Source of the DNA: Pseudomonadota bacterium
GTDB lineage: Bacteria > Pseudomonadota > Gammaproteobacteria > Burkholderiales > SG8-39
Assembly (NCBI GenBank): GCA_021811085.1
Contig: JAJZPQ010000001.1
Location: 145,428-200,655 of the forward strand
DNA length: 55,228 nucleotides
Direction: 5' to 3'
This document shows positions 1 to 55,228 of the stretch, piece by piece. A program made the position numbers and the translations under genes. How positions within the stretch are numbered: position 1 is the stretch's first letter; each line of letters starts with the position of its first letter. Under the pieces are notes generated by a model. That model did no database searches. It was not told where the DNA came from and was given only the letters and a program-made list of their open reading frames with translations.

Positions 1-849
1 CGCCTCCACCAGATGCAGTTCGCGCGCGTCGAATTCGTGGAAGTCCTCATAACCCGCGAGCAGGTCGGCGAGTTGGCGCACCATCGCCGCGCGCTCGCCC
101 GAGAGCAGCATCCACAGGTCCTGCACCGCAGGGCCCATGCGCGCGTCGTCGAAATCGACGAAGTGCGGCCCGCGCTCCTGATTGCCGTCGGTCCAGAGCA
201 CGTTGCCTGCGTGGCAGTCGCCGTGCAGCCTGAGATTTTGCACCGCGCCGGCGCGCTCGTAGCAGCGGCGCACGCCTGCCAGCGCCTGCGCCGTTACGCT
301 ATCCCAGGCCGCGGCCAGATCGACTGGTATGAAGCCGTGCGCGAGGAGATAGGCGCGCGGTTCGGTGCCGAAGCTCTCGATATCCAGCGCAGGCCGCGCG
401 CGAAAAGGCCGCAGCGCGCCGATCGCATGGATGCGGCCGATGAAGCGGCCCATCCATTCCAGGGTTTCACGGTCTTCGAGCTCCGGCGCGCGGCCGCCGC
501 GCTTGGGGTACACGGCGTAGCGATAGCCGCCGAAGTCGTGCAGCGTTTTTCCGCCCAGCTCCAGCGGCGCGACTACCGGCAGTTCGCGCTCGGCCAATTC
601 GCGCACGAACTCGTGCTCCTCCAGGATCTGGGCGTCGCTCCAGCGCGCCGGGCGGTAGAATTTGGCAACCACCGTCGGCGATACTGCACCGGGCGCCGGC
701 TCTTCCAGCCATACCTGATACACCCGGTTTTCATAGCTGTTGAGGCCCAGCAGGCGTCCGTCGCCGCGCAGTCCTATGGCGTCCAGCGCATCGAGCACGC
801 AATCGGGCGTGAGGCCGGCGTAGGGCGCAGTGTCGCTTTTCTTGTCCAT
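1..849 (-). CDS. srkA: SrkA/YihE-type Ser/Thr protein kinase (partial, C-terminus off window)
   Basis: Reverse-strand reading from ATG at 849 is open to the window edge (283 codons), so about 45 C-terminal residues are missing compared with the roughly 328-residue E. coli stress-response kinase A. The protein begins MDKKSDTAPYAGLTPD and has the APH/choline-kinase-like fold of this family: a VVAKFYRP ATP-binding segment, the catalytic loop LHGDCHAGNVLW (Asp acts as base, Asn binds Mg) and the metal-binding HFVDFDDAR. In E. coli this cytosolic kinase counters stress-induced toxin-mediated death; that role is transferred from the family. It lies downstream of msrB in the same direction, separated by a large palindrome that may uncouple the two. 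Family assignment is firm; substrate is unknown. Confidence 0.85.
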   Translation of the reverse strand, partial: MDKKSDTAPYAGLTPDCVLDALDAIGLRGDGRLLGLNSYENRVYQVWLEEPAPGAVSPTVVAKFYRPARWSDAQILEEHEFVRELAERELPVVAPLELGGKTLHDFGGYRYAVYPKRGGRAPELEDRETLEWMGRFIGRIHAIGALRPFRARPALDIESFGTEPRAYLLAHGFIPVDLAAAWDSVTAQALAGVRRCYERAGAVQNLRLHGDCHAGNVLWTDGNQERGPHFVDFDDARMGPAVQDLWMLLSGERAAMVRQLADLLAGYEDFHEFDARELHLVEA

Positions 850-892
850 GCGCCCATTGTACGGGCTGCTGCATATCGTTGGAGGGGCACTC

Positions 893-946
893 TTGTGGGA
901 GCGAGCTTGCTCGCGAATTCCATCGCGAGCAAGCTCGCTCCCACAA
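893..946. repeat. REP-like perfect palindrome, 24-nt arms, 6-nt loop
   Basis: Arms 893-916 and 923-946 are perfectly complementary around the loop ATTCCA. The arm core GTGGGAGCGAGCTTGCTCGC is, from memory, the same as the very common REP element of fluorescent pseudomonads. It sits between msrB and srkA, where the transcript would fold into a very stable hairpin. It may serve as terminator, mRNA stabiliser or RAYT-transposase substrate. There is no T-tract after it in either direction, so it is not a canonical terminator. This is the only copy in the window. Confidence 0.85.
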
Positions 947-961
947 TCTCGATTGGCCGGC

Positions 962-1528
962 TCAGGCTTTGCCGGACTTGGGAATGAACGCGAGCGCGAC
1001 GCCGTTGTTGCAATAGCGCAGTCCGGTCGGCTCGGGGCCGTCGTCGAACACATGGCCGTGGTGCCCGCCGCAGCGCGCGCAGTGGTATTCGGTGCGCGGG
1101 TAGATCAGCTTGAAGTCCGTGCTGGTGCCGAAGGCGCCGGGGATGGTGGTGAAAAAGCTGGGCCAGCCGGTCCCGCTGTCGAATTTCATGGCGGAGGTGA
1201 ACAGCGGCAGGCGGCAGCCCGCGCACACGAACACACCGGGGCGTTTTTCCCGATCCAGCGGGCTGGAGCCCGGAGGCTCGGTGCCTTCGTGCCGCAGCAC
1301 GTCGTAGGCCGCGGGCGAGAGCCGTTTCTTCCATTCCGCGTCCGACAGCTTGAGCGGCTCGGCGTTCTGCGCCACGCTTGCGCCAGCGGCAAGCAGCGAC
1401 CTCCAGTTCTGTTGCAGGCCTTCCACGGCCTTTTCTCCCTTTGCCCATACCGGCCGTGCCAGCCACGACGCGGCAAGCCCCGCCAAGGGCATCGATGTCA
1501 ATACTCTGAGCCAGCCGCGCCTGTCCAT
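962..1528 (-). CDS. msrB: Exported peptide-methionine (R)-S-oxide reductase MsrB
   Basis: Reduces methionine-R-sulfoxide in damaged proteins. Start is the ATG at 1528, not the in-frame one at 1558, because AGGAGA lies just upstream and the protein then begins with a twin-arginine-like signal (DRRGWLRVL, then a hydrophobic stretch ending ARPVWA), giving 188 residues. The MsrB domain carries the two structural-zinc pairs CAGC and CARC, the HHGHVF motif and the catalytic segment RYCNNG with the active Cys. The usual family sequence there is RYC[IV]N, so RYCNN is a mild variant. Export by Tat would place it in the periplasm. Neighbours are a stress kinase (downstream) and, divergently, an MlaF-like ATPase, consistent with an envelope-stress theme. 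Family certain; Tat export likely. Confidence 0.9.
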   Translation of the reverse strand: MDRRGWLRVLTSMPLAGLAASWLARPVWAKGEKAVEGLQQNWRSLLAAGASVAQNAEPLKLSDAEWKKRLSPAAYDVLRHEGTEPPGSSPLDREKRPGVFVCAGCRLPLFTSAMKFDSGTGWPSFFTTIPGAFGTSTDFKLIYPRTEYHCARCGGHHGHVFDDGPEPTGLRYCNNGVALAFIPKSGKA

Positions 1529-1638
1529 GCTCGTCTCCTGTTCCCGGGCTGAACCCAACGCGATCTGTCGCTTCAGGCCTCGCCGCTGCGGGAAGCCGTG
1601 TAAAATCGCGCAAATCCCATCGCCTCGGCGCCCTTTCG

Positions 1639-2445
1639 ATGAACTCCCCTACCGATAACTTAGTCGAAATCACCGACGTCAAGTTCAACTACGGCGAGCG
1701 CGCAGTCCTCAAGGGGCTCAACCTCAAGATTCCGCGCGGCAAGGTCGTCGCCATCCTCGGGGCGAGCGGCTGCGGCAAATCCACGCTGCTGCGGCTGATC
1801 GGCGGGCAGGAGAAGCCGGCGCAAGGCTCGGTCAGGGTCGGTGGCCAATTGGTGCACGAGCTCGATACCGACAGCCTGTACCAGTTGCGGCGCAAGATGG
1901 GCATGATGTTCCAGGCGGGCGGCTTGTTCACCGACCTGTCGGTGTACGAGAACATCGCGTTTCCGCTGCGCGAAAATTCCGACCTGCCGGAGGAGCTGAT
2001 CCGCTCCCTGATCCTGATGAAGCTGCACGTGGTTGGCCTGCGCGGCGCGCGCAATCTCATGCCGAGCGAGCTGTCCGGCGGCATGGCGCGCCGCGTCGCG
2101 CTCGCCCGCGCCATCGTGCACGATCCGATGCTGGCGATGTACGACGAACCGTTCGCGGGGCTGGACCCGATCTCGCTCAACGTCATTGCCGACCTGATCC
2201 GCCGCCTGAACGATGCGCTCGGGACCACCTCCATCATCGTCACTTACGACGTGAGCGAGTCGCTCAAGCTGGTCGACTACCTGTACGTCATCGCCGACGG
2301 CGTGGTCGTCGGCGAAGGCACGCCGGATGCGATGCTGGACTCCGACAATCCGGTGGTGCATCAGTTCATCCATGCCGAACCCGACGGTCCGATCGCGTTT
2401 CATTATCCCGCCCAGCCGATCGCGCAACAGCTCGGTCTGAAATAG
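1639..2445 (+). CDS. MlaF/Ttg2A-like ABC ATPase (orphan)
   Basis: 268-residue ABC ATPase of the MlaF type, which powers phospholipid traffic between outer and inner membrane. Walker A GASGCGKST at 41-49, signature LSGGM at 145-149, Walker B LAMYDE at 165-170 and GLDP D-loop are intact. Two oddities stand out. The switch (H-loop) histidine that normally follows the beta strand is tyrosine here (VTYDVSE, Tyr203). Also, no mlaE, mlaD, mlaC or mlaB follows: the next gene is an EamA permease and then a convergent dehydrogenase. The substrate is therefore uncertain; it may pair with membrane subunits elsewhere. Start ATG at 1639 matches the family N-terminus. Confidence 0.8.
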   Translation: MNSPTDNLVEITDVKFNYGERAVLKGLNLKIPRGKVVAILGASGCGKSTLLRLIGGQEKPAQGSVRVGGQLVHELDTDSLYQLRRKMGMMFQAGGLFTDLSVYENIAFPLRENSDLPEELIRSLILMKLHVVGLRGARNLMPSELSGGMARRVALARAIVHDPMLAMYDEPFAGLDPISLNVIADLIRRLNDALGTTSIIVTYDVSESLKLVDYLYVIADGVVVGEGTPDAMLDSDNPVVHQFIHAEPDGPIAFHYPAQPIAQQLGLK

Positions 2446-2489
2446 CAGCACGCTGCATGCGAATTCGCGCTGCAGGGAAATCCTAGATC

Positions 2490-3392
2490 GTGTCGTCCGC
2501 GCGCAAACCCGCAGATGCGCTGGCGGTGTCGATGATGATCGTGCTGTGCATGTGCTGGGGCTTCAACCAGATCACGATCAAAGTCGCGGCCGCGGGCATC
2601 TCGCCGATCATGCAGGCGGGGCTGCGCTCGGTCATCGCCACTGCGCTCCTGCTCGTCTGGGCACGGCTGCGCGGCATCCCCTTGTTCCGTCGCGACGGCA
2701 CGCTCGCAGGCGGCATGGCGGCGGGCGCGTTGTTCGCGGCCGAGTTCGTGTTCATTTACGCGGGTCTTGCCTACACCGCCGCCTCGCGCATGGTGGTGTT
2801 CATCTATCTCGCGCCCTGCCTTACGGCGCTGGGCCTGCAATGGTTCGTGCCGGGGGAGCGGCTCAGCGTAAGCCAATGGACCGGCGTGGCGCTCGCTTTC
2901 CTCGGTGTGGCGCTCGCGTTTGCCGATGGATTCAGCACGGCCCAAGGTTCGACTTTGATCGGCGACACGTTCGGCGTGATCGCGGCGGCGCTATGGGCAG
3001 CGACCACGGTGACGGTGCGCGCGACCAAGCTCGGCTCGGCCAGCGCGACCAAGACACTGTTCTACCAGCTCGGCTTTTCGGCGCTCGTGCTGCCGCTCGC
3101 ATCGCTCGTCGCGGGCGAGCCCGGCATCTTCGCGCTCACGCCCAAGGTCGTCGCGAGCCTCGCCTATCAGAGCGTGATTGTCGCCTTCGCCAGCTATCTC
3201 GCCTGGTTCTGGCTGCTGACGCGCTATCTTGCCGGCAGGCTGGCGGTGTTCTCTTTTCTCACGCCGCTGTTCGGCGTGGCGTTCGGTGTGATCCTGCTGT
3301 CGGAACCGCTGTCCGCGGTGTTTCTCGCCGCTGCGCTGCTGGTCGGCGCCGGCATCGCGCTGGTGAACCGGCCACCCAAACAACCGGCCTAG
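2490..3392 (+). CDS. EamA/DMT-family permease
   Basis: 300-residue inner-membrane protein with about ten hydrophobic segments arranged as two EamA repeats, typical of drug/metabolite exporters such as RhaT/YdcZ/YedA relatives. The start is GTG at 2490, with AGGGAA about ten bases upstream; the first residues MSSARKPADALAV run directly into TM1 (MMIVLCMCWGFNQ). The second repeat begins near residue 155 (GDTFGVIAAALWAATTVT). The gene lies 44 bp after the MlaF-like gene and could be co-transcribed, but there is no functional link visible. Its stop overlaps the stop of the convergent acyl-CoA dehydrogenase by four bases. Substrate cannot be predicted. Confidence 0.85.
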   Translation: MSSARKPADALAVSMMIVLCMCWGFNQITIKVAAAGISPIMQAGLRSVIATALLLVWARLRGIPLFRRDGTLAGGMAAGALFAAEFVFIYAGLAYTAASRMVVFIYLAPCLTALGLQWFVPGERLSVSQWTGVALAFLGVALAFADGFSTAQGSTLIGDTFGVIAAALWAATTVTVRATKLGSASATKTLFYQLGFSALVLPLASLVAGEPGIFALTPKVVASLAYQSVIVAFASYLAWFWLLTRYLAGRLAVFSFLTPLFGVAFGVILLSEPLSAVFLAAALLVGAGIALVNRPPKQPA

Positions 3393-4537
3393 TGCGGACG
3401 TTGCGAGAACGTGCGCCCGAATACGGACTCGGCGATGCGATTCTTCAGGATTTCGATGGAGCCGCCGGCGATCATCCAGCCGCGGCAGCGGCGCACGCAG
3501 TACTCGACCAGCGCTTCCTGGCTGTAGCCTATGCCGCCCATCACCTGCAGCGCTTCGTTGGCGACGTCGAAGCCGGCCTGGTTGCAGAACGCCTTGGCGA
3601 TCGCGGTCTCCTCGGCCGAGGGAAAGCCTCGGTCTGCGTTGGCCGCCGCGCGATACAGCAGCAGCTGGCCCGCATCGAGCTTCATTTTCATGTCGGCGAA
3701 CTTCCATTGCAGACCCTGGAACTCGCACAGCAGGCGTCCGAACTGCTTCCTTTGCAGCGCCCACTCGCGCGCCTGCTCGAACGCGTAGCGGCCGAGCGCG
3801 AGCGAGCGCGCGGTGTTGCCGATGCGCTCGACATTGAAGCCGGCGATCTGCTTCTTGAACCCGCCTTCCTTGAGCACGACCATTTCCGGCGGCACGTACA
3901 CGTTGTCGAAATAAAGCTGTGCCCACTCTTCGCCCGACATGAAGGCGGAGTGCTGGCCGAAGCGCAGGCCCTCGGCCTTGGTGTCGATCAGCACCGAGCC
4001 GATGCCGCCCACGCCGGGGCCGAAGCGCACGTAGGCGAGGATCACGTCGGCATAGGGCGCATGCGTGCTGAACACCTTGCTGCCGTTGATACGGAAGCCG
4101 GCACCGTCCGGCATGGCGCCGGTCTTGAGATCGGTCACGGCCGAGCCCGCCTCGGGTTCGGTCATGCCTACCGAAATCAGGCCCTCGCCGGCGAGGATGC
4201 GCTTGAGATAGCGCTCTTTTTGCAGTGCTGTGCCGTACTCGGCCAGCACGCGCACCGGCCCGAAGTTGCCGGCCTGCACCACGTCTGCACTCTTGGGGCA
4301 GACCGAGGCGACGGTTTCTATGGCGATCACCGCATCCATCAGCGTGCCGCCCTGTCCGCCGTCGGCCTCCGGCATGGTGATGCCCAGCAGCCCCTGCGCC
4401 GCCATGAGTTTGGCCACGTCCCAGGGATATTCGGTGTTGTGGGCGCGCGCGTGCGCGCCGGCCTTCAGGTGGCGCTCGGCGAAGCGGCGCACCGCAACAC
4501 GGAACTCTTCCTGCTCGGGCGTGAGTTGAAAGTTCAT
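3389..4537 (-). CDS. Acyl-CoA dehydrogenase (relocated catalytic base)
   Basis: 382-residue FAD-dependent acyl-CoA dehydrogenase, last gene of the minus-strand catabolic operon. Start ATG 4537 has CAGGA upstream. The FAD/substrate segments (ISVGMTEPEAGS near 121-132, INGSKVFST near 150) and the C-terminal helical domain with ALQVMGGIGYSQEAL are typical. In the medium-chain enzyme the catalytic Glu lies in a YEGT motif; here the equivalent is IAGGS (356-360), with Gly at that place. A Glu is present in GFNVERIG (Glu237), the helix-G position used by isovaleryl-CoA and long-chain dehydrogenases, so it is probably catalytically competent with a branched or unusual acyl-CoA. It most likely oxidises the CoA thioester made by the upstream synthetase. 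Its 3' end overlaps the convergent EamA gene by 4 bp. Confidence 0.88.
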   Translation of the reverse strand: MNFQLTPEQEEFRVAVRRFAERHLKAGAHARAHNTEYPWDVAKLMAAQGLLGITMPEADGGQGGTLMDAVIAIETVASVCPKSADVVQAGNFGPVRVLAEYGTALQKERYLKRILAGEGLISVGMTEPEAGSAVTDLKTGAMPDGAGFRINGSKVFSTHAPYADVILAYVRFGPGVGGIGSVLIDTKAEGLRFGQHSAFMSGEEWAQLYFDNVYVPPEMVVLKEGGFKKQIAGFNVERIGNTARSLALGRYAFEQAREWALQRKQFGRLLCEFQGLQWKFADMKMKLDAGQLLLYRAAANADRGFPSAEETAIAKAFCNQAGFDVANEALQVMGGIGYSQEALVEYCVRRCRGWMIAGGSIEILKNRIAESVFGRTFSQRPH

Positions 4538-4570
4538 ATTATTTCCTGACGACGCTACTTTGAGTCACAA

Positions 4571-4597
4571 GACGAGGGGAGCTGGCCCCCCCCCGTC
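4571..4597. repeat. Intercistronic hairpin with a C9/G9 homopolymer
   Basis: In the 73-bp gap between the Bug gene and the acyl-CoA dehydrogenase, GACG-A-GGGG pairs with a run of nine C (4586-4594) plus GTC. On the transcribed minus strand this is a GC-rich stem beginning with G9. It may act as an mRNA processing or stability element that sets different levels for the binding protein and the enzyme. The homopolymer is prone to slippage. Confidence 0.5.
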
Positions 4598-4610
4598 TGT
4601 TTACAGAATG

Positions 4611-5570
4611 TTAATCGACGCGCGCGCCGGAGGCGCGGGCGACCGGTCCCCATTTGTCGATTTCAGCTTTGATATAGGCGCGGAATTGCTCGGGCGTGCT
4701 GCCGATGGGTTCAGCGCCTTGCGCGGTCAGCTTCTCGCGTACGTCGGGCGCAGCCAGCGCTTTTACCGCCGCCTCGTGCAGGCGCGCGATGATTTCCGGC
4801 GGCGTCTTCGCCGGCGCGAACAGTCCGTTCCAGCTCGACACTTCGAAGTCGGGCAGGCCGGCTTCGGCCATGGTCGGCACGTCGGGCAGCTGCGCGAGGC
4901 GCTTGTTCGCGGCCACTGCGATCGCGCGCAGCTGTCCGCTTTGTATATGCGGCACCACGGACAGCGCAGTCTCGAACGCCATCTGCACCTGGCCGCCGAT
5001 CAGATCGGCCTGCACCGGCGCCGCGCCTTTGTACGGCACATGGATCAGGTCGATGCCGGCGCGCATTTTCAGCATTTCGCCGGCGAGGTGGGGCGAGCCG
5101 CCGCTGCCGGTCGAGGCGAAAGCATACTTGCCCGGATTCTTCTTCGCCAGCGCGATCAACTCCTGCAAGTTTTTCGGCGGAAACCCGGGATTCACTACGA
5201 GCACCGAGGGCGCGCTCATCAACTGCGAGATCGGCGCAAGGTCGCGCAGCGTGTCGTAATTGAGGTGCTTGTAGACGACCATATTGGTTGCATTGGCAAT
5301 CGAGCCGACCAGCAGCGTATAGCCGTCGGGCGCGCTTTTCACGACGTATTCCGAAGCGATGTTGCTGCCCGCGCCGGGTTTATTCTCGACGATCACAGGC
5401 TGGCCCAGGGACTCAGTCATCTTTGCCGCGACCAGGCGCGCGACGATGTCGGTCGGACCGCCCGCGGCGTAGCCGACGATCAGGTGTATCGGCTTCGCGG
5501 GGTAGCTTCCCTGTGCCGCAGCGCTGCCGGCGAATGTCAGGAACAATAATGCAATGACCAAGCGTTTCAT
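4611..5570 (-). CDS. Bug-family (TctC-like) tripartite tricarboxylate transporter binding protein 1
   Basis: 319-residue periplasmic solute-binding protein. Signal peptide MKRLVIALLFLTFAGSAAAQ, then the canonical Bug start SYPAKPIHLIVGYAAGGPTDI. Other family marks are VENKPGAGSNIA, STGSGGSPHLAGE and the VPYKGAAPVQADLIGGQVQM segment that lines the ligand site. Bug proteins bind carboxylates and feed TctAB permeases or signal systems. No tctA or tctB is present in this window, as is common for the expanded Bug sets of betaproteobacteria. The ATG overlaps the stop of the upstream acyl-CoA synthetase (ATGA), so it is translationally coupled. Ligand unknown; context suggests the acid activated by the synthetase. 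Confidence 0.92.
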   Translation of the reverse strand: MKRLVIALLFLTFAGSAAAQGSYPAKPIHLIVGYAAGGPTDIVARLVAAKMTESLGQPVIVENKPGAGSNIASEYVVKSAPDGYTLLVGSIANATNMVVYKHLNYDTLRDLAPISQLMSAPSVLVVNPGFPPKNLQELIALAKKNPGKYAFASTGSGGSPHLAGEMLKMRAGIDLIHVPYKGAAPVQADLIGGQVQMAFETALSVVPHIQSGQLRAIAVAANKRLAQLPDVPTMAEAGLPDFEVSSWNGLFAPAKTPPEIIARLHEAAVKALAAPDVREKLTAQGAEPIGSTPEQFRAYIKAEIDKWGPVARASGARVD

Positions 5571-7633
5571 GTTTCCTCCTTTAGGATGACAAGTCCGTCG
5601 ACGGCGACTACACCGTCGGCTTTCACTATGAGCGGATTGATTTCCGCTTCGTTTACAACTCGGTTCTCGATGAGGGCAAGGCGCGACACGGCGGCGATCG
5701 CCTTTGCGAGCGCGGCAATATCGCCGCGCGGCAGGCCACGGTAGCCGCGCAGCAGCGCCAAGCCCTTTACCTCGGACAGCATTTCCAGCGCTTCAGTTTC
5801 GTCCACCGGGGCACAGCGCAGCGAGGTGTCGCGGTAAATTTCGGCCAGACGCCCGCCCATGCCCACCAGTACTACCGGTCCGATCAGTGCATCCTGGCGA
5901 TAGCCGACGATGACTTCGGCCAGCCCTTGTTCCATCTGCTGCACCAGCACGCCCTGGATGCGCGCCTCGGGCGCCGTGCGGCGCACCGCAACCAGCATCT
6001 GCGGCACGCAGATCTCGAATGCCGCACGATCGGCGAGCCCCAGCGTTACGCCGCCGGCTTCGGTCTTGTGCAAGATGTCGGGCGACAATATTTTCGCCGC
6101 AACGGGATAAGCCACCGTGTGTTGGTACTGCGGTGCGCAGGCGATGGTCCAGGGCACTGTCGGCACATCCAGGGACGCGAACAGCGTGAGCGCCTGCGCT
6201 TCGTCCAGTGCGCCCGTTGCGGGCAGATCTTCGGGCCAGGCGCGCGCCGCGGCGCGCTCTGCGGCGCGCGGTGCGCGCCAGGCGAAATAGGCGGCGAGCG
6301 CGTCGGCGCAGGCCTCGGGCGTGCGAAACGCCGGGACGCCTGCATCTGCGAGCAGTTTGAGCGAGGCATCCGCCTGCGGCGCAAGAAATGCTGCCAACGG
6401 CTTCGCACCCGCGGCGATCCCGACGATGGGCTTCACCGCGAGTTCGGGGTGAAACTGGGCGGAAGAGCCGACCACGGCGAGCGCGGCGTCGCAATCGGCG
6501 TGCGCGAGCAGGGCTTCGAGCACGGCGCGGTATTTCTCGCTGGTGGCCGCGAGCGTGAGATCGATGATGGGGGCGGCTTTGATCTGTATGCCCTGCGCCG
6601 CCAGGGTTGCGATCAGACCTGCGTCTGGCGTGAGCGTCTCGATGCCCAGGGTGCCGAGCCGGTCGACGACGCTCGCCGCGCCGCCGCCGGTAGTCGTTAC
6701 TACCGCAACCCGTGGAACACCAGTTGCTGCGCGCGGCTTGCGGCCGCAGACCAGCGGCGCGATTTCGATCAGGGTTTCGAGCATGTCCACGCGGATGATG
6801 CCGCTGCGACGAAAATACGCATCGACTGCCGCATCACTGCCGGCGAGCGCGCCGGTGTGGGAACGCGCGAGCGCCTCGCCCAGGGCGGAACGGCCCAACT
6901 TGTACGCGACGATGGGCTTGCCCGCGGCATGGGCGCGCACTGCCGCGCGTGCGAGGACCGTCGCATCGCGGATGGTTTCAAGGAACAGCAGGATCACGCG
7001 CGTATCGGCATCGTCGACGAGCAGGTCCACGAGTTCGCCCACGCCGAGATCGGCTTCGTTTCCGACCGAGACCAGTTTGGCGAAACCGAGGCCGCGCGCC
7101 GCGCCGCGCGAGAGCAGCGTGCCGATGATGGTGCCGCTTTGCGATACGACGCTGGCCCCGCCGCGCGGCAGGGCTTCCATTTCCAGTGCCGCGTTGACGG
7201 TCAGCGTGCTGCCATTGGCGACGTTTACCAGGCCGATGGAATTGGGCCCGATCAGGCGCACGCCCAGCGCGCGTGCGCGTTCGACCAGGCGGCGCTCCAG
7301 TGCCGCGCCGTCGGCGCCCGTCTCGGCAAATCCGTCGCTGTAGACCGTGGCCACCGGCACGCCGCGCGCCGCGCATTGCTCCAGCGCATCTTCAACCTGT
7401 GCCGCCGGCACCATGATGAATGCATGGTCGATGTCGCCTGGTGCGTCGGCGAGCCGGGCATAGGCGCGTACGCCCAGGACTTCGGCGCGTCCGGGGTTGA
7501 TCGGCACTACGCGCCCGGCATAGCCGTGTTTGCGCATATAGCGCTGCGGCCGCGCGGTGTTCTTGCCGGGGTCGGCCGAAGCGCCGAACAGCGCGACAGC
7601 GCGCGGCGCGAACAAGGCGTCGGCGAGATTCAT
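5567..7633 (-). CDS. NDP-forming acyl-CoA synthetase (fused alpha/beta, acetate-CoA ligase family)
   Basis: 688-residue protein that makes an acyl-CoA from acid, CoA and ATP through a phosphohistidine, reversibly. N-terminal CoA-binding Rossmann domain (ALFGASADPGKN), succinyl-CoA-synthetase-like domains containing the phospho-His motif ARSHTGALAGSD (His about 259), then a C-terminal ATP-grasp domain (ILHKTEAGGVTLGL, VLVQQMEQGLAEVIVG). Start ATG 7633 is preferred to 7660 because it forms an ATGA overlap with the upstream MmgE/PrpD stop. Its own stop overlaps the following Bug ATG in the same way. It belongs to the ADP-forming family, distinct from AMP-forming Acs. The acid substrate is not evident; it is probably the compound imported with help from the flanking Bug proteins. 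Confidence 0.9.
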   Translation of the reverse strand: MNLADALFAPRAVALFGASADPGKNTARPQRYMRKHGYAGRVVPINPGRAEVLGVRAYARLADAPGDIDHAFIMVPAAQVEDALEQCAARGVPVATVYSDGFAETGADGAALERRLVERARALGVRLIGPNSIGLVNVANGSTLTVNAALEMEALPRGGASVVSQSGTIIGTLLSRGAARGLGFAKLVSVGNEADLGVGELVDLLVDDADTRVILLFLETIRDATVLARAAVRAHAAGKPIVAYKLGRSALGEALARSHTGALAGSDAAVDAYFRRSGIIRVDMLETLIEIAPLVCGRKPRAATGVPRVAVVTTTGGGAASVVDRLGTLGIETLTPDAGLIATLAAQGIQIKAAPIIDLTLAATSEKYRAVLEALLAHADCDAALAVVGSSAQFHPELAVKPIVGIAAGAKPLAAFLAPQADASLKLLADAGVPAFRTPEACADALAAYFAWRAPRAAERAAARAWPEDLPATGALDEAQALTLFASLDVPTVPWTIACAPQYQHTVAYPVAAKILSPDILHKTEAGGVTLGLADRAAFEICVPQMLVAVRRTAPEARIQGVLVQQMEQGLAEVIVGYRQDALIGPVVLVGMGGRLAEIYRDTSLRCAPVDETEALEMLSEVKGLALLRGYRGLPRGDIAALAKAIAAVSRLALIENRVVNEAEINPLIVKADGVVAVDGLVILKEET

Positions 7634-8952
7634 ACCGAGGGCGAGCGCTCCAGAGTCCACAGCCGCGCGGCCAGGGCACGCGCGGCGGCATCGCCCTGCA
7701 CCGGTGCGGCCAGCTCGAGAAACTTCTCCTCCAACTCGGCGTCGCTCAAAGGCAAGTCCGGATCGCCTTTGCGCGTAGGCTGCAGATATTCGCCGCGGCG
7801 GCCGTCTTTCGCCTCGATCACGATGCGCGCGGCACGCTGCCCCGGGAAGCTCGCATCGAGTTCGGCATCGACCGATAGCTTGATCTTGTCCATCAGTGCC
7901 AGGGTCGAAGGATCGGCCATGCGCGCAGGCTCGAACGCGGCGAGGCGCACGCTGCCATGGGTCAGCGCAGTGGCGACTACGTACTTGAGGCTGAAGCGCG
8001 CCTCGGCCGGGGTCGCCGGATGCTCGTAACCTGCGACTTCCAGCGCGGGGCGGTAGGTGCCGACAGCCAGATGGGCGATGTCACTGGCGCTGACGCCGAG
8101 CCGGCGCTGCAATTCGAGCGCGCCGTCGATCGCGGCAAAGGTGTGGCCGCAGCAGGCGTGGTTCTTGAACGTCATGCGCGTGATGTGAAAATCCGCGCCG
8201 AGCGTGGCTATGGCTTTGTCCCAGTCCGGACCGTTGCTCATGGCGCGGCCAAACCCAGCCTCGCCCTCGATCACGTCCAGCGATCCGATGACGCCTTCGC
8301 GCGCGGCGAGCGCAGCGAGCAGCCCCGAGTGCGCGGCGTGGCCCGCATGCAGCGGCTTGGACATCGAATCCATGCGGAACGCCTGCTGCAGGCCGGCGGC
8401 GAAGGTCGTGACTGTGGCCAGCGCATGCGCAAAGCGCTTTGCATCGAGGCCATAGATGGCCGCGGCGGCAGCCGCGGCGCCGAAGCTGCCTATGGTTCCG
8501 GTATTGTGCCAATAGCGGTAATGCGCGCGCCCCATGGCGGCGCCGATGCGTGTGGAAACTTCATAGCCGACGATTACGCCGCGCAGGAACGCCTCGCCGC
8601 TGGCGCCGCATTCCTGCGCCACTGCCAGCGCGGCCGCGATGGTCGGTGCGCCCGGATGGTAGATCGCGTCGCGGTAGATGTCGTCCACTTCCATCGTGTG
8701 CGCGGCGGTGGCGTTGATGAACGCCGCGGTTCGCGCCGTGGCCTTGCGTCCGAGCGCGAGGCGCGCGCCGCCCCGATCGAGGTCTTCGCGCAATGCTTGC
8801 TCGAGTAAGGTGGCGGGCGCTGCCACTGCGCCTGGCAGCAGCGCCGCGTACCAGTCGATCACGGCGCGCTTGGCATGATGCAGCGCCTGCGGCGGGATCG
8901 GCTGCGCGCGAAAGTCCTGTGCGAATTGGGCGAAGCGCTCTACCACATGCAC
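7630..8952 (-). CDS. MmgE/PrpD-family protein
   Basis: 440-residue member of the MmgE/PrpD family, which includes 2-methylcitrate dehydratase, cis-aconitate decarboxylase and epimerases of iminodisuccinate. Family marks are the helical N-terminal domain with INATAAHTMEVDDIY and HPGAPTIAAALAVAQ, and the segment MSKPLHAGHAAHSGLLAA near the active site; FKNHACCGHTFAAID is in the second domain. The only good start is GTG at 8952 (or GTG at 8946), one base after the Bug2 stop. It is embedded in a carboxylate operon without prpB or prpC, so it is not the propionate methylcitrate enzyme by context. It may dehydrate or isomerise the substrate acid. Exact reaction unknown. Confidence 0.87.
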   Translation of the reverse strand: MHVVERFAQFAQDFRAQPIPPQALHHAKRAVIDWYAALLPGAVAAPATLLEQALREDLDRGGARLALGRKATARTAAFINATAAHTMEVDDIYRDAIYHPGAPTIAAALAVAQECGASGEAFLRGVIVGYEVSTRIGAAMGRAHYRYWHNTGTIGSFGAAAAAAAIYGLDAKRFAHALATVTTFAAGLQQAFRMDSMSKPLHAGHAAHSGLLAALAAREGVIGSLDVIEGEAGFGRAMSNGPDWDKAIATLGADFHITRMTFKNHACCGHTFAAIDGALELQRRLGVSASDIAHLAVGTYRPALEVAGYEHPATPAEARFSLKYVVATALTHGSVRLAAFEPARMADPSTLALMDKIKLSVDAELDASFPGQRAARIVIEAKDGRRGEYLQPTRKGDPDLPLSDAELEEKFLELAAPVQGDAAARALAARLWTLERSPSV

Positions 8953-8953
8953 T

Positions 8954-9943
8954 TCAGTCCGCCTTCGCGCCGGAAGCTTTGACGACCTTCGCCCACTTCG
9001 CAGTTTCGTCCTTCATGTACTGGCCGAATTCCTCCGGTGTGTTGCCGATCGGATCGGCGCCTTGCTGGATGAATTTGTCGCGCATGGCCGGATCCTTGAG
9101 GATGCGCGCAACCTCGGCTTGCACTTTCAGCGCGATTTCGCGCGGCAGGCCGGCGGGGCCGACGAGGCCGAACCAGGAGGAGGCGTCGAATCCGGGGTAA
9201 CCGGATTCGGCGATGGTGGGCACATTCGGCACGCCCCCCGAGCGGTGCAGGCTGGTCACCGCCAGCGCGCGCAATTTGCCGCCGCGCACGAGCTGGATTG
9301 CCGACGGGATCGTGGCGAACATGCATTGCACCTGTTCGCCCGAAAGCACATCGTTCAGCGCCACTGCGCCTTTATACGGGACGTGGGTCAGATCCAGGCC
9401 GGCCAGCTGGTTGAGCAGCACGCCCGACAAATGCGAAGAGGTGCCGCTGCCGGTGGAGGCGTAGAAGTACTTGCCCGGATGCGCTTTCACCAGCGCGACG
9501 AATTCCTGGAATGTCTGCGCCGGCACCGTGCGCGGGTTCACTACCAGCATATTGGGCACGTGCGCGACGAGGGTGACCGGAGTGAGGTCCTTCAGGTTGT
9601 CGTAGGGCATGTGTTGGTACAGGCTGGCGTTGATCGCGAGCGGGCCGACCGAACCCATTAGCAGCGTATAACCGTCGGGCTTCGCCTTGGCCACGGCATC
9701 GGCGCCGATGTTGCCGCCTGCGCCGGGCTTGTTCTCGATGATGATCGGCTGGCCCAGGCCTTTCCTGAGTTCGTCCGAGAGCAGTCGCGCGATGATGTCG
9801 GTGGTGCCGCCGGCGGAGAAGCCGACGACAATCGTGATCGGATGGTTGGGGTAGGCGCCCTGTGCGGCGGCACCGGTTGCCGCGCTCAGTGCGGCCAAGG
9901 CAAAAAGCAGGCGCGCAGCGCGCCGTAAGCTAAATCGAGTCAT
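8954..9943 (-). CDS. Bug-family (TctC-like) binding protein 2, first gene of operon
   Basis: 329-residue periplasmic binding protein. Start ATG 9943 has a strong AAGGAGAGG site. The signal peptide ends near AATGAAAQG, followed by the classic AYPNHPITIVVGFSAGGTTDI. It retains ENKPGAGGNIGADAV, STGSGTSSHLSGV and VPYKGAVALNDVLSGEQV. It differs clearly from the second Bug of the operon at the ligand loop (VALNDV versus APVQAD), so the two may bind different but related acids. As the first gene it probably defines the transcription start; the 259-bp divergent region up to 10203 holds the promoter. No TctA/TctB partner is encoded nearby. Confidence 0.92.
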   Translation of the reverse strand: MTRFSLRRAARLLFALAALSAATGAAAQGAYPNHPITIVVGFSAGGTTDIIARLLSDELRKGLGQPIIIENKPGAGGNIGADAVAKAKPDGYTLLMGSVGPLAINASLYQHMPYDNLKDLTPVTLVAHVPNMLVVNPRTVPAQTFQEFVALVKAHPGKYFYASTGSGTSSHLSGVLLNQLAGLDLTHVPYKGAVALNDVLSGEQVQCMFATIPSAIQLVRGGKLRALAVTSLHRSGGVPNVPTIAESGYPGFDASSWFGLVGPAGLPREIALKVQAEVARILKDPAMRDKFIQQGADPIGNTPEEFGQYMKDETAKWAKVVKASGAKAD

Positions 9944-10202
9944 GGTTGTCCTCTCCTTTTTCTATTGATGTTCTTGGTCACGCGTCGTGTGTACGCGCAT
10001 CGTCCTGGTCCGCATTCGGCTGGCCGTTGCGCGCGCCGACTGGGTTAGCCGAGAGTATATACGCGGATGGTACATCGCGGCGGCGGGCCGCCGCTCTTGC
10101 GGCAACGCAAATACGCGCGGCGAATGGATTTGATTTTCGCAGGCTGGCATGCATCTGCGCCTTGGTCTAAACTGTGTTTTGCTCGTTATCTGGGAGGGCA
10201 TC

Positions 10203-10637
10203 ATGCTACTGCGGGAAATCCTCAGAATAAAGGGTAAGCTGCTGGTCAGCATTGCGCCGGATGGCATGGTGAGCGACGGGGTCAGCGTGATGGCCGAGAA
10301 GGACATCGGCTCGCTGGTGGTGGTGAGCCAGGGCAAGTTGGTGGGGATGCTGACCTTCCGCGAAGTTCTGCGGGCTTTGCATGGGACCAAAGGTTCCATC
10401 CAGGGCATGCGCGTGGATGCCATCATGGTGAAGAACCCTAAGACCATTGCGCCGGACGTGGAAGTGGATGAATTGCGCAGCGTGATGTTGAAGCACCACA
10501 TCCGCTATATGCCGGTAATGGAGGGCGATGTGCTGGTCGGCGTGCTCTCGTTTCACGACGTGGCACGCGCGGTACTGGAAGAGCAGGCGTTCGAGAACCG
10601 CATGCTCAAGGGCTATATCAAGGACTCGCCAGCGTAG
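10203..10637 (+). CDS. Stand-alone CBS-domain pair protein
   Basis: 144-residue cytosolic protein made only of two CBS domains (about 10-65 and 77-135), which bind adenine nucleotides and sense energy state. Start is ATG 10203, preceded by GGGAGG at optimal spacing, not the upstream in-frame codon at 10149. Hallmarks are the repeated strands KDIGSLVVVSQGKLVGMLTFREVL and HHIRYMPVMEGDVLVGVLSFHDV separated by the VDAIMVKNPKTI linker. It lies between a divergent catabolic operon and aroC, with no partner enzyme attached, so its target is unknown. Confidence 0.85.
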   Translation: MLLREILRIKGKLLVSIAPDGMVSDGVSVMAEKDIGSLVVVSQGKLVGMLTFREVLRALHGTKGSIQGMRVDAIMVKNPKTIAPDVEVDELRSVMLKHHIRYMPVMEGDVLVGVLSFHDVARAVLEEQAFENRMLKGYIKDSPA

Positions 10638-10739
10638 CCGCACCATTGCGGATATTTCGCACTGTAGCTTCCTCTCGGCCTGCCGGGCCGGCATAGTCGA
10701 TATGTTAAACTCGACGCGACACTTGCGCGAGCGAAAACG

Positions 10740-11903
10740 ATGTCCGGCAACACTCTGGGAAAACTGTTCTGCGTCACTTCCTTTGGCGAGTCGCATGGGC
10801 GGGCCTACGGCTGCGTGGTGGACGGCTGCCCGCCTGGACTTGAGCTGTCCGAAGCGGACATTCAGCACGAACTCGATCGCAGGAGACCGGGCACCTCGCG
10901 CCATGTGACGCAGCGGCGCGAGTCCGACCGCGTGGAAATTCTCTCCGGCGTGTTCGAGGGCCGGACCACCGGGACCGCAATCGGCTTGCTGGTGCGCAAC
11001 GAAGACCAGAGAAGCAAGGATTACGGCAATATCGCCGAAAGTTTCCGTCCTGGGCACGCCGATTACACCTATTGGCAGAAGTACGGCATACGCGATTATC
11101 GCGGCGGCGGTCGCGCCTCGGCGCGCGAGACGCTGGTGCGCGTCGCCGCGGGCGCGATCGCGAAGAAGTGGCTCAAGGAAAAATTTGGCGTCACAATTCG
11201 CGGCTATCTGTCGCAGCTCGGCCCGCACAAGGTGGTGCTCAAGGACTGGGGCGCGGTCGAGCGCAATCCGTTCTTCGTGCCGGACCTGGCCGTGGTACCG
11301 GCGCTGGAGGCCTACATGGACGCGCTGCGCAAATCAGGCGATTCCTGCGGCGCAAAGATCAGCGTCGTCGCGCAAGGCGTGCCGGTGGGTTGGGGCGAAC
11401 CGGTATACGACCGGCTCGACGCCGACATCGCCTACGCCATGATGGGCATCAACGCGGTGAAGGGTGTGGAAATCGGCGCGGGCTTCGCCTCGGTCGAGCA
11501 AAAGGGCAGCGAGCACTCCGACGAGCTCACCCCGGACGGGTTCTTGTCCAACCATTCGGGCGGGATACTCGGCGGCATCTCCACCGGACAGGATCTGCTG
11601 GTGAATCTGGCGATCAAACCGACTTCCAGCATCCGGCTCGCTCGGCGCTCGATCAACAAGCAGGGGGAAGCCGTGACCGTGGAAACTCACGGCCGCCACG
11701 ATCCCTGCGTCGGCATACGCGCCACACCCATTGCGGAAGCGATGCTCGCGCTGGTGCTGGCGGACCACGCGCTGAGACAGCGCGCGCAGAATGCCGATGT
11801 ACGCACGTCTACGCCGAAAATCGCTGCGTGTGTGTCCGATCCCAGGCTGGCGGCGAAGTACGCGGCGAAGCCGATGGATGATCCGGATCCCGAAGAGGCT
11901 TAG
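10740..11903 (+). CDS. aroC: Chorismate synthase
   Basis: 387 residues. Converts 5-enolpyruvylshikimate-3-phosphate to chorismate, the last shikimate step, using reduced FMN. Signatures seen are [18 protein letters not shown] at the N-terminus, the [15 protein letters not shown] block near 123-137 and the C-terminal [17 protein letters not shown] with the conserved basic/acidic set. ATG 10740 gives the family N-terminus. The C-terminal tail is longer than in E. coli AroC (361 residues). The gene stands alone between the CBS protein and a minus-strand terminator; it supplies chorismate for the trp genes 11 kb downstream. Confidence 0.97.
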
Positions 11904-11922
11904 CGGCGGCATCGCCTAGCGC

Positions 11923-11953
11923 AAAAAAAAGACCCCTGACGCGCAGGGGCCTT
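11923..11953 (-). terminator. Rho-independent terminator reading on the minus strand
   Basis: CCCCTG (11933-11938), loop ACGCG, CAGGGG (11944-11949). Read on the minus strand the stem is followed by eight T (complement of A8 at 11923-11930), a textbook intrinsic terminator. It would end transcripts from the small secreted-protein gene at 12188-12439, leaving a 3' region of about 235 nt. On the plus strand there is no U-tract, so it is poor as an aroC terminator. Confidence 0.75.
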
Positions 11954-12187
11954 AAGCGTAGAAACGAGCCAATCGCAGCGCACACAAACATGCGCCACCC
12001 GTTCCGAAGTGCAGGTTCTAATCTGGCCAGGGGAGGAGATCCCGGCCATTTCGTGCCCGCGCCGGCCCGCCACGGCGGAGAAATCCCGGAGCTCGCTCCT
12101 GGACCGGTTGCAACGGATTCAGCAAAACTCGATCACCGGCCTACGCCGCACTCGATGTGACGCGCGCAGGACACAGTGAGGGTCGAC
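11954..12187. other. Gene-free stretch: structured 3' UTR or possible small RNA
   Basis: No convincing ORF in either direction. On the minus strand it lies between the stop of the 83-residue protein and a strong terminator. It contains small dyads such as GGAGCTCGCTCC (around 12090-12101) and GGCC-N-GGG...CCCGGCC (around 12025-12047). I could not match it to 6S, SRP, tmRNA or a known riboswitch. It could be a long 3' UTR or a 3'-derived sRNA. Confidence 0.35.
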
Positions 12188-12439
12188 CTATTTTGTGGTG
12201 ACGGTGGTCGTCGTCTGGTTATTGTCATTCGACTGGGACGCGGCCACAGCCACTGCGGCCACAGCTACGGCAGCGGCAACCATGCCGGCCGTAATTCCGC
12301 CGGCGGCTGCAGCTGAAGCGCCCGCAGCACCCGCACCGCCCGCACCGCCAGCACCGGCGGTGCCGCCGGATTGCTGCTGTGCCAAGGCGCTACCCGCAAC
12401 CAACAAGGATGCAACCAAAATAGCCAGCGTTGTTTTCAT
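12188..12439 (-). CDS. Small secreted Ala/Gly-rich protein
   Basis: 83 residues from ATG 12439 (GGGGGAGA upstream; the 12463 start is less likely). A clear Sec signal peptide, MKTTLAILVASLLVAGSALAQQ, is followed by a Gly/Ala linker (GAGGAGGAGAAG), a hydrophobic Ala/Val segment long enough to span or insert into a membrane (GMVAAAVAVAAVAVAAS) and a polar Thr-rich tail QTTTTVTTK. This three-part plan resembles small envelope proteins of unknown role; no catalytic residues are visible. It is monocistronic, with its own terminator. Function unknown; coding call rests on the signal peptide, ribosome-binding site and terminator. Confidence 0.7.
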   Translation of the reverse strand: MKTTLAILVASLLVAGSALAQQQSGGTAGAGGAGGAGAAGASAAAAGGITAGMVAAAVAVAAVAVAASQSNDNNQTTTTVTTK

Positions 12440-12489
12440 TTTCTCCCCCTCGTGGATTATCAATGCGAATTCAAACCTAGGCTTGAACC

Positions 12490-12661
12490 AGCTATCCGAT
12501 ATTAGCTGCTGCGGCGCGGAATAACATCATCCAAATGGATGAAGGCAGGACCTATCCGGGGCTATCGAATTAGATCGAACGGTCTAATCCTGCCTTTGAC
12601 TTGGATAGGCCGAGAAGGTCTTGGATAACTAGGCTATCCTGCTATTGCGCCCCAGCTATCC
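12490..12661. promoter_or_regulatory. Cluster of five CTATCC/GGATAG motifs plus a palindrome
   Basis: In the divergent region between the small secreted protein and the MFS permease, CTATCC occurs at 12492, 12552, 12634 and 12656 and in reverse at 12603. TTGGATA is directly repeated 20 bp apart (12601, 12621). An imperfect palindrome has arms ATTAGA (12569) and TCTAAT (12583). This looks like an operator array for an unknown regulator. No regulator gene is adjacent. Confidence 0.4.
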
Positions 12662-12689
12662 GCTTTCTGTTGTTCACGAACGATCGACT

Positions 12690-13832
12690 ATGCCCGTTCC
12701 CTATTGGCGGCTTTCGGCTTTTTATTTCGCCTATTTTTCCTATGTCGGCGTGATCTCGCCGTATTTCAGCCTGTATCTGGCCTCGCTGGGGCTGGCTGCG
12801 GCGCAAATCGGCGTGCTGCTATCGCTCAGTTCGCTGACGCGCGTAATCGGACCGAACTTCTGGGGCTGGATCGCGGACCGTACGCAGCAGCGTGCGCGCA
12901 TCATCGGCCTTACGCTGGCGTTGGGAGGCATTTGCTTCGCCGGTTTCTTTTTCGTCCGCTCGTTCTGGGGGTTGTTCGCCCTGCTGCTTGCCACCGGTTT
13001 TTTCGGCAGCGCTTCCATGCCGCTCACCGAGTCGCTGACACTGTCGCACCTGCGCGGCGCGGTCAGCAGCTACGGTTCCATCCGCCTGTGGGGTTCGGTG
13101 GGTTTTATCCTGACCGTGACGCTGGTCGGTTATGCGCTCGATGTGTTCTCGGTGGCAAGTTTGTTGTGGATGGTCCTCGCGACCTATGCGCTAGGCTGGG
13201 CTTGCGCGCTCGCCGTCCCGGATGCGGCTGCAGCTGCGCGCCAAACCGCACCAGAGCCGGTATGGACCATCCTGCGGCGGCCCGAGGTTGCGGCGCTGCT
13301 CGGCGCATGCTTTCTGATGAGTATCGCACACGGCCCGCTGTATGCGTTTTACTCGATTTATCTCGTGGACCACGGCTACAGCAAGGCGGCGGTAGGCTGG
13401 ATGTGGAGCATAGGCGTGATCGCGGAAATCCTGATGTTCCTATTGATGCCGGCATGGATGCGGCGCCATTCGCTTTCGACCATTCTGCGCGTATGCTTCG
13501 CCGCTACGGCTGCGCGCTTCCTGATGATCGGCTGGGGCGTAGATTCCGCACCCATCCTGCTTGCGGCGCAGCTGCTGCACGGGCTGAGCTTCGGCGCCTA
13601 TCATGCCGCAGCGGTCACGGCGATCCACCGCTGGTTTCAGGGTGCACACCAAGTGCGCGGGCAGGCGATTTATTTGTCCGTGTCCTTCGGCGCTGGGGGC
13701 GTATTGGGCAGCGCGTGCTCCGGCCTCGGCTGGGGCAGCATCGGCCCGGCGTGGACGTTCAGCGCAGCGGCCTTTGCCGCGTTGGCGGGGTATGCGCTAT
13801 TGCAGTGGAAGCTGCGCCCTGCGCATATTTGA
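12690..13832 (+). CDS. MFS permease, HcaT/PPP-like
   Basis: 380 residues from ATG 12690 (MPVPYWRLSAFYFAYF); the TTG at 12645 would add an unlikely N-terminus. About twelve transmembrane helices in two halves, with the MFS loop-2 motif variant GWIADRTQQRAR near 70-82. The aromatic N-terminal helix and first loop (SYVGVISPYFSLYL) resemble the HcaT 3-phenylpropionate permease and nucleoside:H+ symporter-type group. It is not linked to an aromatic-acid operon here, so the substrate is open. An operator-like motif cluster lies just upstream. Confidence 0.85.
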   Translation: MPVPYWRLSAFYFAYFSYVGVISPYFSLYLASLGLAAAQIGVLLSLSSLTRVIGPNFWGWIADRTQQRARIIGLTLALGGICFAGFFFVRSFWGLFALLLATGFFGSASMPLTESLTLSHLRGAVSSYGSIRLWGSVGFILTVTLVGYALDVFSVASLLWMVLATYALGWACALAVPDAAAAARQTAPEPVWTILRRPEVAALLGACFLMSIAHGPLYAFYSIYLVDHGYSKAAVGWMWSIGVIAEILMFLLMPAWMRRHSLSTILRVCFAATAARFLMIGWGVDSAPILLAAQLLHGLSFGAYHAAAVTAIHRWFQGAHQVRGQAIYLSVSFGAGGVLGSACSGLGWGSIGPAWTFSAAAFAALAGYALLQWKLRPAHI

Positions 13833-13955
13833 ATTTTGTTGGACTTTGTGCCGTGCAAGCACTGGCTTGTAGGCCTCGATTTTCAGTCTCATTGTTCGCT
13901 TCAAACCCCTGTTTTCTGTGGCATAATCCCAAGTTGTTCAGCACGATTTCGGACC

Positions 13956-15362
13956 ATGCCGCAGACCCTATACGACAAGCTTTGGGCTAGCCATGTAGTG
14001 CACGTCGAGGACGATGGCACTGCACTTCTTTATATAGACCGCCATCTGGTGCACGAAGTCACCAGTCCGCAGGCGTTCGAAGGCCTGCGGCTCGCGGGGC
14101 GCAAGCCCTGGCGCATTGACTCGATCGTGGCGACGGCCGATCACAATACGCCGACCACGGACTGGAATGAGGGCATCAAGGACCCGATCTCGCGCCTGCA
14201 AGTCGAGACGCTGGATGCAAATATTCGCGAATACGGCGCCAAGGCGTACTTCCCTTTTCTCGACCGTCGCCAGGGGATCGTGCATGTCATCGGACCGGAA
14301 CAGGGCGCGACGCTGCCGGGTATGACCGTGGTCTGCGGCGATTCGCACACCAGCACCCACGGCGCGTTCGCCTGCCTTGCACATGGCATCGGCACCTCGG
14401 AAGTCGAGCACGTGTTGGCGACGCAGTGCCTGGTGCAAAAGAAGATGCAGAACATGCTGGTCGCCGTCGAGGGACCGCTCGCGCGCGGCGTGGGCGCCAA
14501 GGACATCGCGCTCGCCGTTATCGGCAGAATCGGCACCGCCGGCGGTACCGGCTGCGCGGTCGAGTTTGCCGGCAGCAGCATCCGCGCACTGAGCATGGAA
14601 GGGCGCATGACCTTGTGCAACATGGCGATAGAAGCCGGAGCGCGCGCCGGCATGGTGGCCGTGGACGATATTACCATCGCTTATCTCAAGGGGCGGCCCT
14701 TTGCGCCGAGCGGCGAGGCCTGGAACCGCGCCGTGGCCTATTGGCGCACGCTTACTTCCGACGAAGGCGCGCATTTCGATCGCGTCGTGCGGCTGGACGC
14801 GCGCGATATCGCACCGCAGGTCACCTGGGGCACGTCACCGGAAATGGTGGTGCCGGTCGGCGCGCGGGTGCCCGATCCGGACAAGGAGAAGGACCCGACG
14901 CGGCGCGAGGGCATGGAGCGCGCGCTGATCTACATGGGACTGAAACCGAACACGCGCATCGAGGACATCCGCCTGGACAAGGTGTTCATCGGCTCCTGCA
15001 CCAATTCGCGCATCGAGGATCTGCGCGCGGCGGCGGCGGTGGTGCGCGGCAAGCGCGTTGCCGCCAACATCCGCCTGGCGCTGGTCGTGCCGGGCTCGGG
15101 GCTGGTGAAAGCGCAGGCCGAACAGGAAGGGCTGGACCGCGTGTTCAAGGATTCGGGTTTCCAATGGCGCGAGCCGGGCTGCTCCATGTGCCTCGCCATG
15201 AACGCCGACCGCCTCGAGCCGGGCGAACGCTGCGCCTCGACCTCGAATCGCAATTTCGAGGGCCGCCAGGGTGCCGGCGGCCGCACGCATCTGGTCAGTC
15301 CGGAAATGGCGGCGGGTGCCGCGATCGCCGGTCATTTCGTCGACGTACGCAATTGGAGATAG
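13956..15362 (+). CDS. leuC: 3-isopropylmalate dehydratase large subunit
   Basis: 468 residues from ATG 13956 ([10 protein letters not shown]). The in-frame extension back to 13836 is not conserved-looking. Aconitase-family subunit that carries the [4Fe-4S] cluster and, with LeuD, isomerises 2- to 3-isopropylmalate. Cluster ligands are in GSCTNSR (near 347) and GCSMC (near 407-411); the substrate-binding [14 protein letters not shown]-type block appears as [19 protein letters not shown]. First of the leuC-lipoprotein-leuD-leuB run; the ribosome-binding site is weak. Confidence 0.97.
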
Positions 15363-15372
15363 GGGAGAGGCT

Positions 15373-15504
15373 GTGCGCAATACCGATATTATTCTGCTCT
15401 CGTTGGCGCTCGCGCTCGCGTTGAGCGCCTGCAATACTCTGCAGGGCGTGGGCAAGGATTTGAAGCAGGGCGGAGAAGCGATCGAGCGCGCCGCAAAGAA
15501 ATAG
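15373..15504 (+). CDS. Entericidin A/B-family small lipoprotein
   Basis: 43 residues from a GTG at 15373 with GGGGAGAGG upstream. A hydrophobic signal leads to the lipobox LSAC, so a mature lipoprotein of about 24 residues would start at Cys: CNTLQGVGKDLKQGGEAIE, ending AAKK. The GxGKDxxxxGxxI pattern is the entericidin signature. In E. coli the entericidins are a toxin/antidote-like lipoprotein pair; here there is one. Its place between leuC and leuD, with 3 bp to leuD, is an arrangement I recall from other betaproteobacteria. It is probably co-translated with the isomerase subunits but functionally separate. Confidence 0.85.
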   Translation: MRNTDIILLSLALALALSACNTLQGVGKDLKQGGEAIERAAKK

Positions 15505-15507
15505 CAC

Positions 15508-16149
15508 ATGGAAAAATTTACCGTACTGAACGGGATCGTGGCGCCCTTAGACCGTGCTAATGTCGACACCGACGCGATCATCCCGAAGCAGTTCCTGAAG
15601 TCGATCAAGCGCTCGGGCTTCGGCCCCAACCTGTTCGACGCCTGGCGCTACCAGGATGTGGGCGAGCCGGGCATGGATAACTCCAAACGTCCGCTCAACC
15701 CGGATTTCGTGCTCAATCAGCCGCGCTATAAGGGCGCGAGCATATTGCTGGCGCGCAAGAATTTCGGTTGCGGCTCCAGCCGCGAGCACGCGCCCTGGGC
15801 GCTGACCGATTACGGTTTTCGCGCCGTGATCGCGCCTTCCTTCGCCGACATTTTCTACAACAACTGCTTCAAGAACGGGCTGCTCCCGATCGTGCTTACC
15901 GAGATGCGCATTGACCAGCTGTTCCACGAGGTCAATGCCTTTCCCGGCTACAAGCTGACCGTCGATCTGCCGCGCCAGCTGGTGCTGACCTCCGATGGCG
16001 CGACGCAGGTCGGGTTCGAGGTCGATGCGCACCGCAAGCACTGCCTGATAAACGGGCTCGACGACATCGGCCTGTCGCTGCTGCATGCGGACGAAATCCG
16101 CGCGTTTGAGGCGCGCCGACGTACCGAACAGCCTTGGCTGTTCGGCTGA
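15508..16149 (+). CDS. leuD: 3-isopropylmalate dehydratase small subunit
   Basis: 213 residues. Partner of LeuC; forms the swivel domain of isopropylmalate isomerase. Characteristic segments are [16 protein letters not shown] near the N-terminus, [14 protein letters not shown] (near 90-103) and the [16 protein letters not shown] block. ATG 15508 starts 3 bp after the lipoprotein stop. Family length is normal (E. coli 201). Confidence 0.97.
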
Positions 16150-16168
16150 CCGCCTGCGAGCGAATAAA

Positions 16169-17233
16169 ATGAAAATAGCAGTTCTCCCCGGTGACGGCAT
16201 CGGTACGGAAATCATCGCGCAGGCGCTCAAGGTGCTCGAGGCGCTGGGCAAAGACGGCCTCAAGCTGGAAATGGAACAGGCGCCGGTGGGCGGCGCCGCT
16301 TACGACGCGGCCGGCGATCCGCTGCCGGCGGCGACGCTGAAACTTGCGCGCGAAGCCGATGCGATACTGTTTGGCGCGGTCGGCGGCTGGCAGTACGACC
16401 AGTTGCCGCGCGCGAAGCGCCCGGAGCAGGCCATACTCGGCTTGCGCAAGGAACTGGGCCTGTTCGCTAACCTGCGCCCGGCCAAGGTGTTTCCCGAACT
16501 GGTGGAGGCGTCGACGCTGCGTGCAGAGGTGGTAGCGGGGATGGATATCCTGATCCTGCGCGAACTCACCGGCGACATTTATTTCGGTCAGCCCCGTGGC
16601 CTGCGCAGACTCGAAAACGGCGAGCGCGAGGGTTTCGACACCATGCGTTACAGCGAATCCGAGATCCGGCGCATCGCGCACGCAGGCTTTCGCGCAGCGA
16701 TGAAGCGCGCGAAAAAACTGTGTTCGGTGGACAAATGCAACGTGCTCGAAACCTCGCAGCTCTGGCGCGAAGTCGTGACCGAGGTGGCGCGGGAATACCC
16801 GGAGGTGGCACTGTCGCATATGTACGTCGACAACGCGGCGATGCAGCTGCTGCGCGATCCGAAGCAGTTCGACGTCATGGTGACCGGCAACATGTTCGGC
16901 GACATCCTTTCGGACGAGGCATCCATGCTCACCGGTTCGATCGGCATGCTGCCCTCGGCCTCGCTCGATGCGAACAGCAAGGGACTGTACGAGCCGATAC
17001 ACGGTTCGGCCCCGGACATCGCCGGCAAGAATCTGGCGAATCCTCTGGCGACCATACTGTCGGCGGCGATGATGCTGCGTTACAGTTTCAATCAGGATCA
17101 GGCGGCAGCGCGGATCGAGGCCGCCGTAAGCAGGGTGTTGGCGCGCGGCTTGCGCACCGCGGATATCCACCGGCCGGGAACGCAAAAGGTGGGCACTGCG
17201 CAAATGGGTGACGCAGTGGTGGCGGCGTTGTAG
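16169..17233 (+). CDS. leuB: 3-isopropylmalate dehydrogenase
   Basis: 354 residues from ATG 16169 ([15 protein letters not shown]); the 16085 in-frame codon lies inside leuD. Oxidatively decarboxylates 3-isopropylmalate with NAD. Active-site features: [20 protein letters not shown] loop, the [10 protein letters not shown] segment with Tyr, and the metal/cofactor block [13 protein letters not shown] followed by [15 protein letters not shown]. It follows leuD by 19 bp and completes the leuCDB operon; leuA is not in the window. Confidence 0.97.
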
Positions 17234-17344
17234 TTCCCACAGAGAAAGAGGAGCGGCAGATTGGGTCCCGCTGCGCCGGGGCATTTCCTTCCCCCTCCTT
17301 CCCGCTGGGTTTAGAATTCGAGTGTTCACATCAGGAAGATAGCC

Positions 17345-18511
17345 ATGAAGAAAGTAGGCTTTATAGGCTGGCGCGGCATGGTGGGCTCCGTGCTGATGGC
17401 GCGCATGCAGGCGGAAGACGATTTCGCGTACATCGATCCGGTATTTTTCACGACGTCCAATATCGGCGGCAAAGGCCCCGGCGAGAGCAAACAACCGCTC
17501 AAAGACGCGAAATCCATCGCTGATCTGAAGCAGATGGACGTGATCATCACTTGCCAGGGCGGCGACTACACCAATGAGATTTTTCCGAAGCTGCGCGCGG
17601 CCGGCTGGGGCGGCTATTGGATCGACGCGGCCTCGGCCCTGCGCATGAAAAAAGACGCGATCATCATTCTGGATCCGGTGAATCTGCAGGTAATCGAGGA
17701 CGCCCTGGCGCGCGGCGTAAAGAACTATATCGGCGGCAACTGCACCGTCAGCCTGATGCTGATGGCGCTGCACGGCCTGTTCCGCGAAGGTCTGATCGAG
17801 TGGATGACCGCGATGACCTATCAGGCCGCCTCGGGCGCGGGCGCGCAGAATATGCGTGAGCTGCTTGCCCAAATGGGGGCGGCGCACGCCGCTGCCGGCG
17901 GCCTGCTCGCCGATCCGGCATCCGCAATCCTGGAAATCGACCGCCGCGTCGCGGATACGCTGCGCAGCGACGCGCTGCCGAAGGAACATTTCGGCGTCGC
18001 GCTGGCCGGCAGCCTGATTCCCTGGATCGACAAGGAAATGGACAACGGCCAGAGCCGCGAAGAATGGAAGGGCCAGGCCGAGGGCAACAAGATTCTGGGG
18101 CGCGAGGATCGGCCGATCCCGATCGACGGCCTGTGCGTGCGTATCGGCGCGATGCGCTGCCACAGCCAGGCGCTCACGCTCAAGCTTACGCGCGATCTGC
18201 CGCTAACCGAGATTGAGGCCATACTTGCCTCCGCCAACGATTGGGTGAAAGTGATTCCGAACACGCGCGAGGCGAGCATACGCGAGCTGACGCCTGCCAC
18301 GGTGACTGGGAGCCTGAGTGTGCCGGTGGGCCGGTTACGCAAACTCAACATGGGCGGGCAGTTCCTGTCGGCGTTCACGGTTGGCGACCAGTTGCTGTGG
18401 GGAGCGGCCGAACCCCTGCGCCGCATGCTGCGCATCCTGCTCGCTAAGGAAATCGAAGCCGCGGCGCCACGGGCATCGAAGGCAAATGCAAAGGTCGGGG
18501 TAAAGGCCTAG
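17345..18511 (+). CDS. asd: Aspartate-semialdehyde dehydrogenase
   Basis: 388 residues. Reduces aspartyl-phosphate to aspartate semialdehyde, the branch point to Lys, Met, Thr and diaminopimelate. N-terminal [17 protein letters not shown]-binding loop, nucleophile Cys133 in GGNCTVSLM, and catalytic His273 in MRCHSQA; these match Cys135/His274 of the E. coli-type enzyme. The C-terminal tail after residue 370 is an Ala/Lys-rich extension. It is typically found between leuB and fimV in this lineage. It supplies homoserine for metZ 13 kb downstream. Confidence 0.97.
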
Positions 18512-18638
18512 CCGTGGGCGGCGTTTTTGGTTGAAAAATATCTGGCTTGAGGCGCTTTCATGACAAGAAAGATTAGCTTGCAAGGCTAAGGCTATGATGT
18601 TAATTTAGTTAGTCCACAAACGTCTTCAGGGGTGGAAG

Positions 18639-21251
18639 GTGGGTAAATCCGTCATAAGAACAAGCGCGTTGGCGCTGGCGTTTCTGTTGCTGCCATCGCT
18701 AGCCGCAGCTGCGGGGCTGGGTAAGCTGACTGTATTTTCCGGCTTGGGACAACCCTTGAAGGCGGAGATCGAACTGCTCGCCCTGCAGAAGGGGGAGGCA
18801 GACAATCTGAGCGTGCGCCTGCCGCCGGTAGACGCCTTTCGTAAAGCCAATATCGAGTACGGCAGTGCGCTGCTCTCGGTCAAATTTGCGATCCAACAGC
18901 GCGGCGTAGACCGTTACGTCGTGGTCCTCAGCTCGACGCAGCCCATAAACGAGCCGTTCATGGACATGCTGGTGGAGCTCGACTGGACCACCGGGCGTCT
19001 GGTGCGCGAGTACACCTTCCTGCTCGATCCTCCGGAATACAAGGAACCGCAGGCTGCACCGGCAATCGCTGCGCCTGCGATAAGATCCGTTGAGATGCCG
19101 CAGCAGGCTCCTGCGGGTGCGCCCGTAGTGCAACGGCCGCTGGCAGCTGCGCCGGCCGCACCGGCCGCGGCCGCAGGCAAAGCGCCAGCCGCGGGCAAGA
19201 GCTATCGGGTGAAGCCGGGCGACACCCTCACCAAGATTGCCAACGCCAACAAATCCGACAGCGTCAGCTTGCAGCAGATGCTGATCGCCTTGTACCGCAG
19301 CAATGCAGACGCCTTCGATGGCAACAACATCAACCGCATGCGCGCCGGCAAGATTCTCAATATTCCCGACGCGGAGACGGCGGCCGCGGTCGAACAAGGC
19401 GAAGCCGTGCGTACGGTGCTGGCGCAGGGGGCCGAATTCAACCAATACCGGCGCAAATTGGCGGCCGCCGCGGCCGCCGGACCGGAGCGGGCGGAACAGC
19501 GCCAGCAAAGCGCAAGCGGCAAGATCACTGCAAGGGTCGAAGAAAAGCCGGCGGGAAAAGAGGCCAAGGACCAACTCAAGCTTTCCAAAGCGGAGGAGAC
19601 GGGCAAACCTGGCGCCAAGCGCAGTGCGCAGGGATTGCAGGAAGATCTGATCGCGAAACAGAAAGAACTCAAGGAAGCGAACGAGCGCATTGCGCTGCTC
19701 GAAAAGAACGTGCAGGACATGCAGAAACTGCTCGAGCTCAAGAGCAAGACCGGTGCGCAATTGCAGCAGCAGGCTGCGAAGCCTGCTGAGCCCGCCAAGG
19801 CACCCGAGCCCGCCAAGGCGCCGCAAGCGGCCAAGGCCCCGGAACCGGCCAAGGCAGCTGAGCCGGCCAAGGCGCAGCCGGCGAAGCCGGAAGAGGCCGC
19901 AACGGTGGCACCCAAGCCTGCGGCACCCAAGGCACCGGCCAAGAAAATTGCGCCGCCTCCGCCGCCTCCACCCGAGCCAAGCCTGCTCGACGAAATCCTG
20001 AGTAATGAACTGGCGCTCTACGGCGGTGGCGGCGGGTTGCTGCTGCTGTTTGCCGGCTATGGCTATTATGCGTGGCGGCGCAAGAAGACTATGCAGCAGA
20101 TGGAAAGCAGCGTGATGGCGGCGCCAGAGCTGCCGACCGACGCTGTGTTCGGCGCAGCCGGCGGTGCCAAAATCGACACTGGCGCAAGTGAAAGTCAGGG
20201 CGAATTTGCCGCGGGCGGCGCTGCAGCAGCCATCGATACTGAGGAAGTCGATCCTATCGCCGAAGCGGACGTCTACATGGCGTACGGCCGCGATGCGCAG
20301 GCCGAGGAAATCCTCAAAGAGGCGCTGGCCAAAGATCCGTCGCGCCAGGCGATTCGCGTCAAGCTCCTGGAAATCTACGCGAATCGCAAGGATGCCAAGG
20401 CATTCGAGGCAGTGGCGGCTGAAATTCATGCCGCTACCAATGGCGAAGGCGCGGAGTGGCAGCGAGCAGCCGTACTGGGCGCCCAGCTGGATCCGGGGAA
20501 TCCGCTTTACGGTGGTGCTGCGGCTGAGGGCGGAGCACACGGGATTACCGACACGCAGCCGGTCCCCGCGGCCGCAGCGGCACCGGATATCGCCTTGGAT
20601 CTGGGCGGGGAAGCGCAAGCCGCGCCTGGACTGGATTTCGATCTTGGCCTGAGCGAGACCGCGCCAGCCGGGGCTGCGCCGCAAGCTGCGGCCGCGCCTG
20701 CGGCCGAAACCACCGCCAATCTGGACTTCGATCTGAATTTGGACGCTGAGGAGAAGAAAGCAGAGCCAGCGACGGCGCAGCCCGAGGCTGCGGGCCATGG
20801 CGCGGGTGCCGCGGTGACTGCTGCGCCAGCCGATACCTCTGGAGGCATAGATTTCGATTTTGAGCTGCCCGGTCTGGGCGCAGCGGCGCAGCCGGCGCCA
20901 ACCGCCGCCGAGGCGGCCGCACCCAACGTTGCCGCGGCCCCGTCTGCTGCGGCGGAGGCCGGCGGCGGTATCGACTTCGATTTCAATCTGGAACTCCCGG
21001 CACAGAAAGAAGAAGCGCCAGCTGCGCCGCTGGACCTGTCCTCGATCAGCCTGGATCTGGGCGCTCCGGGAGAGCCGGCGGCGGCAACCGATGCGCATTG
21101 GCAGGAGGTAGCAACCAAGCTCGATCTGGCCAAGGCCTACCAGGAGATGGGGGACAAGGATGGGGCACGCGAACTGCTCAACGAAGTCCTGAAGGAAGGC
21201 GATGCAGCCCAGCAAGAGCAAGCGCAGACCATGCTCGCGGCCCTGGGCTGA
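18639..21251 (+). CDS. fimV: FimV/HubP-like polar landmark protein
   Basis: 870 residues from GTG 18639 (GGGGTGGAAG upstream). Single-pass inner-membrane protein that binds peptidoglycan and organises the cell pole, twitching and type IV pilus assembly in relatives. Order: signal peptide 1-24; FimV N-terminal domain (LGKLTVFSGLGQPLKAEIEL); LysM-type domain from about 187 (SYRVKPGDTLTKIA); coiled coil about 330-365; Pro/Ala/Lys repeat linker 383-435; transmembrane helix about 461-478 (GGGLLLLFAGYGYYAW); cytoplasmic TPR-like region 537-600; acidic linker with repeated DFDF/DFDL motifs (about 660-800); C-terminal FimV domain 822-870 (LDLAKAYQEMGDKDGARELL). Full length and intact. A strong terminator follows. 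Confidence 0.93.
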   Translation: MGKSVIRTSALALAFLLLPSLAAAAGLGKLTVFSGLGQPLKAEIELLALQKGEADNLSVRLPPVDAFRKANIEYGSALLSVKFAIQQRGVDRYVVVLSSTQPINEPFMDMLVELDWTTGRLVREYTFLLDPPEYKEPQAAPAIAAPAIRSVEMPQQAPAGAPVVQRPLAAAPAAPAAAAGKAPAAGKSYRVKPGDTLTKIANANKSDSVSLQQMLIALYRSNADAFDGNNINRMRAGKILNIPDAETAAAVEQGEAVRTVLAQGAEFNQYRRKLAAAAAAGPERAEQRQQSASGKITARVEEKPAGKEAKDQLKLSKAEETGKPGAKRSAQGLQEDLIAKQKELKEANERIALLEKNVQDMQKLLELKSKTGAQLQQQAAKPAEPAKAPEPAKAPQAAKAPEPAKAAEPAKAQPAKPEEAATVAPKPAAPKAPAKKIAPPPPPPPEPSLLDEILSNELALYGGGGGLLLLFAGYGYYAWRRKKTMQQMESSVMAAPELPTDAVFGAAGGAKIDTGASESQGEFAAGGAAAAIDTEEVDPIAEADVYMAYGRDAQAEEILKEALAKDPSRQAIRVKLLEIYANRKDAKAFEAVAAEIHAATNGEGAEWQRAAVLGAQLDPGNPLYGGAAAEGGAHGITDTQPVPAAAAAPDIALDLGGEAQAAPGLDFDLGLSETAPAGAAPQAAAAPAAETTANLDFDLNLDAEEKKAEPATAQPEAAGHGAGAAVTAAPADTSGGIDFDFELPGLGAAAQPAPTAAEAAAPNVAAAPSAAAEAGGGIDFDFNLELPAQKEEAPAAPLDLSSISLDLGAPGEPAAATDAHWQEVATKLDLAKAYQEMGDKDGARELLNEVLKEGDAAQQEQAQTMLAALG
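19776..19905 (+). repeat. In-frame Pro-Ala-Lys repeat in fimV
   Basis: Codes for an array of PAK/EPAK-type units (PAEPAKAPEPAKAP and variants) in the periplasmic linker between the coiled coil and the membrane helix. Such extended linkers probably let the LysM domain reach peptidoglycan. Being a low-complexity direct repeat it is likely to vary in length between strains. Confidence 0.7.
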
Positions 21252-21271
21252 TACTGCAGGGTACCTAACCG

Positions 21272-21301
21272 ACCCCGGGCTTTGTCCCGGGGTTTTGTTT
21301 T
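21272..21301 (+). terminator. Rho-independent terminator after fimV
   Basis: CCCCGGG (21273-21279), loop CTTTGT, CCCGGGG (21286-21292), then TTTTGTTTT. A strong seven-pair GC stem with U-tract 20 bp after the fimV stop; it separates fimV from truA. Confidence 0.92.
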
Positions 21302-21349
21302 AATGGACCGCCCGCGCAAAATCCAGCATTACGGAACGATCCGGAAACC

Positions 21350-22147
21350 ATGAAAATCGCAATCGGCATAGAGTACGACGGCAGCCGTTTCCACGGCTGG
21401 CAGTCACAGCCCTCCGGCGATACGGTGCAGGATCATCTGGAGCGCGCGCTCGCTTCGATTGCCGGTGAGCCGGTGCGCCTGGCCGCGGCGGGGCGCACCG
21501 ACGCCGGCGTGCACGCGCTGGCACAGGTGGCGCATTTCGAGACGGCCGCGGTGCGCCCCGAGTCGGCCTGGGTGCGCGGCGTCAATACGCTGCTGGCGCA
21601 GGCGGTGGCGGTGCAATGGGCGGCGCCCGTGGCCGAGGATTTCCATGCGCGCTACTCGGCCATATCGCGCACCTATCGCTACCTGCTCTACAACCATCCG
21701 GTGCGGCCGGCGCTGCACTATGGCCGCGTGGGCTGGTTTCATCTGCCGCTGGACGCGGACGCGATGCGCGCGGCCCTGGTCTATTTGCTGGGGGAACACG
21801 ATTTCAGCGCGTTCCGCTCCAGCGAATGCCAGGCGAAAAGTCCGGTGCGCGTATTGCGCTCGTGCAAACTGGAACAACACGGCGCGCATCTGCGCTTCGA
21901 ATTCAAGGCGAACGGCTTCCTCCATCACATGGTGCGCAATATCGTCGGCTGCGCGGTCTACGTCGGCAAAGGGAAGCATCCGCCGCACTGGTTGGCTGAG
22001 GTGCTCGCCGGCCGCGATCGCCGACTGGCCGCGCCGACCTTCGCCCCGGATGGGCTGTATCTGGCGGATGTCGAATACGCACCCGGCTGGAGGCTGCCGG
22101 CCTTCGAATCCAGCCGGCTCGTCTTCCCGGAGCAGGTGGCGGCGTGA
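21350..22147 (+). CDS. truA: tRNA pseudouridine(38-40) synthase
   Basis: 265 residues. Converts U38-U40 of tRNA anticodon arms to pseudouridine. The N-terminus [18 protein letters not shown] and the catalytic Asp51 in [14 protein letters not shown] are diagnostic; [13 protein letters not shown] and [11 protein letters not shown] complete the family pattern. The stop overlaps the trpF GTG (GTGA), so truA heads the truA-trpFB-trpA-accD-folC run. Confidence 0.97.
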
Positions 22148-22767
22148 GGACGCGCATCAAAATCTGCGGCATTACGCGGGCGCAGGACGCGCGCGCTGCG
22201 GCGGAGTTGGGGGCTGACGCGATCGGCCTGGTGTTCTACTCACCCAGCCCGCGCAATGTGAGCCTGGCCCAGGCGCGCGCGATCGTCGCGGAGCTTCCCC
22301 CCTTCGTGACCGTGGTCGGTTTGTTCGTCGATCCGTCCAGGGATCAGGTCGAAGCAGTACTGCGCGCTTGTACGATCAACCTGCTGCAATTTCACGGCGA
22401 TGAAGCGCCGGATTTTTGCGGTGGTTTTGGACTGCCTTACATCAAGGCCGCGCGGGTCAGGGCCGATGCCGATTTGGTACAATACCTCTCGTCCTATAGA
22501 GCCGCCCAGGGCTGGCTGCTGGATGCATACCACGACCGGCTTTACGGCGGCACCGGCGCCTCTTTCGACTGGAATCTGATACCGCAGGGCCTGGCCCGGC
22601 CCGTCATACTCTCGGGCGGACTTACGCCGGGAAACGTCGGAGCGGCAGTGCGCCGGGTCCGGCCCTGGGCGGTGGATGTGTCCAGCGGAGTGGAAGCGAC
22701 CAAGGGCATCAAGGACGCCGCAAAAATTGCGGCCTTCATAGTGGGAGTAAAGAATGAAAGTGCATGA
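22144..22767 (+). CDS. trpF: Phosphoribosylanthranilate isomerase
   Basis: 207 residues from a GTG overlapping the truA stop by four bases. Third committed step of tryptophan synthesis (TIM barrel). Catalytic Cys8 lies in [10 protein letters not shown]; the general-acid Asp is in [14 protein letters not shown], and the phosphate site in [10 protein letters not shown]. Its 3' end overlaps trpB by 14 bp. trpC and trpD are not in the window, so the trp genes are split, as usual in this group. Confidence 0.96.
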
Positions 22768-23953
22768 TCTGCCCGATAGCCATGGGCACTTCGGTCCCTA
22801 TGGCGGCATCTTCGTCGCCGAGACGCTGATCGAGGCCCTGGACGAGCTCCGCATCGCCTACGAAAAATACCGCAGCGATCCGGAATTCATCGCCGAGTTT
22901 CGCTACGACCTCAAACATTATGTGGGCCGCCCGAGCCCGGTCTATCACTGCAAGCGCTGGTCGGGGCTGCTCGGCGGCGCGCAGATCTACCTCAAGCGCG
23001 AAGACCTCAACCATACCGGCGCCCATAAAATCAACAATACGCTGGGGCAGGCCATGCTCGCGCGGCGCATGGGCAAGCCGCGCATCATTGCCGAAACCGG
23101 CGCCGGCATGCACGGCGTCGCGACGGCCACCGTGGCCGCCCGCTACGGCCTGGAATGCGTGGTGTACATGGGCTCGGAAGACGTCAGGCGGCAGGCGGCA
23201 AACGTCCACCGCATGAAGATTCTCGGCGCGAGCGTGGTGCCGGTCGAATCAGGCTCGAAGACGCTGAAAGACGCGCTCAACGAAGCGATGCGCGACTGGG
23301 TCACCAATATCCACAACACCTATTACATCATCGGCACGGTCGCCGGGCCGCACCCCTACCCGATGATGGTGCGCGATTTTCAGTCGGTGATCGGCGAGGA
23401 ATGTCTGCTGCAGATGCCGGAGCTCGCCGGGCGCCAGCCCGATGCGGTCATCGCCTGCGTCGGCGGCGGCTCCAATGCGATGGGCATTTTCCATCCCTAT
23501 ATCCCGGTCGACGGCGTGCGCCTGATCGGGGTCGAGGCGGCCGGCCTGGGCCTGGCAAGCGGCAAGCATGCCGCTTCGCTGACCGCCGGCCGGCCCGGCG
23601 TGCTGCACGGCAACCGCACCTATCTATTGCAAGATGCGAATGGGCAAATCATAGAGACGCATTCGATTTCGGCCGGGCTCGATTACCCGGGCGTGGGGCC
23701 CGAGCATGCCTGGCTCAAGGATACGGGGCGCGCCGAATACGTCACCATCACCGACGATGAGGCGCTCAAGGCATTTCACGACCTGTGCCATTTTGAGGGC
23801 ATCATCCCGGCGCTGGAATCCAGCCACGCGCTGGCGCACGCGGCGAAGATCGCGCCGGCCATGTCCAAGGACAAGGTCCTGCTGGTGAATCTGTCCGGGC
23901 GCGGCGACAAAGACATGCATACGGTTGCCGAGAAATCCGGCATTCATTTCTGA
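22754..23953 (+). CDS. trpB: Tryptophan synthase beta chain
   Basis: 399 residues. Condenses indole and serine with PLP. PLP lysine is Lys92 in [10 protein letters not shown]; the catalytic Glu is in AETGAGMHG and the phosphate-binding loop is [10 protein letters not shown]. It begins inside the trpF 3' end, with a GGGAGTAAAGA ribosome-binding site. The operon then carries a DNA methyltransferase gene before trpA instead of the direct trpBA coupling of enterics. Confidence 0.98.
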
Positions 23954-23964
23954 CACGCTTGCCC

Positions 23965-24762
23965 ATGAGCGCGCTGCTCTACAACGAGGATGCACTGAGC
24001 GGGATCAGCCGCGTGGCCGACGCCTCCGTGGACTTGGTTGTTGCCGATCCGCCCTATGGCCTAGGCAAGGACTACGGCAATGATTCCGATCGGCTGGACG
24101 CGCAGGAATACCTCGTCTGGAGCCGGCGCTGGATCGATGCCGTGCTGCCCAAGCTGAAGGAAAACGGCAGCCTGTACGTATTTCTGACCTGGCAGCACAG
24201 CCCGGAAGTGTTCAGCTATCTCAAGACGCAGCTTTCCATGGTGAACGAAATCATCTGGGACCGCCGCGTCCCGAGCATGGGCGGCAGCACGCGCAAATTC
24301 TCCTCGGTGCATGACAACATCGGTTTTTTCGTCAAATCGCGCGACTACCATTTCGATATCGACGCGGTGCGCATTCCCTATGATGCCGAAACCAAGAAAG
24401 CGCGCACGCGCTCCATTTTCGTAGGCAAGCGCTGGCTGGAGCTAGGCTACAATCCCAAGGACGTGTGGAGCGTATCGCGGCTGCATCGTCAGCACGCCGA
24501 GCGCGAGGACCATCCGACGCAAAAGCCGCTGGAGATCGTGGAGCGCATGGTGCTGGCGAGCTGCCCTGCGGGCGGTACGGTACTCGACCCGTTCATGGGC
24601 AGCGGCACGTCCGCGGTGGCCGCGGCCCGGCACGGGCGCAGCTTCATCGGTTTCGAGCTCAACCCGGACTATTTCGCCATCGTCAAGCAACGCCTCGCCC
24701 GGCTCATGCACGGCGGCGAACGCGCCGTGCCTGCCGCGGCAACTCAACCTTCCCTACTGTGA
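23965..24762 (+). CDS. Orphan beta-class DNA methyltransferase (N6-adenine or N4-cytosine)
   Basis: 265 residues from ATG 23965. Catalytic motif IV DPPY (28-31) comes before the SAM-binding motif FMGSGTS (about 210-216), the beta-class order; the target-recognition region lies between (about 90-190, including a [13 protein letters not shown] block before motif I). No restriction endonuclease gene is adjacent, so this is an orphan, probably regulatory methyltransferase. It is inserted between trpB (11 bp) and trpA (7 bp) on the same transcript. From memory, a methyltransferase at this position occurs in other betaproteobacterial trp operons. Recognition sequence cannot be read from the protein by eye. 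DPPY is most often an N6-adenine enzyme. Confidence 0.9.
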
Positions 24763-24769
24763 AAATTTG

Positions 24770-25570
24770 ATGTCACGCATCCAGGCCGCATTCGAGCAAC
24801 TTGCCAAAAACCGGCGCAAGGCGCTGATTCCCTTCGTCACCGCGGGCGATCCCGAACCCGAAACGACGGTGTCGTTGATGCATGGGCTGGTCGAGGCCGG
24901 TGCGGATGTGATCGAACTCGGCGTACCGTTCTCCGACCCGATGGCTGATGGCCCGGTTATCCAGCGCGCCAGCGACCGTGCCCTGCGCCACGGCGTGGGC
25001 CTGCATCAGGTGCTCGCATTCGTGCGCGAGTTTCGCGCGACCGACCAGGCGACGCCGGTGGTGCTGATGGGGTATGCCAATCCGATCGAGGCGATGGGCG
25101 CCGCGCGCTTTGCCGCAGAGGCACAGCAAGCCGGCGTAGACGGAGTACTGGTAGTCGACTATCCGCCGGAGGAATGCGAGTCCTTCGCCGACCTGATGCG
25201 CGGCCATGGCATGGACTTGATTTTTCTGCTGGCGCCGACCTCCAGCGATGCGCGCATCGCGCAGGTGGCCCGACTCGCCAGCGGTTACCTGTACTACGTT
25301 TCGCTCAAAGGCGTCACCGGGGCCGGGCACCTCGATCTGGCCGAGGTGGCCGCGAAAATTCCGCATATCCGGCGCGCGACCAAACTGCCGGTGGGCGTGG
25401 GTTTCGGTATCCGCGACGGAGCGACGGCCAAGGCGGTGGCGCAATTTGCTGATGCGGTGGTCATCGGCAGCGCCATTATCCAGCAGATGGAAGCGGCTCC
25501 GGCGGGGGAGCAGGTGCGCTACGCGGGCCGTTTCCTGCAAGGCATACGCGCAGCGCTGGACGCAAAATGA
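24770..25570 (+). CDS. trpA: Tryptophan synthase alpha chain
   Basis: 266 residues from ATG 24770. Cleaves indole-3-glycerol phosphate to indole and passes it to TrpB. Catalytic Glu49 ([10 protein letters not shown]) and Asp60 (MADGPVIQ) fall at exactly the classic positions. Phosphate-binding GVGFGIRDG is present. The stop overlaps the accD ATG (ATGA), coupling Trp synthesis with the acetyl-CoA carboxylase subunit gene. Confidence 0.98.
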
Positions 25571-26436
25571 GCTGGCTGCAAAAACTGCTGCCGCCCAAGA
25601 TCAAGCGCTCGATCGGCCCGAGCAAACGGGCCGTGCCCGAGGGGCTGTGGATCAAATGCGCGTCCTGCGACGCGGTGCTGTACGCGACCGACCTCGAAAA
25701 GAACCTCAACGTTTGTCCCAAGTGCAACTACCATAATCGGCTGTCGGCGCGCGCGCGCATAGACATGCTGCTCGATCCCGAGGGGCGGTACGAGATCGGC
25801 GCCGAGGTGGTGCCGGTGGACAGCCTAAAATTCAAGGACAGCAAGCGCTATGTCGACCGCCTCGAGGAGGCGCAGCGGCAGACCGGGGAAACCGACGCCT
25901 TGGTGGTGATGCAGGGCGCGATCAAGAACATCCCGCTGGTCGCGGCGGTGTTTGAATTCGAATTCATGGGCGGGTCGATGGGTTCGGTGGTGGGCGAGCG
26001 CTTCGTGCGCGGCGTGCAGGTGTGCCTGGAGCAGAATCTGCCATTCGTGTGCTTTACCGCCACCGGCGGCGCACGCATGCAGGAGGGCCTGCTGTCGCTG
26101 ATGCAAATGGCCAAGACCACGGCGGTATTGACTCAGCTCGCGGCGCGCAAGCTGCCGTTCATCTCCGTGCTTACCGATCCCACCATGGGCGGCGTGTCGG
26201 CGAGTTTTGCCATGCTGGGCGACGTGATCGTCGCCGAACCCAAGGCGCTGATCGGTTTCGCCGGGCCGCGCGTGATCGAGCAGACCGTGCGCGAGAAACT
26301 GCCTGAAGGATTCCAGCGCGCCGAGTTCCTCCTGGAAAAGGGCGCGATCGACATGATCGTGGACCGGCGCCAGATGCGCGATCAACTGGCGCAGCTGATC
26401 ACGCTGCTGCTGCGCATCGCCCCTGAGAATACCTGA
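25567..26436 (+). CDS. accD: Acetyl-CoA carboxylase carboxyltransferase beta subunit
   Basis: 289 residues. Forms the carboxyltransferase with AccA. N-terminal zinc ribbon Cys31-Cys34...Cys50-Cys53 (CASC, CPKC), then the crotonase-like domain with [24 protein letters not shown] and [15 protein letters not shown]. Coupled by overlap to trpA and followed 17 bp later by folC, the common proteobacterial accD-folC pair. Confidence 0.97.
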
Positions 26437-26453
26437 GCTCATCGGCGTTTCGG

Positions 26454-27728
26454 TTGACCAAAGACAAAGACCTCGCTGGCTGGCTCGCCTACATCGAGCA
26501 GCAGCATCCGCAGACCATCGCGCTCGGACTGGAGCGGGTCGGCCGCGTGCGCGACGCGATGGGCCTCGCGCCGGCGGTGCCGGTCATCACCGTCGCGGGC
26601 ACCAATGGCAAGGGTTCGACCTGCGCCATGCTGGAAGCCATCCTCAGCGCCGCCGGCTACCGCGTCGGCCTCTATACGTCGCCGCATCTGTCGCGCTACA
26701 ACGAGCGCGTGCGCATCGCCGGGCGCGAGGCCGAGGACGCGGCGCTGGCCGCAGCGTTCGCACGCGTGGAGGCGGCGCGGATCGGATCGGGGGAGGTCCG
26801 ACTGACCTACTTCGAATTCGGTACGCTCGCCGCAGTCGATCTGTTCCTGCGCAGCGGCGTCGACGTGCTGGTGCTCGAAGTCGGCATGGGCGGGCGCCTG
26901 GATGCGGTCAACGTATTCGACGCCGATTGCGCCATCGTCACCAGTGTCGGCCTGGATCACATGGACTATCTCGGCGACACGCGCGAGTCTATCGGCTATG
27001 AAAAGGCCGGCATCTTCCGCGCTGGAAGAACGGCCGTGCTCGCCGATCCGGCGCCGCCGGCTTCGGTGCTGGCGCACGCGCAGGCCATAGGCGCAAAGCT
27101 GTTATGCATCGGACAGGATTTCGGCTACGAGACCGCGCACGGACAGTGGACGTTCTGGGGACCGGCTGGCAGACATTCCGCCTTGCCCGAGCCTGCCTTG
27201 CGCGGCGCGATCCAGCTGCAAAACGCAAGCGCAGCGCTGGCCGCGCTGGACAGTCTGCGCGAACGCCTGCCGCTTGCCGCCGAAGCGCTGCACCAGGGAT
27301 TGGCCGGGGTTGAATTGCGCGGGCGCTTTCAGCGTTTGCCGGGGCGCCCTGAACTGGTGCTCGACGTAGGGCACAACCCGCAGGCAGCCGCGGTGCTCGC
27401 GCAAAACCTGTCGCAGCTACCGCCTTGCTCCACTACCGCGGCGGTGTTCGGCATGCTGCGCGACAAGGACATCGCCGGCGTGGTGAAATCGCTCGCGGGG
27501 CAGGTGGACCGCTGGTACGCATGCACGCTGGCGTTGCCGCGCGGCGCACAGGCATCCGAACTGGCGCAGGTGCTGCGCCAGGCAGGGGTGAACGCAGTGC
27601 GCGAATTCGAAAATCCGGCGCAAGCCTACGCCGCGGCCTGCAGCGGCGCGGCTGAAAATGATAGAATTATAGTGTTTGGATCCTTTCATACTGTGGCAGA
27701 TGTAATCGCTGCCCGGGAAAATCCCTAG
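26454..27728 (+). CDS. folC: Dihydrofolate synthase / folylpolyglutamate synthase
   Basis: 424 residues from a TTG at 26454, the only start compatible with the family N-terminus. Adds glutamate to dihydropteroate and to folates. Mur-ligase fold: P-loop GTNGKGST at 49-56, folate/metal region TSPHLSRYNERVRI, EVGMGGRLDAVN, SVGLDHMDYLG with the carbamylated-Lys neighbourhood YEKAGIF, and C-terminal DVGHNPQAA. Follows accD; precedes the SPOR gene after an 88-bp gap that contains a conserved motif. Confidence 0.96.
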   Translation: MTKDKDLAGWLAYIEQQHPQTIALGLERVGRVRDAMGLAPAVPVITVAGTNGKGSTCAMLEAILSAAGYRVGLYTSPHLSRYNERVRIAGREAEDAALAAAFARVEAARIGSGEVRLTYFEFGTLAAVDLFLRSGVDVLVLEVGMGGRLDAVNVFDADCAIVTSVGLDHMDYLGDTRESIGYEKAGIFRAGRTAVLADPAPPASVLAHAQAIGAKLLCIGQDFGYETAHGQWTFWGPAGRHSALPEPALRGAIQLQNASAALAALDSLRERLPLAAEALHQGLAGVELRGRFQRLPGRPELVLDVGHNPQAAAVLAQNLSQLPPCSTTAAVFGMLRDKDIAGVVKSLAGQVDRWYACTLALPRGAQASELAQVLRQAGVNAVREFENPAQAYAAACSGAAENDRIIVFGSFHTVADVIAARENP

Positions 27729-27757
27729 GGCCTTTTTGGAGTCATCCGAAAGGCGTC

Positions 27758-27791
27758 GGACTTACGGGAGCATGACGGGGCATCCCCTCGT
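27758..27791 (+). promoter_or_regulatory. Leader motif shared with metZ (copy A)
   Basis: GGACTTAC (27758-27765) and GGGG-CATCCCCTCGT (27777-27791) recur in the same order upstream of metZ at 30690-30717. GGGG/CCCC form a small hairpin here. Position is 26-59 bp before the SPOR-protein start, so it could be an RNA leader element or a regulator site. No known family recognised. Confidence 0.4.
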
Positions 27792-27816
27792 TTTGGTAAT
27801 GAACTTAAAGGCCTAG

Positions 27817-28476
27817 ATGGCGGAAAGCGAAGAAGCGCTGCAGCTGAAACGGCGAGCCCGGCGCCGCCTGGTTGGCGCCATCGCCTTGGTGACTTTCGTC
27901 GTCATCATCCTGCCGCTCATTCTGGACAAGGAACCCGGCCCGGCCGGTCCGCCGTTGAGCGTGCAGATACCCAGCCAGGATACGGGCAGTTTCAATTCCC
28001 GCGTCGTGCCGCCGGCTTTGCCCGCCGCGCCAGCGGCGGAGAAAAAAGCCGAGACCGCCACGGCCAAAGCCGAATCATCTGCGCCCCAGGCGGAGCTGCC
28101 TGCCGCGGCGCCTTCGGCGCCCAAGCTTGCGGCTTCTAGCCCGGCCCTGGCTCCTGCCCCCAAGGCGGAGCCGCAGGCGGCCAACGAGGCGGCCAAGCCG
28201 GCGCAAGAATCGGAGGCGCAACGGGCGCAGGCCGCGCTCAGCGACCACGCCTGGGTCGTCGCGCTCGATGCATTCGCGGATAAGAAAAACGTGAAGCAGT
28301 TGCGAACCAGACTATCAGCTGCGGGGGTAAAGTCCTATACTGAACCGGTAAGAACCGGCAGGGGCGAGTTGACGCGCGTGCGTGCCGGTCCTTTCCCGAC
28401 CAAGGAAGCGGCCGAGAAGGCGCGCGCCAAACTGGTGGCGATGGGACTGAAGCCGGGCGCTGTCGCGAGCCGATGA
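27817..28476 (+). CDS. SPOR-domain, DedD-like cell-envelope protein
   Basis: 219 residues. Short cytoplasmic N-terminus, one transmembrane helix at about 18-36 (LVGAIALVTFVVIILPLIL), an Ala/Pro/Lys-rich periplasmic linker, and a C-terminal SPOR domain (about 142-215, AWVVALDAFADKKNVKQL to RVRAGPFPTKEAAEKA). SPOR domains bind glycan strands lacking stem peptides at the division site, so a septal role like DedD is likely. Overlaps cvpA by ATGA. Located in the folC-SPOR-cvpA-purF block usual for betaproteobacteria. Confidence 0.9.
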   Translation: MAESEEALQLKRRARRRLVGAIALVTFVVIILPLILDKEPGPAGPPLSVQIPSQDTGSFNSRVVPPALPAAPAAEKKAETATAKAESSAPQAELPAAAPSAPKLAASSPALAPAPKAEPQAANEAAKPAQESEAQRAQAALSDHAWVVALDAFADKKNVKQLRTRLSAAGVKSYTEPVRTGRGELTRVRAGPFPTKEAAEKARAKLVAMGLKPGAVASR

Positions 28477-28961
28477 CGTGGTTTGATTATGTCGTCATCA
28501 CCGTACTCGGCCTGTCGGTGCTGTTGGCGGTGTTTCGCGGCGCGGTGAGGGAAATCACCGCCCTGGCTGGCTGGGCGGCGGCATTGATACTGTCTGGGCT
28601 GTTCGCGCCGGATCTGGCGCAGTGGTTGCCGGGGAGTCTGTCGCACATGCTGAGGGCGATCATCGCTTACCTGGTCATTTTCCTCGGCGTGCTGCTGCTG
28701 TCGGGGGTGATCGGAATGCTGCTGGCGAAACTGTTTCGCGCCGCCGGCCTCGGTCTTGCGGATCGCGCTGTTGGCGCCCTGTTCGGGCTCGCGCGCGGGG
28801 CGGTAATCGTGTTCGTCGGAGTGATGTTGGCGGGATTGACCAGCCTGCCGCGGGAGCCGTCCTGGCGCGAGGCGGCGCTGTCAGGGCCGATCGAAACTGC
28901 GGTGTTGGCCGCGAGGCCGGCACTACCGAAAGATTTGGCGCAACGTATCCGTTACAGGTGA
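28473..28961 (+). CDS. cvpA: CvpA family membrane protein
   Basis: 162 residues with four hydrophobic helices ([68 protein letters not shown]). CvpA was named for colicin V production and is linked with purF in many proteobacteria; its role in envelope integrity is still loosely defined. The ATG overlaps the SPOR gene stop; purF follows 4 bp later, so the three are one transcript. Confidence 0.93.
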
Positions 28962-28965
28962 GACC

Positions 28966-30495
28966 ATGTGCGGGATTCTCGGCGTAGTGGCAAGAACTCC
29001 GGTGAACCAGCTGCTCTATGACGGGCTGCTGGTGCTGCAGCATCGCGGCCAGGATGCGGCAGGCATCGCGACCTCCCAGGGGCAGACTTTTCATATGCAC
29101 AAGGGCGGCGGCCTGGTGCGCGACGTATTCCACACCCGCAACATGCGTGCGCTGCCCGGGAACATGGGCATCGCGCATTGCCGTTATCCTACCGCGGGTT
29201 CGGCATCCAGCGCCGCCGAATCGCAACCGTTCTACGTCAATTCGCCCTTCGGCATCGTACTCGGCCACAACGGCAATCTTACCAATTCGGAGAGCCTGAA
29301 GCAGGAAATGTTCCGCCAGGACCTGCGTCACATCAACACCAACTCGGACTCTGAAGTCCTGCTCAACGTGCTGGCGCACGAACTGCAGGAGGCGTCGACC
29401 AACTACAAGCTCGATCCGCAGATCATTTTTGCCGCGGTCGCCGCGGTGCACCGGCGCTGCCGCGGCGCTTACGCCGTGGTCGCGATGATCGCCGGTTACG
29501 GCCTGCTCGCATTCCGCGACCCTTACGGCATACGCCCGCTGGTGATCGGCCGCATCGACACCGGCAACGGCTACGAATACCTGGTGGCTTCCGAATCCGT
29601 GGCCCTGGATACCCTGGGCTTTCAGATCGTGCGCGACGTCGCGCCGGGGGAGGCCGTGTTCATCGACGAAGACGGCAATTTCTACAGTCGGCAGTGTGCG
29701 GCGAAGAACTCGCTCAACCCCTGCATTTTCGAGTATGTCTACCTCGCGCGCCCGGATTCGCTCATGGACGGGGTGTCGGTGTACGAGACGCGGCTGCACA
29801 TGGGCGAGCAACTGGCGGCGAAAATCCGCAATCAGTACGCGCACCTGGATATCGACGTGGTGATCCCGATCCCCGATTCCAGTCGTCCCAGCGCGATGCA
29901 ACTCGCGCTGAATCTGGGACTTTCCTATCGTGAGGGCTTCGTCAAGAACCGCTATATCGGCCGCACCTTTATCATGCCGGGCCAGCGTGAGCGCAAGAAA
30001 TCGGTGCGGCAAAAGCTCAATGCGGTGGCGATGGAATTCAAGGGCAAGAACGTGCTGTTGGTCGACGATTCCATCGTGCGCGGCACCACCAGCCACGAGA
30101 TCGTGATGATGGCGCGCGAGTCCGGCGCGAATCGGGTGTTCTTCGCCTCGGCCGCGCCGCCGGTGCGTTACCCCAACGTCTACGGCATCGACATGCCCAC
30201 GCGCCAGGAGTTGATCGCCAACGGCCGCAGCGACGAAGAGATCGCGCGGGAAATCGGCGCCGACGCGCTCATCTATCAGGATCTGGACGCGCTCAAGGCG
30301 GCGGTGAGCGAGGCGAACCCGCGGCTGACGCAGTTCGAAACCTCCTGCTTCGACGGCAGCTACATCACCGGCGACGTTACGCGCGAATACCTGGACAGCG
30401 TGGAAAACAACCGCAATTGCGCGCGCGATGGATCATCCGAGGAGGCCTCCAGCACCCAACTCGACCTCGGGCTGGTAGAGACGAATCAATCCTGA
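28966..30495 (+). CDS. purF: Amidophosphoribosyltransferase
   Basis: 509 residues. First committed step of purine synthesis: glutamine amide transfer to PRPP. The N-terminal nucleophile Cys directly follows Met (MCGILGVV), and there is no propeptide, as in E. coli PurF. Class II glutaminase motifs ([15 protein letters not shown]) are followed by the PRPP-binding [14 protein letters not shown] at about residue 364 and [17 protein letters not shown]. Ends with a polar tail; a terminator lies about 120 bp downstream. Confidence 0.98.
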
Positions 30496-30613
30496 AATTT
30501 GACAGCCACGCGCTGCGGTAGTAACGTAGCGCTGCGCCGATTTGAAGCATAGCTTGCGGGCGCCGCCGGTTCCTGGTTTGCACACCGGCAAACAAATACA
30601 GCTAAAGCGTGGG

Positions 30614-30653
30614 AAACCCGTCTTAGCCAAAGCTAGGCGGGTTTTTTGCTTTT
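30614..30653 (+). terminator. Terminator after purF
   Basis: AAACCCG (30614-30620), an inner stem TTAGC-CAAA-GCTA, then CGGGTTTTTTGCTTTT. An extended two-part stem with U-tract, 120 bp after the purF stop. The 118 bp before it hold no ORF; they contain a GCCGGT...ACCGGC dyad. Confidence 0.85.
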
Positions 30654-30678
30654 ACAGCTTGTAACAATATGAGGGAAT

Positions 30679-30724
30679 GTCCCCCGAGGGGACTTACTTT
30701 GGGGCGCATCCCCTCGTGCTCCCC
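30679..30724 (+). promoter_or_regulatory. metZ leader: mutually exclusive hairpins, motif copy B
   Basis: GTCCCC (30679-30684) can pair with GGGGAC (30688-30693), and GGGG (30701-30704) with CCCC (30710-30713). Alternatively CGAGGGG (30685-30691) pairs with CCCCTCG (30710-30716), which would break the first two stems. GGACTTAC and CATCCCCTCGT are shared with the element at 27758-27791. The alternative folds lie after the purF terminator and 57-102 bp before metZ, so a switch-like leader is possible. It does not match the SAM riboswitch classes I know. Confidence 0.4.
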
Positions 30725-30780
30725 TGAATCGGCCCGTAACAAAAAGATTTTTGTCGCGGGTTCATAAGATGGACGCAATC

Positions 30781-31953
30781 ATGGCAGATCAAGTCGAATT
30801 TGATACGCTGGCGCTACGCACCGGCATCCACCGCAGTCAGTTCGGCGAGCATTCCGAGGCGATGTATCTGACCTCGAGCTTCGTGTTCCAGAACGCTGCC
30901 CAGGCCGCGGCGCGGTTCACCGGCGGCGAGGAAGGCAATATCTATTCGCGTTTCACCAACCCCACGGTGAGCGCATTCCAGGAGCGCCTGGCGGCCCTCG
31001 AGGGCGCGCAAGCCTGCGTCGCGACTTCTTCGGGCATGTCCGCGATCCTGGCGATGGCCATGGCCCTGCTCAAGGCGGGCGACCATGTGCTGTGTTCGGC
31101 CAGCGTATTCGGCTCCACGGTGCAGCTGTTTTCCAACATCCTGGGCAGATTCGGCGTTGAGACCAGCTTCGTCGCCGGCGCCGATGTTCCCGCGTGGGAA
31201 GGGGCGTTGCGCAGCAATACCAAGCTGCTGTTTGTCGAGACGCCGTCCAATCCGCTCACCGAGATCGCGGATATCGTCGCTCTGGCCGCCGTGGCCAAGC
31301 GCGCGGGCGCGCTGCTCGCGGTGGACAACTGCTTTTGCACGCCGGCGTTGCAAAAGCCGCTGCAATTGGGCGCGGATCTGGTGATCCATTCGGCAACCAA
31401 GTACCTGGACGGACAGGGCCGGGTGCTCGGCGGGGCGGTGCTGGGGCGGCGCGGTCCGGTGATGGATGGCGTTTACGGCTTCCTGCGCACGGCAGGTCCG
31501 AGCCTGTCGCCGTTCAACGCCTGGGTGTTGCTCAAAGGCCTGGAAACGCTGCGGCTGCGCATGGACGCGCAGTCGCAGTCGGCGCTGCAGCTGGCGCGCT
31601 GGCTGGGACAGCATCCCGCTGTGGAGCGCGTGTACTATCCAGGACTGCCGTCGCACCCGCAATTCGAGCTGGCGCAAAAGCAGCAGCGCCTGGGCGGGGC
31701 AGTGGTGTCCTTCGAGGTCAAAGGTGGGCGTGAAGCCGCCTGGCGCGTCGTGGATGCGACGCGCATGATCTCGATTACCGCCAATCTGGGCGACACCAAG
31801 ACCACGATCACGCATCCCGCCACCACTACGCATGGGCGCATCAGCGCGGAAGCGCGCAAGGCCGCAGGCATCAACGAGGGGCTGCTGCGCGTCGCGGTGG
31901 GCCTGGAGGCGCTAGTCGATATCGAGGCCGACCTCGCGCGCGGGCTGAAGTAG
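30781..31953 (+). CDS. metZ: O-succinylhomoserine sulfhydrylase
   Basis: 390 residues from ATG 30781 (MADQVEFDTLALRTG); ATG 30769 or the 30751 codon would add 4-10 residues and cannot be excluded, since all ribosome-binding sites are weak. PLP enzyme of the Cys/Met-metabolism family; makes homocysteine from O-succinylhomoserine and sulfide. PLP lysine is Lys207 in HSATKYLDGQG. Further marks: SFVFQNAAQAAARFTGGEEGNIYSR split over the N-terminal active-site loop, TSSGMSAI, and the C-terminal SITANLGDTKTTITHPATTTHG. Position after purF is typical of betaproteobacteria. Confidence 0.95.
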   Translation: MADQVEFDTLALRTGIHRSQFGEHSEAMYLTSSFVFQNAAQAAARFTGGEEGNIYSRFTNPTVSAFQERLAALEGAQACVATSSGMSAILAMAMALLKAGDHVLCSASVFGSTVQLFSNILGRFGVETSFVAGADVPAWEGALRSNTKLLFVETPSNPLTEIADIVALAAVAKRAGALLAVDNCFCTPALQKPLQLGADLVIHSATKYLDGQGRVLGGAVLGRRGPVMDGVYGFLRTAGPSLSPFNAWVLLKGLETLRLRMDAQSQSALQLARWLGQHPAVERVYYPGLPSHPQFELAQKQQRLGGAVVSFEVKGGREAAWRVVDATRMISITANLGDTKTTITHPATTTHGRISAEARKAAGINEGLLRVAVGLEALVDIEADLARGLK

Positions 31954-31978
31954 AGGCCCGGCGCTCAGTACACAGCGT

Positions 31979-32707
31979 TCAGCTTGCGCGCAGGCTTACC
32001 GCGCGGCAGCCGCTGGCGTCGCAGGCGAGATAGCTGCCTTCCTGGTACCAATCCGCCAGCACCCAGCGCTCGCAGGCGTGGCCATCGACCGTATGCAGGT
32101 GGCGGGCCGGGCGATGGGTATGGCCGTGGATCAGGCGCGGATAGCCGTAGCGGCGCAACTGCGCCTCGACTTCGGCCGGCGCGACATCCATGATTTCGGC
32201 GGACTTAATGTGCTTTTCCTGCTCGCTTTTGCGGCGCAGGTCTTCCACCGCCGCCTTGCGCTCGACCAGCGGCTGGCGCAACAGGCGGCCGATCCAGGCC
32301 TCGCTGCGCGCCTCGCGCCGGAAGGCCTGGTATTGCAGATCAAGCGTGCACAGGGTGTCGCCGTGCATGAGCAGCACTGCTTGGCCGTACAGTCTGAGCA
32401 GAGTGGGGTCGGGCAGCAGCTGCACTCCGCTTGCGCGCGCGAAGGCCGCGCCGATGACGAAATCCCGGTTGCCGTGCATCAAATAGGTGGGGACGCCGCT
32501 GGCAACGAGGCGAGCGAGGGCCGCGACTACCGAGGCGTTGAACGGGTCGTCCAGGTCGTCGTCGCCTGCCCAATATTCGAACAGATCGCCCAGGATGTAG
32601 AGCGCGTCTGCGCCGCGCGCTTCGCGCTCGAGAAATCCGAAGAACGCGGCGTTGCTCTGCGGCCGGCCGGCGCAAAGGTGCAGGTCGGAGATGAACAGGG
32701 TGCTCAA
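31979..32707 (-). CDS. lpxH: UDP-2,3-diacylglucosamine pyrophosphohydrolase
   Basis: 242 residues. Cleaves UDP-2,3-diacylglucosamine to lipid X in lipid A synthesis (cytosol/inner membrane face). Metallophosphoesterase motifs: DLH (Asp8, His10), GDLFEYW (Asp41), GNRDF, HGDTL and HGHTHRP. The start must be TTG at 32707, because an in-frame stop lies just upstream and the metal-binding Asp8 leaves no room for a later start. Convergent with metZ, 25 bp apart. The cyclophilin genes lie upstream in the same direction. Confidence 0.95.
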   Translation of the reverse strand: MSTLFISDLHLCAGRPQSNAAFFGFLEREARGADALYILGDLFEYWAGDDDLDDPFNASVVAALARLVASGVPTYLMHGNRDFVIGAAFARASGVQLLPDPTLLRLYGQAVLLMHGDTLCTLDLQYQAFRREARSEAWIGRLLRQPLVERKAAVEDLRRKSEQEKHIKSAEIMDVAPAEVEAQLRRYGYPRLIHGHTHRPARHLHTVDGHACERWVLADWYQEGSYLACDASGCRAVSLRAS

Positions 32708-32803
32708 GCGGATTTGCGCCTAGCGGGCAAAGCGCGCAACGCGCGGATCAGGCGGCGGACGGTTCGGGCTGTGCACGCTGCGGGACGCGCGCCATGCCGG
32801 CGT

Positions 32804-33295
32804 TCATAGTACTTCGGCGCGTTCCACCAGCACGTCTTCGACGGGTACGTCCTGATGGCCCCCGCGGTTGCCGGTTTTCACGCCCTTGATCTTGTCCACC
32901 ACGTCCATGCCCTCGATCACCTTGCCGAACACGCAATAGCCCCAGCCTTGCGGCGTCGGCGCGCTGTGGTTGAGAAAGCTGTTGTCTTTGACATTGATGA
33001 AAAACTGGGCGCTGGCGGAGTGCGGATCGGAAGTGCGAGCCATCGCGACGGTGTAGCGCTCGTTCTTCAGGCCGTTGGCCGCTTCGTTTTCTATCGGCGC
33101 CTCGGTCGGCTTTTGCTTCATGCCCGGCGCGAAACCGCCGCCCTGGATCATGAAGCCGTCGATGACGCGGTGGAACACCGTGTTGTCATAGTGCCCGCTT
33201 CTGACGTAGGCAAGAAAGTTCTCCACCGTCTTGGGCGCCTTGGCCGCGTCGAGTTCGAGGGTGATGGTGCCGTGATTGGTATGCAGTTTGACCAT
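32804..33295 (-). CDS. ppiB: Cytosolic cyclophilin-type peptidyl-prolyl isomerase
   Basis: 163 residues, no signal peptide, matching E. coli PpiB (164). Catalyses cis-trans isomerisation of prolyl bonds. Active-site elements: [15 protein letters not shown], the Arg of [18 protein letters not shown] and the [13 protein letters not shown] segment. The ATG at 33295 is 12 bp after the ppiA-like stop, so the two cyclophilins form a transcription unit, periplasmic gene first. Confidence 0.95.
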
Positions 33296-33307
33296 GATGT
33301 GCTCGCT

Positions 33308-33883
33308 CTATTTGTCTGAAACTAGGGTGACGGATTGGATGATGACCGGTTGCCGCGGAACATCCTTGGCAAAAGGGCCGCCCGGGCCGGTCGGCAGATG
33401 TGCAATGCGCATCACGACCTCCACGCCCTGGGTGACCCTGCCGAACACGGCATAGCCGTAGCCCGCAGGCGTGGGTTCGCGAAAATCGAGGAAGCCGTTG
33501 TTGGCGACGTTGATGAAGAACTGCGCGGTGGCCGAATGCGGATCCGAGGTGCGCGCCATGGCAATGGTGCCGACTTCGTTCTTGAGCCCGTTGCCGGCCT
33601 CGTTCTCGATCGGCGGGCGTTTGCCGCCTTTTTCCCTGAAGTCCGGGGAGTAGCCGCCGCCTTGAATCATGAAGCCATCGATCACGCGATGGAAAACCAG
33701 GCCGTCATAAAAACCATCCCTCACATACTGCAGGAAATTGGACACCGTTTTCGGCGCCTTGTCAGGGTAGAGCTCGATACGTATGGTGCCGGCGCTGGTC
33801 TTCATGTCGATCAGCGGATTGGCGGCAAACGCCTGCGCCGACCACAGCAGGGCGGCCAAAATCAGAAGTGGAATTGAGCGCAT
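33308..33883 (-). CDS. ppiA: Periplasmic cyclophilin-type peptidyl-prolyl isomerase
   Basis: 191 residues from ATG 33883 (GAGG upstream; the 33943 codon adds a non-signal extension). Signal peptide MRSIPLLILAALLWSAQAFA, mature end at ANPLIDMKTSAG. The cyclophilin domain mirrors the downstream gene ([44 protein letters not shown]), evidence of tandem duplication with retargeting. It assists folding of exported proteins. Confidence 0.93.
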   Translation of the reverse strand: MRSIPLLILAALLWSAQAFAANPLIDMKTSAGTIRIELYPDKAPKTVSNFLQYVRDGFYDGLVFHRVIDGFMIQGGGYSPDFREKGGKRPPIENEAGNGLKNEVGTIAMARTSDPHSATAQFFINVANNGFLDFREPTPAGYGYAVFGRVTQGVEVVMRIAHLPTGPGGPFAKDVPRQPVIIQSVTLVSDK

Positions 33884-34024
33884 GTTTCTGGCCTCTTGAT
33901 TCGGAAAATTTTCAGTGCTGACCGCAGTGGACGCTGCAGGCACTCATGCATGGGCGCTGCTGCTCTTGCCGGCGCCCGCTGCGCTGAATCCTTGACTTGC
34001 TGCCAGCGGGCGAACAAGACGGGA

Positions 34025-35221
34025 CTAGCCCGCCCCTTCATAAATGATGCGCCACTTGCCGCCTTCTTTGGTCCAGTATTGGCGCTTTTTCATGGTATTG
34101 GACAGGTTGTTCGAGCGGTAATCCTGATCGAACGTGACTACGACCAGTTCATCCTTGCCCGGGTTGCGGAACATGCTGAAATTCGATAGCTTCAACTTGA
34201 TCCAGGTCTTGCCGCTGTTCACCTGGCGCTTGTGCTGCCCCCACTGCGCGAGGTTCTCGTGGTCGGCGGAAAATTTTCTGGAATAGTGCGTCAGATAGCG
34301 ATCGATATCCATGCTTTCCCAGTCGCTGCGCCAGCGCTGGATTTCGGCATTGAGCGCGTTACGCTCGGCGTTCCAGTCATCCAGCGAAAGCCATTCGACT
34401 TGTTCGCTGATGATGACCGGCGTGAGCCCGATCTGAAGTTTCTTCGATAGTGCGTCCAGGTCTGCGTTGGCCAGCACCACACAACCATTGCTCGCGCGCG
34501 GGGCGCGACTGTAGGTATCGCTGGGCGTCCCGTGCAACCAGATGCCATGGCCGTTCCTGCCATGGCGCCGGTCCCATTCGTTGGGATAGCTGATCGGGAA
34601 AGCGCCGCTGCCGTAGAAGTCAGAGAGCTTGTTGCGCGGCAGGCTCGCCGTGACGTGGTATACGCCCACCGGCGTCTTTTCGTCGCCTTCGCGCGTTTTC
34701 TCCCCGCCGCGTTTTCCGGTGCTGATGTAATAGTCGGCGACGAAGCGCGGCCGGCCGTTCTCGTTCTGGTAAAGGTACAGGCGCGAGCGCTTGTTGTCGA
34801 CAACGATGGCATAGCGCTGATCCGCGCGCAATTGCAGCAGATAGCGCGGCACCCGGTCCTGCGACGGCCGGTCGCGGTAGGCGTGCAGGCGCACCAGCGC
34901 TTCGGCGCGCAGGTCGGCCAGACGCTCCACGCTCGATCCCTGAGGCGCGTCGCCGAAAGTCTTGAGCTCGCGGCCGCGAGCCAGCAGCAGGTCGCCTTTG
35001 ATCAGGTAGGCGAGGCGAAAATTGGGCTTGGCCTGAATCAGCGCTTCGACGTTCTTGAGCGCCAGATCGAGGTGGTTGCTCTCGATTTCATCAAACACCT
35101 TGCCCAGCAGGTTGTCGGTGCTTGGGTCCGCTTGCGCAGGTGCCGGGGATACGAGGAAGGCGCTGGCGCAGACTAGCGCCCCGGCGAGTAATGTATTCGA
35201 GAGCCCGCGCCGCAACTGCAT
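34025..35221 (-). CDS. L,D-transpeptidase (YkuD) with C-terminal Cds6/NTF2-like domain
   Basis: 398 residues from ATG 35221. Signal peptide to about residue 31 (PAPAQA), a helical/TPR-like N-region (40-120), the YkuD domain (about 138-265) and a C-terminal NTF2-like domain (about 285-398). Catalytic motif HGTPSDTYSR...ASNGCVVL gives His230 and Cys247; the usual SHGC is SNGC here. This architecture matches L,D-transpeptidases that crosslink or trim peptidoglycan, or tether proteins to it, in the periplasm. It is 3 bp downstream of a TPR protein whose C-terminal domain looks paralogous, so the two probably act together. Confidence 0.9.
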   Translation of the reverse strand: MQLRRGLSNTLLAGALVCASAFLVSPAPAQADPSTDNLLGKVFDEIESNHLDLALKNVEALIQAKPNFRLAYLIKGDLLLARGRELKTFGDAPQGSSVERLADLRAEALVRLHAYRDRPSQDRVPRYLLQLRADQRYAIVVDNKRSRLYLYQNENGRPRFVADYYISTGKRGGEKTREGDEKTPVGVYHVTASLPRNKLSDFYGSGAFPISYPNEWDRRHGRNGHGIWLHGTPSDTYSRAPRASNGCVVLANADLDALSKKLQIGLTPVIISEQVEWLSLDDWNAERNALNAEIQRWRSDWESMDIDRYLTHYSRKFSADHENLAQWGQHKRQVNSGKTWIKLKLSNFSMFRNPGKDELVVVTFDQDYRSNNLSNTMKKRQYWTKEGGKWRIIYEGAG

Positions 35222-35224
35222 CAA

Positions 35225-36319
35225 TTAGTTAACCCGCTCTTCATGTATGAGCCATTTGCCATTGGCTTTGACCATGACCAGCGTTTTAGTTCCCGCCGCC
35301 TTGATACGGTCAGACCGGTAGACCTGGCGGAAGCTGACGCTCGCGGCGTTTTCGCCGCTGATGCTGACCTTGGGCGACTCGACTTCGACTTCGATTTTCT
35401 TGGGCGCGCTGATGCGAAGCGTGCGCGCCTTTTCCCAATCGGCGCGCGACTCTCCCTTGGGGGTTTTGAAGTCCTTGGCGTAATGCGCAAGGTAGCCGGC
35501 GACATCCTTCCTCGACCAGGCGCTGGCCCAGCCGCGCACAGTCTTGACGAGCGCCTCGGATTCGCCTTCCGCGGCGGCGCTGGCCTTCGCTGGCGGCTGG
35601 GTCGGTTTCGGTTCAGCTGGCTTGCGTTCGGCTGTCTTGGTTTCAGCCGGCTTCGGTTCGGCCCCTGTCTTGGGCGTAGCGGCCGCCTTGGGCTCCGCCG
35701 CCGGTTTGGCGCTTGCGGCCGCACCGGTCTTGCCGGAATCGGCCGTGCTGGTCGCGGCGGCTTGCGCCGTCCGGGCGGGCTCTGCGGGTGCGGCGCCGCG
35801 GGCGGCGCGCGATCCGTTGCTGATCAATTCGCCGATCATGGCCAATTTGGTCTTGGCGCCGGTATTGGAGGAGTCCAATTGCAGCGCCTTGTCATAAGCC
35901 TGGCTCGCGAGTTTTGCGTAAATGTCGCCGAGGTTCTCGTGTGCGGTGGCGTAGCTCGGATGCGTGCGGATGGACGCTTCCAGCGCGATCCGGGCCTTTT
36001 CATACTGACCCTGGGCGGCGTATAACACCGCCAGGTTGTTATAGGGCTCCGGCAGTTCGGGGTAATCCTCGGACAGCTTCTGGAACACCTGGATCGCCTC
36101 GTTCGAGCGGTTCATCTCGGTCAGGATCAGGCCTTTCAGGAATCGCCCTTGCGCATCGCGCGGTTTGCCGGCCAGGAACTTATCGATGCGTTCCAGCGAC
36201 TGCTGCAACTGGCCTTGCCGCATCATGCGGTTGATGTCCTGCAGCTCGTCGGCGTGGACGGCCGCTGCGGCCAGGGCGAGGCTCAGCGCGAGTGCGATGC
36301 GGCGAAGGAGGGAGTGCAT
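35225..36319 (-). CDS. Exported TPR protein with Cds6/NTF2-like C-terminal domain
   Basis: 364 residues from ATG 36319 (the 36385 codon lies in the promoter region). Signal peptide ending AAAAVHA; about four TPR units at 25-155 (QGRFLKGLILTEMNRSNEAIQVF, PYNNLAVLYAAQGQYEKARIAL, TAHENLGDIYAKLASQAYDKAL); a long Pro/Ala/Lys/Glu linker at 165-255; and a C-terminal domain (about 258-364: WASAWSRKDVAGYLAHYAKDF to NGKWLIHEERVN) that resembles the C-terminus of the adjacent L,D-transpeptidase. Likely a periplasmic adaptor for the transpeptidase. No enzymatic motif is seen. Confidence 0.85.
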   Translation of the reverse strand: MHSLLRRIALALSLALAAAAVHADELQDINRMMRQGQLQQSLERIDKFLAGKPRDAQGRFLKGLILTEMNRSNEAIQVFQKLSEDYPELPEPYNNLAVLYAAQGQYEKARIALEASIRTHPSYATAHENLGDIYAKLASQAYDKALQLDSSNTGAKTKLAMIGELISNGSRAARGAAPAEPARTAQAAATSTADSGKTGAAASAKPAAEPKAAATPKTGAEPKPAETKTAERKPAEPKPTQPPAKASAAAEGESEALVKTVRGWASAWSRKDVAGYLAHYAKDFKTPKGESRADWEKARTLRISAPKKIEVEVESPKVSISGENAASVSFRQVYRSDRIKAAGTKTLVMVKANGKWLIHEERVN

Positions 36320-36357
36320 TGTGTTATACTTTCTCGCGCCAGTTGGATTAGCCCAGC

Positions 36358-36387
36358 ATTCTAACAATAACACCCGAACGTCCACAA
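36358..36387 (-). promoter_or_regulatory. Candidate sigma-70 promoter for the TPR/L,D-transpeptidase operon
   Basis: On the minus strand TTGTGG (complement 36382-36387), 18-bp spacer, TAGAAT (complement 36358-36363). The -10 ends 38 bp before the ATG. It is in the 156-bp divergent region shared with cysS. Confidence 0.4.
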
Positions 36388-36475
36388 TAGAGACCGCTGT
36401 TGAAGTATCGGCGATGGCGCCGCGTTCACGCTTAGGCTGCGGCGCAATCGACTAAGTTCCAGCCGTCCTTCGCGC

Positions 36476-37912
<1,437 letters not shown>

Positions 37913-37950
37913 GTAGCAGCAGCAAGGGCTCGAGGGTGGGTTTTGTACAA

Positions 37951-38001
37951 GATCGTCGATTGTGCACGGATGTGCTTTTTATCCGTGCACAATCGACGAT
38001 C
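37951..38001. repeat. Perfect hairpin IR1, 21-9-21
   Basis: Left arm 37951-37971 begins GATCGTCGATTG and ends CGGAT; loop GTGCTTTTT (37972-37980); right arm 37981-38001 is its exact complement. The loop-proximal core GGATGTGCTTTTTATCC resembles that of the second hairpin when the latter is read on the other strand. Lies 38 bp after the cysS stop. No U-tract follows, so it is not a standard terminator. Confidence 0.9.
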
Positions 38002-38002
38002 C

Positions 38003-38026
38003 GCGCGGACGGGGCGCCGTCCGCGC
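38003..38026. repeat. GC-rich hairpin, 10-4-10
   Basis: GCGCGGACGG (38003-38012), loop GGCG, CCGTCCGCGC (38017-38026), perfect. It immediately follows IR1, so the transcript folds into consecutive stems. Confidence 0.8.
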
Positions 38027-38079
38027 AAGCTCTGGCGCTGTAGATCGACGTCACCTGCAACGTCCGCCTTTGTCGGTGC

Positions 38080-38123
38080 GCGACCATTGCGCGCTCCGCG
38101 CGCCAACCGTGTTTTCCGTATGG
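38080..38123. repeat. 44-bp dispersed repeat, copy 1
   Basis: Runs from GCGACCATTGCGCGC to CCAACCGTGTTTTCCGTATGG. The copy at 55082-55125 differs at six of 44 positions. It contains the small stem GCGCGC-TCC-GCGCGC (38089-38103), preserved in the other copy by a G-U pair, and continues into the left arm of hairpin IR2. Confidence 0.8.
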
Positions 38124-38155
38124 ATGAAAAACGCATCCATACGGAAAACACGGTT
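38105..38155. repeat. Perfect hairpin IR2, 21-9-21
   Basis: Left arm 38105-38125 begins AACCGTGTTTTCC and ends TGGAT; loop GAAAAACGC (38126-38134); right arm 38135-38155 is exactly complementary and ends CACGGTT. Same geometry as IR1, unrelated outer arms, shared core (GGATGCGTTTTTCATCC on the minus strand). It lies 58 bp beyond the convergent dnaJ stop. Confidence 0.9.
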
Positions 38156-38213
38156 CTGAATAAAAACAACAACGGAAGAGCGGTTCGAGTCGCCGCGTAT
38201 GGCGGTTTCCTTG

Positions 38214-39338
38214 CTATTCAGCAAAAAATTCTTTCACCTTGTCCATCCAGGATTTTGCGCGCGGGTTGTGCCGGTCCGAGTCTTTCACGTTGATCGCCTC
38301 GAGTTCGCGCAGGAGTTCCTTCTGCCGTTCGGTGAGGTGCACCGGCGTCTCGACTACCATATGACACAGCAAGTCGCCGTGCGCGTGGCTGCGCACGCCT
38401 TTGATGCCTTTGCCGCGCAGGCGAAAGATCTTGCCGCTCTGCGTTTCGGCCGGGATCTTGATCCTGGCCGACCCCGACAGCGTCGGGATCTCGATTTCTC
38501 CGCCCAGCGCCGCCACGGTAAAGCTGATCGGCATTTCGCAATGCAGGTCGTCGTGATCGCGCTGGAACACCGGATGCGGCTTCAGATGCAGCTGCACGTA
38601 CAGATCGCCCGGCGGCCCGCCGTTGACGCCGGCCTCGCCCTCGCCGGAGAGGCGGATGCGATCGCCTTCGTCCACGCCCGCCGGAATCTTGACCGACAGC
38701 GTCTTGTGCTGCTTGATGCGGCCGGCGCCCTGGCAAGTCGTGCAGGGGTCGGCGATGATCTTGCCCGTGCCGTGGCACTTGGGGCAGGCCTGCTGGATGG
38801 AAAAGAATCCCTGCTGCATGCGCACCTGGCCCTGGCCGCCGCAAGTGGTGCAGGTTTTGGGCTGGGTGCCGGGCTTTGCGCCCGAGCCGTGGCAGGTGCC
38901 GCATTCGTCCATGGTGGGAATGCGGATCTTGGTCTCGGTGCCGTGCGCCGCGGCCTCGAGCGAGATCTCGAGGTTGTAGCGCAGGTCGGCACCGCGGTAG
39001 ACGCTGGAGCGGCCGCCGCGCGCCTGGCCGAAAATGTCGCCGAAGATGTCGCCGAAGGCATCGGCGAAGTTGGAGAACCCGGCGCCCTGCGCGCCGGCCG
39101 CTGCCGACGGATCGACGCCGGCATGCCCGTAACGGTCGTAGGCGGCGCGCTTTTCCGCGTCGGAGAGCATTTCGTAGGCTTCCTTCGCCTCCTTGAATTT
39201 CTCCTCCGACTTGCCCTTGTCTTCCGGGTTGCGGTCCGGGTGGTATTTCATCGCGAGCTTGCGGTAGGCCTTCTTGATCGCGTCTTCGTCCGCGTCGCGA
39301 TTGACACCCAGTATTTCGTAGTAGTCGCGCTTTGCCAT
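38214..39338 (-). CDS. dnaJ: Chaperone DnaJ
   Basis: 374 residues. Type I J-protein: J-domain with HPD (MKYHPDRN), Gly-rich region, four zinc-finger repeats ([32 protein letters not shown]) and substrate-binding C-domains. Stimulates DnaK ATPase. Last gene of hrcA-hemH-grpE-dnaK-dnaJ; a GC-rich hairpin separates it from dnaK, so it is probably expressed at a lower level by read-through. Confidence 0.98.
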
Positions 39339-39375
39339 GAGTTTCTTGAGCAGTTACAAGTGAAGGGGGAACGGC

Positions 39376-39405
39376 AAAAGGGGCGAGGCTATCACGCCTC
39401 GCCCC
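39376..39405 (-). terminator. Terminator/attenuator between dnaK and dnaJ
   Basis: Perfect ten-pair stem GGGGCGAGGC (39380-39389), loop TATCAC, GCCTCGCCCC (39396-39405). On the minus strand it is followed by TTTT. Placed 23 bp after the dnaK stop; expected to reduce dnaJ relative to dnaK mRNA. Confidence 0.8.
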
Positions 39406-39427
39406 TCAGTGCCCCGGGTGCAGAGCC

Positions 39428-41350
<1,923 letters not shown>

Positions 41351-41390
41351 AATGTGTTCCTCGGTGAATTAAATATGCCTGACTGAAATG

Positions 41391-41415
41391 TGGGGTTGAA
41401 TTCCCGCGCTTCAAG
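41391..41415 (-). promoter_or_regulatory. Sigma-32-type promoter for dnaK
   Basis: Minus strand: CTTGAA (complement 41410-41415), 14-bp spacer, CCCCA-CATT (CCCCA is the complement of 41391-41395). It matches the heat-shock -35 fully and the -10 closely, and overlaps the grpE stop codon. Confidence 0.55.
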
Positions 41416-41956
41416 CGTCTTTTGCCTTCGAAACGGTTACCAGCGCCGGACGGACGACGCGCTCGTGCAGCAGGTAACCCTTCTGCATCACCTGCACCAC
41501 CTGGTTGGGCTCGCCCGGGTGCTCGACCATGGTCATAGCTTGGTGCCGGTGCGGGTCGAATTTCTCGTTGAGCGGATTGATTTCCCTGAGGTTGGCCTTT
41601 TCGAACACGGCGTTGAGCTGCTTCAGCGTCAGTTCGACGCCGCTTTTCAGGCTCTCCAGCGTGATATTTTCAATGGCCAGTGCAGCTTCCAGGCTGTCCC
41701 TGACCGGCAACAGCGCTTCGGCCAGGTTTTCGACCGCATATTTGTGTGCGCTGGCAATGTCGGCCTGGGCGCGTTTGCGCAGATTCTCCGTTTCGGCCTT
41801 CGCGCGCAGCCAGGAATCCAGGTGTTCCTGGGCCTTTTGCTCGGCCAGTCGCAGCTGTTCCTCCAGGCTGGGTGCTTGCTCCGCTGCGGGGTCGCTTGGG
41901 TTCTGCGTCTCCGGCGCTGCCTCGGTCTGGGATTGCTCAGGTTCTTGATTCGCCAT
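41411..41956 (-). CDS. grpE: Nucleotide exchange factor GrpE
   Basis: 181 residues from ATG 41956 (AGAGG upstream; GTG 41959 is adjacent). Acidic, Glu/Gln/Pro-rich disordered N-terminus (1-32), long coiled-coil helix (33-100, [32 protein letters not shown] in parts) and the beta domain with [27 protein letters not shown]. Releases ADP from DnaK and acts as thermosensor in relatives. Preceded by a near-perfect heat-shock promoter. Confidence 0.97.
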
Positions 41957-41989
41957 CACTTGCCTCTAGTCTTCGAATAACCTTCTGGC

Positions 41990-42017
41990 AAATGGGGACA
42001 AGCCGACGCATTTCAAG
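41990..42017 (-). promoter_or_regulatory. Sigma-32-type promoter for grpE-dnaK-dnaJ
   Basis: Minus strand: CTTGAAA (-35; CTTGAA complements 42012-42017), 14-bp spacer, CCCCATTT (-10; complements 41990-41997). This is a full match to the CTTGAA-N13-15-CCCCAT heat-shock consensus, 33 bp before the grpE ATG and after the hemH stop. Confidence 0.85.
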
Positions 42018-42060
42018 GGGGGGAAGCGGTATTCCTTGCGCGCACGCGCAAGCGGAAGAA

Positions 42061-43152
42061 CTAGGCCGTTGCGCCCAGGCCCAGCGCACGTGCGCGCGAG
42101 CGCTCGAGCGCGTCCGCATCCGGGCCGGGCTCGCCCCAGCCGCGCGCGTGCTCCAGGGCTATTTGCGCCAGTGCCTGGATCCAGGCGTCGCTCTCGTTGA
42201 GGCAGGGGATGAGATGGAACTCCTTGCCGCCCGCGTTGAGGAATTCGGCCCGGCATTCCATGCCGATTTCTTCCAGCGTCTCCAGGCAATCGGCGACGAA
42301 GCCGGGGCAGATCACGTCGACCCGGCGCAGGCCCTGTTTGCCCCATTGCGCCAGCGTCGCCGCGGTATAGGGTTGCAGCCACTGGGCGCGGCCGAAACGC
42401 GACTGGAAGCTGAGCTGGTACTGCTCCGGCGCCAGCGCCAGCGCCTCGGCCAGCAGGCGCGCGGTCTTCTGGCACTCGCAGTGATAGGGGTCGCCGCGCT
42501 CCAGGGTGAAACGCGGCAGCCCGTGAAAACTCATGAGCAGCTTGTCCGGCCTGCCGTGTTGCGCCCAATGCTTGCGCACGCCCTCGGCCAGCGCCGCGAT
42601 ATAAGCCGGGTGGTCGTGAAAGTGCTTCACCAGGCGCAGCTCGGGGATATTGCGCGTGCGGCTGAGGCTTGCCGACACGGCGTCCAGGGCGGTGGCCGTG
42701 GTGCTGGCGGCATATTGCGGATACAGCGGCAAGACCAGGATGCGTTCGCAGCGCTGCTGTTTAAGTTGCGCCAGCACCGACGCAATCGACGGTTCGCCGT
42801 AGCGCATGGCGAAATCGACCACCAGCGCGGGGTGGCCCTGCGCGCCCAGATAACCGCGCAGCAGCCTTGCCTGGCGTTCGGTATGCACTCTGAGCGGGGA
42901 GCCGTCCTGGTCCCAGATCAGGGCGTACTTGGCCGCGGATTTTGCCGGCCGCAGATTGAGGATCACGCCATTCAGGATCAGCCACCACAGCGGCCGCGGA
43001 ATTTCGACCACGCGCGGATCGGACAGGAACTCTTTCAGGTAGCGGCGCACCGCCGCGCGCGTCGGCGCCTCGGGGGTGCCCAGATTGACCAGCAGGATCG
43101 CGGTGCGCGCCGGCGCGCCGTGCGCAAAGGCGGGTTCGGCCAGGAAGGGCAT
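42061..43152 (-). CDS. hemH: Ferrochelatase
   Basis: 363 residues from ATG 43152 ([12 protein letters not shown]); the longer frame to 43323 overlaps hrcA. Inserts Fe2+ into protoporphyrin IX. Motifs: [13 protein letters not shown] at the N-terminus, [11 protein letters not shown], the catalytic His in [10 protein letters not shown], and the Glu-containing [17 protein letters not shown]. Lies 20 bp after hrcA, the betaproteobacterial hrcA-hemH order. The sigma-32 promoter is downstream of it, so heme synthesis is not itself in the main heat-shock unit. Confidence 0.96.
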
Positions 43153-43172
43153 GGATGGTGGCGGCAGCGCGC

Positions 43173-44192
43173 TCAGCTGGCCGACAGCGCGCTCGAGAGC
43201 AGCTTTGCGGTGATGTCGACGATCGGAATCACGCGCTCGTAGGCCATGCGCGTCGGGCCGATCACGCCGACGGTGCCGACCACCTGTCCGTTCACGGCAT
43301 AGGGCGCCGTGACCACGCTGCACTCGTCGAGCACCGAGGCGCCGGACTCCCCGCCGATGAAAATCTGCACCCCTTGCGCGCGCGTGCTCATGTCCAGGAT
43401 CTGCACGAACAGGGTCTTCTTGTCGAACAGGTCGAACAGTTCCCGCAGCCGCGCCATGTTGGAGGAGAGGTCGGTCGAATCGAGCAGATTTTTCTCGCCC
43501 GAAATGACGTAGTTCTCGTTGGTTTCGTTCAAGGCCTGCTTGCCCGCAGCCAGCGCCGAGGTCATGAGCGCGGTCAGATCCTGATGCAGCTGCTGCAATT
43601 CCTCCTGCATGCGCCGGCGGATTTCGTCGAACGTGTAGCCGGCATAGTTCTGGTTAAGGAAGTTCGCCGCCATCGTGAGCTGCGCCGGCGTATACGTTTT
43701 GTCGGTAAACAGGATGCGGTTCTGCACGTCCCCGTCCGGGGTGACGATGATCAGCAGAATGCGCTTTTCCGAAAGCGCAAGAAACTCGATATGGCGGAAG
43801 GCGGCGCTCTTGCGCCGCGGCGAGGCGACCACGCCGGCGAAATGCGACAGCTGCGACAGCAGCTGCGAGGCCGAACTGATCAGGCGCTGCGGGTTGTCCG
43901 GGTGCAGATTGCCCTCGATCTCCTTCAGCTCGACTTGCTCCAGCGGCTTGATCGTGAGCAGGGTATCGACAAAAATGCGGTAACCGCGCGGCGTGGGTAT
44001 GCGCCCGGCCGAGGTGTGGGGGCTGGATATGAAGCCCAGCTCCTCCAGGTCGGACATGATGTTGCGTATCGTCGCCGGCGACAGGTCCAGCCCGGAATAG
44101 CGCGACAGCGCGCGCGAGCCTACCGGCTGGCCCTCAGCAATGTAGCGCTCCACCAGGGTTTTGAGCAGAATCTGGGCGCGGCGGTCAAGCAT
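43173..44192 (-). CDS. hrcA: Heat-inducible transcription repressor HrcA
   Basis: 339 residues. N-terminal winged helix ([23 protein letters not shown], then [17 protein letters not shown]), central GAF-like and dimerisation domains, ending [15 protein letters not shown]. Represses via CIRCE operators (TTAGCACTC-N9-GAGTGCTAA). No CIRCE copy was seen near hrcA, grpE or dnaK in this window, so its targets (typically groESL) are elsewhere. Divergent from nadK with a short intergenic region. Confidence 0.96.
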
Positions 44193-44265
44193 GCCCGTAT
44201 TCTAACCAAAATTTACTTGTCTCCATCAACACGAAATGGGGGCGATGTGGTTTAATTTCAACGTG

Positions 44266-45138
44266 ATGTCTCCCGCGTTCCAAACGGTCGCCCTGATCGG
44301 CCGCTATAACACCACCGAAATCGCCGAGTCGCTGCTCGATTTGGCGGGGCTGCTGCAACAACGCGGCTGCACCGTGCTCATCGAAAAGGAAACCGCGGCG
44401 AATATCGGCAGCAATAGCTTCACTACCGCCGATTATGCAGCCATCGGCGCGCGGGCCGACCTTGCGGTGGTGCTCGGGGGCGACGGCAGCATGCTGTCGG
44501 CCGCGCGGCACCTGGCAGCCCACGGGGTGCCGCTGGTCGGGGTCAACCAGGGGCGCCTCGGCTTCATGACCGACATCGCGTTCTCGCGCATGCGCGAGAC
44601 CATCGAGCTGCTGCTGTCGGGCCGCTACACCATAGGCGAGCGCACCATGCTCGAGGCCCAGGTGTTGCGCGGGGAAAAGGAAATATTCGCCACCCAGGCG
44701 CTCAACGACATCGTGGTCAACAAGGGCGGCACCGGACGCATGATCGAATTCCTGGTGCACATCGACGGCCAGTTCGTCTACGACCTGCGCTCCGACGGCA
44801 TCATCGTGGCTACGCCCACCGGCTCCACCGCGTACGCGCTCTCATCCAACGGTCCGATCCTGCAGCCCAATGTGCCCGGCATCGCCCTAGTCCCGGTGTG
44901 TCCGCACACGCTGTCCAACCGCCCGATCACGGTGAGCGACCGCTGCGTCATCGAGATTACCATCAAGCAGCGCGGCGTCGGCGCACGCCTGCATGTCGAC
45001 GGCCAGCCGCACTCCGAACTCGCGCCCGATGACAAGGTCATCGTGCGCCGCGCGCCGCATTCCATCCGCTTCGTGCATCCGCCCGGCTACAGCTACTACG
45101 CCATGCTGCGCGAGAAGCTGCACTGGAGCGAAATGTAA
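44266..45138 (+). CDS. nadK: NAD kinase
   Basis: 290 residues from ATG 44266 (MSPAFQTVALIGRYN), chosen because family members start just before this strand; ATGs at 44236 and 44245 are possible. Phosphorylates NAD to NADP. Diagnostic GGDGSMLSAAR, the NDIVVNKGGTGRM segment and ATPTGSTAYALSSNGPIL. Followed by recN after 2 bp, the usual nadK-recN pair. Confidence 0.95.
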   Translation: MSPAFQTVALIGRYNTTEIAESLLDLAGLLQQRGCTVLIEKETAANIGSNSFTTADYAAIGARADLAVVLGGDGSMLSAARHLAAHGVPLVGVNQGRLGFMTDIAFSRMRETIELLLSGRYTIGERTMLEAQVLRGEKEIFATQALNDIVVNKGGTGRMIEFLVHIDGQFVYDLRSDGIIVATPTGSTAYALSSNGPILQPNVPGIALVPVCPHTLSNRPITVSDRCVIEITIKQRGVGARLHVDGQPHSELAPDDKVIVRRAPHSIRFVHPPGYSYYAMLREKLHWSEM

Positions 45139-45140
45139 GC

Positions 45141-46802
45141 ATGCTGCGGACGCTCAGCATCCGCGATTTCGTGATTATCGATTCGCTCGAGCTCGAATTT
45201 CACTCCGGCTTTACTGTGCTTACCGGCGAGACCGGCGCCGGCAAATCCATACTCATCGACGCACTGGCGCTGGTTCTGGGCGAACGCGGCGACGCGGCCG
45301 TGGTGCGCTCCGGCTGCGAGCGCGCGGACATCGCCGCCGAGTTCGACATTCAGCGCCTGCCCGAAATCCTGCAGTGGCTGCGCGCGGCCGAGCTCGAAGG
45401 CGATCCCGGATCGATGCTGCTGCGCCGGGTGATCGACAAGGGCGGGCGCTCGCGCGCGTTCGTCAATGGCCTGCCAGCCACGCTGGCCCAGTTGCGCGAG
45501 GCGGGGGAATGGTTGGTCGATATCCATGGGCAGCATGCGCATCAGTCGCTGCTCAAAGCCGATGCGCAGCGTGTGCTGCTCGACGCGCATGCCGGCCTCG
45601 CGCCGCTCGCGGCCGAGGTGGCGCAGGCGTACCGCCACTGGCAAAGGCTGGCGCAGGCGCGCAGCGAATACGAGACCCATGCGGCGCAGCGCAATGCCGA
45701 ACGCGAACAGCTGCAGTGGCAGGCGCAGGAGCTCGATCTGCTTGCGCTGCAGCCGGGCGAATGGGAGGCGGTGCAGGCCGAGCACACGCGACTTGCGCAT
45801 GCGGCGGGACTGATCGAGGGGGTGCAGGCGGCGCTGGACGCGCTGTCGGAGGCCGATGCGGCCTGCCTGCCGCTGCTCTCGGGCACGGGGACGCGGCTGG
45901 AGGCGCTGCTCGCGTTTGATGCAGGCCTGCGCGAAGCGCTGGAGCTGATCCGCTCGGGCGAAGCGCAGGTGCAGGAGGCGGTGTACGCGCTGCGTCATTA
46001 TGCGGACCGGGTCGAGCTGGATCCGCAGCGGCTAGCCGCGGTCGAGGCGCGCATGCAGGCGATTCACGGCAGCGCGCGCAAATTCCGCCTGGAACCGGGG
46101 GAGTTGCCCGCGCATCTGCGTCAATTGCAGGCGCGCCTGGCCGAGCTCGAGATCGCCTCCGACCTCGAAGCCTTGGTGAAGCAGGAACAGCAGGCGCGCA
46201 GCAGCTACTTCGAGCGCGCGGTGAAGCTCGGCGCGGGCAGGAAAAAGGCCGCCGCCAAGCTGGGCAAGGAGGTGACGCAGGCGATGCAAGCGCTGGCGAT
46301 GACCGGCGGCCGGTTCGAGGTCGGACTCAACCCCTACCCCCCGGAAGGCAGCGTGCACGGTGCGGAACAGGTCGAGTTTCTGGTCGCGGCCAATCCCGGC
46401 GTTGAGCCGCGTGCGCTGGCCAAGGTGGCCTCGGGCGGCGAGTTGTCGCGCATCAGTCTTGCGATCCAGGTGATCACGAGCAAGGCGGCGCTGGTGCCGA
46501 CGCTGATTTTCGACGAGGTGGATGCGGGCATCGGCGGCGGCGTGGCCGAGATCGTCGGCCGGCAGCTCAGGATCCTGGGACGCGAGCGCCAGGTGCTATG
46601 CGTGACGCACCTGCCCCAGGTAGCCGCGCAGGCCGACCGGCAATGGTCGGTGAGCAAGTTCGGCGTCGAGGGCAGGGTGAAGACCATGGTTTCCGCGCTC
46701 GATCAGAAGGCGCGCATCGAGGAGGTTGCGCGCATGCTCGGCGGGACGGAGATTACCGCCACCACGCGCAAACATGCAGCGGAAATGCTGAGTCTGCGCT
46801 AA
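45141..46802 (+). CDS. recN: DNA repair protein RecN
   Basis: 553 residues. SMC-like ATPase in double-strand-break repair. N-terminal Walker A GETGAGKS at 29-36, Q-loop DIHGQHAHQSLL, two long coiled coils around a central hinge, signature ASGGELSRISLAIQ, Walker B LIFDEVDAGIGG and the RQVLCVTHLPQVAAQA block. Length equals E. coli RecN (553). Second gene after nadK. Confidence 0.97.
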   Translation: MLRTLSIRDFVIIDSLELEFHSGFTVLTGETGAGKSILIDALALVLGERGDAAVVRSGCERADIAAEFDIQRLPEILQWLRAAELEGDPGSMLLRRVIDKGGRSRAFVNGLPATLAQLREAGEWLVDIHGQHAHQSLLKADAQRVLLDAHAGLAPLAAEVAQAYRHWQRLAQARSEYETHAAQRNAEREQLQWQAQELDLLALQPGEWEAVQAEHTRLAHAAGLIEGVQAALDALSEADAACLPLLSGTGTRLEALLAFDAGLREALELIRSGEAQVQEAVYALRHYADRVELDPQRLAAVEARMQAIHGSARKFRLEPGELPAHLRQLQARLAELEIASDLEALVKQEQQARSSYFERAVKLGAGRKKAAAKLGKEVTQAMQALAMTGGRFEVGLNPYPPEGSVHGAEQVEFLVAANPGVEPRALAKVASGGELSRISLAIQVITSKAALVPTLIFDEVDAGIGGGVAEIVGRQLRILGRERQVLCVTHLPQVAAQADRQWSVSKFGVEGRVKTMVSALDQKARIEEVARMLGGTEITATTRKHAAEMLSLR

Positions 46803-46842
46803 GCTAGCGAAAACAGCTCGTCTTAACAACATAAGGGAGAGA

Positions 46843-47223
46843 ATGATGCGGGATATGAAATCGCTCAAGTCCGCGGCCGGCTCTGCGCGGGTGATCTCGA
46901 TGGTGGTGCTGGTGGTCGTGCTCGTTTGCGCCTATATTGCGCTGGATTTCTACACCGGCGGCCAGCAAAATGCGAGCATGGTCGAAGGCCGCGGCGGCTC
47001 CATCATCGCTGCGCTCGCGGGCTATAAGCGGGAAACCGGGGCTCTGCCGGAAACGCTGGACAAGCTCGTGCCCAAGTACCTTCCGACCTTGGCTAAGTGC
47101 CCAAATGGCCAGCCCTATGCCTATAACCGGGCCGCTGCGGAATACACGCTCACTTGTCAGGACGTGTTGTTCAAATCCAAGCCGTATCAGTACGACTCGA
47201 AATCCAAGGCCTGGGCGGGCTAG
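46843..47223 (+). CDS. Small membrane-anchored pseudopilin-like protein
   Basis: 126 residues; ATG 46843 or 46846, with AAGGGAGAG upstream. One N-terminal transmembrane helix (about 17-37, VISMVVLVVVLVCAYIALDF), then a helix and short beta region (SIIAALAGYKRETGALPETLDKLVPKYLPTL) whose pattern of a helix ending in Gly-x-x-Pro resembles type II/IV pseudopilins. The prepilin peptidase motif (GFTLIE) is absent, so it is not a standard pilin. Conserved-looking Cys pair in AKCPNGQPYAY and LTCQDV could form a disulfide. Function unknown. Confidence 0.65.
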   Translation: MMRDMKSLKSAAGSARVISMVVLVVVLVCAYIALDFYTGGQQNASMVEGRGGSIIAALAGYKRETGALPETLDKLVPKYLPTLAKCPNGQPYAYNRAAAEYTLTCQDVLFKSKPYQYDSKSKAWAG

Positions 47224-47260
47224 GTGCGCGCGCTTGCCGCGTGCTCTGGTCGCCTGCCGT

Positions 47261-47289
47261 TTGTGCCGCCTGCCGCGTTGGGATAGAAT
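47261..47289 (+). promoter_or_regulatory. Sigma-70 promoter for tRNA-Val
   Basis: TTGTGC (47261-47266), 17-bp spacer, TAGAAT (47284-47289), about 50 bp before the tRNA. Confidence 0.6.
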
Positions 47290-47301
47290 GCGCGGGCATT
47301 T

Positions 47302-47334
47302 GTAGGAACCCGTCGCAAAGCGATTTTGCGACGG
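47302..47334. repeat. REP-like hairpin in the tRNA-Val leader
   Basis: CCGTCGCAAA (47310-47319), loop GCGAT, TTTGCGACGG (47325-47334), preceded by GTAGGAAC. The GTAGGA-plus-palindrome form resembles the REP at 893-946. It lies between promoter and tRNA, so it would be in the precursor RNA. Confidence 0.55.
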
Positions 47335-47340
47335 CCTCGT

Positions 47341-47417
47341 AGGCGCGTAGCTCAGCTGGTTAGAGCATCACCTTGACATGGTGGGGGTCGTTGGTTCGAG
47401 TCCAATCGCGCCTACCA
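47341..47417 (+). tRNA. tRNA-Val (GAC)
   Basis: 77 nt with encoded CCA. Acceptor stem AGGCGCG/CGCGCCT, D-arm GCTCAGCTGGTTAGAGC, anticodon loop TTGACAT with GAC reading Val codons GUC/GUU, T-arm GGTTCGAGTCC. Single-copy here and directly followed by degenerate sequence and an accessory catabolic module, so its 3' end may be an integration boundary; no duplicated 3' end was found in the window. Confidence 0.97.
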
Positions 47418-47460
47418 ATTTCTCCCGGTAAATCGATGAAACAAGGGTCCGCAGAGACTC

Positions 47461-47595
47461 GCCGGTGACGAATTTGGGGCACATGCGCAGGTCGTAGTCG
47501 TTGTCATCAGCGCGGCGATGGAAGTCGCGGCAGGCATCACCACCATCGAGGAAGCGATCAAGGTCGCGCCGCCGCCGCAACGCGAGAGCGAGTAG
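47461..47595 (+). pseudogene. Remnant resembling the C-terminus of a GspE/PilB-type ATPase
   Basis: A frame without start codon, ending TAG at 47593-47595, encodes ...AAGITTIEEAIKVAP..., close to the conserved C-terminal tail of type II secretion/type IV pilus ATPases (AAGITTLEEVLRV in typical members). Only about 40 residues survive, and the frame has a stop upstream at 47437. The stretch from here to 47722 shows no further gene apart from a short GC-rich dyad near 47627-47650. Confidence 0.4.
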
Positions 47596-47722
47596 CGGCG
47601 CATTGCAGAGAGCAGTGCCTGAGACGGGACCGGACGGGTCCCGCCCGGTCTGCATCCATTGGCTACGTTTGATAAACGCTTCCCTCCGGAAAAGGCTGCG
47701 GAGATTCTTCGCAGGTCAAATC

Positions 47723-48655
47723 TCAGGATAGCTTTGGTGCTGCCATGCTTACATGGCCGGCGCAGTGAATGTTTCGCCCACATAGATGTTCGACCAGTGC
47801 CTTCGATGCGGTGGACAGTGCGCCATATGACCGCACGCATACTACGAGCTGCCGTGTCGCCCAGGTTTCGGCAAGTTGGATGGGTTTGATTTTGAGCGAT
47901 CGCAGATACAGCTGAGCGCTCTTGCGGGGCATCACGCCAATGCCCAAGCCAGCCGCAACCATTAGACAAAGCGCGTCATAACTCGCTACCTGGATACGTA
48001 GTCTCAGCGGCTTGCCAATATCGCCGGCGGCTTTCGTCAACAGGTTGTTTATGGAACTGCCCGGGTGCAGGCCGACGAAATCGAACTCAAGCGCTTGCCG
48101 CAAGGTCGCGGACTTTTTTTGTGTGAGCGGATGCCCATCCGGAACGATGGCGATCAATTCGTCGTTGTGATAGGGCAGAAATGCCACGTTCTCGCCGTAG
48201 TTGCCGGTATTGAGTATGCCTATGTCGGCAGCATTGTCGGCAACAGCCTTCGCAATCACCGAACTAATGCGTTCCTCGAGATGGATCTGCACCAGGGGAT
48301 AATCGACCATGAAAGACTTGAGTTCCTCCGGCAGGAACTGCGTGATGGCCGAAATATTGGCAAATACCCTCACGTGGCCGCGCATTCCGGACGCATACTC
48401 GTTCATTTGATAGGCGATATCGTTCAGGCTGTTCAATACGCCCTGCGCAAGATGCAGCAATGCATAAGCCGCCGCAGTCGCGACCATCCCTTTGTTGCTG
48501 CGGGCAAACAAGGCAATGTTCAGCACGCTTTCCAGCTCGTTGATGCGTTTGCTCACGGCCGATGCCGCGATGTGCTCGCGCGCAGCCGCATCGGCAATCG
48601 TTCCCGTCTCCATCACCGCGACAAACAGTTTTAGCGATATCGGATCGAGTTTCAT
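47723..48655 (-). CDS. LysR-family transcriptional regulator
   Basis: 310 residues from ATG 48655 (MKLDPISLKLFVAVM); the frame extends much further upstream but that part is antisense to the CoA-transferase gene. N-terminal winged helix (GTIADAAAREHIAASAVSKRINELE), then a periplasmic-binding-like effector domain (VRVFANISAI; LIAIVPDGHPL; CLMVAAGLGIGVMPRK). Divergent from the CoA-transferase operon, with a T-N11-A dyad between, so it most likely controls that operon in response to its substrate or a CoA intermediate. By eye its GC content looks lower than that of the core genes. Confidence 0.93.
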   Translation of the reverse strand: MKLDPISLKLFVAVMETGTIADAAAREHIAASAVSKRINELESVLNIALFARSNKGMVATAAAYALLHLAQGVLNSLNDIAYQMNEYASGMRGHVRVFANISAITQFLPEELKSFMVDYPLVQIHLEERISSVIAKAVADNAADIGILNTGNYGENVAFLPYHNDELIAIVPDGHPLTQKKSATLRQALEFDFVGLHPGSSINNLLTKAAGDIGKPLRLRIQVASYDALCLMVAAGLGIGVMPRKSAQLYLRSLKIKPIQLAETWATRQLVVCVRSYGALSTASKALVEHLCGRNIHCAGHVSMAAPKLS

Positions 48656-48713
48656 CGCGGTGGATCGGAATAAGAAGCGACCGGTTAAAGTATGAAAGGC
48701 GGCCCAGATTACA

Positions 48714-48732
48714 CCATCGCAATCCGCGATGG
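48714..48732. promoter_or_regulatory. LysR operator, T-N11-A dyad
   Basis: CCATCGC-AATCC-GCGATGG, perfect seven-base arms (48714-48720, 48726-48732). TCGCAATCCGCGA inside it fits the LysR T-N11-A rule (T48717, A48729). It sits between the regulator start (48655) and the CoA-transferase start (48840). Confidence 0.7.
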
Positions 48733-48839
48733 CAAGCTGACTATTGGTTGATATACGCGGCTGCGATGCGGCCCTATGATTGCCGTCATTGGTCTTCCTA
48801 TCTTCCGTCATACAGGTCTTCGATACGAAGCATGAGTCT

Positions 48840-50057
48840 ATGGATGCAACCCACGTCAGTGCGATGTCGCCAGCCGCGCTCAAAGGTATGCGTGTCGTAG
48901 AAATGGGACAACTGATCGCCGGCCCCTTCTGCGGCAAGACCCTGGGCGAGTTTGGGGCCGAGGTGATCAAGATCGAGCCGCCTGGCGCCGGTGACCCTCT
49001 GCGCAATTGGCGCATGATCAAGAACGGCACCTCCGTCTGGTGGCAGGTGCAGTCGCGCAACAAGCGCTCGCTGGCGCTCGACTTGCGCACCCCGGAAGGG
49101 CAGGACATCGCCAGACAACTGATCGCGAAAGCGGATGTGTTGATCGAGAATTTCCGTCCGGGCACACTGGAAAAATGGGGCATGGGCTGGGACGATCTCA
49201 GGCAATTGAACCCGGGCCTGGTGATGCTGCGCATCTCGGGCTACGGCCAGACTGGGCCCTACCGCGACCTGCCGGGCTTTGGCGCCATCGGCGAAGCGAT
49301 GGGGGGACTGCGCCACCTTACCGGCGAGCCAGGGCGAGTACCGTTGCGCGTAGGCGTATCGATCGGCGACACGTTGGCCGCCCTGCACGGTACCATAGGC
49401 GTGATGATAGCCCTCTACCACCGCAAGGTGAACGGCGGCGCGGGCCAGGTGATCGACGTTGCGCTGAACGAAGCGGTGTTCAACGTCATGGAAAGCCTGA
49501 TCCCCGAATACAGCGTATTCGGCGCGGTGCGTGAGGCCGCAGGCAGCGCGCTGCCCGGAATTGCGCCATCCAATGCATATCCGTGTTCAGACGGCCACGT
49601 GCTGATTGCCGGCAATGGCGACAGCATCTTCAGGCGCCTGATGGAGACGATAGGCCGTGCCGACCTCGCCAACGCGCCTGATCTGCAAAGCAATGCCGGT
49701 CGCGTCGCGCGCGCGGCCGAGCTGGACGCCGCGATCGAGGCCTGGACCCACACCCGCAGACTGGATAAGGTTCTCGCCGCGCTAAGTGCGGCGGGCGTTC
49801 CGGCGGGGCGCGTCTACACCGCGAAGGACATACACGAAGATCCGCATTACCGCGCACGCGACATGATCCTGCGCCAGCAAACCCGCGACGGCTATGCGCT
49901 TGACGTGCCGGGCATCGTGCCCAGGCTGTCGGCCACGCCCGGCAGCGTGCGTTCGTCGGCGCCGCGTCTAGGCGACGACACGGATAGCGTGCTTCAGGAA
50001 ATGGGATTTTCGGCGCGCGACGTAGCTGCGCTGCGGGCCAAGGGGGCGATCGCATGA
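48840..50057 (+). CDS. Family III (CaiB/BaiF) CoA-transferase
   Basis: 405 residues from ATG 48840; ATG 48864 is an alternative. Transfers CoA from a donor such as succinyl-CoA to a carboxylate via an aspartyl-CoA thioester. Family marks: LKGMRVVEMGQLIAGPF, GAEVIKIEPPGAGDPLR, LIENFRPGTLEKWG, SGYGQTGPYRDLPGF; catalytic Asp is probably Asp177 in SIGDTLAALHG. Coupled by ATGA overlap to the lyase gene, and under a divergent LysR regulator. Most likely activates the acid that the next enzyme cleaves. Confidence 0.92.
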   Translation: MDATHVSAMSPAALKGMRVVEMGQLIAGPFCGKTLGEFGAEVIKIEPPGAGDPLRNWRMIKNGTSVWWQVQSRNKRSLALDLRTPEGQDIARQLIAKADVLIENFRPGTLEKWGMGWDDLRQLNPGLVMLRISGYGQTGPYRDLPGFGAIGEAMGGLRHLTGEPGRVPLRVGVSIGDTLAALHGTIGVMIALYHRKVNGGAGQVIDVALNEAVFNVMESLIPEYSVFGAVREAAGSALPGIAPSNAYPCSDGHVLIAGNGDSIFRRLMETIGRADLANAPDLQSNAGRVARAAELDAAIEAWTHTRRLDKVLAALSAAGVPAGRVYTAKDIHEDPHYRARDMILRQQTRDGYALDVPGIVPRLSATPGSVRSSAPRLGDDTDSVLQEMGFSARDVAALRAKGAIA

Positions 50058-51040
50058 ACACCGGCACCGTTTGGGACGGTGCACGCAAGCGCATCCATAT
50101 GCAGGAAGTCGGCACGCGCGACGGCCTGCAGGCGGAAGCCGCGTTTGTGCCCACCGAAGACAAGATCTCGCTTGTGAATGCGCTGTCCGAAGCCGGCATT
50201 GCGAAAATCGAAGTCACCGCCTTCGTCTCGCCACGGGCGATTCCGGCGCTGCGCGATGCGGAGACGGTGCTGCGCGAAATCCGGCGCTGGCCCGATGTGG
50301 TCTACACCGCGCTCGTGCCCAATGTGCGCGGCGCAGAGCGTGCCATCGCGGCCCGCGCCGATGAACTCAATCTCGTGATGTCGGCGAGCGAAACGCATAA
50401 CCTCGCCAACTTGCGCATGACACGCGCGCAATCATTCGCTGCGCTGTCGCAGGTCGCAGCCCTGGCGCGTAGCGCAGGGGTGGAGGTGAATATTTCGCTC
50501 TCTTGCTCATTCGGTTGTCCCATGGAAGGCGATGTGCGCGAGGGCGTCGTGCTCGAGTGGGTGCAGCGCTTCGCCGATATCGGGGCAGATGGCATCACGC
50601 TATGCGATACCGCTGGCATGGCCTATCCCACCCAGGTAGCGGCACTGACACAAACGCTGCGCAAGCGCTGGCCGGCGATCGGGCTTGCGCTGCACTTTCA
50701 CAATACGCGAGGCATGGGGCTCGCCAATGTGTTGGCGGCGATCGACGCCGGTGCCGACCGCTTCGACGCATCGCTTGGCGGCATCGGCGGCTGCCCGTAT
50801 GCGCCCGGCGCGACCGGCAATGTGTGCAGTGAGGAGATCGTGCATGCGCTCGAGCTGATGGGCTACGCCACCGGTGTCAACCTCGAGAAGCTGCTCGCCG
50901 CATCTAGGCGCCTGCCTGCACTGATCGGACACGATACGCCCAGCCAGATCGTCAGGGCCGGACGCCGCCTTGATTTGCACCCGGCTCCGGGCGACTTCGA
51001 TGTTATTCGCGAACGCGCGCTGGCACGGGCACCCCGCTAA
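50054..51040 (+). CDS. HMG-CoA-lyase-family enzyme
   Basis: 328 residues. DRE-TIM metallolyase that cleaves 3-hydroxy-3-methylglutaryl-CoA, or a close analogue such as citramalyl-CoA, to acetyl-CoA plus a keto acid. HMQEVGTRDGLQ holds the catalytic Arg22 and the metal-binding Asp23; HFHNTRGMGLAN gives the metal His pair; GGIGGCPYAPGATGNV carries the mobile-loop Cys. Starts inside the CoA-transferase stop. Substrate inferred from operon context only. Confidence 0.92.
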   Translation: MNTGTVWDGARKRIHMQEVGTRDGLQAEAAFVPTEDKISLVNALSEAGIAKIEVTAFVSPRAIPALRDAETVLREIRRWPDVVYTALVPNVRGAERAIAARADELNLVMSASETHNLANLRMTRAQSFAALSQVAALARSAGVEVNISLSCSFGCPMEGDVREGVVLEWVQRFADIGADGITLCDTAGMAYPTQVAALTQTLRKRWPAIGLALHFHNTRGMGLANVLAAIDAGADRFDASLGGIGGCPYAPGATGNVCSEEIVHALELMGYATGVNLEKLLAASRRLPALIGHDTPSQIVRAGRRLDLHPAPGDFDVIRERALARAPR

Positions 51041-51069
51041 GAAATCCGACCAAAGGAGATTCGAATCTG

Positions 51070-51564
51070 ATGACACGCACTCGACATGGCCTTCTGATCA
51101 TAACGCTCACACTCACGGCGCTTGCCGCCACCGCCACGGTCACCGGAGCCGGCGGCGCCCAAGCTCTAGGAACGAGCGTTTTCCCGACGAAGCCGATTAC
51201 GCTAATTGTGCCGGCGGCGCCCGGGAGCACGACCGACATTGCAGCACGCATGCCGGGAGTATCCGTCGCCGCTGTGTCGGGACAGGCGGTGGTGGTGGAC
51301 AACCGCGGCGGCGCCAATGGTGTCAGTGCGGCGGTCGTGGTCAAGCGCGCTGAGCCCGACGGCCATACTTTGATGATGCAGTACTCGGGCTACCACGTCA
51401 TCCCCCCCAGCGTAAGCAAGCAGGCCCGGCAACGGGAGGCGAAGGATTTGCAGCCGGTGGCCAATGTTCTGTCCGCGCCGCAGGTGACCGTCGTGCGCGC
51501 CGGACCTCCGAGAAAGCAAAAAAATAGTGCGCTCGTTCGGCCGTCACGCGTTTTTTTGATCTAG
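51070..51564 (+). pseudogene. Truncated Bug-family binding protein
   Basis: 164-residue frame with signal peptide and true Bug start (FPTKPITLIVPAAPGSTTDIA, VVDNRGGANG, SAPQVTVV) that loses homology after about residue 145 and stops, against about 325 residues in intact members. Half the protein, including the VPYKG ligand loop, is missing, and several usual residues are altered (for example ENRGGAGG to DNRGGANG). Probably a deletion remnant of the original transporter component, now replaced by the TRAP genes that follow. Confidence 0.8.
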
Positions 51565-51586
51565 CGCAAACATATTAATCTGCGCT
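51563..51586. promoter_or_regulatory. Candidate operator upstream of the TRAP genes
   Basis: AGCGCA (51563-51568), 12 bp AT-rich spacer, TGCGCT (51581-51586): a perfect six-base dyad centred 56 bp before dctP. Could bind a dimeric regulator; the owner is unknown. Confidence 0.35.
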
Positions 51587-51630
51587 GTGGCAGCTTACGG
51601 CAATCGTTCGTTTAACGTGAGGAGGGTTCC

Positions 51631-52641
51631 ATGAATCTGAAAAGCAAGTTCGTTTTAGCGGCCGTGGTTGCCGTGCTGTCAGCCGGCATGGCGTACGCAC
51701 AGCAGCCGATCGTGATCAAGTTCAGCCACGTGGTGGCGGAGAACACGCCCAAAGGCAAGGGCGCATTGAAGTTCAAGGAACTCGCCGAAGCACGCACCAA
51801 GGGCCGGGTCAAGGTCGAGGTTTATCCCAACAGCCAACTGTTCAAGGACGGCGAAGAGATGCAGATGCTGCAGCTTGGCAACGTGCAGATCCTGGCGCCT
51901 TCGGTGTCCAAGTTCGGGCCGCTCGGGGTGCGTGCATTCGAAGTTTTCGACCTGCCCTACATTTTCGACAACGACCAGGATCTGCATAACGTGACCCAGG
52001 GCCGCATCGGCCAGCAGCTGTTCAAGATGCTCGAAAGCAAGGGCATTGTCGGCCTGGCCTATTGGGACAACGGCTTCAAGGAGATGAGTTCCAACAAACC
52101 GCTCAAGACGCCGGCCGACTTCCGCGGACAAAAAATTCGTATTCAGTCCTCCAAGGTACTCGATGCGCAGATGCGTGCGCTCGGCGCGACGCCGCAGGTG
52201 ATGGCGTTCTCCGAGGTGTATCAGGCGCTGCAGACCGGGGTCGTGGACGGCCAGGAGAACACCTGGTCGAATATCTACACGCAGAAGTTCTTCGAGGTGC
52301 AGAAGTACATCACCGTGTCCGATCACGGCGTGATCGAATATGCGGTGATCACCAACAAGAAGTTCTGGGACGGTCTGCCCGCGGACATACGCGCCGCGCT
52401 CGACAGTTCGATGAAGGACGCGACCAAGTATGCCAACGATATCGCCAAGCAGGAGAACGACCAGGCGCTGGAAAAGATCAAGGCATCGGGCAAGTCGCAG
52501 ATCATCACGCTGACGCCGGAAGAGAAGAAGGCCTGGAAGAAGGCGGAACTGAAGGTGCACCGCGAAAACGAAGGCTCTATCGGCAAGGATCTGATCCAGG
52601 AGATCTATAAGGACACCGGTTTCGATCCGGCCAAGCTGTAA
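51631..52641 (+). CDS. dctP: TRAP transporter solute-binding protein (DctP type)
   Basis: 336 residues, AGGAGG at ideal distance. Signal peptide MNLKSKFVLAAVVAVLSAGMAYAQ. Binds a carboxylate in the periplasm for sodium-driven uptake. DctP signatures: IKFSHVVAENTPKGKGA, NSQLFKDGEEMQMLQLGNVQ, the ligand Arg in IRIQSSKVL, and AFSEVYQALQTGVVDGQENTWSN. First gene of dctP-dctQ-dctM and downstream of the CoA-transferase/lyase pair, which suggests it imports their acid. Confidence 0.95.
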   Translation: MNLKSKFVLAAVVAVLSAGMAYAQQPIVIKFSHVVAENTPKGKGALKFKELAEARTKGRVKVEVYPNSQLFKDGEEMQMLQLGNVQILAPSVSKFGPLGVRAFEVFDLPYIFDNDQDLHNVTQGRIGQQLFKMLESKGIVGLAYWDNGFKEMSSNKPLKTPADFRGQKIRIQSSKVLDAQMRALGATPQVMAFSEVYQALQTGVVDGQENTWSNIYTQKFFEVQKYITVSDHGVIEYAVITNKKFWDGLPADIRAALDSSMKDATKYANDIAKQENDQALEKIKASGKSQIITLTPEEKKAWKKAELKVHRENEGSIGKDLIQEIYKDTGFDPAKL

Positions 52642-52652
52642 TTCAAAAAAGG

Positions 52653-52679
52653 GGCCGCCGCCGCTCGCGCGCGGCGGCC
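52653..52679 (+). terminator. Intercistronic hairpin between dctP and dctQ
   Basis: GGCCGCCGC (52653-52661), nine-base loop, GCGGCGGCC (52671-52679), perfect. No U-tract follows on the plus strand. Such a stem is expected to stabilise dctP mRNA or attenuate read-through, giving more binding protein than permease, as is common in binding-protein-dependent operons. Confidence 0.6.
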
Positions 52680-52755
52680 TGCATACCGGGTCTGCAGGCC
52701 GTTACCGCGTCCGGCGCGGCTGCCGGGCGCGAATCGGTTCCAGGAGGAGACTAGC

Positions 52756-53376
52756 TTGAACAAGGTGCTCAACCATCTGGAGGAGTGGCTGATCGCGTTT
52801 CTGATGGGCGGCGCGACCATCGTCATCTTTGTTTCGGTGGTGCACCGCTATGCGTCGGGTATCCCCTGGCCGGCGCTGCAGGACTGGCTGCTGACCATCA
52901 ACATCAGCTGGGCACAGGAACTGTGCATCTACATGTTCATCTGGATGGCCAAGTTCGGCGCCGCCTACGGCGTGCGTACCGGCATCCACGTCGGCGTCGA
53001 CGTGCTGATCAACACCTTGCAGCCGAAGATGCGCGCCCGCTTCATCATCTTCGGCCTGCTCGCCGGCGCACTGTTTACCGGCATCATCGGCACGCTAGGC
53101 GCCAAGTTCGTCTGGGAAATCGCGCACACGGACCAGGTCTCGCCCGACATGGAGCTGCCGGTATGGATCGCGTTCCTCGCGATACCCTGCGGCTCCTATC
53201 TGATGTGCTATCGCTTCCTGCAGGTCACCTGGTCGTTCTGGCGCACGGGCGAGCTGCCGCACCACGATCACGGCTATGTCGAGGGCGTCGAAGCCGTCAA
53301 TGACGAAGACATCGTGCCCTTGGCGCTCAAGGACAATCTGCATCCGCGCGAACCGGATTTAGGGGCGAAGAAATGA
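52756..53376 (+). CDS. dctQ: TRAP transporter small permease (DctQ type)
   Basis: 206 residues from a TTG at 52756 with AGGAGGAGA just upstream. Four hydrophobic helices (AFLMGGATIVIFVSVVHRY; AQELCIYMFIWMAKFGAAYGV; FIIFGLLAGALFTGIIGTLG; WIAFLAIPCGSYLMCYRF). The SWAQELCIYMFIWM motif is typical. Longer than many DctQ proteins because of a polar C-terminal tail. Overlaps dctM by ATGA. Confidence 0.93.
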   Translation: MNKVLNHLEEWLIAFLMGGATIVIFVSVVHRYASGIPWPALQDWLLTINISWAQELCIYMFIWMAKFGAAYGVRTGIHVGVDVLINTLQPKMRARFIIFGLLAGALFTGIIGTLGAKFVWEIAHTDQVSPDMELPVWIAFLAIPCGSYLMCYRFLQVTWSFWRTGELPHHDHGYVEGVEAVNDEDIVPLALKDNLHPREPDLGAKK

Positions 53377-55037
53377 CCGGCACCATTATTTTCGTGCTGT
53401 TGTTCGCGCTCATGCTGACCGGCATGCCGGTGTCGATCTCGCTCGGCCTCACGGTGCTGACGTTCCTGTTCACCATGACCCAGGTGCCGATCGAATCGGT
53501 GGCGCTCAAGCTGTTCACCGGCATCGAGCGCTTCGAGATCATGGCAATCCCGTTTTTCATCCTGGCCGGCAATTTCCTCACCCACGGCGGCGTCGCGCGG
53601 CGCATGATCAACTTCGCCACCAGCATGGTCGGCCACTGGTACGGCGGCCTCGGCCTGGCCGGGGTCATGGCCTGCGCGCTGTTCGCCGCGGTGTCCGGCT
53701 CGAGCCCGGCGACAGTGGTGGCGATCGGATCGATTCTTCTGCCGGCGATGGTCAAGGCCGGCTTCCCCAAGCGTTTCGGCGCCGGCGTCATAACGACCTC
53801 GGGCGCGCTCGGCATTCTGATTCCGCCTTCAATCGTGATGGTGATGTATTCGGTCGCGACCAATACCTCGGTCGGCGCGCTGTTCATGGCCGGCGTAGTG
53901 CCCGGCTTGATCCTCGCTTCGATGCTCGGTGCGCTCACCTGGTACCGCGCCTGGAAAAACAAGTATCCGCGCATGCAACTGGCCGGCGGGCGCAGCGGCG
54001 GCCAGGCGACGATCGCGAGCGTGGCCGGATTGTCGGCGAGCCTGTTTTTCATCACCACGCCCATCCTCGCCGCCTGGCTCAGCCTGAAGCAGATGGAAGG
54101 GGGCGGCGTGCTCACCGTCCTGGTCGCCATCATCTGGCTGGTCGTGGCGCGCCTGCTTACCAAGAGCAGGTTCGTGCTGCGCTGGGTGTTCACGCTGGCC
54201 TTCCTCGTCACGCCGCCGCTGCTGCTCTACGGGATCAGCCTGGTGTTCCTGCCGATTGGCGGCTATGCGGCATTGTTGGTGCTGCTGGCGCTCTGGCTGA
54301 TCGTCGCCTATCCGCTGGCAAAGAAGGCCGATCTGATGCGCGGCATCGGCTTCGAGGCGCGGCACGAGGCGCTGCAGGTCTGGAATACGTTTTGGGAAAG
54401 CGTTTGGGGATTGTTGCTGGTGATTGTGGTGCTCGGCGGCATCTATTCCGGCGTGTTTACACCGACCGAGGCCGCCGCGATGAGCGCGGTGTACGCGTTC
54501 TTTGTTGCGGTGTTCGTGTACAAGGACATGGGACTGAAGCAGGTGCCCAAAGTCCTGCTCGATTCGGCCAACATGAGCGCGATGCTGCTCTACATCATCA
54601 CCAATGCCGTGCTGTTTTCCTACCTGCTGACCTCGGAACAAATACCGCAGTTGATGGCCGACTGGATGATAGGCAAGGGTCTGGGCCCGGTTGCGTTCCT
54701 GATGATGGTGAATCTGCTGCTGCTCCTGGCCGGCAACGTGATGGAGCCCTCGTCGATCGTGCTCATTACCGCGCCCATCCTGTTTCCGGTGGCGATCAAA
54801 CTCGGCATCGACCCGGTGCACTTCGGCATCCTGATCACGGTAAACATGGAAGTGGGCATGTGCCACCCGCCGGTCGGGCTCAATCTCTATGTCGCCAGCG
54901 GCCTCACCAAGATGGGCATTACCGAACTGACGATCGCGGTATGGCCATGGCTGCTGACCATGCTCGTCTTCCTCGTCATGGTCACTTATATTCCGCAGAT
55001 GTCGCTGTGGCTGCCGCGGATGCTGGGGATGATGTAG
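53373..55037 (+). CDS. dctM: TRAP transporter large permease (DctM type) with extra membrane insert
   Basis: 554 residues; ordinary DctM proteins are about 425-440. N-terminal half (FALMLTGMPVSISLG; GVMACALFAAVSGSSPATVVAIG; TTSGALGILIPPSIVM) and C-terminal half (GGIYSGVFTPTEAAAMSAVYA; NVMEPSSIVLI; GMCHPPVGLNLYVASGL) are canonical. Between them residues about 210-315 form an additional block with about four hydrophobic segments (ASLFFITTPILAAWLSL; VLTVLVAIIWLVVARLL; WVFTLAFLVTPPLLLYG; AALLVLLALWLIVAYPL). Forms the Na+-coupled translocation unit with DctQ; the insert may dock a partner. An even number of helices keeps overall topology. Confidence 0.92.
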   Translation: MTGTIIFVLLFALMLTGMPVSISLGLTVLTFLFTMTQVPIESVALKLFTGIERFEIMAIPFFILAGNFLTHGGVARRMINFATSMVGHWYGGLGLAGVMACALFAAVSGSSPATVVAIGSILLPAMVKAGFPKRFGAGVITTSGALGILIPPSIVMVMYSVATNTSVGALFMAGVVPGLILASMLGALTWYRAWKNKYPRMQLAGGRSGGQATIASVAGLSASLFFITTPILAAWLSLKQMEGGGVLTVLVAIIWLVVARLLTKSRFVLRWVFTLAFLVTPPLLLYGISLVFLPIGGYAALLVLLALWLIVAYPLAKKADLMRGIGFEARHEALQVWNTFWESVWGLLLVIVVLGGIYSGVFTPTEAAAMSAVYAFFVAVFVYKDMGLKQVPKVLLDSANMSAMLLYIITNAVLFSYLLTSEQIPQLMADWMIGKGLGPVAFLMMVNLLLLLAGNVMEPSSIVLITAPILFPVAIKLGIDPVHFGILITVNMEVGMCHPPVGLNLYVASGLTKMGITELTIAVWPWLLTMLVFLVMVTYIPQMSLWLPRMLGMM

Positions 55038-55081
55038 GGGGGAACGGGGCGCGGCGTCTCGCCTTCTGTTACCGGCGCCGG

Positions 55082-55125
55082 GCGACCGTTGCGCGCTGCG
55101 TGCGCCAACCGTGTTTTTGGTACGG
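55082..55125. repeat. 44-bp dispersed repeat, copy 2 (5' exon of the intron)
   Basis: GCGACCGTTGCGCGC...CCAACCGTGTTTTTGGTACGG, 38 of 44 bases identical with 38080-38123. The inner stem GCGCGC-TGC-GTGCGC is kept through a G-U pair. It lies 45 bp after the dctM stop and runs straight into the intron 5' end. Confidence 0.8.
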
Positions 55126-55228
55126 TGCGCCGGGAGACCGGCAAGGAGTTACGGGTGAAAGTCCCGAACGATAAAGGTCTAGCAAACCATATTGTCCCCG
55201 AGTCATGCGTTAGGAGTGGCCGCGAGGC
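55125..55228 (+). mobile_element. Group II intron, 5' part (runs off window)
   Basis: Begins GTGCGCCGGGAGACCGGCAA, the GUGYG 5' splice-site consensus, followed by the domain I features ACGGGTGAAAGTCCCG (a GGGTGAAAGTCCC stem), GGTCTAGCAAACC and TGTCCCCGAGTCATGCG, an ensemble I know from bacterial group II introns. The intron-encoded reverse transcriptase/maturase would lie beyond the window. Insertion next to a hairpin-rich repeat is what class C introns do. Class and completeness cannot be decided from 104 bases. Confidence 0.75.

Follow-up and report, generated by a model that had tools for sequence, protein, structure and literature searches.

Two perfect hairpins between cysS and dnaJ as a probable copy of a BIME-like palindromic repeat family with two directional unit types

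In an uncultured member of the Burkholderiales, the gap between the convergent genes cysS and dnaJ contains two long and perfect hairpins, which raises the question of whether these are isolated structures or copies of a repeat family and, in the latter case, how such a family spread. They lie within a window of 55,228 nucleotides (the whole stretch of DNA that was analysed). A preliminary description had assigned to both hairpins, IR1 and IR2, a 21-nt arm, a 9-nt loop and a fully complementary 21-nt arm (21-9-21), with different outer arms around a shared loop core, and had proposed a mobile or programmed hairpin family. The perfect 21-9-21 geometry of IR1 was confirmed. IR2 is perfect as well; its arms measure 22 nt around a 7-nt loop, so that the 21-9-21 notation is also valid. 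The agreement of the two loop cores at 14 of 17 positions was likewise recovered, and neither stem is followed by a U-tract. A simple terminator scan of the window gave a single weak site (38187-38208, versus 0.7 expected), away from both stems. Among the additional stems noted between the hairpins, two are the second stem-loops of the IR1 and IR2 units (Table 1), while no conserved counterpart was found for the other small one.

Table 1. Features of the two-hairpin locus in the window.
Feature	Position	Strand	Basis or remark
Intergenic gap of the whole feature	37913..38213	.	between convergent cysS (36476-37912, +) and dnaJ (38214-39338, -)
A unit, conserved head GGTTTTGTACAA (family consensus GGTTTTATACAA)	37939..37950	+	alignment, 18 of 20 core-pattern A copies
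A unit, long stem-loop (IR1, 21-9-21)	37951..38001	+	perfect hairpin; stem covariation
A unit, second stem-loop GCGCGGACGG ggcg CCGTCCGCGC	38003..38026	+	nearly invariant in 18 aligned copies
Tail-to-tail A/B linker	38029..38084	.	similar sequence and spacing elsewhere
B unit, second stem-loop GCGCGC gga GCGCGC	38089..38103	-	unvarying across the 25 aligned copies
B unit, long stem-loop (IR2, 21-9-21 or 22-7-22)	38105..38155	-	perfect hairpin; stem covariation
B unit, conserved head TTTTTATTCAG (family consensus nTTTTATCCAT)	38156..38166	-	alignment, 25 of 28 core-pattern B copies
End motif of the A-type extended element	38180..38201	-	pattern search, 2 mismatches; 13 nt past the dnaJ stop codon

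In 20 first-order Markov sequences of the length of the window, the longest perfect arm (loop 3-15) was only 9-12 nt, so arms of 21 and 22 nt are far beyond chance. Folded as single-stranded DNA, the long stems reach z = -12.1 and -11.4 versus shuffles, and with up to 2 mismatches the core occurs twice in the window versus 0.04 expected. The only Rfam match above its gathering score in the window is a tRNA; at the hairpins the best match is mir-4520 (45.7 bits versus a gathering score of 90), and a known RNA family was rejected on the basis of such weak matches.

The loop core GGATGnnnTTTTnATCC is present in 48 exact copies in the 4.48-Mb genome from which the window derives, against 0 for the reversed-pattern control. 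This bears out the reading as a hairpin family and, together with the arm lengths, rules out chance hairpins. Copies of the core GGATGNNNTTTTNATCC split by their arms into two types, A (the IR1 type, 20 copies) and B (the IR2 type, 28 copies). With covariance models, at least 66 A units and at least 73 B units (at least 139) were located at 76 places in this genome. These counts are lower bounds, with at most 150 candidates scored per model; 66 of 143 rows were kept for A and 73 of 146 for B, the rest being the opposite strand of a hairpin, the other unit type or decayed pieces. Neither of the two outcomes that would have spoken against a family, namely copies without 21-nt arms or a total of just two copies, was observed.

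Alignments were made of 18 of the 20 A copies (A1; L019 and L034 left out) and of 25 of the 28 B copies (A2; L024:1473, L030 and L031 left out). From 5' to 3', a unit consists of a T-rich head (GGTTTTATACAA or nTTTTATCCAT), the long stem-loop, one base, a short stem-loop and AA. The whole measures about 80-90 nt, comprising the 51-nt long hairpin and the second stem-loop. By eye, no unpaired GTAG or CGTC tag was found at the unit ends of A1 (18 copies) and A2 (25 copies); CGTC is present solely within the paired stems of A. The arms had been called variable, and they do differ in sequence between copies. They are not arbitrary, however: types A and B each have an arm consensus, with compensatory changes. 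The suggestion of programmed hairpins found no support. Elsewhere in the window (55089-55125), a weak half B unit (25 bits, model positions 44-80) lies just past a predicted gene as a decayed copy.

The two types are combined according to a strict rule. The 76 places comprise pairs (48 head-to-head, 8 tail-to-tail), single units (12 B, 5 A) and 3 longer arrays. All 63 neighbour pairs in this genome join an A to a B, with no A-A and no B-B pair. Of these pairs, 51 are head-to-head, 10 tail-to-tail (the form of the window) and 2 in the same direction, so that 61 of the 63 are inverted. They fall into two spacing classes, with gaps of 8-19 nt in 50 head-to-head pairs (44 nt in one) and of 46-57 nt in the tail-to-tail pairs, whose linker gap is 55-57 nt in 9 of 10 cases; arrays hold up to 5 units. 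In loci of other genomes, neighbours of the same type were seen twice (L201, where one unit is partial, and L207). A second tail-to-tail form is found in other genomes, with a gap of 14-15 nt and a small palindrome of its own, AGGTTTTnnCAAAACCT, in 6 distinct cases (among the loci with this form are L233, L185, L172, L112 and L262). Remnants of an A foot were seen by eye next to single B units, and the single units look like remnants of doublets.

The family is concentrated in one uncultured Burkholderiales genus, in which 11 of 14 genomes have 54-115 raw B-model matches; the copy-poor congeners G004, G007 and G013 have 2-3 each. Among 26 genomes outside the genus, one from another genus (G018) carries a diverged form. 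An order-wide draw of 399 genomes, which may or may not include G018, was scored with stricter filters and 10 candidates per genome and gave matches solely in the window's own genome and in G124. Spread to another genus through G124 was not accepted, as bin contamination is possible: JADGRR, the sister MAG of the MAG JADGRQ from the same study, contains many family copies. When named genomes were scanned with the pattern, at least 102 stretches were returned, and among those listed 101 stem from 13 MAGs labelled Burkholderiales, Betaproteobacteria or Proteobacteria. The one other, a Bryobacterales match (L238), is a chance match without arms. Further locus searches covered 99 of the at least 102 stretches. 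Viral contigs gave 0 matches to the core pattern, and one element of the own genome matched nothing among plasmids and phages; carriage by phages or plasmids was rejected for the queries used.

Many copies appear to be old. Among the fetched loci, 34 orthologous gene junctions were identified, 32 of which have units in at least two genomes. Since these loci were mostly fetched for holding units, site sharing is over-represented in this set. In 31 of the 32 junctions every shared unit type keeps its orientation, as read from the table, the exception being L174/L228. It is because sites shared between species keep their orientation that many copies can be taken as old, and head-to-head and tail-to-tail forms at one junction consequently resemble the outcome of different losses in a single array, e.g. 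A>B<A>. The dnaJ-cysS junction itself was fetched by dnaJ, without such bias, and is readable in 8 genomes. Units are present in three (the own genome, G005 and G011), and none were detected in the other five (G001, G004, G007, G010 and G013), although remnant-like stretches were seen by eye in G010 and G013. In G005, A and B stand head-to-head at this site. Together with the end motif downstream of dnaJ (Table 1), this suggests that an A unit may formerly have stood at 38180..38201 in the window and has since been lost. The three copy-poor genomes lie apart from each other, among copy-rich ones, in a midpoint-rooted tree built for 9 genomes from dnaJ and a portion of dnaK (supports 100/99, 87/90 and 81/83), which favours independent losses. 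The fold must also be dispensable, because 3 of the 14 congeners, with only 2-3 B matches, sit among copy-rich relatives.

How does the family relate to the repeat systems that are already known? In the cited parts of Di Nocera et al. (2013, PMC3733652), tagged REPs are given as 20-40 bp long, with stems of 8-9 bp in the CGTC class, GTAG or CGTC as end tags and no dedicated transposase for the CGTC class. The same parts describe dimers, including heterodimers, mostly between unidirectional or convergent genes and near gene 3' ends. The A/B family resembles the REPs so described in its many extragenic palindromes, its head-to-head and tail-to-tail dimers and its position at gene 3' ends; copy number and extragenic position thus agree, whereas the unit of about 80-90 nt exceeds the REP size range and has a 21-bp stem, a second stem-loop and no tag. 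BIMEs are regularly spaced REPs of alternating orientation, as defined in the portion of Nunvar et al. (2010, PMC2817692) used here. Alternating orientation, regular spacing, doublets and longer arrays, and complementary changes in the palindromes are shared with the BIMEs of that account. Unlike these, the A/B neighbours are of two types with unrelated arms in every pair of the own genome, the units are not REPs and there is no RAYT link.

A similar division is seen for the REPINs, whose two ends are, in the cited section of Bertels and Rainey (2011, PMC3116915), inverted repeats of each other and able to form one long hairpin. As with the REPINs of that section, the inverted doublet is the main form and single units look like its remnants. 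The A and B arms are unrelated, though, in all 63 pairs, and because of this each unit folds alone. TIRYT families are defined, in the part of the review consulted (PMC3733652), by TIRs flanking a tyrosine-transposase gene. Like these, the A/B repeats are untagged, sometimes self-complementary and organised as dimers; unlike what is stated there, they flank no transposase gene at the fetched Y1 loci, save for one pair on one side of the gene at L262. Nor do they flank either of the two RAYT genes, as the repeats of a REPtron would. The family is BIME-like in behaviour, yet lies outside what defines tagged REPs, REPINs and RAYT-linked repeats. No description of such families in Betaproteobacteria or in this genus was found in literature searches aimed at them, which is no proof of their absence from print.

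Taken together, the window feature is probably one copy of a BIME-like, non-autonomous palindromic repeat family with two directional unit types, A and B. The basic form is a head-to-head A+B pair of about 190 bp, with longer, partly conserved flanks and, in some copies, GTATA-like ends. Arrays like A>B<A> are present as well, and the window's tail-to-tail arrangement is readable as one of these after the loss of units. The family may have spread by transposition-like copying in an ancestor of this genus, with recognition of each unit in the form of a folded single strand that has a defined polarity. From then on, copies would mostly have been inherited, with units dropping out singly, and the remaining ones may have had their fold maintained by selection or by arm-templated correction. 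Copy number, the two types, heterotypic pairing, spacing, the position 3' of genes, covariation and orthologous sites, both shared and empty, were observed directly. Against the BIME-like mobile reading stand the failure to find a mobilising enzyme, the single clean empty site, the same-type neighbours at L201 and L207 and the three near-free congeners. Any present function is most likely local, at the transcript 3' end or in folded DNA, but this is a guess. The frequent inverted pairing of palindromic repeats and their common preference for heterodimers have no obvious explanation according to the excerpted part of PMC3733652. Here the pairing rule is strict, the stems are unusually long and covary, and the genus holds both copy-rich and copy-poor members, so that this rule, the strand being read and what loss of the family costs become directly comparable. 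A possible but rather less probable alternative is that these repeats form a separate class of mobile palindromes, in which directional two-stem units of two types would work only as A+B, on one folded strand and with an undescribed enzyme. Such a class would occur solely in one uncultured Burkholderiales genus and close relatives of it, and at least three species would later have lost it independently.

The stems were analysed in 342 non-identical units from all fetched loci, the statistics being restricted to units with at least 16 of 21 pairs. As many as 301 reach 19 or more of the 21 pairs, and across all 342 the loop measures 9 nt in 280, 7 nt in 35 and 8 nt in 23, in line with the earlier expectation that the arms vary while the 21-9-21 geometry stays. 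Of the 21 long-stem pairs, 9 in type A and 10 in type B had changes on both sides. None of 500 shuffles reached the covariation score, a comparison in which related sequences can exceed shuffles, and shifting the partner by 1-3 columns destroyed the pairing. Sixty comparisons of orthologous units, which are not independent, comprise 1,260 stem pairs, 984 unchanged and 276 changed. Among the latter, 167 are two-sided changes that preserve pairing, 16 are two-sided changes that are non-pairing in one copy, and 93 changed on one side (58 to G-T, 17 A-C and 18 other).

The wobble pairs are unevenly placed. On the unit's own strand, G-T prevails over A-C by 114 to 9 (A 75:6, B 39:3) at stem positions 15-16, which adjoin the CGGAT/ATCCG clamp in both unit types; these counts pool copies of shared descent, uncorrected for kinship. 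By tandem gene direction, the ratio at these positions is 25:0 for the same and 37:1 for the opposite direction. All other stem positions have 93 G-T versus 75 A-C, which is not different from even. As the excess is limited to positions 15-16, one strand is special at these two positions and there is no general preference; an overall G-T excess along the stem was dropped. In quasi-palindrome correction, mismatches between the arms are corrected by strand-switch copying, and the repeats could be old copies whose stems are perfect solely by this route, without selection. This explanation is unlikely. It would account for a within-copy complementarity (0.94 and 0.96) that exceeds the between-copy arm identity within each type (0.78 and 0.80), for the many double changes at orthologous units and for the near parity of G-T and A-C outside positions 15-16. 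However, it leaves unexplained the strand-specific wobble in both unit types as well as the conserved heads, the second stem-loops and the spacing.

For the BIME-like family favoured here, the mobilising enzyme is a findable target, and none has been found. Matches to PF01797 occur in 11 of the 14 genomes of the genus. Of 21 fetched Y1-transposase loci of the genus, with flanks of up to 1.5 kb (shorter at contig ends), 20 contain no unit. L262 (genome G011, another species, with an IS200-type gene) has one A>B< pair 254 bp upstream, on one side only. Canonical RAYT genes are L278 (G005) and L269 (G007), which are 81% identical; with the NCBIfam RAYT model, whose cut-off is 80, L278 reaches 149 bits. 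Both are surrounded by 5-6 matches of a GGGAGCGAGCTTGCTCGCG REP, not by A/B units, and with these repeats they serve as a positive control for RAYT-flanking repeats. A RAYT as mobiliser was rejected given that no units lie near these two genes, which carry another REP, and the link to a RAYT or IS200-type gene raised by the preliminary description is not supported so far. The window itself has, at 893-946, a perfect 24-6-24 hairpin, each arm of which contains GTGGGAGCGAGCTTGCTCGCGA. This Pseudomonas-type REP is the one found around the RAYT genes L278 and L269.

A single-copy Y1 protein of about 200 aa (G000:C53) is a further candidate. It is found in 10 of the 14 genomes at 70-82% identity. 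The family could be a REPIN or BIME proper, moved in trans by a Y1 (HUH) transposase, most likely this protein, a distant relative of RAYT; we hold this reading to be rather improbable. Unit polarity and strand-specific wobble would fit the recognition of a folded single strand. The protein is present in 9 of the 11 copy-rich genomes, of which the two lacking it are 89% and 59% complete, and in 1 of the 3 copy-poor ones, but this co-occurrence is not significant (Fisher p = 0.18). It resembles the NCBIfam model REP_Tyr_transpos, with scores (53.4 and 43.8 bits) under the cut-off of 80. Against such a role, no units were found near the ten genes, the true RAYT genes are ringed by a different REP and the units have no GTAG or CGTC tag by eye. 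Immediately upstream of the gene for the ~200-aa protein (L106, L266-L268, L270, L271 and L274-L277), a conserved tcaactcgccagccaccc..ccgttgtt is present in most genomes, and the sequence downstream is mostly different, a pattern that would fit movement of the gene itself.

The family copies are nearly always located 3' of genes. With a codon-usage gene caller, 181 distinct clusters were assigned: 90 to tandem, 54 to convergent and 5 to divergent gaps, with 1 overlapping a called gene (1 of 150 placed) and 31 too close to the end of a contig or locus. Among the gaps of 100 bp or more that lack elements in these loci, 130 tandem, 11 convergent and 62 divergent ones were counted after de-duplication. 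Clusters are therefore depleted from divergent gaps (5/149 versus 62/203, p 6e-12) and enriched in convergent ones (54/149 versus 11/203, p 2e-13). The median distance from gene 3' end to unit edge is 52 nt. Bidirectional transcription terminators or stabilisers of mRNA 3' ends, selected and not mobile, would be expected to lie in this way, close to gene ends and rarely in divergent gaps, and the stems are indeed kept at shared sites. Yet there is no U-tract, no direction is preferred in tandem gaps (32 B<A> versus 28 A<B>), units are missing at 5 of the 8 readable dnaJ-cysS junctions and three genomes are nearly free of them, all of which makes this explanation doubtful. Rho-independent terminators in particular were rejected, with no U-tract and a negative terminator scan at the stems.

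The ends of the elements were also considered. Correia and MITE-type elements are short, non-autonomous and intergenic, with terminal repeats. The A/B family is also short, non-autonomous and intergenic, but its terminal repeats are weak and restricted to a minority of copies. Outside the second stem-loops, related end motifs with up to 4 substitutions were found in 9 of 170 A tails and 7 of 182 B tails, versus 0 and 0 in the same tails for the reversed and reverse-complemented control motifs. The A-type end has 7 matches in the own genome, and 5 of them adjoin units. One clean empty site, the comparison of L223 with L158 (GCGCATTATGAAGTC versus GCGCATTATAC...GTATATAAGAAGTC), displays presence and absence of the insertion. 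These observations would fit a MITE whose terminal inverted repeats enclose the hairpin pair and which is moved by a TA-targeting DDE transposase. Such an element is nonetheless quite improbable: the motif is missing from most tails, the target duplication at the L223/L158 joint is ambiguous (none or TA) and one pattern search of the own genome found no autonomous element with such ends.

Some B units of the family are themselves interrupted. In two of them (L030 and L031, G000:C111), the second stem-loop is split by an identical insertion of about 26 bases (cccccaggaggacttgcttcgcggcgca). At two contig ends (L057:1595-1770 and L046:1595-1771, on G000:C86 and C76), a repeated sequence interrupts the long B hairpin at the same place. 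This sequence received no intron call from Rfam. It resembles, with 72% identity, the end stretch of a group II intron reverse transcriptase gene (L144:4397-6154; TIGR04416, 355.6 bits), and the reverse transcriptase next to the related sequence suggests that the interruption may be a group II intron. Group IIC introns are reported, in the cited portion of PMC7923331, to target stem-loops.
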